Source of the DNA: Cryoendolithus antarcticus
Lineage: Eukaryota; Ascomycota; Dothideomycetes; Cladosporiales; Cladosporiaceae
NCBI GenBank assembly: GCA_002077065.1
Contig: NAJO01000021.1
Coordinates: 62,001-126,000 of the forward strand
Reading direction: 5' to 3'
Length of the DNA: 64,000 nt
The position numbers and the translations under genes are program-made. Shown one piece after another: positions 1 to 64,000 of this stretch. The notes beneath the pieces are model-generated. The model saw only the letters and a program-made list of their open reading frames with translations, ran no database searches and had not been told where the DNA came from. Within the stretch, counting starts at the first letter, position 1, and the number at the start of each line of letters is the position of its first letter.

Positions 1-1787
1 CAACGCTCGAGGATCTGTTGACAACGCTGTATGCGAAGTTCGAGGCTATCGCAGAAGGACACTGTGTACTTCACGGTGTCATCGCTGCGATTCTAAGACG
101 AGAGAACTTGCTCGATGGGCCGACTCTAAATCGCAGCTTCAGAGAAATGTGGAAGCTGCTGCAAAGCGAGATTCGCTCACTGCTGCATGACCATCTCGCT
201 ACAAGCGGCGATGTCTCGCATCGCGGTGGTCAAGCTAACGATCCAGGTGCCAACATGTTCAAGCCGCAGCCACGAGATCGCAATCGGCGGATCTTCAGGT
301 TGACTGATACCGATGCGAAGTCTACTGAGCTTGCTACCGAGCGAGAGGATCTCGAGTTCATTCTTCGAGCTTCAGTGCCAGGTCTTGTCAATGCGAACAG
401 CCGCGATAGCACGAAGAAGCAGCATCATGATGAGATTATGTCGGATCGCTCCGCCACTGGCCACAAAATGCTGGTCGAGCCAAGCATCTTCAACATGGCG
501 ATCCTGCTGCCGCCATCGCTCGACTTCCTGCACCGACTGCAAGAAGTCGTCCCGAGGGGCTCCACAGTCGTCGCATCGACATTAACATCGTTCCTTGACG
601 ACTTCCTGGTAAATGTCTTCTACCCGCAACTCGACGAGACTCTGATGGACCTATGCTCGCGCTGCCTGAACGATACAGACGCCTTCCAACCCGACCCCAA
701 GTGGCAAGAACACAGCCAACGGCCCATATTCAGAGGCGTCATCCGCTTCTACGAGATCATGGAGCGCGTGTGCACCATGCTAGATGCCTTGCCGCACGAT
801 CAATCGTTCAGCCAGCTACTTATTAGTCAGATGCGCACGTACTACGATCGATGCTTCACCTGGTCGAAGTCCCTCTTGCAACGTTCCCAACTCAATCAAG
901 AAGATCAGCCGCGTATGCGAATAGCTGCCGAGCTCGCTACCAGCGGCGCCATCCAGTCCGTCGTCGCTGATCTCCTCTCTCCTCCGGCGGACACCACAGC
1001 CTCAGCACTCATCGCAGATGAGGACACTGCTCTCATCTCCCTCGCGCAAACTCGCGTCATTGAAGAAGCAGACCTGATCCACGACCGTAAAGCCCTCGCC
1101 GCACTATGCACCCTGCATACAAGCATGAAGTGGCTCGCTGCACGCACGAAAGCGCTAGCGTTCATCTCGCCCCGCGCGATAGATAATACCACAACCTCCA
1201 GCTCGACGAACCACCACACCCGCCGCTGGACCAACAATACATCTCTCTCTTCCACCCTGCCCTCGATCCCATACCTGCCTCTGAACGCGGCCACGAGCGA
1301 AGAATTCGAAGCAGTAACCTTCAGCTTCACCGAGCTCTCGGGCCTGATTCTGCGAACATTACACATAGACTTCCGTCTGCATCTCCTCCACGGCGTATCG
1401 ACCTCACTGCGCAAGTCCTACGTCCTCACGCAGCCGTACACGGATCCTGATCCCTCAATCCTCGCTTTGACGTCCTCCCTCGCAACCTACTGTGGCGGTC
1501 TGGAAACGCATCTCCTGCCCAGCCAAGTGGAGTATATACTTATCTCGCTCGACAGTCTCGCCAACACGGCTCTGATCGAGCTGGTTGGTCTGGTGCAAGG
1601 TATGGACGCACATGGACGGGAGAGAATGAAGTTGAATGTTCTGGTGCTGCAGCAGGGGTTCAAGGGATTGAAGAGGGACTTTGAACTGGGAAAGGCTGGG
1701 GAATTCTGGGGAGAGGCGGGCGGAGATGAGGGAGCGGCGAGTGAAGAGGCAATGGCGGGGCTGAGGAAGTTAGTAGGCGGGAGTTGA
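1..1787 (+). CDS. SEC8: Exocyst complex component Sec8 (EXOC4), 3' part
   Basis: The frame is open from base 3 to the TGA at 1785-1787, giving about 594 residues with no start codon in view, so the gene begins left of the window. Sec8 is a subunit of the eight-protein exocyst that tethers secretory vesicles to the plasma membrane at growing tips. The call rests on overall resemblance to the C-terminal two thirds of fungal Sec8: a helical region with LLQSEIRSLL near residue 50, and a C-terminal part with SGLILRTLHIDFRLH and a CGGLETHL segment. The short Ser/Thr-rich interruption (residues about 395-410) looks like a surface loop. No intron is evident in the visible part. The protein ends in a low-complexity Gly/Glu/Ala tail. 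Another exocyst subunit, Sec15, lies at 56.9-59.6 kb. Identity is from family memory, not a search. Confidence 0.85.
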   Translation, partial: TLEDLLTTLYAKFEAIAEGHCVLHGVIAAILRRENLLDGPTLNRSFREMWKLLQSEIRSLLHDHLATSGDVSHRGGQANDPGANMFKPQPRDRNRRIFRLTDTDAKSTELATEREDLEFILRASVPGLVNANSRDSTKKQHHDEIMSDRSATGHKMLVEPSIFNMAILLPPSLDFLHRLQEVVPRGSTVVASTLTSFLDDFLVNVFYPQLDETLMDLCSRCLNDTDAFQPDPKWQEHSQRPIFRGVIRFYEIMERVCTMLDALPHDQSFSQLLISQMRTYYDRCFTWSKSLLQRSQLNQEDQPRMRIAAELATSGAIQSVVADLLSPPADTTASALIADEDTALISLAQTRVIEEADLIHDRKALAALCTLHTSMKWLAARTKALAFISPRAIDNTTTSSSTNHHTRRWTNNTSLSSTLPSIPYLPLNAATSEEFEAVTFSFTELSGLILRTLHIDFRLHLLHGVSTSLRKSYVLTQPYTDPDPSILALTSSLATYCGGLETHLLPSQVEYILISLDSLANTALIELVGLVQGMDAHGRERMKLNVLVLQQGFKGLKRDFELGKAGEFWGEAGGDEGAASEEAMAGLRKLVGGS

Positions 1788-2110
1788 CGTTATCGATTGC
1801 GGTTTCAGGGGCCTAAAAGTCGCACCGCGTAGTATAGCAGTGCATGCCTTTATAGAAGGTACTGGTTGGCTAGCACATTTTGTGCGTGACTAACTTACTT
1901 GCTTCACATCTCCCACGCGCCTGTTCGAAGCAAGGATAGCGAGACTAGCGGGGCACAAGCAGCGGGACCTGTTCGTCGCTAATCCCAGTCACGAAAGCAT
2001 CGTCGGTTGGATCCCGCTTTGGTTCTCGCATTGCCAATCATGTCTTTCGCCCGAGATCACGCTGTAGCCACGGCTCACGCGACTCGGACTCCTCAGTCTG
2101 AGACCACTTC
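1788..2110. other. Intergenic, convergent 3' ends
   Basis: Space between the stop codons of SEC8 (plus) and the GT8 gene (minus). It should hold both 3' UTRs. I see no gene or repeat. Confidence 0.6.
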
Positions 2111-3343
2111 TCATGGCGGCATCATCGAGCTGCCCTTGGGATGCACAACTGGTCCATGACCGCGCTCCACCTTGCTTAGCAGTCCATGGCCAGATCGGTG
2201 CGCACCCTCGTTCGTTGCTGCACTCTCACCACTGGGCTTCTCGTTCTCCTCACCCTTGCCCTGCTTCTCAGCGCTTTCATCAGGCGCCTTGTTCTCCGCA
2301 AACGCCTGCACACCAGCGCCAATTGCAAGCATGTCAGGATCTTGCGCGCCGTCCTCCTCGCCCTTCGCCTTCGCCACATACCTTGCCACCAACCCCAACA
2401 CCTCATCCTCGCCGGCCTTCTTCCTAGCCTCCGCCCACTCCTCCCAAGCACTCCACCACCATCGATGCGTCTCCCCGTCGTTGCCACGATAGCCTGCCCG
2501 GCCGTCCTCCCCGACTAGGCCAGCCCATGGCTTGTCAACGATGTAGTGCAGACACACCACCTCATCGTCCCGCCACATCGGGTCATGCCAGTACCGCATA
2601 GTCTTGAGAGCATTGTACTGCCATCCCAAACTCCTCCAGCGGTTGCGGAAGAACTCCGCTAAGAAGTCTTGATCAGGGAACTTGAAGGTGGCGAGTTTGG
2701 GTGTCGTATTGAAGAAGTGCAGCATGTCATCCCACAATTGCTTCGAGGGATGGTACAGAAACATGCCGCTGTTTAAGAGATGGTACGTTGGTCTCGACTC
2801 CGGCGTCACTTTCGTCGGCTGAGTGAGAGCTGTAGGATGTGAGAGTGGCGTGTAGGCACAGTTCTCCTCTCGCCACTCCTCCGGAGCCCATGCATCCCGT
2901 TCCTTGTTGCAGACGCAGGCGTGATTCGCAGCGATCCAGTCACTTGGCAGATCCGCGGCGGAAGCGAAGATAGTGTCCATGTTCTTGTTGAAGATCGCCA
3001 TGTCGGCGTCAAGGTAGCAGACGGCATCGTACTCAATCGCTTCGAAGACGCGAAGCTTTGTCCAGGTGTCCGTGAAGCGTTCGGCGATGAGCCATGTTTT
3101 AACGTTTGAAGGCGGCAGCAGGAGCTCGCATTCTCGAAGGATGAGATTGAGTTTTGGAGCTTCTAGTTGTATTGCGCGGACTGCTGGTGCTGCAAGGCTT
3201 GGTGGGTAGAAGACGATGAGCGGATATCTCGAGCCGTGCTTGCGGAGGGTGGAGGCGAGTATGATTACACCGGCCAGATAGCTTGCGCGGGTTATGAGCG
3301 TCGTGAAGGCGAAATTGCCGCTCGGCGGTGGGGCGGCGGACAT
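2111..3343 (-). CDS. GT8-family glycosyltransferase (glycogenin/galactinol-synthase-like)
   Basis: Single-exon gene of 410 residues. The N-terminus reads FAFTTLITRASYLAGVIILASTL, the usual first strand and helix of family GT8. Near residue 113 is YLDADMAIF, whose DAD is the GT8 DxD motif that binds manganese and the sugar nucleotide. LLNSGMFLY and FPDQDFLAEFF follow, also typical of the family. The open frame runs 39 codons further upstream, but the ATG at 3343 (MSAAPPPSG) is preferred: it has A at -3 and directly precedes the conserved domain. The last 90 residues are charged and low complexity and lie outside the catalytic fold. No signal peptide or membrane span is seen, so a cytosolic enzyme is likely. 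The acceptor substrate cannot be told from the sequence. Confidence 0.85.
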   Translation of the reverse strand: MSAAPPPSGNFAFTTLITRASYLAGVIILASTLRKHGSRYPLIVFYPPSLAAPAVRAIQLEAPKLNLILRECELLLPPSNVKTWLIAERFTDTWTKLRVFEAIEYDAVCYLDADMAIFNKNMDTIFASAADLPSDWIAANHACVCNKERDAWAPEEWREENCAYTPLSHPTALTQPTKVTPESRPTYHLLNSGMFLYHPSKQLWDDMLHFFNTTPKLATFKFPDQDFLAEFFRNRWRSLGWQYNALKTMRYWHDPMWRDDEVVCLHYIVDKPWAGLVGEDGRAGYRGNDGETHRWWWSAWEEWAEARKKAGEDEVLGLVARYVAKAKGEEDGAQDPDMLAIGAGVQAFAENKAPDESAEKQGKGEENEKPSGESAATNEGAHRSGHGLLSKVERGHGPVVHPKGSSMMPP

Positions 3344-3884
3344 CTTGCGCACTTGCATATGGTGGTCGATGCCGTGAATCAACGTGCAAGTTTGGTTGGA
3401 GTGAGCTTGAGAAGTGACGTCGGCATTGAGCGCCAAGACGTATCTTCTGCTACGGAGCATCTATGTTCGGAACAGCCTACTCGTCGCCGCGCATGGTAGG
3501 CGCCGGTCAGCTCAATATACCCGCGAGTAGTATTGTCGTTGCAATGGCAAGAGCGACGCACACGCTATGTTCCTTCCTGCACAAGTTTAATGCGACGTTC
3601 TTCCATGACGAATTCTCGGAAACGCGATTAGTGCTCTTCTAAAGCTTCTCAGCATCGTTGAATGCTATACCTACTGCGGTTAAAGGTGCACTCGAGGACA
3701 ACTTGAGCAGAGACAAATGGTACCGCTAGACCTGTCCTTTATAGTCAGAAGACTGCATTAGACGTCCGTGTCGACGCGGGAACGATCTGCACGAGCTAGT
3801 GGAGCGAAAGCGCAGTCATGAACCTCACTCCAAACAGCATGAATATGCCAGATTCACTTCCTCGTCTCGAAGAGGGCCCCAAGC
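3344..3884. other. Intergenic
   Basis: Upstream of the GT8 start and downstream of the NTA1 stop, both on the minus strand. It presumably holds the GT8 promoter and the NTA1 3' UTR. Nothing else is recognised. Confidence 0.5.
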
Positions 3885-4927
3885 TTATGCTAGATCGTCG
3901 AATGTCTGCTCTGCATCGTTGACATCCTCTGGCCGCGGACGCAGCGCCATCCTGTACTTTGGGGGCTAGAATAGCAAAGTCAGCAGGTGCGCGTGTCGTT
4001 CGTCGACGAATGATCACTAACCTCGTCGGTGTCAACCACTAACAACCCCTCCTCCGCGCCTCCGAGCATGTCGTAGATAATGACCCCTTCCTCGGTAAAG
4101 CGCATAACGCAGCTGCTGCCTGCGTAGCATACCGAATCTCCCAGCGGTATCACCTGCCCGAGCTTTGTCGTCAAGCAATTAACTTCGTTCTTCTCGACGC
4201 CAATTCGATTCGCAAACACTACGATCACATCCTTGCCCGTCCTTGTAGCCTCGATGACCGGCCCGAAACGCTCAACCCAATACCCAATCGTCCCAGGTTC
4301 CTGGTCCTTAGGCTTAGCAAGCATCTCTTCGATCGGCACATGAGTCAACCACGCCATGCTTAGCACGACGAGCTCTGCTCCACTTGTGACGGCGTGTGTC
4401 GCGAACTCGCAGGCATCCCAGGGTGCGGTGAACTGGTAGGGATTGATGTCCATACAAATGCCGAAGCACGTCTTACCCAGTCCATCGATCTGAGTCGTGA
4501 AGAAGCCGGCTGGCCCTTCAGAAGCCCAAGACTCATCGGTGTAGTAGAGGAAAGACTTTCGGTAGTGGCAGATGATCTCGCCGGTAGGAGAGACCGTGAC
4601 TGTGGTATTGTAGTTGTAATGCGTCGTAGATGCCTCAGGAGTCGTCCACTCGGACGAGATCTCTGGGTAGCCGACCGAAACATGACATCTTAGGCGTTTC
4701 GCAGTCGCGATGGCCCATTGCGTCGTTCGTCCTGCTGTTGTCGGCTCAAGGTAGGGTGCTATGGCCTCAGCGGACGGGAAGTTATAGCCAGTGAACGCGA
4801 GCTCAGGCAGGACGAGGAGGTCAAGGTCTCTAGGCGGCGGATTTGAAGCTAGTAGTGCGTCTGCGGTGGCGATGTTACGCTCTGGGTCGCGGATCTTGGA
4901 GTCGAGCTGCAGCACGGCGATCTTCAT
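3885..4927 (-). CDS. NTA1: Protein N-terminal asparagine/glutamine amidohydrolase (Nta1-like nitrilase)
   Basis: Nitrilase-superfamily enzyme, 328 residues from two exons (4927-4022 and 3965-3885). In yeast Nta1 deamidates N-terminal Asn and Gln and so feeds the Arg/N-degron pathway. The start MKIAVLQLDSKIRDPERN is standard for the family. The catalytic triad is visible: Glu in LVLPELAFTGYNF (about residue 42), Lys in YRKSFLYYTDE (about 123), and Cys in FGICMDINPYQF (about 157). The last four residues before the intron are DTDE; the 56-nt intron (GTTAGT...CTAG, phase 0) then joins to PPKYRMALRPRPEDVNDAEQ. Without splicing the frame would run into unrelated codons and stop at 3980. The family call is firm. 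The substrate call (N-terminal amide rather than another amide) rests on the DINPYQF context and is somewhat less sure. Confidence 0.85.
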
Positions 4928-5381
4928 GTCGAATAACGTGTGGCGGGCAAGGCAGTAGACGTTCTCGACTGGTGACCGTCTGGCTCAGGTCAAGGCTGCA
5001 TGTTGCTTGTCAAGGAGATTAGAGAGGACTAGCCACCGTCTCCTGCACTCACCAGTCGGCGGATGTAGAAGCGCATATTGTAGTTCAAAGTATCACTGCG
5101 GACAAGGATTCAATGTGCCCGGGAACGGCGCTTGGAGGTGGCCGAGGTGGTGCCCTCAGTTTCAAAGGGGGAGACGGACAAGGCGTCGATTGTTTCGTGA
5201 ATGGTGGATAAGGCGCCAGAAAGTGAAGCTACGCAAGTGCGAGTCGCCTCGACTCTTTACATTCTGTATACTCAACTCTGTTTGCTCCACAAGCTTGTCA
5301 ATGCACCACCACATAACGCCAGGCACGCAAATCGAAACGCTCACTATAAATCCACCACCCGCGACTGAACACTTCCATCAC
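4928..5381. other. Intergenic
   Basis: Between the NTA1 start and the ABC transporter stop, both minus. Likely NTA1 promoter and transporter 3' UTR; no gene seen. Confidence 0.5.
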
Positions 5382-8300
5382 CTAAGAAGCACCAGCTAGC
5401 TTCCTCCCCTCACTAGCACTCCTGGCCTCCCGTTCCAACACCTCGAAATCCCCCGTCATCTCACACATTCCCCTGAAAAGCCCCTTCTCCCTCCCAAGCA
5501 ACTCCATCGGCTCCCCAAACTCCACAACCTCCCCCTTATCCAATACAAGCACCTTATCATAATCTACAATCGTCTGCAGCCGATGTGCGATGGTGATAGT
5601 AGTGTTCTTGATCTCCCTGATCGTCTCTTGGATCTTCGCGTCCGTTGCGTAGTCTATCGAGGCTGTGGCTTCGTCCATGAGCAGGACTTTGGGGTTCTTG
5701 AGAAGTGCGCGAGCGAGGCAGAGGAGTTGGCGTTGGCCTTGAGATAGGTTCGAGCCGGACTCGGTGACCGGGGAGGAGAGGTTAGTGAAGATGTTCTTGT
5801 TTTCGTAAGTCGGGGTAGTCGGTGTTGGTGGGGAGTCGGAGGGCACTTCTAGAGTCCGCGTCGAGGGTGAAGACTTCGATGCGGGTGACACTGGAAGGGC
5901 TCTCTGCAGCGTATTGACTGGTGTCGAGGGTCTCGATGGTGTCGCCGAGACCGCACCAATAAGCTGTACGCCTCGCAGGGCTGTGAAGATCTCCTCGTCG
6001 GTGAACAAGCCGAAAGGATCGAGATTTGTGCGAATCGTGCCCGTGAACAGCGTTGGATCTTGCGGGACCATGACAATGTTCTCTCGCAGATCCTGTAGGC
6101 CGATTAGACCAATGTCGACATCGTCAACCAGAATCTTGCCCTCCTCTGCTTCAAGCGCGCGGAACAGTGCCAACGCAAGCGAGCTCTTGCCGGCGCCTGT
6201 ACGGCCAACTACACCCACCTTCTCGCCCGACAGGATACGGAAAGTGATCTGTTTTAGCACCGGGTCGAAGTCCGACCGATACCTTGTGCTGTAGCCGATG
6301 AACTCGACTGCACCCTTGCTTGGCCAGTTGGCTGCAGGTCGATTCTCTGCCACAATAGACGCTGCTTCTTGATCCACATCCAGGTACTCCTTAACACGCT
6401 CAACGGCGTTCATGTTCTGCTCGTTGCTTGCGTACAAGCGTACGAACCACAGGACGTTCTCCGTGAAGGTCACTGCGTAAGTCATCGCTAGTCCAGCAGC
6501 TCCAGCATCGATGCGTCCGGTGCCGGTGATGATGAAAGCACCTGTTGAGAACGATACCAGCGCGCCAACAACATCGACCCGAAGTGCCAGCCATCGATTA
6601 GCAGCCCATAGGTAGATGAAGGGTCGACTGTGCGTATTAATACGTTGCAAATTGTCTCGAATGAAGCGTCGTTCGTCTCCATAAGCTCGTATAGTGGTCA
6701 TACCAGACATCGTCTCGCCGAATTGCTGATACAGTGGACTTCTCTGGATGGACTCAAGCCGCTTCAAGTCTCGCGAAGAGCTGATGTAGAAGCGGCCGAT
6801 AGCTGCGTACATCAGCGTGATGAAGAACGCTGCAACGAGGAAAGCCGGCTGGATCACAGAGATCAGCACGACGATGGTGATAATCGAGAAAAGGCACATG
6901 ATGACTCCAACAGCGACAGGCGCGATCTCTTGGTCGACTACTTCGATATCCTTGGAGAAGCGATTCATCATCTGGCCCAAGGGTGTAGCATCGAAGAAGC
7001 GGAACTTGGCGTGCGTGACTTTCTCCAGTAACTTGCGATGAATACGTTTGGAAGCGTTGAGTGAGCCAGCGAAGAGTATACCCTCTCGGAAGAGAGTCAG
7101 GAACATGAAGCCGAACCCAAGCGCGGCGTAGACTCCAAGATAGTAGACCACATCGACTTCCGAGTCGCTTGACGAAACTGCAACCTGGTCCGAAGGCACG
7201 GCAGATGACATTGGCCAGGTCAGGATGCATGAGCCAGAGCGCACACAGTTGTACGACCCACTGACGCCGCCTCGAATGTGCGTCAGTGGAGTACCGTTGA
7301 ACTCCGACGTGCTCTGCTCCTTAGTATTGTAAGCATTCGCCCACTGACGGATCCACACGTTAGTTGCGACTTGTGAGAGCTGCTGAAGGACGAATGCAGA
7401 GGCAGCGACAGTCCAGAAGAACCAACCGCCCATGGACTGTAGGTACATGGTGATGGTGATCCACTTGACAGCACCTGTTACAGTCTTCTCCTCCTGTTCG
7501 TCCTTCTGCGACACCTTGTTCATCCCAGGGATGTCTTTGGTAATGACTTTCGTCAGCGATTCACCCTGCGGCGGGCTATCAGCTTCTTCCAACTCGTACG
7601 TATGTCCGTTCGGCTGCTTATCCTCCGTCTTGTCCGCGCCGTGTATTGATGGCACTCGCGAAGGCATTGTTGAATTCAGCCTTGTGCCCGCCTTCGAGTC
7701 GAGCTTCGACATGTCTTCCGCAAGCAGACCCGAGGAAATGACCTCTTGAGCAGCACCCGACGTTGTGACTCGCCCGTTGTCTAAGACGACGGCGAAAGAT
7801 GCTTGCGGCAGACAGAGAACGGCGTTGTGCGTGACCAGGATGCATGTACGGTTGTACATTAGCGGACCCAGGAGTGCCTTGTCGAAGATCCACTTCGCGG
7901 TATGCGAATCCACGGCACTCAGCACATCGTCCATGAGCACGTGTCTGGCACTGCAGTACAGCGCGCGAGCTAAGCTAATGCGCTGCTTTTGGCCACCAGA
8001 CAGCGTAACTCCCTTCTCGCCTACAATAGTCTGATCACCGCCGTCCAGAATCTCAAGATCGCGCTCCAGAGAGCACGCAACAATAACGTTCTTGTACCTT
8101 CTCGCATCCCACGGACTGGCGAATATGATGTTCTCCTTGATCGTGCCGTTGACAAGCCATGCTTGCTGTGCGCAGTATGCAACGCTCTCAGTAAGTCCAG
8201 TCTCCGGGTCTGGCTTCATATCTTCGCGACTCTTGCCGCCTGGTAGGTAGACTGTGCCTTCGAGTAGAGTCATCTCGCCTAGCAATGCCATCAACAGCGA

Positions 8301-10514
8301 GGTCTTGCCACTTCCAGTTGGCCCGATGACTACGTTCAGCTGACCGATCTTGAATCTGAGATCGAGATCCATCATCTTGAAGTCTTCTGACTCAGCCACA
8401 CCCCATGAGAAGGTGCCGTTGTCGAATCCGATGACGGGCGCACCCTCTTCGTCTACCTCATCATACTGCAATTGGCGATACTTGTCTGTCTCTGGCTCAT
8501 TGAGATACTCCTCGACTCGATCGACCGACACCTTACTTTCTTGTACATGTGCGACCATGTCCGCCAGTTGGTCCAGTGGTATGCGCAAGAGACTGAACAG
8601 TGAAAGTGCAGTGAAGGCCACAGATGGTATAAGGTCTTTCTTCTCCACGAGCGTGTAGACCAGGAATGTCAGCAGTGTGATGAGCACAGGTGCGCCACCC
8701 CAGACTGTCGCAGCGATAGCCCAGACAATGTACCTGTTGCGCAGGTGTCGCAACTCAGTTACTCGCTTCTCGTCGACAGTGGCCAAGAATCGCTGCTCCC
8801 AAGCGAAGTACTTGATGATGCGAATGTTGGTCAAGACCTCGTTGGTCGTGTGTATACGTGCGTCCGTGGCCGCTAGGATCAGCTTCTGAGTCCTTGTGAA
8901 TGCCTTGGCAATTACCATGTTGACGGGTAGTAAAAGTGCCATCATGCCGATGCCAACAATACTGCTATACCCAAGGATCCGGTAAAGTAAAACAATGCAG
9001 AGCACGAATTGCACCGGCGTCTCGGCCCAGAGGAAGTGCAGATACGCACTGATCTCAGCGACCTTGAAGGAGTCCACGGCCATCAGATTAATGATCGCTC
9101 CAGAGCTGACCTGTCCCTCGTCCGGTTCAATAGCCGCATTAGGCACGTTCTTCGAGTCGTCCTGCTTCTTCTTTCTGCCAAATGACAGTATCTTGTCCAT
9201 CAGCCCAGGCTTGGCCTTCTCCTCGGTAGGCTTTGCCGCCTGCTGCTGCCCGAGGACCTTGTCGGCAGAAGCTGCAGTTCTTCGACGCAGCGCCTTTGCG
9301 TAAATCTCGCCAATGATGATGGCCCTCAGGCGAATACAGATCTTGCGACCAATCCACAGTGCCTGGCCCGCGGAGAGTGCAAATGCCACACCCGAGACGA
9401 ACAGCAAGATCACGTAGAACCAAGCGGCGTTGCGCGGCACAGATGTAGGGTCCTCAACGTACTCGAGTATGGCCTTGAGTAGTAGAGTTGGAACGAATGT
9501 AATGAGACCAGACATTACAGCCCAGGATCCCTGGATGACAAGGCCGCGCTTGAAGTATTTGAGAAGATGGAATGCCAGAGCGGATGTCTTCTTCACTTGC
9601 CGGTAGTCTGACAACACAGCAGATGCCTTGTCCTTGGCAGCCAAATTCCATACATCCTTCATCTCGTAGGCCTTGACGTAGCCTTTCCAGACTACGGCAT
9701 CGACCCAGCTGAACGTCATGATTGACAAGTAGCTAGCTAGGGGCTCGCGGGAAGGCTCCAATTCGCCCTCGTAGTCGAGCTGCACAAGTCGGTTGCCTCG
9801 TCGCGAGGTGAGTGCGATCAGTGCAAGTAGTGTGTTGAGCGCAAAGACAGCGCTGACGAGAGCTTCGCTTTTCTGCGAGCGTGGATGCACCATCGCTGAT
9901 CGAAAAACAAGCACATTGCAAAGCCATTGGATCCCGTACAGAAATGCGGTCTGATACCATAGTCCAGTGAAAGAGTACTTACTCGATGTAGAGATGAGCA
10001 CTCTCATCGAAGTGAGCACCACCAGATATGTCCATGTCGCCACTTGCGCAATTGACGCTATCCGACCCTTGTGGTCCCATCCATCCACAAGCGAAACCAC
10101 CTCCAGTGCGAGGACTGCAACCACACAGAACTCTTCTATTATCGGCATCCATACCTGACCTTTCGGCTTGTCGATCGTAGTCACGGACACGCCACTCAGG
10201 CTCTTCGTCGCCCGCAGTGCCAACTCCTCATTTCTCGCAAAGTAGTCTTCCTCATCGTCACTCTCCGTCTCTTCATCATCCTCTCGAAGATGACCATTGG
10301 TGTCGCCATTCAGGCGACTATCCTTCAGTAAGCTGTAGCCCTCTTTACCCCGTGACCGTTGCAATGATCGCCCGACCAGATATGTCAAGTATAAAAGTGA
10401 GATCCCGCATGCGATAAGCGGAAACAACGTCTCCAAGTAGTCGCGTCGGAAGCAATGCGAAAAGTCGTCAGAGCGCCAGATTGGACCAGAACAGTGTGCG
10501 AACATAGCCACCAT
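5382..10514 (-). CDS. ABCC/MRP-type ABC transporter (Ybt1/Vmr1/bile-acid-transporter-like), full length
   Basis: Intronless, 1710 residues from the ATG at 10514. The open frame continues 50 codons upstream but starts there with TTG and is Arg/Ser/His-rich; a second ATG at 10505 is also possible. Layout: N-terminal TMD0-like spans, TMD1, NBD1, TMD2, NBD2, as in vacuolar ABCC pumps that export conjugates, bile acids or drugs using ATP. NBD1 has Walker A GPTGSGKTS (about 731-738), signature LSGGQ (about 838) and Walker B HVLMDDVLSAVD, with Asp in place of the catalytic Glu. NBD2 has Walker A GRTGAGKSS (about 1437), signature LSQGQ (about 1590) and Walker B VLLMDEATASID with Glu intact. So NBD1 is the degenerate ATP site, as usual in ABCC. 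A Ser/Pro/Thr-rich insert of about 65 residues precedes the NBD2 signature, as in the fungal Ybt1-like group. Substrate unknown. Confidence 0.93.
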   Translation of the reverse strand: MVAMFAHCSGPIWRSDDFSHCFRRDYLETLFPLIACGISLLYLTYLVGRSLQRSRGKEGYSLLKDSRLNGDTNGHLREDDEETESDDEEDYFARNEELALRATKSLSGVSVTTIDKPKGQVWMPIIEEFCVVAVLALEVVSLVDGWDHKGRIASIAQVATWTYLVVLTSMRVLISTSSKYSFTGLWYQTAFLYGIQWLCNVLVFRSAMVHPRSQKSEALVSAVFALNTLLALIALTSRRGNRLVQLDYEGELEPSREPLASYLSIMTFSWVDAVVWKGYVKAYEMKDVWNLAAKDKASAVLSDYRQVKKTSALAFHLLKYFKRGLVIQGSWAVMSGLITFVPTLLLKAILEYVEDPTSVPRNAAWFYVILLFVSGVAFALSAGQALWIGRKICIRLRAIIIGEIYAKALRRRTAASADKVLGQQQAAKPTEEKAKPGLMDKILSFGRKKKQDDSKNVPNAAIEPDEGQVSSGAIINLMAVDSFKVAEISAYLHFLWAETPVQFVLCIVLLYRILGYSSIVGIGMMALLLPVNMVIAKAFTRTQKLILAATDARIHTTNEVLTNIRIIKYFAWEQRFLATVDEKRVTELRHLRNRYIVWAIAATVWGGAPVLITLLTFLVYTLVEKKDLIPSVAFTALSLFSLLRIPLDQLADMVAHVQESKVSVDRVEEYLNEPETDKYRQLQYDEVDEEGAPVIGFDNGTFSWGVAESEDFKMMDLDLRFKIGQLNVVIGPTGSGKTSLLMALLGEMTLLEGTVYLPGGKSREDMKPDPETGLTESVAYCAQQAWLVNGTIKENIIFASPWDARRYKNVIVACSLERDLEILDGGDQTIVGEKGVTLSGGQKQRISLARALYCSARHVLMDDVLSAVDSHTAKWIFDKALLGPLMYNRTCILVTHNAVLCLPQASFAVVLDNGRVTTSGAAQEVISSGLLAEDMSKLDSKAGTRLNSTMPSRVPSIHGADKTEDKQPNGHTYELEEADSPPQGESLTKVITKDIPGMNKVSQKDEQEEKTVTGAVKWITITMYLQSMGGWFFWTVAASAFVLQQLSQVATNVWIRQWANAYNTKEQSTSEFNGTPLTHIRGGVSGSYNCVRSGSCILTWPMSSAVPSDQVAVSSSDSEVDVVYYLGVYAALGFGFMFLTLFREGILFAGSLNASKRIHRKLLEKVTHAKFRFFDATPLGQMMNRFSKDIEVVDQEIAPVAVGVIMCLFSIITIVVLISVIQPAFLVAAFFITLMYAAIGRFYISSSRDLKRLESIQRSPLYQQFGETMSGMTTIRAYGDERRFIRDNLQRINTHSRPFIYLWAANRWLALRVDVVGALVSFSTGAFIITGTGRIDAGAAGLAMTYAVTFTENVLWFVRLYASNEQNMNAVERVKEYLDVDQEAASIVAENRPAANWPSKGAVEFIGYSTRYRSDFDPVLKQITFRILSGEKVGVVGRTGAGKSSLALALFRALEAEEGKILVDDVDIGLIGLQDLRENIVMVPQDPTLFTGTIRTNLDPFGLFTDEEIFTALRGVQLIGAVSATPSRPSTPVNTLQRALPVSPASKSSPSTRTLEVPSDSPPTPTTPTYENKNIFTNLSSPVTESGSNLSQGQRQLLCLARALLKNPKVLLMDEATASIDYATDAKIQETIREIKNTTITIAHRLQTIVDYDKVLVLDKGEVVEFGEPMELLGREKGLFRGMCEMTGDFEVLEREARSASEGRKLAGAS

Positions 10515-11815
10515 ACGGCCTCGATAAGTTCGATGTATGTCCGTGCAGGATGTCGTGTAGCCAAAGGCGTGATGCGAGTGGCGTGTGGAGTCGCAGCTTG
10601 ATCTTAGGCTACTGCGATTTCGACATGTCCTCAAGGCGACAAGTTGCTGAATAGAAGGAAGCAAAAGAGCGACTGTACAGAGCGCAATGGGTGACGAAGG
10701 GCATTCAAAGCAATCGAAGACGCAGAGTGACGAATGCCTTAGCGGGAGACAAGCAGCAGCTAGCCGAACTCAATTCCACGCAAAGAGTAGACGATTAGCA
10801 TACTCTTTGCATCCAGCAGAGGAGTCATAATCTCGCTACTGCACATTACCGTTGAGCTTGCGACGGTTCTCATGATCTCTGTGTTGCAGGGTATGCGATC
10901 CTACTGTGCACTCGATATGCTGTGTACTAGGTCGCAATCTCAATGAGAGATCAAGTCTGACGCCCGAACACCCCACGGGAAGCAGACACATACGGACGGA
11001 CATGTTGGACGCTGCTGTTGACGAGCTCCCCACCACCTTCCCGACCGGGTTGGCGGCGTCTTGACTCACCTAGATACGAACACCGCTACCAGCACCCTGC
11101 TTCAGCTACCTGCGTCAATCACAGGTGCAGTGGATCAGCCGGCATAAATGTTTGTGCTACAGAGCATCATGCGGCCGTAGCAGCGACTGTACGCGTACCC
11201 TTTCATGCGGTTGACTGAACGGCCTGGAAAGACTTCATCAAGCCAAGAACTTGTTACGCTCTCTCAGGGGCTGCGGATGGTGTAGTGGTGCTATCATCAG
11301 GCGGGCCTATGCGTCGTCGCTATGATTCGTTGCGTGCCATACCCGCATGTTGCCCAACACCTTAAGGGTGCAACGGCGTTACTCGCCTGAACCGCCACAG
11401 ACCGAGCTGATAATGACTCCAAAGGACGCGGATGCAATCCACGAGCCGGCTTCAACTTTATGCCACTGGGGGTAGGCTGCCCGCTTTCTCCGTGCGTCGG
11501 CCTCCGTCGACGGGCACGTGAGATGAAGCGAAGAGGTGACATCTTTACTAATTTGACATCTCGAGCTCGTGCGAGTCCTGACATCTGCATAGCGAACATA
11601 GTCAGATATTTGGTACCCGTCAATGACGCGAGACTAGTCTGTGACCATTTCAGGCACACGCGGGGTTTCAGATCTCGAAGTACGGTTGCCTGATCTGAAG
11701 CCAGACGTCGAGTCGCTGAAGCGTAGCAACTACATCGACCTAGTCTAGGCACGAGAACACTGATCGTCTATCCGGTGACATCGCGAAGCAGCAGATCTCA
11801 TCGATGCGATCGATT
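10515..11815. other. Intergenic, 1.3 kb
   Basis: Upstream of the ABC transporter and downstream of the small membrane protein gene. Several open frames under 155 codons exist on both strands, but none has recognisable domains, a hydrophobicity pattern or convincing codon use. Likely long transporter promoter; nothing further seen. Confidence 0.5.
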
Positions 11816-12409
11816 TCAAGTTTGCGGCAGCAGTGCATCCTGCTCGCCTTTCTCGGGTTCCTCACCGGGCCAGTATAGATCACGGTACACGCCCCTTGCG
11901 AGCTTCCGCATTGCCACAAACATGACTGCGCCAAAGAGTACAGCAACAATGGCACTCGTCAATGCCGCGAGACCTGCCAGCATCTGCCAGAGAACTTCAT
12001 CGATGTCCATGTCAGACTCGGCCTCGCTGCTTAGCATCACGTAAATTGTGCTGCTGTAGAGCAATGCGACCAGGGCGGACCACGCGAGCACACTGAGCCG
12101 GGACGCGGTTTGTCTTTGCAGAGTGCCGTCAGAGTGATGAAGCCAAGCAGAGCCGTAACCCATGGCGACTATGCCGACGCTGCAGCTTGTCACTACTAGG
12201 GTGGCAAGAGGCATGTGCGTTGCAAGCCAGCGGGCAGTGGCCCAGTCAAGTTCCCAGTCTATGGGCCGTGGGGTAGAGTCGATCGAGTTTGGGTTGAGCA
12301 GTTGTTTGTAGGCTCGGAGAGGAGAGGTAATGAGCGCATGACGGGAATCGAGCAGGTGTCGCTTCGCTGCTTTCCTGAGCAGCGTGTACGGGCCTTCGTG
12401 TGGTGCCAT
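11816..12409 (-). CDS. Hypothetical protein with three or four predicted membrane segments
   Basis: 197 residues from the ATG at 12409 (MAPHEGPYTLLRKAAKRH); the open frame extends upstream only to a GTG. The hydrophilic N-terminus (about 60 residues) is followed by hydrophobic stretches around MPLATLVVTSCSVGIVAMGY, LSVLAWSALVALLYSSTIYVM and MLAGLAALTSAIVAVLFGAVMF. The tail is short and acidic and ends LLPQT. An acidic loop (EAESDMDIDE) separates the second and third spans. I do not recognise the family. The alternation of hydrophobic spans with charged loops, and a single uninterrupted frame, support a real gene, but it could be a lineage-specific protein or carry an unseen 5' exon. Confidence 0.55.
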   Translation of the reverse strand: MAPHEGPYTLLRKAAKRHLLDSRHALITSPLRAYKQLLNPNSIDSTPRPIDWELDWATARWLATHMPLATLVVTSCSVGIVAMGYGSAWLHHSDGTLQRQTASRLSVLAWSALVALLYSSTIYVMLSSEAESDMDIDEVLWQMLAGLAALTSAIVAVLFGAVMFVAMRKLARGVYRDLYWPGEEPEKGEQDALLPQT

Positions 12410-13337
12410 CGTTCCAGTAAGACGCAATTGATGGGTCGCGTCCGTCCCATCAAGACTTCGTTTAGTGCTCTGTTGCAGCAAGCACGCTCGAGACTGAAGA
12501 AGATATGAGATCACCTACGCTGAGAGATAAGATCTATTGAAAGACACATGCAAGTCTTGCGGTATGCGATAACTTGTGGTGAGCATCCAACGCTTGTAAG
12601 TGGTCGCGCGATGACGTGAAGGCTGCCGAACTTCGACTCCGACTTCCAGCCCAGCCTGCGGCATTGACTGGTCCCTCAAAACTCGAGGCCAATTCATCAA
12701 GTACTGGATCATCACGCAGCGCGGATGAAATTGGAATCTTTCGGCTACGGTAGCTAAATTTCAGTAGTGCACTATTCTTCACAGCATTCCCATCGCGTGC
12801 AGCCCTCGAAAACTAAGTTACTCCCGTCCAGCCAGCAGACTGTCCTGGACTTGTACCGAGGGCAGTACTTGATGCGATCAGATAGCTATGGCTACTGCTT
12901 GGTCGTCTCGCAAGTCGCGTAAGTGGAGCACAACTGCAGCATGAGTCCTTCATAGTACAAGGTCTTGCGTAGCAACCGTAAACACTGCTATCTCGAAGGA
13001 TTCATCTTGCAGTACACCCGGCTTCTGGACATTTGTCGTCGTGGTCGTTTCGCTGTCGCGAAGCTCGCCGGGTGTTAGACCGTCAATGCCTCATCAGGCG
13101 ACTTCGAAAACAATGTGTATCATTACTCACATTTGATACAAATGATCTGGAGAGTAGTGTGAAGTTTCAAGTGGTAGTTGGTACATGAAGCATGCCATTC
13201 AGCAAGCGGCCCCGAGCTCGTAGGCTCCCAACGCCTTGCTCAAGTCAAAGTAGAGTCGTAGTAGACCATTGTGCCCAGCGCCGCGCTTGCACTAAACGCC
13301 ATATGTTCCATGCATATCCTTCTAGAGCTCGTCCAGC
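12410..13337. other. Intergenic
   Basis: Between the small membrane protein start and the permease stop, both minus. Only short unsupported frames; nothing recognised. Confidence 0.5.
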
Positions 13338-14862
13338 CTACGACTCGTACGACTTAGCACTACACGTAAAGCTGCCCCTCACTTGACCGCTCGAGTAGGC
13401 ATCCAAGATATCGACAACACTGGCATAGGTACCCAAACCGAGTGTTACAATGCCGATGAACAGCACAATCACGTTCATGATCGACAAGACGATGTTCTTC
13501 GTGCTAGAATTCCATTTGCCCTCCTTGACGAGCTGGAACCAGAAGAGTGCTGGGAAGTAGAACGTGAAGCCACCTAATACAAGTCAGTTCTACGTTTGAG
13601 GAAAGGAGGTTGGACAGACACGTACTTATGAACAAACTCGAGATCAACCCAAGCAAAGCGTTGAAGAACGGAATAGCCTCGGCGATGACAAAGCCAATCA
13701 ATGTGATGATCGCGATCAGGGCCACCCAGACGATCCAGCCCTTCTTCGTGTTCGTGTATCTGATAGGCGACCTCGGGAATGCACGACCGATGATGTAGCG
13801 ACCGACAACTGTGGAGTTGATGCTGCCGGAGATGAAGATAACGGGAAGCGCAATACCGAAAGCGATGCGTGACACAGTGTGGCCAGCAGAAAGCAGAGCC
13901 GGACTGCTAACATCGGCGCCAACGAACGCGTAGATCAGGCCGCCAGTGATGGTGTAGATGAAGATCTCAGCCAGTCCGAGAGCCCAGATCGACTTGACGT
14001 AGTCTTTTGGTGTGTGCATCTCGTCCATGAAAGAGAATTGGCAGACAGCGAACGAGTAGGCGAAGATGATGTTCGTGACCGACAAGAACGCCTTAGGCAG
14101 AGTCATATCCGGTGGTGGACCCCACGTCCAGTTGACACCGTTCAGACCGCCTGGTGACTTGTGGGCCTCGACACCAGTAGCGATGATAGTGACGCCGATG
14201 GCGAGGATGATGCTGGCGAAGTCGATGTAGCCGAGGATGGCGAACTCGGCAAAGCTAGGCGGGAGTGCAAGGACAAAAAGCAGGATAGCCGAAATGATGC
14301 CCCATATCAGAGCACAAAGAGCGTTGTTGTCCACGATGCGGATCCATGCTATGGTTCCAGTGAGGGTGTGGGAGCCGACGAGGAGGATGAGCAATAGGCA
14401 GAACATCACGCCAGTGAGCTCATACCCTGGCTTGCCCCAGATGAGCTTGACTGCGTCCGCATAGTGAGCGACACCAGGGTGGCGAAGCTTGACCTGACCG
14501 ACAACGTAGCTGGTGTAGATGGCAATAAGGCCGAGACCGACAGAGAGGAGCACACCAGCGACCATTCCGACTGCAGCGAAGGCACTTGGTACACTGAGAG
14601 AGCCAAGAGCGATCGCCTCGACAATCAAGCATATCGTCAGCTTAGGCCAGCTGAGAGCCTTGAACTTCTTCTCCCCTGCAGTCTGGCCTTCTTCGACGGT
14701 CGTCGCATTCTCCAAGCCGTGCAAGCCGTGCATGCCATGTTTGCCGTCATACTTCTCGGTGTCGTACTTGGATCGCGAAGGCGACGACTCGATGTCGGAG
14801 TCCTTCTCCTCCTCGGTGAGATGTCCGGGCGCAGGCACCACGTGAGCTGAATCCATCGCCAT
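13338..14862 (-). CDS. AAAP-family amino acid transporter (neutral amino acid permease, Mtr-like)
   Basis: 490 residues from two exons (14862-13626 and 13573-13338; 52-nt intron GTACGT...TTAG, phase 1). About 70 hydrophilic N-terminal residues precede a run of about eleven hydrophobic spans. The first reads FKALSWPKLTICLIVEAIALGSLSVPSAF in pieces, the classic start of the fungal AAAP/Avt group. The intron interrupts the span SLFIS; splicing restores FTFYFPALFWFQLVKEG and a last span, VLFIGIVTLGLGTYASVVDI. The protein ends GQVRGSFTC plus eight residues, matching the usual G-V-x-x-x-F-T-C end of these permeases. The N-terminus carries a His/Gly-rich patch (KHGMHGLHGL). Likely a proton-coupled importer in the plasma or vacuolar membrane; amino acid preference cannot be read from sequence. 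Confidence 0.9.
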
Positions 14863-15902
14863 GGCTGTGTTGGTCTGATCAGAGTGTAGGATACAGAGAG
14901 AACGCCCAGGTCTCGAAATCTCAGGTCTGGTTAAGATGATGCGCGTGAAGTGTTGCCACGTGAAGCCGTCTGATAGGAATTGTGCGGAGCAAGAAGAGCC
15001 TTTTCACACCTACGGTTGGGAAGTGGAGTGCGCCTGAGCGGGTACTTGACTCTCGAGGTCCATCGTCCTGTCCTCCCCGTACGTGCCCGTACCCTTATCA
15101 ACAGCTCCACCTGTGCCTTACGCAACTATAGTCATGTAATAAAACGTTGGTGCATGCGGTGCGCCCGCACACACACGACCGGGTGTCAGTGACGCAAGTG
15201 TGTGCATGAAATCTCGATGACCACTGCGGAGGTCGACCGACGAGGACACTTCACGATTGGGAAAGCCTCCGATCAGACGGGATTACCTGAGCGATAAGCA
15301 TTACTCGACGAAGACTCGAACTTGTGCAAAATAGGTATGGCAGTCCAGAGCGATTCTCACCATGTTTAAGTTCCTGCTACTGCTGAGTGGTTCATCGTTA
15401 CACGAGAGATCAAACTGTAGTGGAGCTTCGTCCACGCAAGCCTTGCCCAGAAGGGGTACGCGCCAATGGCTGCCGGCTGCCGAGAGATCTCTTACACAAA
15501 CCCAGTTTTCTAAGATGTCTCTCACGCATCTCTAGCCCGAGTGCGCTCACTGGGCCGAGATATCAGCGTTCCCAATTTGAGTCTTAGTGATAGCGTCACT
15601 TGAAAACGGGAGCCATAGGATACGATGATCCCGGATAGCAGCAATGGTCTCGCTTCCATCGCATCCTTCGACGCCCCAACTTGCTTGTTGCAGTGCCGTC
15701 ATCAAGCATCGCCAAACCAGGGCTTGCCAAACCAGGGCTTGCCAGCTTGGAACGCCACACAATTATGCTTTCTCTCCGCGGTGTGACCGAAATCTGGGGA
15801 AGGCACGGAGGTGCAGTCTTGGCATCCGCGAAGTGAAGCTGGCACGTGAACGCTTGTAGATAAGAGACGCTTTATGCAATCATGTACATGGCACGTCATG
15901 AT
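14863..15902. other. Intergenic, 1.0 kb
   Basis: Upstream of the permease and downstream of the acyltransferase, both minus. It holds a perfect 15-bp direct duplication (15711-15740). No gene recognised. Confidence 0.5.
15711..15740. repeat. 15-bp unit repeated twice in tandem
   Basis: GCCAAACCAGGGCTT occurs twice head to tail, followed by a partial third start (GCCAG). Small intergenic minisatellite-like duplication. Confidence 0.9.
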
Positions 15903-17537
15903 CTATAATGCAATCCCTGTATTCCACCAATGCTCTCCCGTCCGCCATGCAAACAGATCGCTCCAAAGCCACCAGCCTCCTCCACCTTTCGGCCCTAGTC
16001 CTAACCCCCTAAAGATGCTGACGGGAACGGGCTCAAAGAGCCATATGCCTCCTCGCGCGAAGTCGTCGCACAGCAGCGGTGCTGTATGGTACATCCAAAA
16101 CATCACCATCACCAGGTTACCCAGTTGGCGGACTCGCTTCGGCAGTCTTTGGGTAAGGCCAGCTGCCTTCAGTCCTCGGACTGCAAATGTCTGCAGTGTG
16201 ACGCCGCATGCTTGCAGCAAGAAGAAGCGCATCTGCCCAAGAATCGGCCGTGTATCGCCAAGCTGCGTGTAGCTCCCACTTGCATGCAGACAGCCGGACA
16301 GGAAGAATGCAGTAAACACTGAGATCAGACTGCCTACGGTTGACCTCTGCTCCGCCCCAAGGCTTGCGATAAGCCAGCCCGCTGGCTCTTCGAATACTAT
16401 GCGGAACGTCTGATGCCACCAGCCGCCCCACCAGCCCGCGAGGCCATGATCCAATACTGAGCTAAAGCTGCCGAACATACATGCTGGGTTCATCCAAGCT
16501 TCACCTCGAACACCTATCCACTTTGGCCCGAGAATACCGCAGAAGAAGAATGGCCCCAGCTTGAAAGCAAACCACAGTGCAGTGTAAATCGCTGTACAGC
16601 TGATCGACAATCTATAGGTCCTGGTCAGAGCAAAAGACTGCCGAATGACTTCAGGAAGGAATGCTGGTGGCGCAGCGTCCATGTAGCCCCACATGTAAGG
16701 ATCGTGTATGCCGAGCGTCTTGACGGCGTCAAGGACGATGTAGCCGATGACTACATTGATAGCACTTTCCCTGACCAGCGCCGCTCGATCGCTAAGTCGA
16801 CGTACGCCGGTTCTGCTGACACGTACTGGCTCCGGGCGTTCCACGATGTCGACAGCACCGCCGAGTGCATCCTCCACGAACGATGGCGGTGGAGGCAGAC
16901 CAGATCGCTGCCAAGTCCAGCCGATGCCACGAAAGCTGGTGAAGGCGTCCAAGACCCAGTCGGCGCGTTCGATGAGCGAGTCCTGTGGGACGGCCTGCCA
17001 GTAGAAGGGCGGCAGAGGCGACTCCACACTGTGGTCAGGAGTGTTACTGACAGCGCCATTCGGCAATCGATGCCTTGCATCCCCGTTGACATTGCTGACG
17101 CTGGCGTGCTCGGTTCCCGTACTGCTCGCGAGACCGTTCGCGCCAACATCCTTGATTCCAGGCTTCACCACTCCACTCCTTCTCTGCAGTCTCCTGCAAT
17201 CGTCCCGATATATTGCACACCCTACAGCGCCAATGAAGAGATTGCTGAACGCTGCGATCAACCCGAGCCCAAACGCAGCAGCCGCGTTCCTCGCTCTGAA
17301 ACTGATCATACACCAGATGTGGAAGTAACACATGAATGCATAGGTAGCGTAGACAACATAGCGTCGTATACGTGATCGTCGATTGTCTAAGATCAGAGCC
17401 AGTATTGCTAGAAAGCCGCCAAGCGCGCCAAAGGGATAGACGAATGGCCGCCATTTGCCTGAAGCGATTCCAGCGTAGTAGAGGTCATCGTAGTATTGTG
17501 ACACCTCGTGAGGTGTAGATAGACCAGGTGGTAGCAT
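15903..17537 (-). CDS. Wax-synthase-domain membrane O-acyltransferase
   Basis: 544 residues, one exon. The start MLPPGLSTPHEV at 17537 is chosen over the upstream end of the open frame (17627) because the preceding 30 residues look non-coding. Multiple hydrophobic spans. A central RADWVLDAFTSFRGIGWTWQ matches the conserved RGIGW block of fungal wax-synthase/Tri7-like proteins, and HDPYMWGYMD follows. MFGSFSSVLDHGLAGWWGGWWHQTFR corresponds to the family's S-x-x-x-FWGRRWHQ-FR block, and FLSGCLHASGSY contains the membrane His expected of these O-acyltransferases. The enzyme probably moves an acyl group from acyl-CoA to a hydroxyl on a lipid, terpenoid or other metabolite in the ER. It lies beside an MFS transporter on the same strand, with no other biosynthetic gene adjoining. 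Substrate unknown. Confidence 0.8.
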   Translation of the reverse strand: MLPPGLSTPHEVSQYYDDLYYAGIASGKWRPFVYPFGALGGFLAILALILDNRRSRIRRYVVYATYAFMCYFHIWCMISFRARNAAAAFGLGLIAAFSNLFIGAVGCAIYRDDCRRLQRRSGVVKPGIKDVGANGLASSTGTEHASVSNVNGDARHRLPNGAVSNTPDHSVESPLPPFYWQAVPQDSLIERADWVLDAFTSFRGIGWTWQRSGLPPPPSFVEDALGGAVDIVERPEPVRVSRTGVRRLSDRAALVRESAINVVIGYIVLDAVKTLGIHDPYMWGYMDAAPPAFLPEVIRQSFALTRTYRLSISCTAIYTALWFAFKLGPFFFCGILGPKWIGVRGEAWMNPACMFGSFSSVLDHGLAGWWGGWWHQTFRIVFEEPAGWLIASLGAEQRSTVGSLISVFTAFFLSGCLHASGSYTQLGDTRPILGQMRFFLLQACGVTLQTFAVRGLKAAGLTQRLPKRVRQLGNLVMVMFWMYHTAPLLCDDFARGGIWLFEPVPVSIFRGLGLGPKGGGGWWLWSDLFAWRTGEHWWNTGIAL

Positions 17538-17970
17538 TGTTTCCTGCAAGGTATGTGGTACGTAAATACAACCAAGAATATAGCGGGTTTCTGTCCTAGG
17601 TCGTAGTCCTTGCTGGTGGCGACCCAAACGGGAGCGGAATAATTGATCGTAGTCTTATCGTGACACCATCTTGCTAAACTCAGCGAGCGAGGCTTTCAGA
17701 ACCAAACGGCATCTACACGATTTCGGAAGACAGTGGTAACGCGCAAAGGGCAGAATCGCGAAAAGCCATGTTTTGAACCTCGCGCGGATTGGTATCATCG
17801 AGTGACGTCTCGACCTCAGCCTCGGAGTGTCTTCAGCCGCAACCCGACGGGCATTGTCATCCAGGACATCTCCTATATCCGCAATGCTGAACGTATGCAA
17901 TATTGGTCGCGCGTGGCGCCTGTGTTGAACGTGCATATATACAGTATACATACCATGCCAGCAAAGAGCC
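17538..17970. other. Intergenic
   Basis: Between the acyltransferase start and the MFS stop. A TATATA-like run lies near 17936-17943, but it is downstream of the MFS gene and far from the acyltransferase start, so I do not call a promoter. Confidence 0.4.
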
Positions 17971-19380
17971 TCACCCAGCCTTCTCGGCCAGTAGATCCGC
18001 CGGCTTTTCCACCTTCTTCACATCCAGCCCCTTGGGCGCCTGGAGTTGCCCAAATACCAGCCCACAGACTCCAACCATGCCTGCAGCGCCGGTAAGATAC
18101 GCTGTATCCCTGCCTGCCCACCAGTAAAGTGTACAGAACAACAGCGGGCCCAGTGCTCGGCCAGCCTGCCCAAAACTTCGATGGTTGCCCAACTTCTCCC
18201 CTCTCTCATTACTGCCTGCCTCAAAGCTCGATAGACTGTTCAAGCCTGTGACGACTGTACTGCTCGTAATTGCCAGCAGAAACGCTGCAGCATACAGTTC
18301 TTTCTGCGTGCTCAGACGGGAGAGAATGAAGAACGCCACTGCCGCGCTCGCCACGCCAGTCTGTACGGCGCGTAGAGGGTGCATACGCCGGACCACACCG
18401 CCTTGAAACAGTGATGCGACGAGTCCGATGAATCCAAGTAGCTTGCCGGAGTCCTTTGCTTCGAACGCGAAGAGGTCATAGGTCATGAAGGGAAGGGAGA
18501 ACTCCATGCCGCTGAAGAACAGGATAAATGCAAAGTGCGTGAGGTTCAGCAGCGAATGCGAATTTGTTCTCGTATGCTTCACTGGTACTACCATCTCAGT
18601 GTGTGTCGTACCATTCGCCGTGGGCTTGTCCACCAGATGCGTCTCTGGCAGCGCAAAGTACAGGTATACAGTCTCCGTGACGATCAGAAACAACGAGAAG
18701 CCTGCCGCGGTCGCGAACGGATTCGCCGCCACAGTCGTGACATTTGCCAGTGCCGCCCCGAGCGCAGGCCCGAAGGTAAACGCTATGCTGAAGCAAGCTC
18801 CGACAAGTGCCATGGTCTTGCCCCTATCCGCATCGCTACTGATGTCCGTCGCAATCGCAAGCGCGATCTGTACATTCCCCTCACTCAGCCCTCCCACAAT
18901 CCTACTCGCCAAGAACGTCCTGAAATCCACCGCCGCGCACCACAGCGCCACGGAGGCAATATTGCCGGCCATTGACCAAAGTAGCGCAGTGCGGCGGCCA
19001 TAGCGGTCCGAGAGCGTGCCGATGACGGGCGAGGCGAGGGCCTGGCAGAAAGAAAAGATGGATCCTAGAGCGCCTCCGAGGAGCACGATATCGTAGCGAT
19101 CGTTTATGGGTTTCGAGAAGGAGTTCTTGTAGGCGTTCAGGCCGGAGAGGATGCGGGAGAGGACTGTGTTGGAGGATTGGACTTCAAGGTTGCGGTAGAA
19201 CTCGAGGAGCTTGGGGAAGAGGGGAAGGATGAATGTGAAGGAGATCTATGAATGCTGTTAGCGCTAGGAGATGATCGTGGAATCTGGACAAAGGTGTACG
19301 AGATCGAGGAGCAACGATATGAACAACACTTTCAACACCTGGTTCCGCCGCGCGGGCGAGACTGGGGATTGCGCTCCCAT
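17971..19380 (-). CDS. MFS transporter, TetA/MFSD10-like
   Basis: 451 residues from two exons (19380-19300 and 19245-17971; 54-nt intron GTACAC...CATAG, phase 0). Exon 1 gives MGAQSPVSPARRNQVLKVLF followed by ISLLLDL; after splicing this continues ISFTFILPLFPKLLEFYR, the first span and loop of the TetA-like subgroup. The MFS signature GTLSDRYGRRTALLWSM sits between spans 2 and 3. A further R-x-x-G-G motif (SRIVGGLSEGN) and PALGAAL in span 5 are typical of drug:proton antiporters. The middle loop contains a hydrophilic stretch (NGTTHTEMVVPVKHTRTNS). Twelve spans are expected. Likely exports small molecules; the fungal MFSD10-like subgroup is little characterised. Without exon 1 the frame begins only at a GTG. 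Confidence 0.88.
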
Positions 19381-19752
19381 GGCTGTGGTCTACACAGACT
19401 TAAGAATAGGAATGCTAGAACCGAATCGTAGACACAAGTATATCATAATTGTGGTCAACGGAGCCTCGGCATCCTGAGCTCCATCAAGACAATTGTGACG
19501 GTACTTGGTCCGCACAGAACCCCGTCATTCGGTCACCACGCTTGCGCAATGCAGATCAGGTTCGCCCCGCTGCCGATCACCGCGGTGGGTTTGCGCGATG
19601 ACACGCTAATTTATGGTAAGGGGACAGAAGACGAACTCCGCAATGTAACCTCTAAAAATAACAAACAACATCTTTAGCTCCTCATAGAGTCATCAAGTGA
19701 CTACAATGCTTGTCGATTTGTACACAACGACCTTGGCGACAGCGCGCTCGTA
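19381..19752. other. Intergenic
   Basis: MFS promoter region and 3' flank of the phosphatase-like gene. No gene seen. Confidence 0.5.
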
Positions 19753-21305
19753 TTACGCTCCCTTCACCTCCTCCGCACCTCCCACATTCGTGCTCCTGGC
19801 CATCCTCTTCTTGCTCACCAACCTATACCCTCCAACAAGCATCGCCAACCCAAGCACTCCAAGCACCACAGCCAACGTGATCATAGCGCCAATCACCCCA
19901 TTGACAGCGGGACTCATTCCATTGCCATTTGACTGGCCAACTGCACTGCTCTGGCTTCCACTACTAGCCGCAGGCTGATGAGCCGCGCAGGTGCCCGTCG
20001 TGTTCCTACAGACACCACACCACTGCTCCGTAGACGTGATTGAGAAGTTGCCCATGCCCGCCGTGAAGTCACTCCAGGGCAGAACTGTCTGACCGGAGCC
20101 GAATAGAGCATAGGCAGTGGGCTCGGAGATGTTAGAAGCTGTGCCATTGTGCCAGAGGAAGCGTACATATAGATCCTCGGGTGTTGAGTACGTAGCAGCC
20201 GTGACGGATGAAGTATTTGTGAACAGCTCGAAGGTCATGGACGATGCGTAGTCCGCGATGCCCTTAAACTCCGCGTTCGCCGCTGGCAGCTGCGCGAGAC
20301 CAAAAAAGCTTGCAAACGTTCCGTATGCGCCGAACTGGATGTTGAGCTTCTGCTTTCCTTGACTTGAGAGGGTGGAGTTGAGGAAGTCCATGATCTCTCC
20401 GCCAAGCGTCATGCCAGTCACTGCGCGGGCATCGTTCGAGGCATTGTAGGCCAAGCCCCATTCATGAGTGTCGGCGAGGGTGCGGAGCTGGTATAAGACT
20501 TCCGGAGTTAGAGCATCGGCGTCGGTGATGGAGGCATTGTGAATGGTGGCTACGTTGATGAGGTCGTAGACTGTAGCTCTTCGTCAGTAGAGCTTCCACT
20601 TGAAGGGAGCTACAAGGTACTTACTTGTGTAAGCGTTCTTGAAGCTCACTTGGCTGCCCGTGAATGTGCGGTTGACGACTGGTGCGATGGTGTCATACAG
20701 ACTCTGCGTACTCGCCAGCAAGTCCATATACTCCTGGCTGTAGAAGTACTCATTCGAGCTCGCAACAGCCTGGCCGCACCCACTTGCGCTCTGCAACCAG
20801 CCATTGTCTTCGCTACCACTGCCACTCATGACCGAGTTAACTGGAATCAGCTGGTAGCCTTGCATGGGCGACGTGACCCCCGTGCCATTGCGAAGAGTCT
20901 CTGTGGAAATCGAGTCGCCAACAGGTGGGTACAAGCCTTGCAGGAAGCCGATGGCCGAGTTCTGCAGAACGGTGTCATCTGGCGCGGAAACAGCAATCTG
21001 GCTCTGCTTGACGAGGTTGCTATTGATACCGTTGATCTTGTAGGCTGCGTTTGAGGCGATATAGCGATTGCGGTAGTATGAACCGGAGGTGAAGACTTCT
21101 TCGTAGCCGAGTGCCGTCAAGTTGGCTGGAGGTGTAGATTTCGCCGTGCGATCGCCATGGCGATGCTAGTCATTCGTTAGTGTGTAGTAGGGGAGCGGGT
21201 ATGGAAGGCTTCGATTACGAAGATGTAGACGCCCAGCACTTTCTCGTTGCTTTGCGCGAACGCCAATGGAGCGATGCTCAGAGCCAGAATTGCGAAGGAA
21301 ACCAT
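19753..21305 (-). CDS. Histidine acid phosphatase family (branch 2) surface protein, HD motif absent
   Basis: 481 residues from three exons (21305-21219, 21165-20625, 20570-19753; 53-nt and 54-nt introns, GTAATC...CTAG with a CACTAAC branch point and GTAAGT...ACAG). The protein starts with a signal peptide (MVSFAILALSIAPLAFAQ). The phosphate-binding motif FHRHGDRT appears exactly at the exon 1-2 join, followed by LTALGYEEVFTSGSYYRNRY. Near the C-terminus a hydrophobic segment (VNGVIGAMITLAVVLGVLGLA) and a basic tail suggest a membrane anchor with the catalytic domain outside the cell or in the vacuole. The second catalytic motif, HD in classical members (S-A-H-D-T), reads FGAYGTF here, so the proton donor appears missing. 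Four cysteines and many N-glycosylation sequons fit a secreted protein. Family call is sure; enzymatic activity is not. Confidence 0.88.
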
Positions 21306-21866
21306 GGTTGGAGATTTGAGAGCTCAATCGAACAGGCTGGCTCAATGGTATGAATCAAGTGATATGAACAGAGCAAGAGGAAGGATTGTGATATCTTTCA
21401 GTCGTACCCGTTATCTTCAGTCATAGCGGGGTACAGATAGGTGACGTCCAATGCAGACTCCACAGCGCACTTGCAAATGCTCAATTGTGCTACCTGGAGA
21501 AGCGTTGCCGGCACTTCGGCACTCTGATCTAATCTGCAGTGACTAAAGTGCCAAGCTTGATGCTCTTGGTGGAGAGCTCAAAAGCTTTCTCGCCTAAGTG
21601 AGCTAGCCTCGCTACGGCACACCCGAAACAGTACATGATTGACGAGCGTCTCCGTGGTTTGGCCGGCGTGCTTCAGTGTAGTATTGCTGACTGTGCTGGT
21701 CGGTGCCGGCCAAGCATGCTCAGACTACGGAGTCGATTGCCTGACGACCTCATGGATGATCGCTGAGGCGCAAAGCCAGGCAGAGATCATTCCTGCTCCT
21801 GCAAGAACTCGACAACGGCTGCAAAACGTCAGCACTTCCCGCTCCTCAATCCCTCATAACAACACC
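21306..21866. other. Intergenic
   Basis: Promoter of the phosphatase-like gene and 3' flank of the alpha/beta hydrolase. Nothing else seen. Confidence 0.5.
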
Positions 21867-22794
21867 TCACTCACCCTTCCTGAAGTACTCCGGCTCCTCA
21901 CTGATAACCCAGTGCCCACTCTCCACGTCCGCCAGTTTGAAGTTGGGAAAGAACCTCCCAATAGTCGGCAACATCTCATCAGCCACATAGTGACTTTTCG
22001 TCCCTCTCACAAACAGCGTAGGTCCCGCATACCTCACTTCATCCGGGTCCTTGAACGGGAAGTCCGCCATGTTATCCAGCGCGTTCGCGAGATACTTGAT
22101 CGGAATCCGCCATTTCTGCGTCCCGTCCTCGGCGCGATACAGATTCGTGAGTAGGAATTGGCGGATGGGTAGCTCGTCCTCGTACTCGGCCAGAATTGCG
22201 TCTGCGTCGGCCTGTCGTTTGACATGGGCTTGTTCGATGCGCCGCATGGCGCGGACGTATTTTGCGAAATCGGACTTGAGGGCTGCATCAATGGGAGCGT
22301 TGTCGACGCTGATGAGGGAGGCTATCGGCACTCGTTGGCGAAGAGCCACGGTCATGGCAGTTTTGGCGCCCATGGAGTGGCCAATGAGAGTGCTGTCCGT
22401 CATCTTCTCCTGCCCCAGAAAATGCTCAATGTCCTCGGCGAGAGCTGTGTAGTCGTGTCGTTGATGGTGCGACGAATCGCCATGGTTGCGCAGATCTATG
22501 GCGTAGACTGGGCGCTTCAAGTCGCGTGCCAGGACTCTGTGGTGATGTTTAGTGACAGTCCAGTGGAGAGAGATGGCGCTGAGCGTACTTACTCATGCTC
22601 CGGTTGTTCTTCTTGGAGCCGAAAAGGCCGTGGAGGAATACGACTGGAGCATTGCCTTGGGGAGCCTCTTTCGGGGGTTCATGCAAGTCGTATGCTATCT
22701 TGACGCCGTTGCTGAGCTCTGCTGTCGCGTATGCTCGTCGCGCATATTGTTTGAAGGGCTGCTGTAGACGAGGCTGCGCTCTGAGAAATAGCAT
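21867..22794 (-). CDS. Alpha/beta hydrolase, ABHD11/Imo32-like, probably mitochondrial
   Basis: 291 residues from two exons (22794-22589 and 22536-21867; 52-nt intron GTACGC...CACAG, phase 2). The donor is the second GT of GTAAGTAC: using it gives NRSMSKVLARDLKRPVYAIDLRNHGDSS, matching the family, whereas the first GT breaks the frame. HGLFGS supplies the oxyanion region, GHSMGAK the nucleophile elbow (Ser), and VESGHW the catalytic His. A DNAP segment after the elbow is as in ABHD11. The N-terminus (MLFLRAQPRLQQPFKQYARRAYATAE) is basic, Ser/Ala-rich and lacks acids, as a mitochondrial presequence should. ABHD11 protects lipoylated 2-oxoglutarate dehydrogenase; yeast relatives include Imo32 and the ethanol acetyltransferase Eat1, so the exact reaction is open. 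It shares a 147-bp divergent promoter with FAP7. Confidence 0.88.
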
Positions 22795-22941
22795 CGCTCT
22801 AGGCAAGGTGCATGCGATGGGTTAGAATAGTAGTCGCATACGGCAAGGAGTTGAAAGTCCTCCTCCGACAAGACTAACGAAGCTCTGACTTCCATCAACC
22901 AGTCTTTTCCCATCTTATAAAAAGTACACACAACACCATAC
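22795..22941. promoter_or_regulatory. Short divergent promoter, hydrolase/FAP7
   Basis: Only 147 bp separate the two start codons, so both promoters must overlap here. A TATAAAAAG run at 22915-22923 lies 19 bp before the FAP7 ATG. Confidence 0.55.
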
Positions 22942-23643
22942 ATGCTTCCACGACTTCTACGCAGCCAGACTATAGCATCCTTCGCAAGATTCGCAACGCC
23001 TCGCATCCCTCTCCGCCGCCACCTCAACACCGCGACCATGCTCCGCACCTCCCCCAACATAATCATAACCGGCACCCCCGGTGTAGGCAAAACAACCCAC
23101 TGCGAAGAACTCGCCTCCAAAAGCGGCCTCCACCACCTCTCCATAAATGATGTCGTCAAGAAACACAACATAGGCGAATCATCCAACGACCCCGAAGACC
23201 CGAACACCAAAATAGTAGACGAAGACCGCCTGCTCGACTGCATCGAGAACGATCTCGAGGAAGGCGGACAGATCATAGACTGGCATGCCTGCGATCTCTT
23301 CCCGCCGAGTCTGATAGATTTGGTCTGTGTGGTGCGGTGTGATAACAAAGTGCTATATGATCGCTTGAAGGCGAGGGGTTACGGGGAGAAGAAGCTGCAG
23401 GAGAATATGGACTGTGAGATTATGGAGGTGCTTGTGCAGGAGGCGAGGGATGCTTATGACGAGGAGATGATCGTGGAGTTGAAGAGCGAAGAAGTCGAGG
23501 ATGTGGAGAAGAATGTAGAGAGGATTGAGAAGTGGATTGGCGAGTGGAAGAGGGAGCATGGGAAGGGAGAGGGAGGCGATGTGGAGGCGAAGGGAGCTGG
23601 GGAAGAGAAGGACGAGGACGATCCGATGTTCTTGCATGGGTGA
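22942..23643 (+). CDS. FAP7: Adenylate kinase isoenzyme 6 homologue Fap7 (hCINAP)
   Basis: 233 residues, one exon. The P-loop is NIIITGTPGVGKTTHCEELA, directly followed by LHHLSINDVVKKHN and a later IIDWHACDLFPPSLIDLVCVVRCDN with YDRLKARGY and EIMEVLVQEA, all diagnostic of AK6/Fap7. Fap7 is a nuclear/cytosolic ATPase needed for 20S pre-rRNA cleavage and 40S maturation, working with uS11. The family protein is usually about 170-200 residues; here the first ATG adds 32 residues (MLPRLLRSQTIASFARF and on) that look like a mitochondrial presequence before a second ATG at 23038 (MLRTSPNII). Either start could be used, or both. The C-terminus is a charged Lys/Glu/Gly extension. Divergent from the mitochondrial hydrolase gene. 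Confidence 0.92.
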   Translation: MLPRLLRSQTIASFARFATPRIPLRRHLNTATMLRTSPNIIITGTPGVGKTTHCEELASKSGLHHLSINDVVKKHNIGESSNDPEDPNTKIVDEDRLLDCIENDLEEGGQIIDWHACDLFPPSLIDLVCVVRCDNKVLYDRLKARGYGEKKLQENMDCEIMEVLVQEARDAYDEEMIVELKSEEVEDVEKNVERIEKWIGEWKREHGKGEGGDVEAKGAGEEKDEDDPMFLHG

Positions 23644-23779
23644 TCGTCCATACGAATTATGACCGATGCCATATTACGGATCCGATGAGGCGATGGAGCT
23701 GCGGTACCGCTCGACAAGACCGCGAAGATGCTCTGCTTGAGCAGACACGTGATTCGCTTCGGAAACGTCCTTAACAGCA

Positions 23780-24627
23780 TCAAGCCTCCTTCGACAACCA
23801 CTCCACGAGTTTCGCCAGCGCCTTCCCACGATGCGAGATCTGGTTCTTCTCCGCCTTCGGCATCTCCGCATAAGTCTGGCCCTCGTACTCGAAGCACGCG
23901 TCCCAGCCTGCAAATCCCATGTCAGCACGCTTCGATCACCCGATGTAACACCTCTCGACCTACCAAAGCTCGTCGGACCTCTCGCCTCCACAATCTTGCC
24001 CTGGGACTGAAGTCAGTCAAAGTTGCGATTGTACATGGAGTGGGAGCTTGCCTTCGTCCTCCCCTGGAAGATCAAGACCTCTTGACCCGGTCCTTCGCAA
24101 TAGGCGAAAGTACACACGGCCTGCGCGCTCTTGTCCTCGAAGCCGGCGAGGAGCTTGTGAAACTGCTGGACACCGAGAGCTTTGAGAAACCATTTCCTAC
24201 AAGTTCCGAAGTCAGCTCGTCTCTAATCAGTCTTCCAATCGGGCAAGCGATGTGCATAGCTTTGTTGGAGCGTCAATGGGGACGGGCGGGACATTGAGAA
24301 GATGTGGATGACGAACACGTAAGGCCCAGGTAGTTCATCAAACGCGTCGAAGCAGAGACATGTATCTTCCACCAGCACTGGTCCTTTGACCTACTCAACC
24401 CGTCAGCCTCAAGATTTCAACTATTACCCACATGCAGACAGTGAACCACCCACTTCATCTACAGCCCTCCTCGCCTTGTCCCGTGAGATCTCCTCGATCG
24501 TCCCTTGAATCTCGACGACATCTAGAGCTTGTGATTTCAATTGTACGGGTGTCGAGGTGAGTATGGCTTGTACTTCAGCCAGCTTGTTGGCGTTGCCTGT
24601 GATGAAGTTGAGAGTTTTCGGTGCCAT
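23780..24627 (-). CDS. HAM1: Inosine triphosphate pyrophosphatase (ITPA/HAM1)
   Basis: 185 residues from five exons: 24627-24454, 24390-24317, 24196-24052, 24000-23964, 23907-23780. It hydrolyses ITP, dITP and XTP to monophosphates, keeping deaminated purines out of nucleic acids. Key blocks: [16 protein letters not shown] (Ser/Thr-x-N-x-x-K type substrate site), [13 protein letters not shown] (catalytic Asp), [67 protein letters not shown]. Length is normal for the family. Intron 3 (24051-24001, 51 nt) begins with GC, not GT (AAG/GCAAGC...CCCAG); no GT donor in reach keeps the frame. Introns 1, 2 and 4 are GT-AG. The gene lies tail-to-tail with FAP7 (136 bp between stops). Confidence 0.93.
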
Positions 24628-25118
24628 GCTTGCTGCAAGACTGCTGTTCTTGGAAAGGTAGGGTCTCGAATCGAACGAACTGGAAAGGCTCGTGCTTTGT
24701 GGAAATCTTGGAGGGCTGCGTTGACGTATACCGAGATATTCGTATCTATGGACTAACATTGTTGAGCGATGTCGAGATTAGGATCACCGCTCGCAACCCT
24801 ACAAGCGGCCAAGAGCTGTACACTTCACGCGCTCGTAGCCTCAAATTGAATGTGCCAACAGCGGACCCGAGATGCAGGCGATGACTGGCAACGAAGTGGG
24901 CAAGGATGAAGTATGCACGGCAGCTGTGGCCGCAAGTGATACAGACGGTCCACGACCAGCATTGACTTTGAAGACGTTGATTTGGTATCTTCGGCAACTA
25001 CGCTCGACGGTCCGTCACCATACCGGGCGTGCTATCCTCGCTGTGCGTTGCCGGTGGTTCCCGATACCTACAGCCATAGCGCCTCCTGAGTGTCATCACC
25101 CATGCCCAATTTCAACGT
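24628..25118. other. Intergenic
   Basis: HAM1 promoter and eS1 3' flank. Nothing else recognised. Confidence 0.5.
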
Positions 25119-26018
25119 TTACACCTCCTCCAGAACCGTCTCCTTGAACTCACGCTCGACCTTCTGTCCAGCCTCGTTCGTGTCCGACTCGCCGTGGAGC
25201 GAGAGCAAGTTGCCGAGATCGAACTTGGGTGCCTTGAGGAGCTTGACCTTGCGGACGTGGACCTGACGGCAAGGTTAGTAAGGTAATTCACCAACTCCAT
25301 CAACCTGACAGCAGTGCGACATACGTGTTGAAGCGGGTAGATACCCTGTGTGCTCTTCTGAATCTCACGCCCAATAACCTCCGGAATCAGCTTGGTGACA
25401 AGTTGGCTCAACGTGCAGCTCTGTGCCTCCTTCTGCATGATATCCGTCATCTTCTTCCTGATCGCCCGAATCTGCGACGCACGCGCGTACGTAGCCTTCT
25501 TGATCTGGTTCGGTCGTCTCTGCGTGAAGGCAATGCAGAACAAGCGGAGGAGGTAGTCATCAGTGGTCTTGACAACCACGTTGGCCTCGATGAGTGACTG
25601 CCACTTGCGGACTAGCGAGCGCAGCTTGTCGGATGTGATGTCCAGGCCGTGGAAGTTGGTCAGGCAGTTCTTGCCCTGCACCTCATCAACACGGAGCTTG
25701 ATCTTGCGGAAGCTGTGGTCCTCATCCTTTTGTAGATCGGCGAGGGATGCCTCGAAGATGCGGCCTTTGAGCGAGTCGTTGGCGTTCTTGAGACCAGTGG
25801 TGCGGTTCACGAGGGTCTTGCCGACACTGGCAGACGTGTTAGTACACCTGCTTCTGTGATGCGCATTCATTGCGCGGGGCATGGTCGATATCGTACTCTC
25901 TGACAGCAAAGGTGGAGGGCGCCTTGACGGAGAACCAATCCTTCTTCGCGAACGGGTCTGTCCTCTTCTTCAATCCCTTCTTGCCCTTTGACAATCTCTT
26001 GTTCTTGCCGACCGCCAT
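25119..26018 (-). CDS. rps1: 40S ribosomal protein eS1 (S3Ae)
   Basis: 255 residues from three exons (26018-25897, 25826-25325, 25262-25119), the usual length of eS1. It starts [19 protein letters not shown] and continues [17 protein letters not shown]; after intron 1 it reads [22 protein letters not shown]; the body includes [20 protein letters not shown] and [16 protein letters not shown]. After intron 2 (GTATGT...GTCAG) it ends [19 protein letters not shown] and an acidic tail closing EVLEEV-like (KETVLEEV). The protein is part of the small subunit near the mRNA exit. Both introns have strong donors and TACTAAC-like branch points. As for other ribosomal genes, high constitutive expression is expected. 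The identification is certain; the exon ends were set by frame and family sequence. Confidence 0.97.
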
Positions 26019-26720
26019 GTTTGCGGTTGTTGAAGAATGAGAGGATTGGAGGTCGAGTTGGCGGCGATGTCAATGTGCCCTGGCTGCAGAAGTCGCTTGC
26101 ACTCAATTCAGTGCGATGCCAAGAAGTGGGAGTTGCGTGCTGACATGTGCAGCCTCGGCTGACTCCCGTGACCGTTCCCTTCAATTGCTCGTCTCTTGCG
26201 CGCACCAGCCACTTGTCCATTTGCACTTCACGAAACAACACATACATCGCACCCACGGAATAGCACGGAGATGATAAGTCCCTTCGCGGGCAGCGATATT
26301 GGCGAAAAACTCGGGATGAAATCCGTTTCGAGAAACACCCCTCGAGACCATCGACATCTGTCTTGGTCATCTGGACATCACCAGCTGTACTCACACCATT
26401 AGCAAGCGCACTGGTCCTCATGAGCATGTCGAACTGCTATCACTATGTTGGATGGCCTCAGCTCACCGTCAACACAGCATCGCCAGATCACTTGGGGTCT
26501 CGAACTGGCGGTATTCTGCGGTGGCGTGAACCACCCCACCATCACGACGCCACTCAGCTGAGATCTATCATAGCGTTCAGTGCCACGAAACATTAAAGAC
26601 ATATGTTGGCACTGAGCGAGCAGTCCGCTCCCTACTCATCTTACCAAATTCCGTTCACGGCAACAGTATTGCGATCAACATCGCCAACGCTCAACTTTTG
26701 ACGAAGTCAAAGCACCAGTC
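26019..26720. other. Intergenic, divergent
   Basis: 702 bp between the divergent starts of eS1 (minus) and the methyltransferase (plus); both promoters lie here. No gene supported. Confidence 0.5.
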
Positions 26721-27595
26721 ATGTTTGGCCCTTTGGACCTGCTTGTTCCTCCCCTTCTCCTTTTCTGCACTTTTCTTACGCTCCCCTTCACTCTACTCAT
26801 CCTTCCCGTCACTGGCCGAGCAGGCGACCTCACTTCCATCGCCAAAGTCCGCAATGCCTGGTTCAAGCACCTCTGGGCATGGTTCGGACCAGGCTCCAAG
26901 CCGATCTTCGCTCCCCGCGTTCAGCCGATTGTCTCTCAGGCCAAAGGCGTCTGCATTGACGTCGGTCCGGCTTCAGGAATCTGGCTAAAGGAGCTCAGTG
27001 AGGTTGTCAAGAAGGGTGGAATCATCAAGATCTATGGCATTGAGCCAAATCCAAATTTCCAGGCGGATCTGAAGCGGAATGCGGCGAAGTATGGTCTCGA
27101 GCAGGTTTACCAGCCCGTGCAAGCTTATGTGCAGGACCTGGAAAAGCTGGGGATCGCAAAGGGCAGCATCGACACGATCATGACAGTCCACGTCCTGTGT
27201 AGCGTGGGCGACCACAGCGATCAGATCTGTAAAGATCTGTATCATTATCTGAAGCCTGGCGGCCAATGGCTGGTGTACGAACACGTTATTGCAAGGTTTG
27301 CGGTGATGCGAGTCTGGCAGAGTAAGTTCATCACCTAGGATCTCATTAACAGGGCATCGTGTGTGATGCCTCACAAAAAGTCTCATGCGTGTCCAAGAGC
27401 TGATACCACAATGTCGCAGAGCTCCTTAACCTGACTTGGCCAATCTTTCTCGATCAGTGCGAGCTACTACGAGACACCGAGTCAGTGCTTCGCAATGCTG
27501 GCGAGTGGGCAGCTGTAGATTTGAGGCCTTCGCCAGGCGATGGGTGGTTTCAGGGCTTGCCTCACGTCGAGGGCAAGCTTATTAAGGCTGCTTGA
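26721..27595 (+). CDS. METTL7-like membrane-anchored SAM-dependent methyltransferase
   Basis: 258 residues from two exons (26721-27321 and 27420-27595; 98-nt intron GTAAGT...TCGCAG, phase 1). The N-terminus is a hydrophobic anchor (LLVPPLLLFCTFLTLPFTLL), as in METTL7/TMT1 proteins that sit on the ER or lipid droplets. A Rossmann methyltransferase domain follows: motif I reads VCIDVGPASGIW (D-x-G-x-x-x-G), the acidic residue of motif II is in KIYGIEPNPNF, and IDTIMTVHVLCSV and LKPGGQWLVYEHV supply motifs IV-VI. Exon 2 adds KLLNLTWPIFLDQCELLRDTE and a WFQGLPHVEGKLIKAA end like other METTL7 proteins. Human METTL7 enzymes methylate alkyl thiols; the fungal substrate is unknown. Motif I has GPASG where many have GxGxG, which is normal for this subgroup. 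Confidence 0.85.
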
Positions 27596-28268
27596 GTCCT
27601 TGAGTTGGCCGTTGCTACAGCTACAAAATGGCTACCGCGTCAAGTAAGCTTCAATATGTCCTCAGCACGCAGAGCATCTTGGGTGTATATGGCGCGTACA
27701 TATCGGCGGGCTGGGTATCACTGATGCATTGAGATCGTAGTGCAGCATGTCGCCGTCCAGCATTGTGCCCAAAACCGCCACAAAGCTGAGCTCTCAGCTC
27801 ACTTCGATGGCGTGACGAGGCGCAAAGCTACTCTGGTAAGGTGCTTTCACTCCATGCATGTCAGCAGCTGTCACCCCACTGCTTGCACGACCTTTACATT
27901 GCGGGAAAAACATGGAGTTCGATCGTTTGCTTGAGTTTGTTGTCTGTCATGTCGCTGCGCCGATGTGTTTCGGAAGTGGCGGCGTCGCAATGTCTGCAAT
28001 GCTGTCCACTCCCAAGCTGGACCTCTTACGCCGAAGCAGCGCTGAATGAATCGTGTATTGGGTCAACAAGCCAGTGTAGGAATCTGGAAGTTGGCAGTCA
28101 CAAGCAACATTCGATCAACGGGACTAACCCATCCTCTTCCCTCACGTGGATAATTCACGCACGCTCAGTGTCACGCGAGTACACCACGCATCTCAGCTGC
28201 CTAAAGACTCCGCTTGTCATCATACAACCTGTCATCGAGATTCATACACCATCCGCTTGAAGCAAGTA
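27596..28268. other. Intergenic
   Basis: Between the methyltransferase stop and the first plausible ATG of the cysteine-rich gene. Could include an unrecognised 5' exon of the latter; otherwise nothing seen. Confidence 0.4.
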
Positions 28269-29152
28269 ATGGAGGACATCCCTGTCCCCGACCTTGGAGC
28301 TGTCATCCCACCAGGCCCACCGCAGTGCTCGAACAGTTGGCAAGACAACGCAGGCTACATTGGCAGCCAGATTCCCTTACTAGCACTCTTTGTCGCCGGC
28401 CAGCTGGGCTGCACTCGCCCCACCAGACCCTTCTCAACGATCTACTCTTTCGCTATTTCCCCTCGGCGCAACTGTAGCGAAGTGGGAGGCTGTGGCGAAA
28501 ACAGTACGAACAGTGATTGTGGAGACGGGACGTACTGTCTCCCTGGCAGGTCACTCCTAAGTATCACGTAACGAACTGCGCTGATCTTGTATTAGGCGTC
28601 GAATGTGGACTTTGGGCCGGTATAGCGTCCTGCTGCTACGACGTCTACGCTAGTCACAAGTCCACAAACACGTTGAATGACACATGCAGTCCTTTCGTGT
28701 CGCTGCTACAGATTCACACTTTCTCGATTCCGGACTCACCATCAGCACCTGCTATCCGGCCATCCTCAGCTTCCTGCTACATTGACGCCACGATTCCTGG
28801 CTCATATCCCATAGCCGGACGCGTTGCCAACCCTGAGATCATTGTCGACAGCTCGGGCACGGTGTGCTGTCCTGGGAACTTGGACACCATCGCGCTGGAA
28901 TCTGCAGATGGCAATGATTTACTCGACGCTGTCTGCATTCCATGGGTAGAGCGGAGTGATCCGAGGACACTCATATCGCCGACAACTGTGACCAGCACAA
29001 GTACTAGCACGACTACTCTGGTGGCTACTGCAACAGCACAAGCTGCGCCCATGGCGGCTGCGAGCAGCGCGAGCAGCTCCTACTGTGCAGAAGTGGTAGT
29101 CGTCTTTGCCGCGTTTTTCACAGTCCGTAGCTACCTGTCTGCGTCGATCTAA
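28269..29152 (+). CDS. Hypothetical cysteine-rich protein, exon structure uncertain
   Basis: The firm part is the last exon (about 28597 to the TAA at 29152). It encodes CGLWAGIASCCYDVY, CYIDATIPGSYP, GTVCCPGNLDTIALES and DAVCIPWVERSD, then a Ser/Thr-rich linker (TSTSTSTTTLVATATAQAA) and a hydrophobic tail. That layout is common in secreted or GPI-anchored fungal proteins. Upstream, an ATG at 28269 opens a frame with CSNSWQDNAGYIGSQ, NCSEVGGCGENSTNSDCGDGT in pieces. The two frames differ, so at least one intron joins them; a 92-nt intron from 28505 (GTACGA) to 28596 (TATTAG) keeps frame but is only one option. No signal peptide is seen at the 28269 ATG, so the true start may be further upstream. 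I do not recognise the family. Confidence 0.4.
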
Positions 29153-29517
29153 AGGTGTGGAGTGGAATGAAAGCAACTCAGCGCTGCGCGGCAAGTAGAC
29201 ATTCCTTACACACCATGAGACATCTCAATGCTGAGTTGTTCCTCGCTCGCGGTCCTAATAGTCGACTCGTGAACCTGCCCTCTATGAGAATGCGGACAAG
29301 AGAGCTGCCAGCGCACGTGACGTACATCATCGCTCCCGCCGATCCTAAGATTAGACGATGCCTCGGCTTGCACCAGCCACAACTTGAGCTCAAGCGCGAC
29401 ATCATCGCGATTGTCTAGGTAATCATTCATACATCTCATACGTAGTAGTCTGAGCGTTTCAGCACTCTCACATCGTTACTCTGCTCATTCACTGTGCGCA
29501 CTTTACCATATGCCACC
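29153..29517. other. Intergenic
   Basis: 3' flank of the cysteine-rich gene and PEX3 promoter. No gene seen. Confidence 0.5.
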
Positions 29518-31470
29518 ATGATCGACGCCACGCGCCGCTGGTTTCGGCGCAATCGGACGAACCTCTTCATAGGTGCTGGAGTGATCGGGGCCGGCTATGT
29601 CGCCGGGCAGTATGTGATAGGCAAGATACAGGATGCGCGGCGGGGTATGGCTGAGGAGCGAACGGCGAAGGAGAAGTATGGCCAACATCACGGGGAAGGT
29701 TACTGCGGATCCATGGCTAATGCAGCGACATAGCCTCCGAAGAAGATTCGCTCAGAACCAGGAAGACTGCACATACACTGTTCTTGCGCTCCTACCGACA
29801 GTCCGCGATGAACTCATGGGTGAGCTACCGGTGGAGCAAATTACCGAGCAGCTGCAGCAGGAGAGACAAGAGAGGTTGAGAAAGATGGGGGCATCTCAAT
29901 CGGAAGCCGCGAGTTCGGAGCTGCCCTCTGCGCCGCCGAGTGTGCTGGATGATGGAAGCAGTGGGAGCTTTGTGCATGCTTCGCAGATGGTGGGTAGTAT
30001 GGAGGGTGCCGGAAGACCAAGGAGGACGAAGGCACAGCTATGGCAGGAGATGAAGATCAATTGTGCGTTCGCATGCGATAACAGAAGGCAGAGGCGCGGA
30101 AGACTGACAATCTGACAGCGATCGCCCGCGCAATTACATGCTTATACACATTGGCCCTCCTCACGCTCCTTACCCGAATACAGCTCAACCTCCTGGGCCG
30201 ACGAACCTATCTCTCTTCGGTGGTTTCCCTCGCTACTCCTCCAACTCAAACTCAATCCTCCACCATTTCGCTCGAGAATCACGATGACGATAACTACGAC
30301 AACGTATACGGCAACGACTTCGAGACAAATCGCAAATACCTCACCTTCAGCTGGTGGCTACTGCACCGCGGCAGTCGGCAAATCATGGAGCGAGTCCTGA
30401 CAGCAGTCCGCGAAGTCTTCAATCCTGTCAATATACGCGAAGACATGACTCTGCCTCGTACCGGCGCACTGCTCATGCAGATCCGCGAGAAGCTCGAGGG
30501 CGCTACATCTGAAGCCCGGCTATCGACGAATTGGCTTGCAGATCTCCTTCCACCCAAGGATGACGAGCTATTTGTACTCTCGCAGTCCCAGCAATCAGCC
30601 GATGCGTCGCCTTCGCCTTCGCCCTCACCTCCGTCAGAGACTCCACCCGAGATCTCAGCGCCGTTGAGAAGATTACTAGACGAGACATCCGACCTCATAG
30701 ACTCACCCACTTTCCATGTAGTCCTTACCAACCTCTTGGACGCAGGGTTCTCGCATCTGACCGACAACCGCCTCGCGACGGAAGCCTTCGCGCAACCTCC
30801 ACCAGCCACACTCGTTCCAAGGATCACCGAGCTACCCTCCACTCCGCCTCCCGAAGCAACGCGCAAGCTCGCTACTATCCTCCCTGTATTCTGCCGTCAG
30901 GCTCACGCGATGCTCATTGGTAGCGGCGAGCTCGACGCTCTGAGTGGCGGTGCCGCCCAAGAAGGGCTCGGAAACGGCTACTTGAACGCCATGAACAACG
31001 TTGGAGAATTGGAGAGTTTTGCTGCAGTAGTGTACAGCAGCAACTTTGAAAGCGAGGTCGTAGAGCAGCAGCAAGAGCGCGAGAAGGCACAACCTGAGAC
31101 GTCACCGCTTTACGAAAGCGGGGAACTGGTAGATGCTCCGAGCCCGGACGAGGGCGAGGACGATGTCCTGGCGGGTCTGGCTGAGCGGGAGGCCGCTGCA
31201 GAGCCAGAAGCCACAGCGGAGCCAGCACAGTCGCCACCAGCTTTCGAACAAGCTTGGCGAAACGCCATAGCAGCCGAAGACGGCCAGCCCACCGCCCAAT
31301 CTGAAGACTCAACAGAAGTCCCAACCTACGCCTCTTCCTCTTTCGCCCCTACGCCAGTCGAAGCACCCCCGACGACAGTCGACGAAGTCGACAACGTGCT
31401 CACTCACCCCAACGACGAATCACTCACCCATACTCTCGCCACCGACCCTTCGGCTAATGCTGGAAGCTAG
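29518..31470 (+). CDS. PEX3: Peroxin 3 (peroxisomal membrane biogenesis factor) with acidic C-terminal extension
   Basis: 612 residues from three exons (29518-29675, 29734-30062, 30119-31470). Pex3 sits in the peroxisomal membrane and is the docking factor for Pex19, which brings other membrane proteins. The N-terminus has basic residues then a membrane span (RRWFRRNRTNLFIGAGVIGAGYVAGQYVIGK in pieces). The intron 1 join restores KENLRRRFAQNQEDCTYTVLALLP, the most conserved Pex3 block; the intron 2 join restores KINSIARAITCLYTLALLTLLTRIQLNLLGRR. The domain ends about residue 473 (ESFAAVVYSSNFE). A further 139 residues follow, rich in Glu, Pro, Ala and Ser (LVDAPSPDEGEDDVLAGLAER), which Pex3 usually lacks or has much shorter. 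The frame through the extension is open and has normal codon use, so it looks real. Confidence 0.93.
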
Positions 31471-32649
31471 TCCCTCCTAGCCTTCGAATCGCCAACAACC
31501 ACACTCCTCGCCTTCCCGCTCCCGATCCCATATGACCGCATATTCGATCCCCTCGACCGCGCATGGCCGAAGGCGAGGGCACGGTGATGCCAGCCCGTGA
31601 CGCGCAGGGCGAAGTCGAGTGGACGAGAAAGAAGAGGACTCGGGCGGGGTTGAAGGGGAGGAGTGTGTGGAAGAGGAGACAGAGCCCGTTGGGGCGTGTT
31701 TGGAATGTGGGTAACGTGGATGCAGTTACCGTCGAGCCTGGAACAGGGAGCAGTCAGAACATCGGAGCAGGACGCAGCACTGGGAAGATGGCTGACGGGC
31801 ATGGTAACGCGAAATGCGTTTTAAAAGTCTTACGGAAGAGACGGGCCTGTACTCATTAGACGTTGGCAGACCGCTCGAGCGCTTATAGACGCAAGTGTAG
31901 AGGGAAGCATGACGAGAATACATGGCTGGGTGGCACAGTCACTACTCTGACTCTGGAACCTTCACAAGCTGGTTTCTTGCACCGGCACACTGTTAACACG
32001 ACGCTTACACAGGCGAGGCTACACGGCCCTAAGCACAATCCACACTGAGAAGACTAAATGAACTTTTCACACTTTCGCATTGGGTATATACGGCCTGCCG
32101 ATCCCCTTCCTCCCCTTTCTTCATCAGTTCTCCTCTTTTTGCGCACCTCAGGGGAATCAAATCTATAGCTTCCATCGCTCCCGTCCTTGGGTCGTCCCCG
32201 TCACCGTATAGGCACGTTCAATGACTCCCCCAAAAAGTCGCGATATTCATATTCGCTCTTCGCTCCTCGCGTCGCGCTATGCGCTTTTCGCGGTTTGCTT
32301 TGCCCCTCGACGTTAGTATGCGAGCTCCGGCTCCAGCTCCAGCTCCGAGCGGTGCGCTCAGATGCGAGGGCCAGGTGGGTAGTGCAGTCGATGCGAGTCG
32401 GAGACCGGGAGGAAATGCTAGGGTGTATCGATGCTGTTGTTGTGCTGGGTGCGGTGCTGTGTGCTGTGCTGTATGCTGCTGGGTGACCGCAAACTGTAAC
32501 GCAGTTTGCCGCTCATGCGCAACACGCTGCTGTGGCGTAGTGGACCACAGGCGTTCCAGCGCTGCGACAAGAACGCGGTACTTCCATGTAGCGCAATAAG
32601 GCTTTTGCCTAAACTTTGGTGAGGTTGAATTTTTAGGCTTCATTATCCC
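31471..32649. other. Intergenic, convergent, 1.2 kb
   Basis: Between the stops of PEX3 (plus) and the SNF1 beta gene (minus). Contains low-complexity GCTCCA (32325-32349) and GTGCTG-type (32428-32482) runs and a 141-codon minus frame (32218-32643) that I do not consider coding. Confidence 0.5.
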
Positions 32650-34430
32650 TCAAGCGTCCATGCTGGTAGGCCTGTACATGATGGTTGTGAGGAACTGCCA
32701 AACCACACAAAGTCAGCTCACTATTCTCAATTTATACCCAATACCAACCCAGTACTGACCTTCCGCTTATATCTCGTCGTCCCACTCGTAGCCAACACCC
32801 CACTCTTGATCGAGCTAGTAGCCAGATGATTGAGCACAGTGTGATTCGGCATGATTAGCACCGACGCGTCGTCCTTGTGCGGCGTGGTGCCGTTCAGGAT
32901 CGACTTGCCCAAGAAGCCTGGCAGACTCGGCGGCTGAGGGAGGGTCTTCACAACGCTGTCGCAGCGACGGTAGCCTTCGGACTTGCGATCGTTGTAGGTG
33001 TCGAGGTCAACGAGGAATTGTGGGATGGCTTGAGTGTAGGTCGTAGGCGGAATGATGGCCTTTGGGAGAGGAACGCCTTTGGATGCGGAGCGCGAAGACT
33101 TGACGGAGGAGGTGCTGTGGGCGGCTGTCCCGGAGATGGGGATGGCGGCGCTAGGCTGCTTGTCGGTGGTGTGTTTGGCGCTGTCAGAGGGACGAGCAAT
33201 AGTGCGGATGTCGAGAGGCTTGACGTTGTCGGCAGTACCTGGCGACTGGCCAACAGCAGCAGCGGTGCCAGGCAGAGGCTGCTTCTCCGCCGTTGCAGAA
33301 GGTGGGGCAGAGTCTCCAGGCAATGGCGCGACAACCTCGATGTAGTTGACTAGAATGTTGGTGAAGTCGACAGTCGTGGGCATATCGTTCGAAGTCATCA
33401 TATCCCCATCCACCAGAAACTTGATATGATGCGTCCCCGGCTTCAGCCCAATCACCGCGCTGAACACGCCAGGCTTCTCCTTGCTCCTCGTCAACTTGAA
33501 CTTGCGCTCCCAGCTGACGAAGGTGCCCGTGACGAAGATCTTGTCGCCTGGCCCACGCCACTCGACCTTGGTAGGCACCTTGGGCACATCCACCGCCTCG
33601 GCAGTAGTGTATGCCTCATTGTCCAGTGCATCTTCATCATCAACAGTGTTAGCGCTGAGGACGCTGGTGCGACGTGGCAGACCCTCGAGCTCGCCCTCGA
33701 CAGGCGAAACGAGGTCTTGTGGGGAAATGATGGGGGATCCCGGGACGTGACCCTCTTCATCTATCGGCAGCGGCAGTCTAGGCGGTCTGCTGAAGTCTGA
33801 AGGCGGTAGTCCGTAGGGTGATCCGATGCTGTTCGGATCTGGTGCGGGGTAGGTGTTGTCGAGGCTTGTGCGGCGAAAGGTGGGAACTGAGGGCACGTCC
33901 ACTGGGTGAGCGGAGGGCGAGTCGGAGGGGAAGTCGGGGCTCTGCACCGCAGTGATGGTAGGGTCGGTGGAAGAAGGGCGTGGTGAGGTGGCGGTGGTGG
34001 GTAGGGCAGTGGGGCGCCCATGAGCGGCATCCTTGGACTGAGAGGAACCCATTGTGTGTTGTGAGTCGTGGAGCTGACTGATGGCCGAGTCGTTCGGCGT
34101 GAGGGTTGCGTTGCCGCCGCCGGGGGTCAGCGGCCGCGTGCTGTAAGCAGCGGTCGTGGATTGTAGGTTGTGCGACGATGCCGGGCTGATGGTGGGGATG
34201 GCCGTCGCATGCGCGCGGGAGGGTTGTGTGGTGTGTGATGCTGATGTGGTGGTGGATATGAGTGAACTCGTAGGGAGCGGCGGCGGGGTGTTGCTGCTCG
34301 CATGTGATGCCGACGCCGAACTCAAGCTGTGTGCACTCTCTTTCTTCCGCGCATGCCGCGCGACAGCAGGACTTCCCGTTGCAGCAGTGCGGTGGTCCTT
34401 GTCCTTCTCTTTGCTCTCCGAGTTGCCCAT
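32650..34430 (-). CDS. SNF1/AMPK complex beta subunit (Gal83/Sip-type)
   Basis: 571 residues from two exons (34430-32760 and 32694-32650; 65-nt intron GTCAGT...GGCAG, phase 0). The beta subunit scaffolds the SNF1 kinase and directs its location, controlling glucose derepression. The chosen ATG at 34430 gives MGNSESK, a good N-myristoylation signal. A long Ser/Thr/Pro-rich region follows, then a CBM48 glycogen-binding domain (about 284-367: TKVEWRGPGDKIFVTGTFVSWERKF, HHIKFLVDGDM in pieces), then the C-terminal ASC domain (from IPQFLVDLD, with LPGFLGKSILN, VLIMPNHTVLNHLATSSIKSGVLATS in pieces and TRYKRK). The 15-codon last exon supplies FLTTIMYRPTSMDA, the terminal strand that pairs with alpha and gamma subunits. 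A second Met-Gly motif, MGSSQSK, lies at residue 127 (34052), which may be an alternative start. Confidence 0.92.
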
Positions 34431-34952
34431 CGCCTTGATCCCCTCCTGCCGCACACAATATGCCTCGAGTCCCTCGTGCCTGCCAATCAACACAACCCCG
34501 CCAACAAAATCTCACCCCAATGCCGATCTCGGCCCGTGTGAAGGCAAGTGCGCGCTATGAATAGAAGCCAGTCCTTCCCTCCCAATGCCACGGACTCGCA
34601 ACAAACAAAGCACAATCCAGTGTGACCAGCAGTTCACCAAACACTTCGTACAATCAACAGGAAAGCGAATCAGCAGCGGTGCCTTGGACCTTTGTACGAC
34701 CCTCGCCTGCCCGTGCCGTGAGCCCTGCAAGCACATGTGAGAGGCGGAGATCCTGCCCTGTGATTGGAGTGACTCGCCACGGTAGCATGCATCTCGCTTG
34801 ATGCGGCGAACTGCTCGGAGTGTGCCGACTCCTCCAATGCACGACATCTGTGACATGCTGTTCGCTTGCTAGCATATTGGCACCGGCACGCGACTGGGTG
34901 GTGTCGAGGAGGGATTGCAGCGCGTTGCTTGATGTGGGTGGCAACCTCGACC
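34431..34952. other. Intergenic, divergent
   Basis: Promoter space shared by the SNF1 beta gene (minus) and the small membrane protein (plus). Nothing else supported. Confidence 0.5.
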
Positions 34953-35518
34953 ATGAACATCTACCTCGACTGGACGGTGACTGCACTGTGGTGGATCTGC
35001 TACCCGGTTGCCGTCGTTGTATACTACCTGGCAATCATTCTTTTCGCACTGGCAAGCTTCCTCTGGAGACCCTTGGCATTCCTCCTCCAACCTGTAGTAT
35101 ACCTCGCACGCGCCATTGTAGCCGTTCTCGCTATTCCAATTCAACTGCTTGTCAAGCTCGAGGTGAGTCGGAACTCGACATACAGTTCTCACGTGTCTCG
35201 GGTGCTGACATATTGTAGCCACTCTACAACTATCTCGGCATCGCAGCTCTGATCGGCATCGTTGGAGGACTCGGCCTTGCATACGTCTACAAGACCACTC
35301 ATCGTCTGCTACGACTCGATGATCGCGACGTACGCCCGAATCGCGATGCAAAGCAATATCGTCAAATCAAGGCGAAGCAGAAAGCCACAATTGATCAACC
35401 GATCATGTCACCATCCTACCTGAGTCCATCCGACAGTGTTCATAGTCGAGTGAGCAAGGGCCGCTCTCGTATTTTACTGAGCACAGCGATCATGGAAGAA
35501 GTAGACTCGGACTACTGA
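34953..35518 (+). CDS. Hypothetical small membrane protein
   Basis: 169 residues from two exons (34953-35162 and 35219-35518; 56-nt intron GTGAGT...TTGTAG, phase 0). Start MNIYLDWTVTALWWICY at 34953 has A at -3. Exon 1 is almost entirely hydrophobic (YPVAVVVYYLAIILFALASF, PLAFLLQPVVYLARAIVAVLAIPIQLLVK), with proline breaks suggesting two spans or hairpins. Exon 2 opens with PLYNYLGIAALIGIVGGLGLAYVYK, a third span, then a basic cytosolic tail (RLLRLDDRDVRPNRDAKQYRQ) and a Ser-rich end finishing EEVDSDY. The pattern resembles small ER or nuclear-envelope proteins common in Pezizomycotina, but I do not recognise a named family. Its stop lies 16 bp from that of the P450 gene on the other strand. 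Confidence 0.75.
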
Positions 35519-35534
35519 TCCAAGTGCTACTGAT

Positions 35535-37336
35535 CTATGGCATTTGCCGCCGCTTCACCCAAACGCGAGTTGGACTACTCGTGTTGTACACGCCAGTGGC
35601 TTTCTTATGCTTTGGCATCTTCCACTCGCCACCACCGACAGCGTCAACATCCCACATTGCGATGATGGCTGCGACAAACATCATGCACTCCTTGTAGGCG
35701 AACTGTCGACCTTTGCACATGTGGCCACCGCCGCCTGGAGTACGAAGTCAGTACTGCGATAACGAGAAACGTGGGGAGCTCAGAAATGCGACTTACCATA
35801 AGGTCTCATACTTCCGAAATCAGCACCCACCGCCTTGCCATCCTCATCGTACTTCACATGCCGGTCCGGCTTCCAAACATCCGGGTGCTCAAAAACATTC
35901 GGATCAGTGTTATGCAGGTCATGTGCAACATGCGCAAACTCGCCCTTGCGCAGCAGCCAAGTCTGCGCTTCCTTGTCCCGCGGCGCGAGCACGAAGTCCT
36001 CCTTCACGATCTTGAGACTCCAGCTTGCTGTGTCAACGCGGAGGCACTCGATGTAGCAGCTCTTCAGCAGTGGGCAGCTAGAGCAGATCCCCTCGACGTC
36101 AAGAACTTCCAGTCGCGGTAGTTCTGGCATGCCGAAGTCCGATGTAGATTGCGCGGGACGAGCGTACGGCGCGATTTCCTCTCGCAATAGCTTTTGTAGG
36201 GCTTTGTCGGCATATACCCGCTCCAACATCCAGAAAACCAGCGAATTCGAATTCGCATTCGCCGCCCACATTAGCGCCAATTCCGTCGCCGCTCTCGCCC
36301 TCATACTGATACCATACTTCCTGTACAACTCCAGTCGTCCCTTGACCACAGGTCCCACGTCATCTAGCTCCCTCCACTCTGCTCCCGCATCCTTTCCATC
36401 GCCATGCTTGTCAACAGCCCGCTCAAACACCTCCAACGAGTCCAGCATTCGCTTCCTCGCCAGATGCGCCCTCGTCAATGGCGGAATGGGCAGCCATCTC
36501 GGCAGCCCAGTGGCAAGTAGTAAGAAGCCTCGATCCATCTCATACAGATCCTTCCAGAACTCTGGGAAATTACTAACAAAATCACTCCCGATGATACTTG
36601 CGTTTGCAGCTCTGGCACACCAATCCCTCACCAGCTCCAGTAAGTCAACTTCCACGACCCCCTCACCACTCTCGTCCCGCTTGACCTCAGCATTGGCGAA
36701 CCGCTCCCAAAGCGTCTGATCAACCTGACTCTCATTTCCCGTCACAAACTCCCCAATCATAGTCTTAGCCCTCTCCGCCGTCCTCCCGACCATCTCACCC
36801 AACGGCTCCCGGGAAGAGAAATTGACATACAACGCATTTAGCGGCGCGAGGAAGGCATCATAACCCTCGCTCTCGGCTACCACTGGCCAGCCAAAGACAC
36901 GTCCCATGAGCGATTTGAACACCGTTTCCGCCTCAGCGTTCGCATTCGGCTGGTTCAGCATCGAAGTCGCCAGCGCAGGCGCGAAGATGATGTTATGCAC
37001 TGTGCCGCCGAAGTTCAGCGAGTATGCGCCTTGGCCGCGGTAGATGTCTCTGAGATTGCGCGTGAAGGCCGCGGCGTCGTAGGCCATATTGGGAAGATGG
37101 CCGAGGAGGGGGACGAAGTAGGAGACTGCTGGGATGGGGATCGGGGAGCCATTGGAAGGTCTTGATGGGCTGGTTGAGCGGGAGCTGAGGTAGCGGGTGG
37201 ACGCTAGGGATAGCAGCAGGAGGGCGACGATCAGCAGGATAGGATGCGCGGTGAGGTAGCTGGGGGTGTTGTTGAGGAGAGCTGTGAGGAGGGAAGGACT
37301 CGAGGTTGGAGGGGAGAGTAGTGTGTCGTTGTTCAT
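35535..37336 (-). CDS. Cytochrome P450, CYP7/CYP8-like I-helix
   Basis: 579 residues from two exons (37336-35797 and 35734-35535; 62-nt intron GTAAGT...CTCCAG, phase 1). An N-terminal membrane anchor (HPILLIVALLLLSLASTRYL) precedes the catalytic domain (PAVSYFVPLLGHLPNM). The I-helix reads MWAANANSNSLVFWMLERVY: the oxygen-activating Thr of the usual AGxxT is absent, and the WxxxxANxxxxxFW pattern is like CYP7 and prostacyclin-synthase (CYP8) enzymes. The K-helix ExxR is YIECLRVD. The haem loop is restored by splicing: MRPYGGGGHMCKGRQFA, with the Cys ligand. A KHKKATGVYN end closes the protein. Likely an ER-bound monooxygenase or isomerase of a sterol, oxylipin or other lipophilic substrate. 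No other pathway gene adjoins. Confidence 0.9.
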
Positions 37337-38197
37337 TGTAAATCTGTCTCGTTGGCCTGTCGGAGGTCCCGGGATTGCAGTGGTTGTCGGGTGAGGTCTT
37401 CAACCCAAAATGCCCCGGTTCTGTCGTGGTAATCGTATCGCCACTGTGGCGTTTCGTGACCGAAGAATTATTGTGCGCATGGGATGACTAGGCTCCCATC
37501 TCTACCTTATGTTTGCCTGCAACAGTGTATGGGTGAGAAACAACGGTGACCAGGTCCTCGGTCGTGACGACGCTCGAGTCCTCGCGAAAGGTGGACGGGA
37601 TCCAGGGTCTGTTGCATCTGTCGTTGGTATGCTTCACGGCTTAGCGAATCTCTGCATTCGACTTTGAAGCTTCGTCAGTGGTGAAGACTGGCAGTTGACT
37701 TGGCCTGCTCTGTCGCGAGCTGCCCAGCCGCAATATCAGGGGCCATGGAAATTGGGGCCGAATCCTTCGACGTGAAGCGGGTCCAAAATGTTGATCATGT
37801 TCTTGGCATGCCGTCGTTGTGTGAGACGCATGTAAGTGAGGGAAAGAATTACTTTCTTGCGAGCGCTTTTTGATCATGTTGCCATGAGACAGATGGGATC
37901 AGGGAGCGGTAGTTGGCACGACCTCACGACAATGCGAGAGTAGAGTGCAAGAGCGAATCGAAGCGTATCCCAATTGAGAGAGTGCGAGCTAACTTATGTT
38001 TCCTACGCTGCAGCCCTCGCTACAAACTCCAGAACGCCTCGCGGGAATCGTCGAGCATCATTGTACATGTCAATCAGTCCCTTGGCTCATCCTAGATCTC
38101 CCCTCTCATATTCCCATGGTACACTGCCTCAGCTGCTCGCTCTCCGACCGTCTCCACTTCCCACTCCCCACTCCCCACCTTCCCATCCCCCGCAACA
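37337..38197. other. Intergenic
   Basis: P450 promoter and 3' flank of the next minus gene; the right end (38148-38190) is a C/T-rich tract. No gene supported. Confidence 0.5.
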
Positions 38198-38840
38198 CTA
38201 GCTCCACGGCCGCAGCCCCACCATTCCGACGCCAAATTGCCCTCCTACACCCGCGCCTATCGCCGTTCCACGAAAACTGTTCGTCAACCGCATCTCCTGA
38301 TACTGTGCATATCGCTCCTCGACTTCTTCCTCGGTCCAATCTTTTTGCGGCTCCGTGCCAACGTACCTCCCCTCATGGTCGTGTCGGTGGTGCCGTAGGT
38401 ACTCGCCGCGGGGCATCTTGACGGCTTTGTATTTTGTTGCGTCGGGGGGAGTGGATATGCGCGTGGAGAGGCGGCGGATGAAGGAGCGAGGTGCGGGGCT
38501 TGGGGAAGTGTGAGTCTGTGGTCTCGAGGTGCGATCACAACGTTGGTTTGGTAGGCGTGCGGACTTACCGATCAGGCAACGGATCATCGAAACTTGCCCT
38601 CCTGCTCTTGGGCGTTATGCGCACAGTAATAATAATGATGTCGTGCTCGCTCAGTGCATCTGCCGAGCCTTTCGTCGGCGCTGTCACACTTCGCTCCAGA
38701 GCTACCGGATCTGCTGGATTCGGAGGCGATGTGCCGGGCGAAGAGGTCGTGGAACCGCGGCGATTGGGATCGTAGAGATAGTCGCCGGCTATGGCGTTGG
38801 CGTAGCCGGCTCGCGATGCGAAGAGCGAGGGCGCGAACAT
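38198..38840 (-). CDS. Hypothetical protein, tandem paralogue A
   Basis: 198 residues from two exons (38840-38569 and 38522-38198; 46-nt intron GTAAGT...CTCGAG, phase 2). Exon 1 encodes MFAPSLFASRAGYANAIAG, a Ser/Pro-rich stretch, and SEHDIIIITVRITPKS. Exon 2 carries the distinctive block MPRGEYLRHHRHDHEGRY, VGTEPQKDWTEEEVEERYAQYQ, and ends with a Gly-rich GAGVGGQFGVGMVGLRPWS. The gene about 500 bp upstream (39346-39867) has the same block, a similar exon-1 strand and an intron in the same phase, so the two are paralogues. I do not recognise the family. The His/Arg-rich patch could bind nucleic acid or metal, but that is a guess. The acceptor context (CTCGAG) is weak, so the exon 2 start may differ by a few codons. 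Confidence 0.65.
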
Positions 38841-39345
38841 GATGCTGGGTTGGCATGCGCCGATTGTTAGTTGGCTTGGTATGAGACGAGTGCTGGGATC
38901 GCGAGACGATCGGAGACACCAATGGACAATTGCACAGCGTAGCAGTATGGTGATATACTTATACACTCCGTCAATCTAATCGCAGAAGGAGCGGTATAAC
39001 CACAAACAGCCTCACGACCATACGCATGACAAAAGTACCCTACATTCCACAAAAGCCTCGGGTGACGTCGGCACTCCCAGCAAGGTCGAGATCGCACCGC
39101 ACACAAAGCTTGCGATAGCTTCGAAACGATACAGAGGTACATGCAGCTCCGCACATGTTCTTGTCTTAGCTCATTGCCAAATGCGGGTAGTCCTCACGTG
39201 CTTGTTTTCTTGGCTGCGAGGGTTTGAGGCTAAATAGAGTTGACGGAGGGCAGGTTTGGGAGATGCCGAACGAGGGAGCGTTTGCTTGATAGAGACGATG
39301 TTGTGGAAGAGGGTGCAGGATGGAGTCAATCCGTCGATTCCGTGA
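38841..39345. other. Intergenic between paralogues
   Basis: Promoter of paralogue A and 3' flank of paralogue B. No gene seen. Confidence 0.5.
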
Positions 39346-39867
39346 CTATGATGTCGCTACCTGACTCGAGGGCTGCTGATACCGTCCATACCGCTCTTCG
39401 AGCATGGCACTCGTCCACCATCGCTGCGGCTCGCTTCCTGCGTACTCGCCGTACACATCGCGTCGGTGGTGTTGGTCGTACTCGTGTCTAGGCATCCGGA
39501 GTGCTTGGATCTTATAGGGCTTGTCTTGCGAACATCCGAGACGCGTGCTGACCCTCGCGACAAAGTTGTGCGTTGGTGGACTGAGTAGCCGTCAGTACTC
39601 CTTGCACTCAAGGAAACAGCGACATGCATACCGCTGTGGTAGATCTGCAGCACTGCCATCTACAACTTCTGACCCATCATAGATCCTGATCGTGACCAGT
39701 AGTATCTCGTCTGGATGTCCCTTCCACAGCAGTGAATTCTCGTAAAAGACACCGTTTGTGAGCGGAGCGGAGTAGGTGCCGATAGTCTGTGAAGGTGGCA
39801 GCATAGTGGTAGAGTAGGTGTGAGTAGCGCCCATGCCCTCACCGAGCTTGACGAGTGAGTCGAACAT
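39346..39867 (-). CDS. Hypothetical protein, tandem paralogue B
   Basis: 156 residues from two exons (39867-39632 and 39580-39346; 51-nt intron GTATGC...ACTCAG with a TACTGAC branch point, phase 2). Exon 1 gives MFDSLVKLGEGMGATHTY and later HPDEILLVTIRIYDGS, comparable to the SEHDIIIITVRI strand of paralogue A. Exon 2 gives MPRHEYDQHHRRDVYGEY, AGSEPQRWWTSAMLEERYGRYQ, then stops soon after (SSQVATS), lacking the Gly-rich tail of A. Shared residues in the block are MPR-EY--HHR-D--G-Y-G-EP---W----EERY--YQ. Same strand, adjacent, same intron phase: a tandem duplication with strong divergence. Function unknown; neither copy has a signal peptide or membrane span. Confidence 0.65.
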
Positions 39868-40481
39868 GGCTTTATCGCAATGTTTTGGGGGAGTGGAGGC
39901 TTGCGGTGGCTTGTTGAAGACTGCGTAGAGCTTCGGAGTTGACTATATCAATGACAGTATCAGGAGTCCCCGGGTCCTGTCGATGAAACCCGCTCGTCGC
40001 TTTTGTACCCGTCCATGGCGACGGACGGACATCGCAGGCTTCGCCGTTACTAGCAAAGACCGTCCGCACTGATTGCACTAATACCGACTATGACTTATCG
40101 ACCTGTGCGACGTGGTCATATGGTACAGCCCCGTTGTACACAGACGGTGTCTTTGTCAGCGCTCTTGAGTGCCCAGGCGGCGCTGTCCCAATGCGGTAAT
40201 TACCCGGTTGGAATCCGGTAGTCCCTTCGTAGACACCGTCTGCTGGTGACGGGAACAACGGACTTGCTGGTCTTGGACTCAAGTTGCGCTGCTAATGGCG
40301 CAACTCGATTGCTGGAGAAGACGAGCCTTTGTCCGCATAAGTCCGTTCTACTCGTCTTGTGTGGTGTCTGCTGATGCATCTCCACCGTGATCCCCATACA
40401 GGGCCCATCACTATCGACGACTGCTCCGCCAGCAGGCACTTCGAGCATAGCCAACACATGCAACATGCGTCTCTCTCATGC
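39868..40481. other. Intergenic
   Basis: Between paralogue B start and the Zn2Cys6 gene stop. Short minus frames occur (40088-40282, 40200-40466) with faint likeness to paralogue exon 1, too weak to call a third copy. Confidence 0.45.
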
Positions 40482-42754
40482 CTAGAAAGTCTGCTGTCCA
40501 AATTGTGCTTGTCCAAGATCCGGCAAGGCCTGGTAATCTCTGATCATCTGATCCCAGAACGCCCAATCATCCGCCGAGCCCGCATTGTAGTCGGCGTTCA
40601 TGTCGAAGTCCATAGTACCGGCATACGATTCAAGTGCGTTGCTCACGCCCGGCGATACTAGATCTGATGGCGATGTGATCGTACTGCTGTCAGTCAACGA
40701 AGGCGTCGCAGCCGCGTCCTTCGCTGCTCGCGCTATGGCTTTGCTTTGTCGAATCGTGCGCAGTGTCGTGATGAAGTTGGGCTCAATGAAGCGATCAGTT
40801 GGCGGACTGGCTTCGAAAGCCTTCAGTGTGACTCGCCCCACTGCCTCAGGAAGAGCGCGATCCTGTTCAACGAGCTCCGTGTGGTGAGTATAGGTGGCCT
40901 CGATCCTAGTCCAAGCTGCATTGACGTCCCCAGGCGAAAGTGCCCCGTTATTCTTTCGCAAGCTCGCCAGCAGGAAGATGAGTGAGTCCCAGCTACCCCA
41001 CACGAAGAAAGAGCGCATATGCCAAGCAAAGCGGCGGAGGCTCGTATTGGAGGATGCTGCTGCATCAGTGTCCATGATCTTCAGTGCGAGCTCCCACGCT
41101 CTCTTGCGCTCTGCTTCGGGCAGAGCGTTCGCTCGGTCTTGCGCAAGCCGAATGCGCAGGCGCATGGCGGCGATAGCAGACCGAGCGCTGCAAATAGTCA
41201 AGAAGTGCAGGGGATCGACGACATCGCAGTAGCGGAGATATGTCTCCTCGACTACGCCGGTATTAGCTTCACATGCATGATTGTCATAGCAATATCCTGG
41301 GAAATTCAACTACCTTCGCTTTCGACCACGTCAATGCTGCGATCGAATTCTTCGATATTCGGAGTCTCCGTCGCGTCGCCGTCCATCATCAATTTCCCTT
41401 GCTTCGCGAAGAATCTGCCAATATGTGACCGGGCCCGACAGTAGATCATCTCGGTAGCACCCTTCTGCTCCTCCGCCGGCTTGGACATACCCGGCCATAG
41501 CTGAGCATCATTCGTGTTGATGGGTGATTGCGTGTCGAAATTGGGAGGCAGGCCCATACCGACGCCGGCATGATGTGAGGCCTTGCCATCTAAAGGTATG
41601 ATCTGAAACGCCAGTCTGCGCCTCATCTGTACGTCGAAGGGTGGTAGACCTTGCTTCTCTCCGTCGCGATGAAGTCCTAGTCTCGTCGAGATGCGTGCAG
41701 CAACCCCAGTGAGGATCCAGTACGTCTGCGGGTCATACACATTACCGAGTGGCATGAGAAGCAGTACCAGGGCCTGCAACACCATGAATTCAGTCGTTTT
41801 CAGGAACTTTACGTTCACCAGCGACTGCCAGCTTGCAAAGTGATACTTCTGCATCACCGCAGCTCTGTCCAGTGATGGTCCGAAGATCTGAGTGCATTCG
41901 AATTCTGTCAGGGCGTAGGCAGCAAAGTGACAGACGGCGAAGAAGACGCAAGACTCGGCCTTCCCATCAATGTCCGCTGGCCGCGAAACGGCTGTTTGAA
42001 AGATCGCAGTGAGCGCAGGGATGTGCAGAATCTTTGTCAGAGGTTCCACCCGCTCCAGATGGGTCCGAAGCAGGCTCATGGCTTCTGTGTGATTCGGATA
42101 CATGTGTAATAATGACTGTCGTGGGCTCATCAAGGCTCCAGTGAGCGGGTCTAAGGCAAGTGGTGCTGCGGAGCGCACGATCGAGTAGTCTCTGTCAGCC
42201 TCGTCGTCAGAGAGTCGCTGCCAATCGTCGCCGTCGCCGATATCAAGATCACGGAGGAAATGGCTGTCCACATAACGAGTTCGTCCAGGCTTCCCGGTCA
42301 GCAGTTTACCTGATTTGACAAACTGTAACACATCGCGTTGCATATCAACCTTCCTGGCAGGCTTGTCGTTGCCGTCCGTCTTGGATTGACGATCATCATC
42401 TGGATCATGGTCATCGTCTGATGCACCAGCATGGTCGTGAGTATCTCCCTGAGACTTGGCAGCGTCCGCTCCGTGAAGAGGCTCAAAGGGGATCTTATGC
42501 TTCTTGAGTAAAGTCTCGTATTGGCGAAGTCGTTGCAGCAGCTCGCGCTCAGGAAACCTGCGACGCCGCTGCCTTGGTCCCAGAGTATTGACTGGCACAC
42601 ACTGTGCTCCAGAGCGCTTACAACTACCACACGATGGTGTTGCGCGGTCACATTTGATCTTGCGCTGTTGGCATAGTACACACGCGAGGATCTTCTTGAC
42701 GGCGGCCTTACTAGTTTCGCCTTCCGCTAGACTTTCGGGTGTGACGGTGGACAT
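40482..42754 (-). CDS. Zn(II)2Cys6 fungal-specific transcription factor
   Basis: 736 residues from two exons (42754-41314 and 41251-40482; 62-nt intron GTAGTT...GCGTAG, phase 1). The ATG at 42754 (MSTVTPESLAEGETSK) is the first real ATG of the frame; the open frame above it starts with CTG. The zinc cluster is CVLCQQRKIKCDRATPSCGSC plus KRSGAQC, near residues 25-52, followed by a basic linker and a coiled coil (RELLQRLRQYETLLKKHK). An acidic, His-rich low-complexity stretch separates it from the fungal_trans (PF04082) middle homology region, with YPNHTEAMSLLRTHLERVEPLTKILHIPAL and LGLHRDGEKQGLPPFDVQMRRRL in pieces. The C-terminal third is acidic with no known domain. A nuclear DNA-binding regulator; targets unknown. 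Nearest neighbours are the unknown paralogues and a 7TM-RGS gene. Confidence 0.92.
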
Positions 42755-44120
42755 TGTGAAAGGCTGGAGGGAAGGCAATGTCGTCGTGCACACCGTTGGT
42801 CTCTGAAAACTGCGCACCAGACCAAGGCAAATCAGTGAGATAGAGACATGGAGGACTGCACGTTACATGGCTTGACAGTGGGGGGATGGAAGGGACGCAG
42901 CAGGTGCGGGTGATAGGAATGCCCGAGAACCCGAATCCGAGATGCATGTTGACAACTATGTCATACATGTGCCATCGCTCTGGCTCAATTCTCTCGGAGT
43001 CATTGTTTGACGTCTGAGCCAGTCGACGATTCCCAAAAGGCTCGCAGGAAGCTCAGAATCTGCCCATGACGCGAAAGTCATTCACGCCGAAAAGGCCAAG
43101 AAGCTGGGCCGTGGAAATGCGGCGAGATATGCAAGATGCCGTAGCCACTGATCGTTCGGCAGCGCACTGCTGCAGGTTCCAGGAGAGGGTACTAGCCTAC
43201 GAGGGAAGCCGATAGACTAGTAAGTCGCAATACCTACGGACTCGCTCGCATGTCCGCGTGGAGTAGGCGTTGTCGTAAGCACTTCAACGCTAAGTGCGCA
43301 AAAGAAACGGCTGCGCTGGAGACGCCGTTGACTCGGTCCGTGGCCCGCCATGCACATGCATCGACATCGAGACCCCGGACCCCTCTTTTCACGCACCTCG
43401 AACAGCGCCACCGATTTAGCCAGAGCCTGGGATGTGCTTTCTGGAAGTATGCCTGGGAATTGCAATGGAATTCGATCGTGTCTCGATGTAAGCCCTTGCA
43501 GCGCGTGCAGTGCGACATGACTGACGTTGGCGGCTGGAATGACAAAGAGACTGCTTCCGATTTACCATCACGCGGACTTCACCCCGAGAGCCTAAGCTAC
43601 TCCGTGACGAAGGCTGATCTTGGTTCGAAAGGAGACATTGCATGGCAGAGTGCGATAGCCTACTATTTGTCAATGCTCCCAACATTGAGATCTGACGGCT
43701 ACCGAGTAATCGTTTCTCTGCGCCGGGGCGCCGGGTTCCTCCTGCAGGATATCCATGAACGTGGCTTGACAGCCTCAACCCACTTCCACCACGTTGTATC
43801 CACGATTCAGTGGTTTGGACCGCGGGTAGGCCCCGCCCTCCTAAGTGCCGGCTCGCTTCTTGTGCTGCGATGGCGTCTGCATCAGTGCGCCCGCTGCTTT
43901 TCCTGGAGAGAGTTCCGATGCCCAACATCTCGATGTCTCTCGTATATTTTGGTCATGGCAGCGCCTCTGAAGTCTCGATGACCCGCACGTGCGCCGCGGT
44001 TCCTCTTACCTCGTAACAGCATAGTTCGTGTCTCACGCTCTCCCTCTCTCTTGTGTCCTCGTGCCTCTCGTCGCGCCTCAGAGCTGACCTCTTCTCACCA
44101 CTGAAACAACTCTTGCGAAG
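42755..44120. other. Intergenic, divergent, 1.4 kb
   Basis: Promoter region between the Zn2Cys6 gene (minus) and the 7TM-RGS gene (plus). A 243-codon plus frame (43250-43981) exists but looks non-coding. Long divergent promoters fit regulated signalling genes. Confidence 0.5.
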
Positions 44121-46042
44121 ATGCAGCTCAACCCCAAAGGTCGCGATTGGGGCGCAATTGTGAACTTCGACGACCTGGGCAAGCTGTACACGGTCCTGAT
44201 TGTCATATGGACAGCATGGCTATTCACCGGGATCGCATGGCTCATTTGGAACAGGAGGCTCCCTTTTGTCAGGATTCGACACCTCCCCGTCGCCATCATC
44301 TCAACACTATTCTTGCATATATATCTCGTCAAGATTATGATGGCGTACACCACAAATGGTCACTTTCTATGCTCCGCAGAGTTCTGGATCATGAGTGTGT
44401 ACCTGCCGTTAGGCATTGCTCTATTTCAAGCCAACTGCACACAGCTGCGCAGTATCGCAGAGCGGCAAGAGCGACTACTTGCGAGGCATGCATCCACTGA
44501 CAGTCAAAGTCCGCCGCGAAGTCTAAGTCTCGTGGGTCGCATGTGGACGCAGTGGAAGGATCTGTCGCAAGCACACAAGAGCTACGTCTTCATTGGCGTC
44601 GGCATGCTGGTCCAGGTAGGCAGTACGCAAGAGACTTCTCGATGGCTTACTGACATGCTCGAAGGTCATCATGACCGCGGCCATCTATGCGACGTCACCG
44701 GAGCTACAGGGCGACTGGTCCAGCTACGGCGACTTGCCTTACAACAGAGGTCAAGGCAAGTGCCGTAGGTCAGCGACATGGGTGCCTTCGGCCTTCTGGC
44801 AGTTGTTCTGGACGTGGGTATACGGTCCGTATGAGCTGTACAGGATCCGACACGTCCGAGACACGCACCACTGGCGTCTACAGACTATATTGTGCATAGT
44901 GGCTGGGTAAGCTCGCCTCGACTGACCTCGCTTTGACCTTTGACTGACACTTCCTCAGTCTACCGGGTACACCATTATGGCTAGGTGCGCTCTTCGCCAA
45001 CATTACGTTCAGACCTGTCAACAGGTGGTTTGTCCCACCAATGTGGCTAGCGCCAGGCATCATAGTCATGCAAGCCTGCACCATCGGCTTCCCAATCTAT
45101 GAGACCTTCGAATACAGCAAAGCCAAGCGTCAGCACGCCGATTCCTTGCAATCCGCGAGTACCATGGTTGGCTCAGTGGACTATGAAGAGAAGAAAGATT
45201 TTCGAGTGGAGCACTCCGCAGAGACACTGCTAACAGCCATCCACTCGCAATTCACAGGTCGGACTCTCTACTCCAAAGCGGCTTTGGACTTCGCCTTGCA
45301 TCAAATGTCGGCACCCCTCCTCCATTTCGCAGCAATCAAGGACTTCTCCGGCGAGAACATTGTCTTCCTCACATCTGTCATCCGCTGGCGAGCGGCCTGG
45401 GCTCAGGTACCCCGAGACGGCGCAACTGGAGCAATTGCCCCTGCTGCCCGATCACATCTGTTCTCGCTTGCACTGCAGATCTTCACGGAGTCAGTCCATG
45501 AAAAGACAGCAGAGTTCCCAGTCAATATCGAAGGCTACATCCGCAAAGATCTCCTCGCCATTTTTGAGCCTGCTCTCGCCGAGGAGAAGCGCTTGAGTGG
45601 CGAAAGCGGTCGGGCGAGAAGAGCGCACGCCGCTTTCGAGCACGGCGCACAGCAGAACGGCATCAGTCTCCGACAGATGCGAGCACACTCGCAACTCCGA
45701 TGGGATGCAAGCAAACAAGCCGCCACTACCACAAGAGGCACGAACGGCTCGTCCACAGATCTTATTGCGCCGCCATCACCGGATCAGAGGTCGGCTTCAC
45801 ACTTCGATTCTACTGCATCGACTCCATACGCAAATGAGCAAGATCCGTTCTCGTTCCCGCCACATCCTGCCGTTGCCCCCTTGGGTGAGCCAGAGTTGGA
45901 CGTGCCCGTGGAATTTGACGAGCGGGTGTTCGATGCGGCTGAGGGGAGTGTGAAGTATCTCGTGCTGACTAATACGTGGAGGAAGTTTATTGGGGTAGAG
46001 AAGAAGCAGTACGATAGTGTCAACAGCAGACCTGCAGTCTGA
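44121..46042 (+). CDS. Seven-transmembrane RGS-domain protein
   Basis: 606 residues from three exons (44121-44615, 44665-44906, 44959-46042; 49-nt and 52-nt introns, both GT-AG). Seven hydrophobic spans can be counted: LYTVLIVIWTAWLFTGIAWL, LPVAIISTLFLHIYLVKIMM, EFWIMSVYLPLGIALF, SYVFIGVGMLVQVIMTAAIY, AFWQLFWTWVYGPYELY, LQTILCIVAGLPGTPLWLG and MWLAPGIIVMQACTIGFPIY. They are followed by an RGS domain beginning about HSAETLLTAIHSQFTGRTLY and including ENIVFLTSVIRWRAAWAQ and IRKDLLAIFEPALAEEKRL, then a short disordered stretch. The C-terminal VKYLVLTNTWRKFIGVE restores a last RGS-like helix. Such proteins (fungal Rgs/GprK type, plant RGS1 type) combine a receptor-like domain with a GTPase activator for a G alpha subunit. 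The ligand is unknown. Confidence 0.88.
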
Positions 46043-48824
46043 GCTTTCGTCGGCCACAACGCTGCGTTAGATCAAGTGGCGCAGTCTGCTGTCTTTATGT
46101 GGGGTTGGTGTGGAGTCAGGAGTTCCAACGCTCACGAGCGGGTTGGGTGGGTGATTTATGTGTACCATACGCGCTATGAACATGCTTCATGAAGACGATA
46201 CCTCAGTCTATCTACCTCTTGCTCTCGTACTGCCTGTTCCGCAGCCACGTCGTCCGATGAAGGCCATGGCCCTCGGTGATCGAATCCACCTTGCAGTATT
46301 CCAGTTCCTTCGCCCTCCCGGATGGCTGGAGCGGCATGATCTTGCCATGCGTGCTGCTCGTGCACCTTTTCCGACTCTTGCCTGTAGAGACAACGCCCTT
46401 ATCTCGATTCAGCATGCGTGCGCGAAGATTGCACTTTCCAGCTTAGTATTATCTCCAAGTTCGCTTGTTATGCATACGGTTGGACGTCTTGGCCAATATC
46501 GGGGGTAGACTCTGCGAGGCGTTATCGCATCCACAGAGCGCTGGTCCCTCAGGCGTAGGACAGGGGCTTCTCTTCTCATCGCTATTATGGCCACATACTC
46601 ACGGCCTAGTCTCCTAGTCATTGCCGCTATCACGGACCTACTATGTCCTTGCTCGAGACCATTCTGAGGGACAGCTAGGAATGCACCAAGGATGTTGTTG
46701 GACCAAGATGTGATAGATTATGTGCTGTTCAGTAGACGGTTGCTAGTGCCGTGGTCAATCATAGTAGCTTGTAGGAGACGTGCTTGCCCTTGCCCGCCTA
46801 CGCCGAGTAACGTTGACACATGTGCAAGCTGCAGCCTGCCCGAGATCTTGCCATCTACTGCAGATACAAGCTCTCTTGATGTAGCCACAACGACAAAGAT
46901 CGGAGCAGAAAGGAGACGCACAGCAGCCAAGCTGCTGAATGATGGTGAATCTAAACTTCCCCTTGTCGTCGTCGCCACCGAGCCTGCTTTGCTGAACAGG
47001 ATCTTGGCGGCGCCGAGCTAATCTGGCCATGTTGCACAACACAAAGTTCTTGCTCACCTGAACAATGACAGCAAACATACCTTCCGCACCTGCTGTCTGT
47101 GCCTACGCCGCTTCATCACCTCTCCAGACCCTCCACGTCAACGACACACGTGGACGAAAGGGAGAGAAGCCAAGGAGATAAGCAATGGAAATGGTACTCA
47201 CCTTGCTCATCCTACGAGCTCAGCGAACGTGAACCCTCCGCAAACTGCCAACACTCGCCTCACGCCGCAACAATGAGCTGCTGTGACAAGGCAAATGCTC
47301 CCATCCGCTGCCGATCGTTGCATGAGCGAGATAGACGGCCCTCAGACAGAACCGCGGCGAAGCAGCAAGAGCACGGTCGATGGTTCTGCTGTACAAAGGT
47401 GGCCGTCATCAAGAAGCATACCGTCAACCACGCCGGGGTGTCATCAAAGCGTCAGGTGCATCTACCAGTCTATCGTCAGCAATGATCCAGATACGCGAAC
47501 TCACCTCACTCGACATCACTGGATGTCTCAATGGCTGGCTGCCAAACAACGCAGCTGCAATATCTTGCCAGCCTTACAAAGAAGCACACGTCCACGACTC
47601 CTAATCGGACTCCGATCAAGCATACTGATCAGAGCTAGCACATATCAACGAGCTCACCTTTGTTCTTGACCGGTGAGCCCTTGTCAGAGCCAGACTTCAC
47701 TAGAGTTCATCAACAACGAAACAAGCCCTTATCGGCTGCTGAACATAGCTACTGGCACTGGTCGCTCGTCCATCCTTCGTGGATAGCAACGGGTACGCTG
47801 ACGCTGCTTTGGGAACACTCAAGGCGCGAGACCAACGGTGAGCTCTCGCAGAGAGTGCCAGTCCACGCAGGCGGGCGTAGCCAGTCATCCACGGAAAGCT
47901 CCTTCATCGTGGGACAGCATGATGTTCAGCGCTGCAGCGTCCTGGTCCAGATCAGTAGTCATGCTCAGGTCCAGCACCTTCCACAGCTTCACACATAGCT
48001 GGCATGGCATACCTGATTGCAATGATGCGCGTCATCCACCACCACTGTCCCTGGGAGCAGGTCAAGGCAAGATCCATGTCGGCAGGTACATCCAGTACCA
48101 AAGAAGTCTCTAACACCTCTGACAGTGGTCCTTGCTCGCCAACAAAAAAGACAAACGGAGTCAGCCTCCTCAGTGCTACTCGGCGACGTGCGTGGCGGCC
48201 TTGTGAATTGAACTCCACCACTGCCTGGTATCGCTTGCTTGAGCATGAGCATCAGGAGGGTTCGTCTCATGCTTGAATGCCGAGCAGCGGTCCCGTAACA
48301 TGAAATTGAGTCTCGCTTTTCCAAAGCTCGAACAACACGCAAGCATCCCGAGTCAATACTTCGCGTTGATGGATCACCTCAGCACGAAGTTCCTCTCGGT
48401 GGCCAGTCCATCACCAAGATGGCGGCAATGGACACGACACATGCCCACAGGCATCCGGGTGCAAGAGAAGAGCGTGAGACCATACATACAGACAAGGACA
48501 GCATGGCTTTGTCGACAGGGCAGGCCGCAGAAAGATCTAAGGCTGTGTAGACTCCTCGCCACACAATACAAGCATAGGCTCTCCATATGCAGCAGCTGGG
48601 TGTGGCGGCGGCATATGCTCATACAAGGCTCTGTGTCGATGGTGAAGGCGCCAGAGCTTGCAGATACCAGACCAACGAGCTTAAGCTCACACACTGCCTA
48701 TGTGCACCCCTGGGTCCACTTCGGACGTCGACTAGATCCTGGCGCCGCGAGCACAAGCTTTGCATCGGGATATTGAGGACCTCTGGCGGCTGCCGATATT
48801 ATGGTCGAAACTTCTTGCGTTGCA
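46043..48824. other. Gene-poor stretch, left part
   Basis: No open frame here has a recognisable domain, and the longest are under 170 codons on either strand. Base composition is similar to the rest of the window, so this does not look like RIP-mutated transposon DNA. I see no LTR, terminal inverted repeat or transposase remnant. Confidence 0.5.
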
Positions 48825-48888
48825 CAGGGGCGGGATCGATGATCGATCCTCACTCAATACCAGCACCGGTGTTGAGTGCAAAGGCTCC
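48825..48888 (+). repeat. Three-way-junction repeat, copy 1
   Basis: Outer stem GGGGC/GCTCC (one G-T pair). Hairpin A is GGATCGAT-G-ATCGATCC (8 bp). Hairpin B is CACTCAA with TTGAGTG (7 bp), enclosing an inner CACCGGTG palindrome. Joining bases G, T, CAAAG. The sequence after the element resembles that after copy 2 (both reach CTTACTTA). Confidence 0.75.
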
Positions 48889-49060
48889 AAAGACGCGAGA
48901 TACTTGGGACTCTGGCCGTTGGTGACCGGTCTCGGCGGCGACGCAATGGCTACTTACTTAGTTGACGAGCATTTCGTAACACGCAACAATTGATGCGTCT
49001 CGGCACCGCCGCCGCCGAGCTCACTAGTAAGCGACACTGGTGCTGGAGACCCTTTGTCTA

Positions 49061-49129
49061 CGCAGGAGCGGGACCAGATCTGGTCCTCACTCAACACCAG
49101 CACCGGTGTCGGGTGTATAGGCTCTTGCG
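49061..49129 (+). repeat. Three-way-junction repeat, copy 2
   Basis: Outer stem CGCAGGAGC / GCTCTTGCG (one mismatch). Hairpin A is GGACCAGATCTGGTCC, a perfect palindrome that differs from copy 1 on both arms yet still pairs. Hairpin B pairs CACTC with GGGTG (one T-G), with an inner ACACC/GGTGT. Joining segment TATAG. Confidence 0.75.
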
Positions 49130-49300
49130 CCTCGAGGTGCACGCGACCGTCCTTGGCGACGACGAGATGGCGACTTACTTACCTAGGCGACGAGCGTCCC
49201 TCGATATGTACGAGCTGGCACGTCACTTGGTTCTTACAGGACCCTGGCGCCACCACCGAGACCACTTGCCGGTGACAGTCATATCTGAGACTCTTTGCCC

Positions 49301-49362
49301 TGCGCGGGAGCGGGATCGGAATTGATCCCCACTCGACTCATCGAGTGTAAAGGCTCCTGCGC
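49301..49362 (+). repeat. Three-way-junction repeat, copy 3
   Basis: Outer stem GCGCGGGAGC / GGCTCCTGCGC. Hairpin A is GGATC-ggaatt-GATCC. Hairpin B is CACTCGA-CTCA-TCGAGTG (7 bp). Joining bases G, C, TAAAG. The flank after it (TGCGCGGTCATCATGG) is shared with copy 4. Confidence 0.8.
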
Positions 49363-49513
49363 GGTCATCATGGACTGCGCTACGGTGTTGACGTTGGCGA
49401 TCGGGTCCATATCTCGCTCTGGTGCCCTTCAGGGCAACATGTCGGCCTATCACGACGGCATGTCGGCCTATCACTACAACAAGGGCAGGATGGCGGCCGG
49501 TGGTCGAAGCTTC

Positions 49514-49575
49514 GTGCGCAGGAGCGGGATCGATGACCGATCCTCACTCGTTCATCGAGTGTAAAGCTCTTGCGC
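49514..49575 (+). repeat. Three-way-junction repeat, copy 4
   Basis: Outer stem GCGCAGGAGC / GCTCTTGCGC. Hairpin A is GGATCG-atgac-CGATCC. Hairpin B is CACTCG-ttcat-CGAGTG. Joining segment TAAA. The same TGCGCGGTCATCATGG follows as in copy 3. Confidence 0.8.
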
Positions 49576-49860
49576 GGTCATCATGGGCTGCGCTATGGCG
49601 TTCGTGCGGCTCTCGGTGCAAGACCCTGCGCTGGAAGGAAAGGTGAGCAAGATCCGGCGCCATTAGCGCCACAAGCACGACCTACACAGCAACTACCGCC
49701 CACCATGGCGCCCATGGGCCCGCCATGCCCTGCAGACGAACGCCCCAGCCGCCTGAGCGTTGTGGCCGAGTTGAGGGATCTCGGACGCACCACACCGGAG
49801 CCAAGTGAGCTCAGGTAGCAAAGCACTATGGAGTGGGATGACAGCCCACCAGCTCAGTCG

Positions 49861-49929
49861 GCAGTCGCAGGAGCTGGACCAGTAATGGGTCCTCACCCGA
49901 CGTTCGTTGGGTGTAAAGGCTCTGACTGC
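49861..49929 (+). repeat. Three-way-junction repeat, copy 5
   Basis: Outer stem GCAGTC..GGAGC / GGCTC.GACTGC, a different sequence from copies 2-4 but still pairing. Hairpin A is GGACC-agtaatg-GGTCC. Hairpin B is CACCCGACG-TT-CGTTGGGTG (9 bp with G-T). Joining segment TAAAG. Flank GACTGCACC shared with copy 6. Confidence 0.8.
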
Positions 49930-50089
49930 ACCGTTGGGTCTGGCATCGCGGCCGAGAGCGTTCTCTTTTGCGCCGAGACTATGAGCTTGCGCGCCGAGCT
50001 GATCGAGCAGAGCATCGTCACGATATCCGCCGGCGTATGCAGCGAGTCGAGAAACGGCTTCATGAGTATGTAGGAACCCTGATCTGGCC

Positions 50090-50155
50090 GGTGAAGCAGG
50101 AGCGGAATCAGTGATTGATCCTCACCCACCTGGGTGTAAAGGCTCAGACTGCACC
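50090..50155 (+). repeat. Three-way-junction repeat, copy 6
   Basis: Outer arms GGTGAAGCAGGAGC / GGCTCAGACTGCACC pair imperfectly. Hairpin A is the weakest of the set (AATCA-G-TGATT). Hairpin B is CACCCA-CC-TGGGTG. Joining segment TAAAG. Confidence 0.7.
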
Positions 50156-50569
50156 TCTGGACGTGGCGTTGCGGCCGGGCGATTTCGTGTATGGTACACA
50201 GCAGCAAACCAGACAGCACGTGACGGCGCATGGTCAGATGAGACAGTACAAGCCTGCTGCTCGCCCTCGAGTCGGCTCTGGAACGGTTCGGAACCTTGAC
50301 CCGGAGAAGGACGCTGCGTACGCGAGCACCACTGAGTACTCGAACGGCTAAGAGCGGAGTTAGGATCGCCCGAAGAGCTCGATACCAGACAGGGGGCCGC
50401 CTCAACTCCACCGGCTCGTTCTGCTCGGCGAAGGAACTCAACATCGCCGGGCGCGGGCTTTCCTGGCCTCATCGGAGGCATGGCGTTTGGGCGTCCATCT
50501 GTGGTATGAGCGCTGCTTCTGCGGAAGGCATTGCCGCGCGCCGCTGCGTCCAGGCTTGCGGTCGATTAT

Positions 50570-50643
50570 GTCGGTGCAGGAGCGGGATCAGTCACTGATC
50601 CTCACCCAACATCGGGTGTAAAGGCTCCGCAATGGGCACCGAC
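50570..50643 (+). repeat. Three-way-junction repeat, copy 7
   Basis: Outer stem GTCGGTGC / GCACCGAC (8 bp, perfect) plus GGAGC/GCTCC. Hairpin A is GGATCAGT-C-ACTGATCC (8 bp, perfect). Hairpin B is CACCC-aacatc-GGGTG. Joining bases G, T, TAAAG. The 3' arm contains the ATG of the frame at 50632. Confidence 0.85.
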
Positions 50644-51108
50644 AACTCTGTCCGCTATTCGGCGCCGAGACAGGAACTACGAGCGCCAGGACCCTCTGTT
50701 CGCACCGCCGAGAACACGCCTGCGTTACCAAGCCGCAAAGTCTTCGCGTCAATGCTGGCGGACCTCATCGACTACGACCTCACTCGCGGCCTGCCTGAGA
50801 GCTCCGCCCAGCTCCGCAAGGCGCTTGAGAGTACCATCACTGCACTGCGTGGCGAGGAGCCTTCCGCCTTGATCAGTCTCGGCATCATCTGCAAGCACTG
50901 CGCGCGCTACGTCGACCCAGCGGCGCATTGGGGTGCTGGCCTGTGTCAAGTCTTCTCCGCTTCACGACGTCCACTCGAGCCCATGTCGCTGCAGTCCTTG
51001 TTGGTACTCATGGCGACATCACCGCCTAGATGGCGTGATTCGTCAAGATTCTGTTCCCTTCTCTTTCTGGGACCGGCAAGCGTCGCGGTGTCCAGTGGAG
51101 GCTCCTGA
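50632..51108 (+). CDS. Possible small gene or gene remnant after repeat copy 7
   Basis: An ATG-started frame of 158 codons. Residues about 40-105 (VFASMLADLIDYDLTRGLPE, SSAQLRKALESTITALRGEE, PSALISLGIICKHCARYVD) have protein-like composition, amphipathic helix patterns and mostly G/C third positions. The last 40 residues are less convincing, so an intron or decay may begin near 50945. I do not recognise any domain. Its ATG lies inside the right arm of repeat copy 7, so if expressed the repeat would be its 5' leader or promoter. It could equally be chance. Confidence 0.25.
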   Translation: MGTDNSVRYSAPRQELRAPGPSVRTAENTPALPSRKVFASMLADLIDYDLTRGLPESSAQLRKALESTITALRGEEPSALISLGIICKHCARYVDPAAHWGAGLCQVFSASRRPLEPMSLQSLLVLMATSPPRWRDSSRFCSLLFLGPASVAVSSGGS

Positions 51109-53300
51109 CGCTGCCGTTTCCAGTGGATTTTCATGGTGATCGGATTGGCGTGCAACGGCAGTGCATCGCGCAGAAATTTAGTGACGAGACATTATGGGGA
51201 TTCGAAGGAATGTAGAGTGTTCGCTGGTGGTGAAAGGACTCAGTCATGGCGAAAAGCTGATTGGGGAGCTCAGCGGTGGACATGGGTAGACTTGATCGCG
51301 AGACTATGAAGTCGGAGAGGAGGATGTTGGAGCCGAAGGTGCGTCGAGTGGTGGTAGGAAACTTGCAGGGGAGCGTGAAGGGCCTGTCACTGCCTCAATC
51401 GAGAGACGTGACCATCAGGAAAATCACTGTCTTGTCGCAAGCTCGGCAGCACACGATATGGGTCCAAGGTATTTTCACCACCGGCGTCGATGTCTGATCT
51501 TTTCGAAACTCTCCCGCATGCTGCCAGTCGACAGACGCAGTGTCTCGGAGCGCGATAAGTTTGCTGGTGCGGTGAGTGTAATCCGGATTGCCACTCCAGC
51601 CTCTACTCGAGCGACAAGCTCAGTACATGATCACCTCGCTGATCGTTGCGCGGAACGGACTGGTGGAGTGGTCGAGGTCATGTCGGCGCGTATGGTCAAC
51701 GCCAGTGTCGCCTCACCGTCACAGCAGAATGGCGGCCGCCTTGACCGTCACATATTACAGGCCCATCCTGCAACAACCTCTCTTCTCACAGTCATGGCAC
51801 CCTCGACTGGATCCGCGCGATTCAGTACTGCGCAGCATAATCTTGTTGTTGCAGCCGAGCGAAGGGTGTCGTTTCGAAGGTTAGACTGACAGCGAGGAGA
51901 TGAAGTCAGCTCATAGCGGACGCAACATCAAGTCTGCGTCATCAGACAAGTTATGGGAGAGGCTCGACGTCAGTCGTGTGCGAGGTACCCCAAGTGTTGA
52001 TGTTGGTGTCCAAGGTACTGGAAACTCAAGGTGGTGTGCGGCATTTGGAGCTCGAAGCTCGAATCCCGACTAAGTCCGCAAAGTCGTGCCAAGCGTTCCC
52101 TCGACACCACGCTCTGCGACTACAAACCTATACACAGAGCTCTCACCAACAGATCATATGCAGCGAGGCAAGTTCGTGTCATACTCTGACGCCTCCAACT
52201 GCCAGCATCTCGACACCTACCTCCATGGTCATGTTCTGGCCGATGACGCTCGAACTCCGACAGCTCGGCGACTCCACCAATGTTTCCCACGAGTGAGGTC
52301 GACTTTGGCTCGGCTGACTCAATCACATCCCTGCATCAGCGACGGCTGATCCGCAGTAGCGTTGACCTTATTACTGGTCTGCTCCGCAAGTGCACGGTAG
52401 AAGGCAGAAGGCGGTGTGATTGCTGCGACGACTCTGCTCAAACGGACGACAACATAATATGCTTCACGTAGTCTTGCGAGAACAATACAGGGTTCTGTTG
52501 ATTACTCGTCTTGCTGGTGAAATTTCTGAGCGTTTTACTTGTGTGCCGAGTACGACACAGCTACTGGCGTCTGCTCTGTTGTACGCTTGGAGCAGTGGGC
52601 GTACGAGAATCCGAAGCAACGGTCTCAAGTCACAAGTCTGCAGCCACTCGTGTCGACGCCTCGAAGCTCGAGCGCCAGGTAGTTCTGGAGTCTTCGAATT
52701 ACAGCCCATGAGTATATAATGTCGCTCGGAAACGTTCCTTTAAGCCCTCAGGTCTTTAGCAGCGATAGGGACCACTAGTGAGCTACAACCAACATGCCCA
52801 TAGCTGACTACAACTTGTTCCGTGGAGAAGGTATGCCACGTTCTCTCGTGAGAACATGAGGTGTCAAGGCTGTCTACCAGCTGGATGCATGCCAGGAGTG
52901 CTCGTCGAGCAAAGCTCTGACATGAGCGACCCAACAAGTAGACGACATGCGGACACATGTTGCAACAGTCTAATGGCAGTGTCGTGAAAATCAATTTCAG
53001 TATTCGATGTGCTTATGATCCGAGCAACTGTTCGTACACTATCGTACACGCCTTCCACGCAGCCCTCCATGCCCTCCGATACCTCAGTACTCGCGCTCGA
53101 TGCCATCCCGTGAAGATGCTGACGGCTTCTCCTGCCATACCACAGCACTTCCGCGTGGCTCTTCGCGCCTCGTGCAGCCTTTGCGATCTACACATCTCTC
53201 CACTCCGTCCCGCACATCCGCCCTGTCGCTCACTTTCCATCAACGACGCAGCGTCTCAGCATCATGTTCCATTCCTCCATGACCGTAATGCCTCCATCAT
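51109..53300. other. Gene-poor stretch, right part
   Basis: No recognisable gene, RNA or transposon. No further copy of the structured repeat was seen. Only short frames on both strands. Confidence 0.5.
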
Positions 53301-53541
53301 CTACTGCGCAAGCGGGCTGAAGAGTCTGATCAAGCTTGGTCTCGGGTTGCTGCGGGTGTATCCGAGCCAGAGGATGAGAGGGAGGTAGCCGTAGTGTACA
53401 CCCATGCGTGAGTAGTCGATCAGAGTTGCGATGCGCTCCTACATCTTGTCAGTATGCTTGGATGAAGACGATGTTGGGAAGGGGGGAGGGGTGGTGTTGT
53501 ACTTTTGTCTCCTCGGAGAACTGAAGCGTGGGCCACTGCAT
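53301..53541 (-). CDS. TOM7: Mitochondrial import receptor subunit Tom7
   Basis: 58 residues from two exons (53541-53503 and 53438-53301; 64-nt intron GTACAA...ATGTAG with an ATACTGAC branch point, phase 0), too short to stand out as one open frame. Exon 1 encodes [13 protein letters not shown]; exon 2 continues [35 protein letters not shown] and [10 protein letters not shown]. This matches fungal Tom7, a single-span outer-membrane protein that tunes assembly of the TOM complex: a short acidic/basic cytosolic part (S-E-E-T-K-E-R-I), an HYG turn before the membrane span, and the R-P-S-L-I-R-L-x-S-P-L-A end. The ATG context (ccaccacgATG) is good. The start lies 230 bp from that of SF3B4 on the other strand. 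Confidence 0.92.
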
Positions 53542-53771
53542 CGTGGTGGTGGTGTCCGAGAGTGTTTGAGACGTGCTTCGGAGTCTCGATGAGTTACAGC
53601 TGTGTTCGGAAGTGTGGAGGATGGCTCGGGGGTGTCATAAGTGCTCGGCCATCGTTTGAAGCACTGAACGCGAGTCATGTACCGCGAGAACATATGCAGA
53701 TCAACCTCCCACTCCCACATCCTCGACAACTCTACAACATTTCCTAAGCAAAACCTCGCCATACCGCGATC
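53542..53771. promoter_or_regulatory. Divergent promoter, TOM7/SF3B4
   Basis: 230 bp between the two start codons; both genes are housekeeping. No specific element identified. Confidence 0.5.
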
Positions 53772-54900
53772 ATGGCGTCCGGTCGTCACTGGTACGTTCT
53801 TCCCTACCCACCAATACCCTGCACGATCGCTTACTGACAACATGTCCAGGGAACAAGACAAAGACTCCACGCTCTACATCGGCAACCTCGCCGAACAGAC
53901 CACCGACTCCCAAATCTGGGAGCTCCTCCTCCAAGCCGGGCCGATAGTCAACGTGCACCTCCCCAAAGATCGCGTCACCCAGGTCCACCAAGGCTATGGC
54001 TTCGTCGAATTCGCCTCAGAGGAAGACGCAGACTATGCGTGTAAGATCATGAACCAGATCCGCCTCTGGGGGAAGCCGATACGAGTGAACAAGGCTTCTG
54101 CGGACAAGAGACTTGGCCCAGGAGGGGTGGAAGAGGGAGGCAGGGGAGTGGGAGCAGAGTTGTTTGTGGGAGGACTGGATGGGATGGTGGACGAGAGGGG
54201 CTTGTTCGAGACGTTCAGCCGGTTTGGAGCACTGATGGCGCCGCCGAAAGTCGCACGGGATGAGTCAAATCTCAGCAAGGGGTACGCGTTCATCAGCTAC
54301 TCGTCTTTCGAAGCAGCGGACGATGCGATCGCGAATATGCATGGGCAGTACCTCATGAACAAGGAGGTTAGCGTACAGTACGCCTTCAAGAAAGACGGCA
54401 AAGGGGAGAGACACGGCGACGCTGCGGAACGAGCTCTTGCAGCTCAAGCAAAACGGCACAACATCGAAGTCGCCATACCCGCCATGCCCGCAGCTCTGGT
54501 CCTACCGACCGGCACGCCCACCGCACCTTCAGGACTCGGCGGCAACGCACCTCCGGTCCGCCCTCCAGCGCTGCCAGCAGGCTCCTACGGCGCAATGCCA
54601 CCTCAGTCGCCCTACGGCGCTCCTCCACAGTCTCCTTATGGTGGCTTCGCGCCTCCACCGCAGATGCAGAGCTATGCGCCGCCTCCGAGTCCGGCGGGGC
54701 AGGGCTATGCGTTCCCTACAAGAGCTCCGCCTCTGCCTTTTGCGCCGCCGCCGATGATGGGAGGAGGGCAGCAGAAGCCGTTTGCGGCTAGTCCACTACA
54801 GGCTCCTCCGACTGCTGGACTGCCGCCGAGACCGCCGCCTAGTGCGTTTCCGCCACCACCGCCGCCGGGGGCGCATCAGAATGGTGGGTATGGCAGGTAA
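53772..54900 (+). CDS. HSH49: Splicing factor 3b subunit 4 (SF3B4/Hsh49)
   Basis: 356 residues from two exons (53772-53791 and 53850-54900; 58-nt intron GTACGT...GTCCAG with a TTACTGAC branch point, phase 2). The 20-nt first exon gives MASGRH and two bases of Trp. RRM1 has RNP2 LYIGNL and RNP1 QGYGFVEF (about residues 13-90); RRM2 has RNP2 LFVGGL and RNP1 KGYAFISY (about 102-180). The C-terminal half is rich in Pro, Gly and Tyr ([13 protein letters not shown] and similar), as in SF3B4 of animals and filamentous fungi. The protein belongs to the SF3b part of U2 snRNP and contacts pre-mRNA upstream of the branch point. The upstream open frame to 53677 reads through the intron and should not be used. 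Confidence 0.95.
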
Positions 54901-55096
54901 GAAGTGGGAACGTATTATCTGGGAATTACGAAGTTATCGGGGAGCATAGCATGGCGTCAGGTCAAGGATTCAGTGGGGAGATGTAGCATAGACACGCCCG
55001 AGAGGCAACGAATACCCAGCCCACATGGGCATGTTTCATAAATGCAACCATGACACCCCCGCTCCCTCTCAAACACCCTGCCCACTCACATAAATC

Positions 55097-55599
55097 TCAA
55101 GAAAACATCACAGCCCTTTTATCCAGCGGTCTCCCATCCCTCCCCACCCCCTCCCTCGCAAATCGTTCCTCAACCCAAATCCTCCTCGCCTCATCGAACC
55201 CCACCCCTCGCCTCTTCATCACGATAAACACCTCCCGCTTCGCGCTTTCATCCAACCCAGCCCTCCCGTCTTCTGCCTCGATATTTCCGCTCAGGTCGAA
55301 GTTTGACGAATGTAGACCGGCTTCTGCGTCGCCGGCAAAGGACGTGGGGAGCGAGGAGTAGCGTGCGGAGGTGAGACGGGTCATGAGAGTGTCGTAGGCA
55401 TCGTAGAGGGGGGCTGGGATGTAGCCCGGGGAGGTTAGGTAGGGGATTGGAGGGGCGTGGGGGAGCCAGAGGGGGCGGGTGAAGTAGAGGACAGATTATA
55501 TCGTCAGTATTGAACAGGGCTGGTTTAGCAGATCACTGGGAGCTTACCTGTGGCTGTGAGGAGGAAGAGGAAGGTTAGGGTATAGAGGTAGTAGGCCAT
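55097..55599 (-). CDS. DUF2015-family small membrane protein, apparent GT-TG intron
   Basis: 148 residues if exons 55599-55548 and 55491-55097 are joined. Exon 1 encodes a hydrophobic start, MAYYLYTLTFLFLLTAT. Exon 2 gives VLYFTRPLWLPHAPPIPY, then SSLPTSFAGDAEAGLHSS, NFDLSGNIEAEDGRAGLDES, KREVFIVMKRRGVGFDEARR and a FAREGVGRDGRPLDKRAVMF end, the conserved core of fungal DUF2015 (PF09435). The intron (55547-55492) has a good donor (GTAAGC) and branch point (TACTGAC) but ends in TG: a TAA lies in frame just before, and no AG occurs there. A canonical alternative ends at CATCCCAG and skips 26 in-frame codons, removing the FTR-x-x-WLP segment I believe is conserved. One membrane span at the N-terminus; function unknown. 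Confidence 0.8.
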
Positions 55600-56147
55600 G
55601 GGTTGGGGTAGGCGGGTTGCGCCGGGAGCGGTGGATGGCGGTGAGGTCGAGTGGCGGTGAAATCAGCGTGCTGGAAGCTTATGGTGGTACTGGTGAAGAC
55701 GATGTCGTCAACACCGGCGTCTATCGCATACTATGGCAATAGGTAATTGAGCACGCTGCCTCCATGCAGCATACGCAAGCTCACGCTTACTACCCCGGCA
55801 CGCGAGTGACAAAAGAAGCGGACAGGTCAGCAACTCACCCTACACGAGAATGCTATCGTATGCCGAACCGCAAGTGTAGATTCGTACTCAGGGCTGTTAG
55901 CGAGAGTGTGGTCTTCTCCGACAACTCTCCTGGGCAGCGTCAGAAGCAAAATTGCCATAGCGGTGCAGTCTATACTAGCAGTGTTGACCACGCGGACCTC
56001 TGGAGTGGTCCGCTTCTTCTGTCATCCGCCTCAGGCACCATGTGCAGCGCCAAGATTCCTAGTAGATCGATTTCGAGCCCACTACGACTACACCCCACCC
56101 CAATCGCCTCGCCGTCGCTTATTCTCCGCCCTATCAACACCGCAGCC
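55600..56147. other. Intergenic, divergent
   Basis: Promoter region for the DUF2015 gene (minus) and eL28 (plus). A C/T-rich stretch just before the eL28 ATG fits a ribosomal-protein leader. No gene supported. Confidence 0.5.
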
Positions 56148-56767
56148 ATGTCGATCACCCACGAGAACCTTAGCTCCGACATCATCTGGGAGGTCGTTCG
56201 TACGTTTGCCCCAGAGCCTCTTCAGTACCACCGCAAATCCATCAATGAGTATGAACGCCAAGCCAAGACTCTATACTAACAGGTTCGCAACACAGGCCAC
56301 CAGAATGCCTACCTCGTCAAGCGCTCCGGCGCAGGCGGTGTCCAGTTCTCCCGCGACCCGCTGAACCTCACGAACAAGCACTCGCGCAAGCACGCCGGCT
56401 TCGTGAACCCCCAAGCAATCGGCATCAATGCCGACTCAAACACCGTGGCCGTCACGACAAAGCTGACGCAACACCACAATAAGGTGCGCTTGTCATGGAT
56501 CGTCCGAAGGACTCAAAGAAAGAATTACTAACGATCAACACACAGCCCGCCAAGAACCACTCCACATCCTCCTACAAGTCCTCGACCCCTCAGCGAAAGC
56601 TCTACAAGAGCGTGGTCAACAGCACGGCGAAGAACGGCTACAGGAGCGATTTGCGCGCTGATGCTGTGGCACGGGCTAGCGCGATCAGGCTGAGTCAGGT
56701 GGATAAGAAGGAGAAGAAGGCGAGCAAGCCGAGGGGCAAGAAGGCACAGAAGAGCGAGAGCTCGTAG
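56148..56767 (+). CDS. rpl28: 60S ribosomal protein eL28
   Basis: 153 residues from three exons (56148-56199, 56296-56483, 56546-56767; introns of 96 and 62 nt, GTACGT...ACACAG and GTGCGC...ACACAG). It begins MSITHENLSSDIIWEVVR; the first join gives RHQNAYLVKRSGAGGVQFSR, and the rest reads DPLNLTNKHSRKHAGFVNPQ, then PAKNHSTSSYKSSTPQRKLY, and a Lys-rich end (KKEKKASKPRGKKAQKSESS). This is the eL28 (L28e) family, a large-subunit protein present in filamentous fungi and animals but missing from Saccharomyces. An upstream AG (CTAACAG, 56275-56281) precedes the chosen acceptor; using it would break the frame. Length and charge are normal for the family. Confidence 0.95.
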
Positions 56768-56942
56768 GCTTGGGTTCATTGAAGCGATAGCCGGTTCGAA
56801 GGTGTCTAAAGCTTGAGATGCTCTGAGGGGACGGAGACGGTCGACGACGCCACGAGGCAGGACATCAAGACGATGATCCAAGCTACGCTGTAGAAACCGC
56901 CTGAACACTGTCCGGCAACTCCACAACCGGTCCCTGCTGACT

Positions 56943-59643
56943 TCACGATCTGTCCCGTCCAGCGAACTTTCCAAATCTCTCTCCCAGTCCCGTCGTAAAC
57001 TTCCCTGCTCCACCACCAAAGACCGTCGGACTCTCCCTGCCCCCATTGCCTTGCCCATTCCCCAGCGTATTCAAACTCGCCAGCGCCGGCCGACTCCCAG
57101 GTCCAATCTTGACCTTCTCCAGCAACTCCACGCCCTTCAACTTGTCCACAGTCCCGAACTTGATACCACTGACACTCGAGTCGAAAAATTCATCGCCTTT
57201 GCCTTGCGCTGCGAGCTGCATCAACGCAGTGGTTTGGCGCAGCTCTTCGAGATCCGCTAAGGCGGCGTCGTCGTCGAGCGAGGTGACAAAATTGACCAAG
57301 TGAGCGACGTCTAGAGCGTAGGCCGTCACGGCTTGCGAGGAGATTGTCGTAACGCCTGGGTCCAGTGGGAGAGACAGAAGAGCGGAAGACACATGCGCCA
57401 AAGAGGCGACGTACATCTGCTCCTTCAGCATTTCAGGCAGCCCGATCAGGACAGAAGACATGATGTTCCCGAGATACCGCGTTAGCTCAGACATGTACGG
57501 GGAAGCAATATCAGGGATGTAGGTTGAGAGCCAGTCGTACTCTGCTGTTTCAATGAGATCGTCGATCTTGCTGTTCACGAGCTCGAAGATGCGGATCTCG
57601 GCTTGCTTTGACGTTTGTCGGAAGGCGGTGGTGGCGCTGAGAATGATTGGGCAGGCGGCGGAGGCTGAGCTGCGCGCCGAGACGAGCAGGGATTCGAGTT
57701 CGTTGCAGGCTGTTTCGAAGTGTTCGAGATTGGTGAGAATTTGGACGATTTGGCCTGGGTACTGGGAGGAGAGGCGGGAGGAGAGGGAGTTGGCTACTTT
57801 CGTCACTAGTAAGTCGTCTAGCGCGGTGCGGAGCGTGGAGTCTATGACGGCCGTGTGGGAGAAGTGGTCATCGCTGAAGAGGTAGATCTGATTCAGGAAG
57901 TTGCGGATGTCGATGCAGATCATGGGGTACATTTGGCTGAAGGGTAGAATGCAGGGGTATACTGGGTCCTGCAATTCTGGGGGAGGAGTGTACCAGGAGA
58001 CTGAGAGCACTTTGGCGAATTCTTCTGCGTTGGTGATGGGCATAGGCATGTAGTCGTCTCCGGCTATGATCTCGGCGAAGTCGTCGCTGTAGCGCGTTTT
58101 GAGGAGGTCGGAGTACTTTGAAAAGATCGTGAGGAGGAGACTGTCGAGCGCGGAGACGGAGTAAGACCAGCTGTCCATTGTTTGGATGAAGAGGGCTATG
58201 ACGCCTTTCACTTTGAGAAGCTTCTCGTCGTTTGTCACTGAGGGCAGCGCGGCGGAGATCAGGGTGATCGCTGACTGCACCATGCTGTCCCACAGCTCGT
58301 CGACGGCTGCGCGGGTGCGGAAGTTTTCGGGCGTCTTGTGCATTGTGGCTTGCTCTACTATGGCGAAGCCTGCGATGCCTTCGAGGAGGGAGCTGAGTCC
58401 AGCGAGATCGTCATCGTCGAGGATCAGGCTGCTGGGGACCAGGAGCTCTTTCTGTCTTCGTCGTGTGGTAGCGTACTCTGCGCGGAAGGCATCCATCTGT
58501 CCGAGCGCTTCGTGAATGTGCAGACACTCAAACAGCGGGCTGAAGTCTACTTGTACTTCTTCGTTGTTGAGCACGTCAAACTCCTCCTGTTCATCAGCTA
58601 CAAGCTCGATCGCGGAGTTGAGCTTTGATGCTGCCAAGAAAGAGTCTTGCTCAGCGGTCCATCGCTCCTTCTGTCGAGTACGGCGCATCTCGGTATGGTA
58701 AAATGCGACTTCGCCGAGGAACTGTGACGTCTCTCGAATGCGGTAAAGCCATGTGTTGAGATCTGTCTTGACAGCTTCAGCAATCAGATGCTGCGTAGCG
58801 GGCACGGAGCGCTCGATCATGTCCGCGATCCTGTAGCGGGTAACTTCGCGCAGGTGCACATTTTGCAGCTCGTCCAATGCTCGCAGTGCGGCATAGTGCG
58901 ACTTCTTGCCCAGTAGATCGTGAACTTGATTCGCCAAGCGCAATACCTCAAGACAGTCCTTCAATGCTTGAGTAGTGTCGTCAATGTTTTGGCGAACACT
59001 GCGACTATCCACAAGTGCCTTCTTCTGCTCGGCCAGCTTCTCGGTAGTCGCCTCGATCGATCGACTCAGCTCCAGAATCTCCGATGTCAACGTCACTGTA
59101 CCTTCGCGGGCGCTCTGGAGCTGGCTGACGCTCGAGATGAACTCTTGGTGATTGTTGTTGCATATGCGCTCAATCTCAGCTTCTCGTTCGGTTGAGATCT
59201 GGCTGAGTGCCTGTACCAACGGCTGGACATGGGACTGGGTCTTTGCATTCTTCAACAACGGGATGAGTTGATCGAGGTAATCGGTATCGGAGGAGGACAG
59301 GATGATCTGCAAAGGCCAACTTGTCAGCTTGTTCTTCGAGAAGGAATCTTGCCCCTTTCGCATCTCTATCGACGTTGTCAGGGTAAAGTAGTGACACTAC
59401 AAATCGACCTCTGCATGTTGGCGAACGTTGGTAACATCAGGCCGTATACCGCATGCTTGATGTCGACCCTCCGCCCAAGCGGTTACACAGAGACTCCAGC
59501 TCCCTTGTTCCTCCCTTGCGCAACACTGCCACATCTCGCCGCAGTACACCAAATCCAATACTGGGTTCAGATTCTGAAGGAAGCTGGCTTACCTGCTGGA
59601 CTGCACCGGTCAGATCATCGTAGGGCTCGATCAGTCCAGGCAT
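56943..59643 (-). CDS. SEC15: Exocyst complex component Sec15 (EXOC6)
   Basis: 804 residues from two exons (59643-59593 and 59306-56943; 286-nt intron GTAAGC...TTGCAG, phase 0, long for this window). Exon 1 gives MPGLIEPYDDLTGAVQQ, the usual fungal Sec15 start, and joins to IILSSSDTDYLDQLIPLLKN. The remaining chain is largely helical, with a coiled-coil N-terminal third (SVSQLQSAREGTVTLTSEIL, LSRSIEATTEKLAEQKK) and the Sec15 core (LCxIHEALGQMDxF-like LHIHEALGQMDAF, DELWDSMVQSAITLI). Sec15 binds the Rab Sec4 and links secretory vesicles to the exocyst. The tail is Gly-rich (GGGAGKFTTGLGERFGKFAG). Its stop is 175 bp from that of eL28 on the plus strand. SEC8 at the left window edge is another subunit of the same complex. 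Confidence 0.92.
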
Positions 59644-62169
59644 ATTGCCCCTTTGGCGAAGGCGCGGAGTCTTGAGCAGCCCTCATGCAATGCGGATGTC
59701 GCCGGCGCCAAGGACCATCACCGCCCCGCCCGTTGGTGTGTTTACTGCCTGCCTGCGGCTACGTCAGCTCGTCACGACCATACAGCACATTCGGTTACAC
59801 GCGAATCCGAGTTTGCGTCCAGTACGCTACAATAGTGTCGGCTGACGACGGTCTCGATGGATCTCCAGGACTCTACGATTTACCCGGACGGAATGTTCCC
59901 AGAGATGATGCCAGCAACGCCCACTGGACCCTCTCTGGCCTTCATCCGACGAGTGCGTGCAGCTCTGGGGTTATAGCCGCTTCCTTCCACGCTGAAGTAG
60001 ATCACACACAGCCCACCAATGCCGCCAAGCTCATGCAGTACTGTTAACCTGCAACTTACGGAGATCCCATATGACAGTGACGAGGGCGGCTCGGTCGCTT
60101 ATGGTGTAGTCGACGATGGTCGCTGTAACCTGAACGGTACAAGCGCAAGGGTGCCAGACATCCAGGAGGAGGATTATTGCCATGTGGCATTCAAACCTTC
60201 ATTGTTGTCAGAAACCCCGCCAAGCATCACATGCTCGTAGCGGAAACACGTCCAATATGATGCCGTGTGTCATCAGAGGTACACAGTCCTCGAATTTCAG
60301 ACTCTGTCCAACTCTTCCCACTTCGTCAACATGAAGATTCTTGGCTCCGAACACCTTGGCCTCTCCTATGGTCTTTGGTGATCGGACTTGGGCCACGCGG
60401 AGACAACATCGGCTTGGCGGAAATCGACTGCCCTGTCCGATGTTGTGAGAGGGCCACCGGATTCAAGTCCCAGACTAAGTGCAGCTTTCCGCACTTCATC
60501 GTCACCAGCAAGCTCGGCTGTGTTCACTTTGGCCTTCCTCATGACCTTTCGTGATCGGACTTGGGCGTTTCGGGATCATGCTGTTATGGCGAGTGCGACC
60601 GTGTTGAAACAGACAAGTATCATGCGGATGACACTCTGGTGGACGACGGAGTGGTTCCAAAGGTCGTTGTGGCCTTGTCTATGACCTTCGCCGACCAGCC
60701 TTTGTCCTTCATCAAGCTAGCCGCCCGTGAAGGGCATGGCATCTTCGTGGACCTGTTCAATGCGAATGCCGAGGTCGCTGTACGTTCATTGCTACAACTT
60801 CGTCTTCCGCACGCCAGCGCTGAGATGCTGGCTATCTAATGGCACCCTCATTCCTTCCCTGGCCAGGCACAGGCAGTCTGGACTTGGATCGCGCTACGAT
60901 TCGGATAGCCTTGTTGAGCCAGCCTGCTCGCAATCTCCTCAAGAATGAGATTCGGGAAGAAGGTCGTACGATTGGTTGTCGAGTAGCCTTGTTGTTACCC
61001 AGAGTCCAGTGTAACCCCGGGTCGCCCACGCCTGAGTTCCTCGCGGCGTCGAACGAAAGCACTGTTGAGAACGTCGCGATCGAGTTTGAGCAGATGGAAT
61101 GCTCTTCCAGGCACATATCGAGACGAGAGCGGCATTCCGGCAAGTCGAGATGTATGGTCGGCATAACGGGGTGAGTTGTGCCACTTGGACTTTCGCGCGT
61201 CTTGCGACCGGAGAGACGAGACCGTCGCAATACTGACAGCACTGAGCGAGACATCGACGTACCTTTGTGCAATTATACCAGCCAGGAGCCCTCTACGATT
61301 ATCAATGGATATACGACACGGCCTTTTGTCGCTGGAGCCGCAAATGTGCGATGGTCGCCAACACACGTTCTGCCGTGTCTGCTCGATACCCGCTCCGTCC
61401 CGCGCGCGGAAGCCAAGATCTGAGCTTATTTCCTACCTGGTCCAAGCGCTCACCACATGAACGGGCGCACATATGAGCTGACCCACGGAGTCACTGCGAT
61501 ACAGGAAAAATATTCTGCTGCTCCATGAAAAGACATGATGTCAATCCAATCTACGCTCATGGTTACAAAATCTACACAGGAATGCATATTACCATGCTTA
61601 TGGCAGTGGAAAGATCGAACTGTCGCAAAGGTCAGTTTTCTTCGAGCGTCGGAAGCAACTCCGCCGCTCGTGCTGTTATGTGTGCATCACGCTACGACAA
61701 CGACTGGCTGCTCAAGGCTTCGATATGGTCCTACCTGTGGTGACGCGCCTGTAGTGCACATGGTCGACTCTTGTCCATGCTGCCGTGTTGAACGACCATC
61801 ATTGCGTTAGCGACAAGTGCAGTGCGATGAGCGTGCTTGCCAAAGTTGTAACATGAAGCTCGTTGCCAGAACAAGGCAGGGAGCTCCCGTGGAGCTTGGC
61901 AGCCTTCACCCACCGTATCAAACTTCGGCCCCCGACTTTTTCTCCTCGCCCCTCACCATAGCAAAACACACTCTTGACACACATTGATTCCACACACGCT
62001 ACACCAACATCCACACCATATCCTTCACTTGTGTGGCACGTACGCTCAGCGCTGCGCAATCGGTCCTTGGACATCACTTCCAGATCACCTTTGTACACCG
62101 CCGACGCACTCTTTGCAAACCACCCCTTTTTTCCACCCCATCTCAAGTTTCAACACACCACGCGTCGCA
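59644..62169. other. Gene-poor stretch, 2.5 kb
   Basis: Promoter of SEC15 at the left and of the next gene at the right; between them only short frames without recognisable domains. Two clear and one weaker copy of a repeated segment lie at 60.35-60.70 kb (separate entry). Pyrimidine-rich sequence precedes the 62170 start. Confidence 0.5.
60350..60700. repeat. Decayed direct repeats, unit about 140-175 bp
   Basis: GTGATCGGACTTGGGC occurs at about 60378 and again at about 60551, each preceded by a TTGGCCT...ATG..CTTT segment. A third, weaker copy of the preceding part (GTGGCCTTGTCTATGACCTTCG in pieces) lies near 60668. The intervening sequence has diverged strongly. Confidence 0.55.
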
Positions 62170-64000
62170 ATGGCAGCCCAGTCTTCCATCAAGCCAACGG
62201 TTCCGCAGCCATCGCGCTCCATCTCGCCGAAGACCACCGAGAAGAGGTATGCTCTGCACCCTTTTTTGTGACTCGTCGACAAACATATGACTGACATGAC
62301 CACAGCGGCATTGGCATGGCCGCGGAGATTGCCGAAGTCATCATGCAGGCGACTAGACAGACCTCCGACGGCGCTGCTGTCATCATGCCGCCTCGCCCAA
62401 TGGGCAACGGCCACGAGTAAGTGTTGCATCTTGTCTCATCCTCTCTCGAAGGCACAGTTACTGATTTCGGCACAGCACCAGCGACGGTCGTCCGTCTATC
62501 TCCTCCAGCGCTGCGTCTGGCCTCAACTTCTTCGCTGAGCCGTATGTGCCGTCTGCTATCGCTAGCTCCCCAACGGAGGCTTCGGACTCGCGTGCTCCAA
62601 CTCCACCGGACGTGAGAAAGAAGATACGCAACAGCAAGAGCAAGAATCGGCGCAGCGAGTCGGCGGAAGCCTCCCGTCCAGTCAGCCCAGCCACGGCCGA
62701 CTTTGACCCAATCCATGCTAGTCTGGCCGGCGTGATCTCCATGGGGTACGAGAGCTCTAGCGATGGCATTGGTGATCCACACAAGGCGGCGATCAACGCA
62801 GATGGGCTCGCGTGGGCTAAGAGCCTTGGCGGCTTGCACATGCCTAGTCACTGCCTCAGGGTGCTTGCGCCGTTTGGCTCGGACTTCTTTAAGGAGCGGT
62901 TCGATGCTCAAGGCGGTCGCTCAGAGGAGGGACTTTTCCACTTCACCAGGGCATCGGTATGCTGAAAACCATCGTCTCTCACATACTCGTGGCGCTATTG
63001 ACCAGGCTTACTGACGATCTCACAGGATGCCTGGCATGAGCATGTTCGTACTGGCGGCCATTGGATCGGGCCTGTCGTCAATGGGGACGGGACCACCGAT
63101 GCCTTGATCTGCTCAGACAGCGTTGGGTACGCCGAGGAGCTGAAGACTACCTTCGAGCAGAGTGGTCAGGTGTCCGTTGTCGACTTCATCACCCGTGCCA
63201 GTTATGCGCGCGCGGATAAGTCTGTATCCAGCGTACCGTCTCCCGACGCGCGCATACTGGTCTCTACGATCCTTCCAGATGAGCTGGCGCACATGAGTGC
63301 CAAGCACGTCGCGGATAGCCTATATCAGGCAATCAAAAATGGCATCAACGCACATCATCTGGCCGCTTCTCGCAATAGCGACATCGGCCGTTACTCCTCG
63401 GTTCGTACCTTCGAGAGGCTGGAGGCGCCCCACCCCAACTTCGTGTTCCACTTCGAGCTCGACAAGATCTCCGATGCTACCTTCTTGGTAGAAATCTCAT
63501 GCAAACAGCAGGGTCGAATCGAAGCTTTCCACGTAAGTTGGCCAACTTGGCATCACCCTCCCCCTCACCTGCAGCCTGATCATGTACTGACTGCACGCAG
63601 CCGCTCTACTTCGCCATCGTTCCGTACGATAGCTTCTCCGGCAATGTTGACGTGAATGGCGGCGCCCCGTTCTCGCCATACTGCACTGGTGGAACTGCTG
63701 GCCTAGAACACTCTGCTGCCCCACTTACCATGGCAAATGCCGATGATGTTGGCCACATGCGTCAAGTCAGCCAAAACACCTTCATCAGCCAGACCGGGCG
63801 TTCTGCGGTGGTCGTCGACGTATGGGGCGAGGTCGTGCCTATTCCTGGCCATATCCAAGCAGGCGTGGTACAGCGCCGATCCGACTCTAGCGACAACAAT
63901 GATGGGTCTCCGATGGATGGCGAGGTTGGTACGACTGGTGCCATAGCTCCAGTGGACGTTCCAGAGGCCGCCACCGACGGCCGGCCCAAGATGCGCCGTC
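62170..64000 (+). CDS. Hypothetical multi-exon protein, 3' end beyond the window
   Basis: At least 525 residues visible. Exons 62170-62246, 62306-62416, 62476-62956, 63026-63532 and 63601 onward, all with GT-AG introns of 59-69 nt and phases that keep the frame. It starts MAAQSSIKPTVPQPSRS. A disordered Ser/Pro-rich N-terminus includes a basic cluster (RKKIRNSKSKNRRSES) that could be a nuclear signal. A folded-looking middle follows (ISMGYESSSDGIGDPHKAAI, GLAWAKSLGGLHMPSHCLRV, LFHFTRASDAWHEHVRTGGH), then ICSDSVGYAEELKTTFEQSG, NFVFHFELDKISDATFLVEI and, in exon 5, PLYFAIVPYDSFSGNVDVNG and VVDVWGEVVPIPGHIQAGVV. No signal peptide or membrane span is seen. I do not recognise the family. The regular splice sites and codon use make a real gene very likely. 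Confidence 0.75.

Follow-up and report, generated by a model that had tools for sequence, protein, structure and literature searches.

A Tandem Array of Diverged Three-Way-Junction Elements Alternating with Gene Fragments in an Antarctic Fungus

A region of 2.5 kb in the genome of the Dothideomycete Cryoendolithus antarcticus (Cladosporiaceae) holds, at one ancestral locus, seven diverged copies of a discrete tandem element that is able to form hairpins and has been slower to change than its flanks. The reading favored here, tentatively and with somewhat less than even confidence, is that of a single noncoding locus whose three-way-junction modules would be structured units recurring along a noncoding RNA and let it act as a scaffold or decoy for protein binding. 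Noncoding loci with repeated structured modules are known; as far as the searches reach, the motif, the host, and the alternation with scraps of genes are unreported, and a narrow literature search found no published account of such an element. The window, by which is meant the whole stretch of 64,000 nucleotides that was analyzed, lies on contig C64 of an assembly of 46,965,068 bases in 149 contigs.

Seven Copies of a Three-Stem Element

The array occupies positions 48822-50635 of the window. As the initial annotation stated, seven copies lie on the same (plus) strand, each with an outer stem enclosing two hairpins; their starts are 214-480 nt apart, and the three-stem cores measure 48-62 nt. 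The aligned core consensus, GGAGC-G-GGAYC..GRTCC-T-CACYC..GRGTG-TAAAG-GCTC, to which individual copies make exceptions, comprises the outer stem GGAGC/GCTC, hairpin A (GGAYC/GRTCC), hairpin B (CACYC/GRGTG), and the five-base strand TAAAG. Copies 1 (48822-48895, core 48827-48888; 70.1 bits in cmsearch) and 2 (49060-49132, core 49065-49125; 68.6 bits) are followed by copies 3 (49302-49364; 68.7 bits) and 4 (49516-49577; 66.1 bits), and these by copies 5 (49865-49930, core 49870-49923; 75.3 bits), 6 (50094-50153, core 50099-50146; 67.7 bits), and 7 (50574-50635, core 50579-50628; 75.7 bits), the last with the outer stem GTCGGTGC/GCACCGAC. An unfiltered scan of positions 46000-54000 revealed no eighth full copy.

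The stem variants listed in the annotation were all confirmed. Hairpin A reads GGATC/GATCC in copies 1, 3, 4, and 7 and GGACC/GGTCC in copies 2 and 5; hairpin B reads CACTC/GAGTG in copies 1, 3, and 4 and CACCC/GGGTG in copies 5, 6, and 7, and copy 2 has the U-G intermediate CACTC/GGGTG. Hairpin B is 5 to 11 bp long (11 bp in copy 1), and its pairing in 12 of 12 copies at this locus and the homoeologous one, despite that range, is counted in favor of a structured-RNA module. An inner A.C mismatch in hairpin B is found in copy 2 and in the homoeolog of copy 2. The A.C mismatches in core stems, which occur in copy 6 (hairpin A) and in the homoeologous copies h2 and h5, are counted against such a module. 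Among the joining bases, the first G is replaced by T in copy 5 and the T by C in copy 3; the five-base strand is CAAAG in copy 1 and TATAG in copy 2, and copy 4 is one base short at TAAAG/GCTC, where junction and outer stem meet.

TRF did not report the array, and an insensitive DNA search with copy 4 as query matched only copy 4 itself and copy 3. The G+C content is 61% over window positions 49001-51000 and about 55% immediately around. Beyond the array on its downstream side, at a distance of about 3 kb, is a gene with RNA-recognition motifs (53677-54900).

The genome-wide search for further copies used patterns, which could miss strongly diverged copies, and the covariance model was applied to chosen loci. 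Over the 47 Mb of the genome a strict pattern gave five matches, all inside this array and its homoeologous counterpart. A 3' half pattern gave nine, all in the same two arrays (reversed control, 0); a loose 5' half pattern gave 20, of which 10 fall in the arrays and 10 outside (reversed control, 11). With a 14-base pattern allowing one mismatch, which is insensitive, there were at least 311 matches versus at least 298 in the control; among the matches listed for it, eight exact ones lie outside the arrays, and one of these, on C57, was examined. At nine of the 10 off-array places, one place from the 14-base pattern, and the twelve source loci of the gene fragments described below, the covariance model scored at most 11.3 bits, versus at least 65.6 bits for true copies. 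The mobile hairpin element that the annotation had entertained is not supported by the genome pattern search, which uncovered only two homoeologous arrays and no dispersed copies. Copying inside the array did occur. Where neighbors have flanks in common, these resemble one another about as closely as the elements do, which is counted against an RNA module. The element pattern had 0 matches in prokaryote and viral collections. The annotation's view that the element is not a tRNA or another fungal RNA known to it is supported, with no match in Rfam at the gathering threshold or at E<=1 and no tRNA or tmRNA match by ARAGORN.

In the window, the array is not spanned by any open reading frame of 150 aa or more; ORFs of 183 aa and of 158 aa lie in parts of it, and each frame is interrupted by stops in at least one of the two loci. 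The lack of a spanning frame and of additional copies by pattern is counted for a noncoding-RNA module. Coding exons were rejected as an explanation, there being no single frame across the array that is backed by substitution patterns and stops. Spliceosomal introns were also rejected: by eye, neither strand shows a consistent GT...AG pair flanking the elements.

The Homoeologous Array and Constraint on the Cores

An array of the same order lies on the minus strand of contig C67. Copies 1, 2, 5, 6, and 7 are intact there, and one truncated remnant stands in place of copies 3 and 4. The surroundings of the array match between C64 and C67 at 78-90% identity; this match, together with the pairing of the source loci of the spacer fragments, indicates a duplicated genome, and the arrays are therefore taken as homoeologs. 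The sequence comparisons are best explained by an array locus that would predate the split of the two subgenomes. The alignment of the homoeologs is nearly lost at window positions 52500-53270 (42-62% per 100 bases), with conserved stretches on either side, which suggests a replaced or inserted segment.

The C67 remnant lacks hairpin A, and its hairpin B, read from its letters, pairs poorly; the state of this truncated copy is counted for a structured-RNA module. Since two copies have been lost at the homoeologous locus, copy number is not fixed, and this is counted against it.

In the five pairs of intact copies, 24 of 275 aligned core sites differ between the loci, versus 129 of 600 in matched flanks 16-75 nt away from the core (Fisher p=2e-6). 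Core divergence is thus 2.5-fold below that of the adjacent flanks, and the element looks constrained; modules more conserved than their spacers, as found for these five copies, are a feature of repeat-based scaffold lncRNAs. By class, the changes fall at 5 of 140 conserved stem sites, 5 of 52 in loops, 9 of 48 at distal stem ends, and 7 of 54 in columns outside the core. The stem columns were picked on the same alignment, so that the stem count is biased low; the whole-core count is free of that bias. The joining nucleotides, which the annotation called nearly constant, are not measurably constrained between homoeologs: they changed at 6 of 35 sites, about the spacer rate, and this too is counted against an RNA module.

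It may be asked whether the arrays are simply neutral remains, that is, old local palindromic duplicates that drift, with a low core divergence that arose by chance or local gene conversion. The loss of copies in the homoeolog fits such a history, as does the similarity of flanks common to neighbors. The core-versus-flank count in the five pairs, however, makes neutral decay unlikely, and pairing has been preserved in the arrays while the broken C67 copy has decayed.

Folding, Strand, and Covariation

RNA folding of each copy was compared with that of 200 dinucleotide shuffles. On the plus strand, six of the seven copies have z-scores between -3.79 and -7.08 (-5.29, -4.24, -7.08, -4.93, -3.79, and -5.59 for copies 1, 2, 3, 4, 5, and 7), and 0 of 200 shuffles were as good. 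A stable structured module in tandem copies, also a feature of repeat-based scaffold lncRNAs, thus holds for six of seven. Copy 6 folds no better than its shuffles (z -0.56, 47 of 200 as good), and the minus strand of the copies folds well too (z -1.61 to -5.94); both results are counted against an RNA module. Of 12 bare cores (seven here and five homoeologous), 10 are more stable as the plus strand, copy 3 and h2 being the exceptions; this is counted for an RNA module on that strand, and an informal count of wobble pairs favors the plus strand only slightly.

Beyond GAGC/GCTC the outer stem is weaker, with flanks that pair better than 95% of the genomic background in six of 12 copies from both loci. 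Re-pairing of the outer stem was set aside as weak proof: when flanks were swapped among five families, the true pairing ranked 21, 5, 40, and 15 of 120 in four representative sets.

The annotation had argued chiefly from coordinated changes on both arms of the stems. Against a tree-aware null, pairing over 15 pairs is 97.2%, versus 92.7% expected, and 2 of 400 null replicates paired as well; with distal pairs added (19 pairs), pairing was as good in 3 of 400. Under the same null, there is no significant excess of branches changed on both sides (1.0 versus 0.41 expected, P 0.36), nor are pair-breaking branches significantly few (5.0 versus 6.8, P 0.16). The covariation check that the annotation itself proposed did not yield a significant pair. 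With an R-scape-style null written as our own script, not R-scape, and with the little power afforded by twelve sequences, no single pair of 20 covaries significantly; the best, columns 16-26, has E=0.095 and was outscored by eight non-pairing column pairs. The covariation sum over the structure lies inside the null (7.6 versus 0.5, sd 6.7).

A second test, in which a shuffle of 500 replicates ignored relatedness, gave mixed results. Paired cells (94.1% versus 91.7%, 3 of 500), double-changed cells (11 versus 5.3, 0 of 500), and the covariation score (0.209 versus 0.155, 2 of 500) exceed the shuffles; pairs with a double change (4 versus 3.0, 157 of 500) and further pair types (10 versus 10.4, 439 of 500) do not. 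Coordinated change was therefore overstated: pairing has been kept beyond the tree-aware null, but no single pair is significant. The lack of a significant covarying pair, of an excess of paired-change branches, and of a significant deficit of pair-breaking branches is counted against an RNA module, and the first of these also agrees with neutral drift. What survives of the proposal of a structured RNA is the fold in six of seven copies, the constraint, and the kept pairing; covariation above phylogenetic background is not supported by these twelve sequences.

Gene Fragments in the Spacers

Decayed pieces of six further loci, A-F, lie in the spacers; five of these are gene-derived, and all five are in sense orientation relative to the elements. 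Fragments A-D were detected with the window array as query, and E and F were added with the homoeologous array as query; in the window the latter two are visible in local comparison only (E=0.003 and 4e-8, respectively). The source of each fragment is a homoeologous pair of loci. Those of B and E share a contig pair, on which they are at least 200 kb apart, and the other sources lie on different contigs; among the source contigs are records with B0A48_11854 and B0A48_07554 of C. antarcticus.

All fragments are given on the plus strand. Fragment D, from the start region of an ORF of about 750 aa (C117/C73) that has some relatives named as leucine-rich-repeat proteins, occurs in sense at 48926-49026 and again, after element 2, at 49143-49206. 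Fragment A (49674-49853) derives from a gene on C71/C57, of which it is the 5' end, start codon included; by our reading it corresponds to the first exon. Fragment E (49951-49998), the 3' end of a 300-aa ORF (C95/C63), is weak here and strong in the homoeologous array. There it consists of six tandem 21-nt units that lie between copies 5 and 6 (minus strand, about 7745-7880 of L008), an expansion that the window lacks, and a similar unit recurs in the source ORF around the stop codon. Fragment C (50187-50273) comes from inside a bHLH protein gene (C24/C13). Fragment F1 (50291-50388, strong part 50298-50353) derives, with internal gaps, from exon 1 of an amino-acid permease gene (C139/C58), and F2 (50894-51092, strong part 50894-50921) from part of exon 2 of the same gene, so that element 7 sits between two parts of one permease pseudogene. 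Fragment B (50700-50861) comes from sequence lying past a CPL/PUF-domain gene (C63/C95) on its 3' side, runs in the direction opposite to that gene, and is non-coding by its substitution pattern. As a protein it was rejected: a 149-aa minus-strand ORF has neither relatives nor a purifying pattern.

The similarity of fragment F ends with exon 1 of the permease gene. A permease intron in the array was considered and withdrawn: the alignment past exon 1 scores 27.0, versus a shuffled maximum of 29.6. The score of the intron alone was reached by 124-252 of 300 shuffles, and that of the start of exon 2 by 16-102 of 300.

The fragments contain stops and differ from their sources by about 6-27%. Their unequal closeness suggests capture at several times, with dating that is rough. 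Three control stretches (2,701, 2,501, and 3,001 bases; 8.2 kb in all), unmatched for G+C and palindromes, held no fragments and matched only themselves and the homoeologous contig. Within the array, 49365-49680 likewise matches only itself and the homoeologous contig, apart from a tail common to copies 3 and 4.

The fragments bear on a different explanation, in which the elements act as DNA: cruciforms or single-strand hairpins would break DNA or stall replication, and repair would insert templated pieces of other loci. The presence of fragments from six loci in these spacers, and of none in the unmatched controls, is what such an array would leave; the good folding of both strands, the non-coding character of fragment B, and the position of element 7 between F1 and F2 also agree with it. 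Yet DNA hairpins alone do not explain the constraint on the cores, and capture and constraint could be unrelated. With the permease intron not recognizable in the array, the scraps could have come from either DNA or RNA. Repair also gives no reason for five gene-derived fragments to share one orientation (by chance, about 1 in 16). The DNA explanation is doubtful, to about the same degree as neutral drift.

The shared orientation would be accounted for if the locus were a source of small or antisense RNA, with minus-strand scraps antisense to five genes and the hairpins as processing signals. The longest uninterrupted matches per source gene, 18-59 nt over both arrays and 12-31 nt in the window array, point the same way. 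The better folding of the plus strand in 10 of 12 cores and the 6-27% departure of the fragments from their sources, with no sign of a kept match, leave this source quite improbable. Likewise improbable is a multi-target regulatory array, built up by successive capture of host-gene pieces, in which these and the constrained branched hairpins together yield RNA that acts in trans against the source genes.

Discussion

On the favored reading, that of a structured noncoding RNA, the array would be transcribed from the plus strand as repeated modules of a longer RNA. The copies together may bind an RNA-binding protein at many places, by analogy with repeat-based lncRNAs, and so act as scaffold or decoy. 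The spacers between modules would be free to gain and lose scraps of other genes.

If the array is transcribed, it would represent a new multicopy structured RNA motif in a rock-dwelling Antarctic fungus whose duplicated genome offers a built-in comparison. Should it work at the DNA level instead, its succession of hairpins and pieces from six loci would preserve a natural history of breakage linked to the hairpins and of templated repair.

To our knowledge, repeat-based scaffold RNAs are poorly known outside animals. In the cassette arrays of integrons, folded attC sites alternate with genes, much as folded sites alternate with gene pieces here. The present array differs in being a nuclear fungal locus with scraps rather than whole genes and with another fold, and its element pattern has 0 prokaryote matches. 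Helitrons in fungi are reported to capture gene fragments (PMC4289320). The likeness lies in host-gene pieces gathered at one place; unlike such capture, the present case yielded no dispersed copies.

The repeat regions of Xist and the repeats of Firre are repeat-based scaffold lncRNAs whose tandem structured modules are thought to bind proteins (PMC8062979). Xist and Firre are transcribed and have named protein partners, whereas for the array transcription and protein binding are putative, the fold is a three-way junction, and the host is a fungus; the tandem structured modules are what they have in common. In fission yeast, meiRNA sequesters a protein through repeated binding motifs that are short and linear. 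The array resembles meiRNA in being fungal and built of repeated motifs, and differs from it in that each motif is a branched hairpin.
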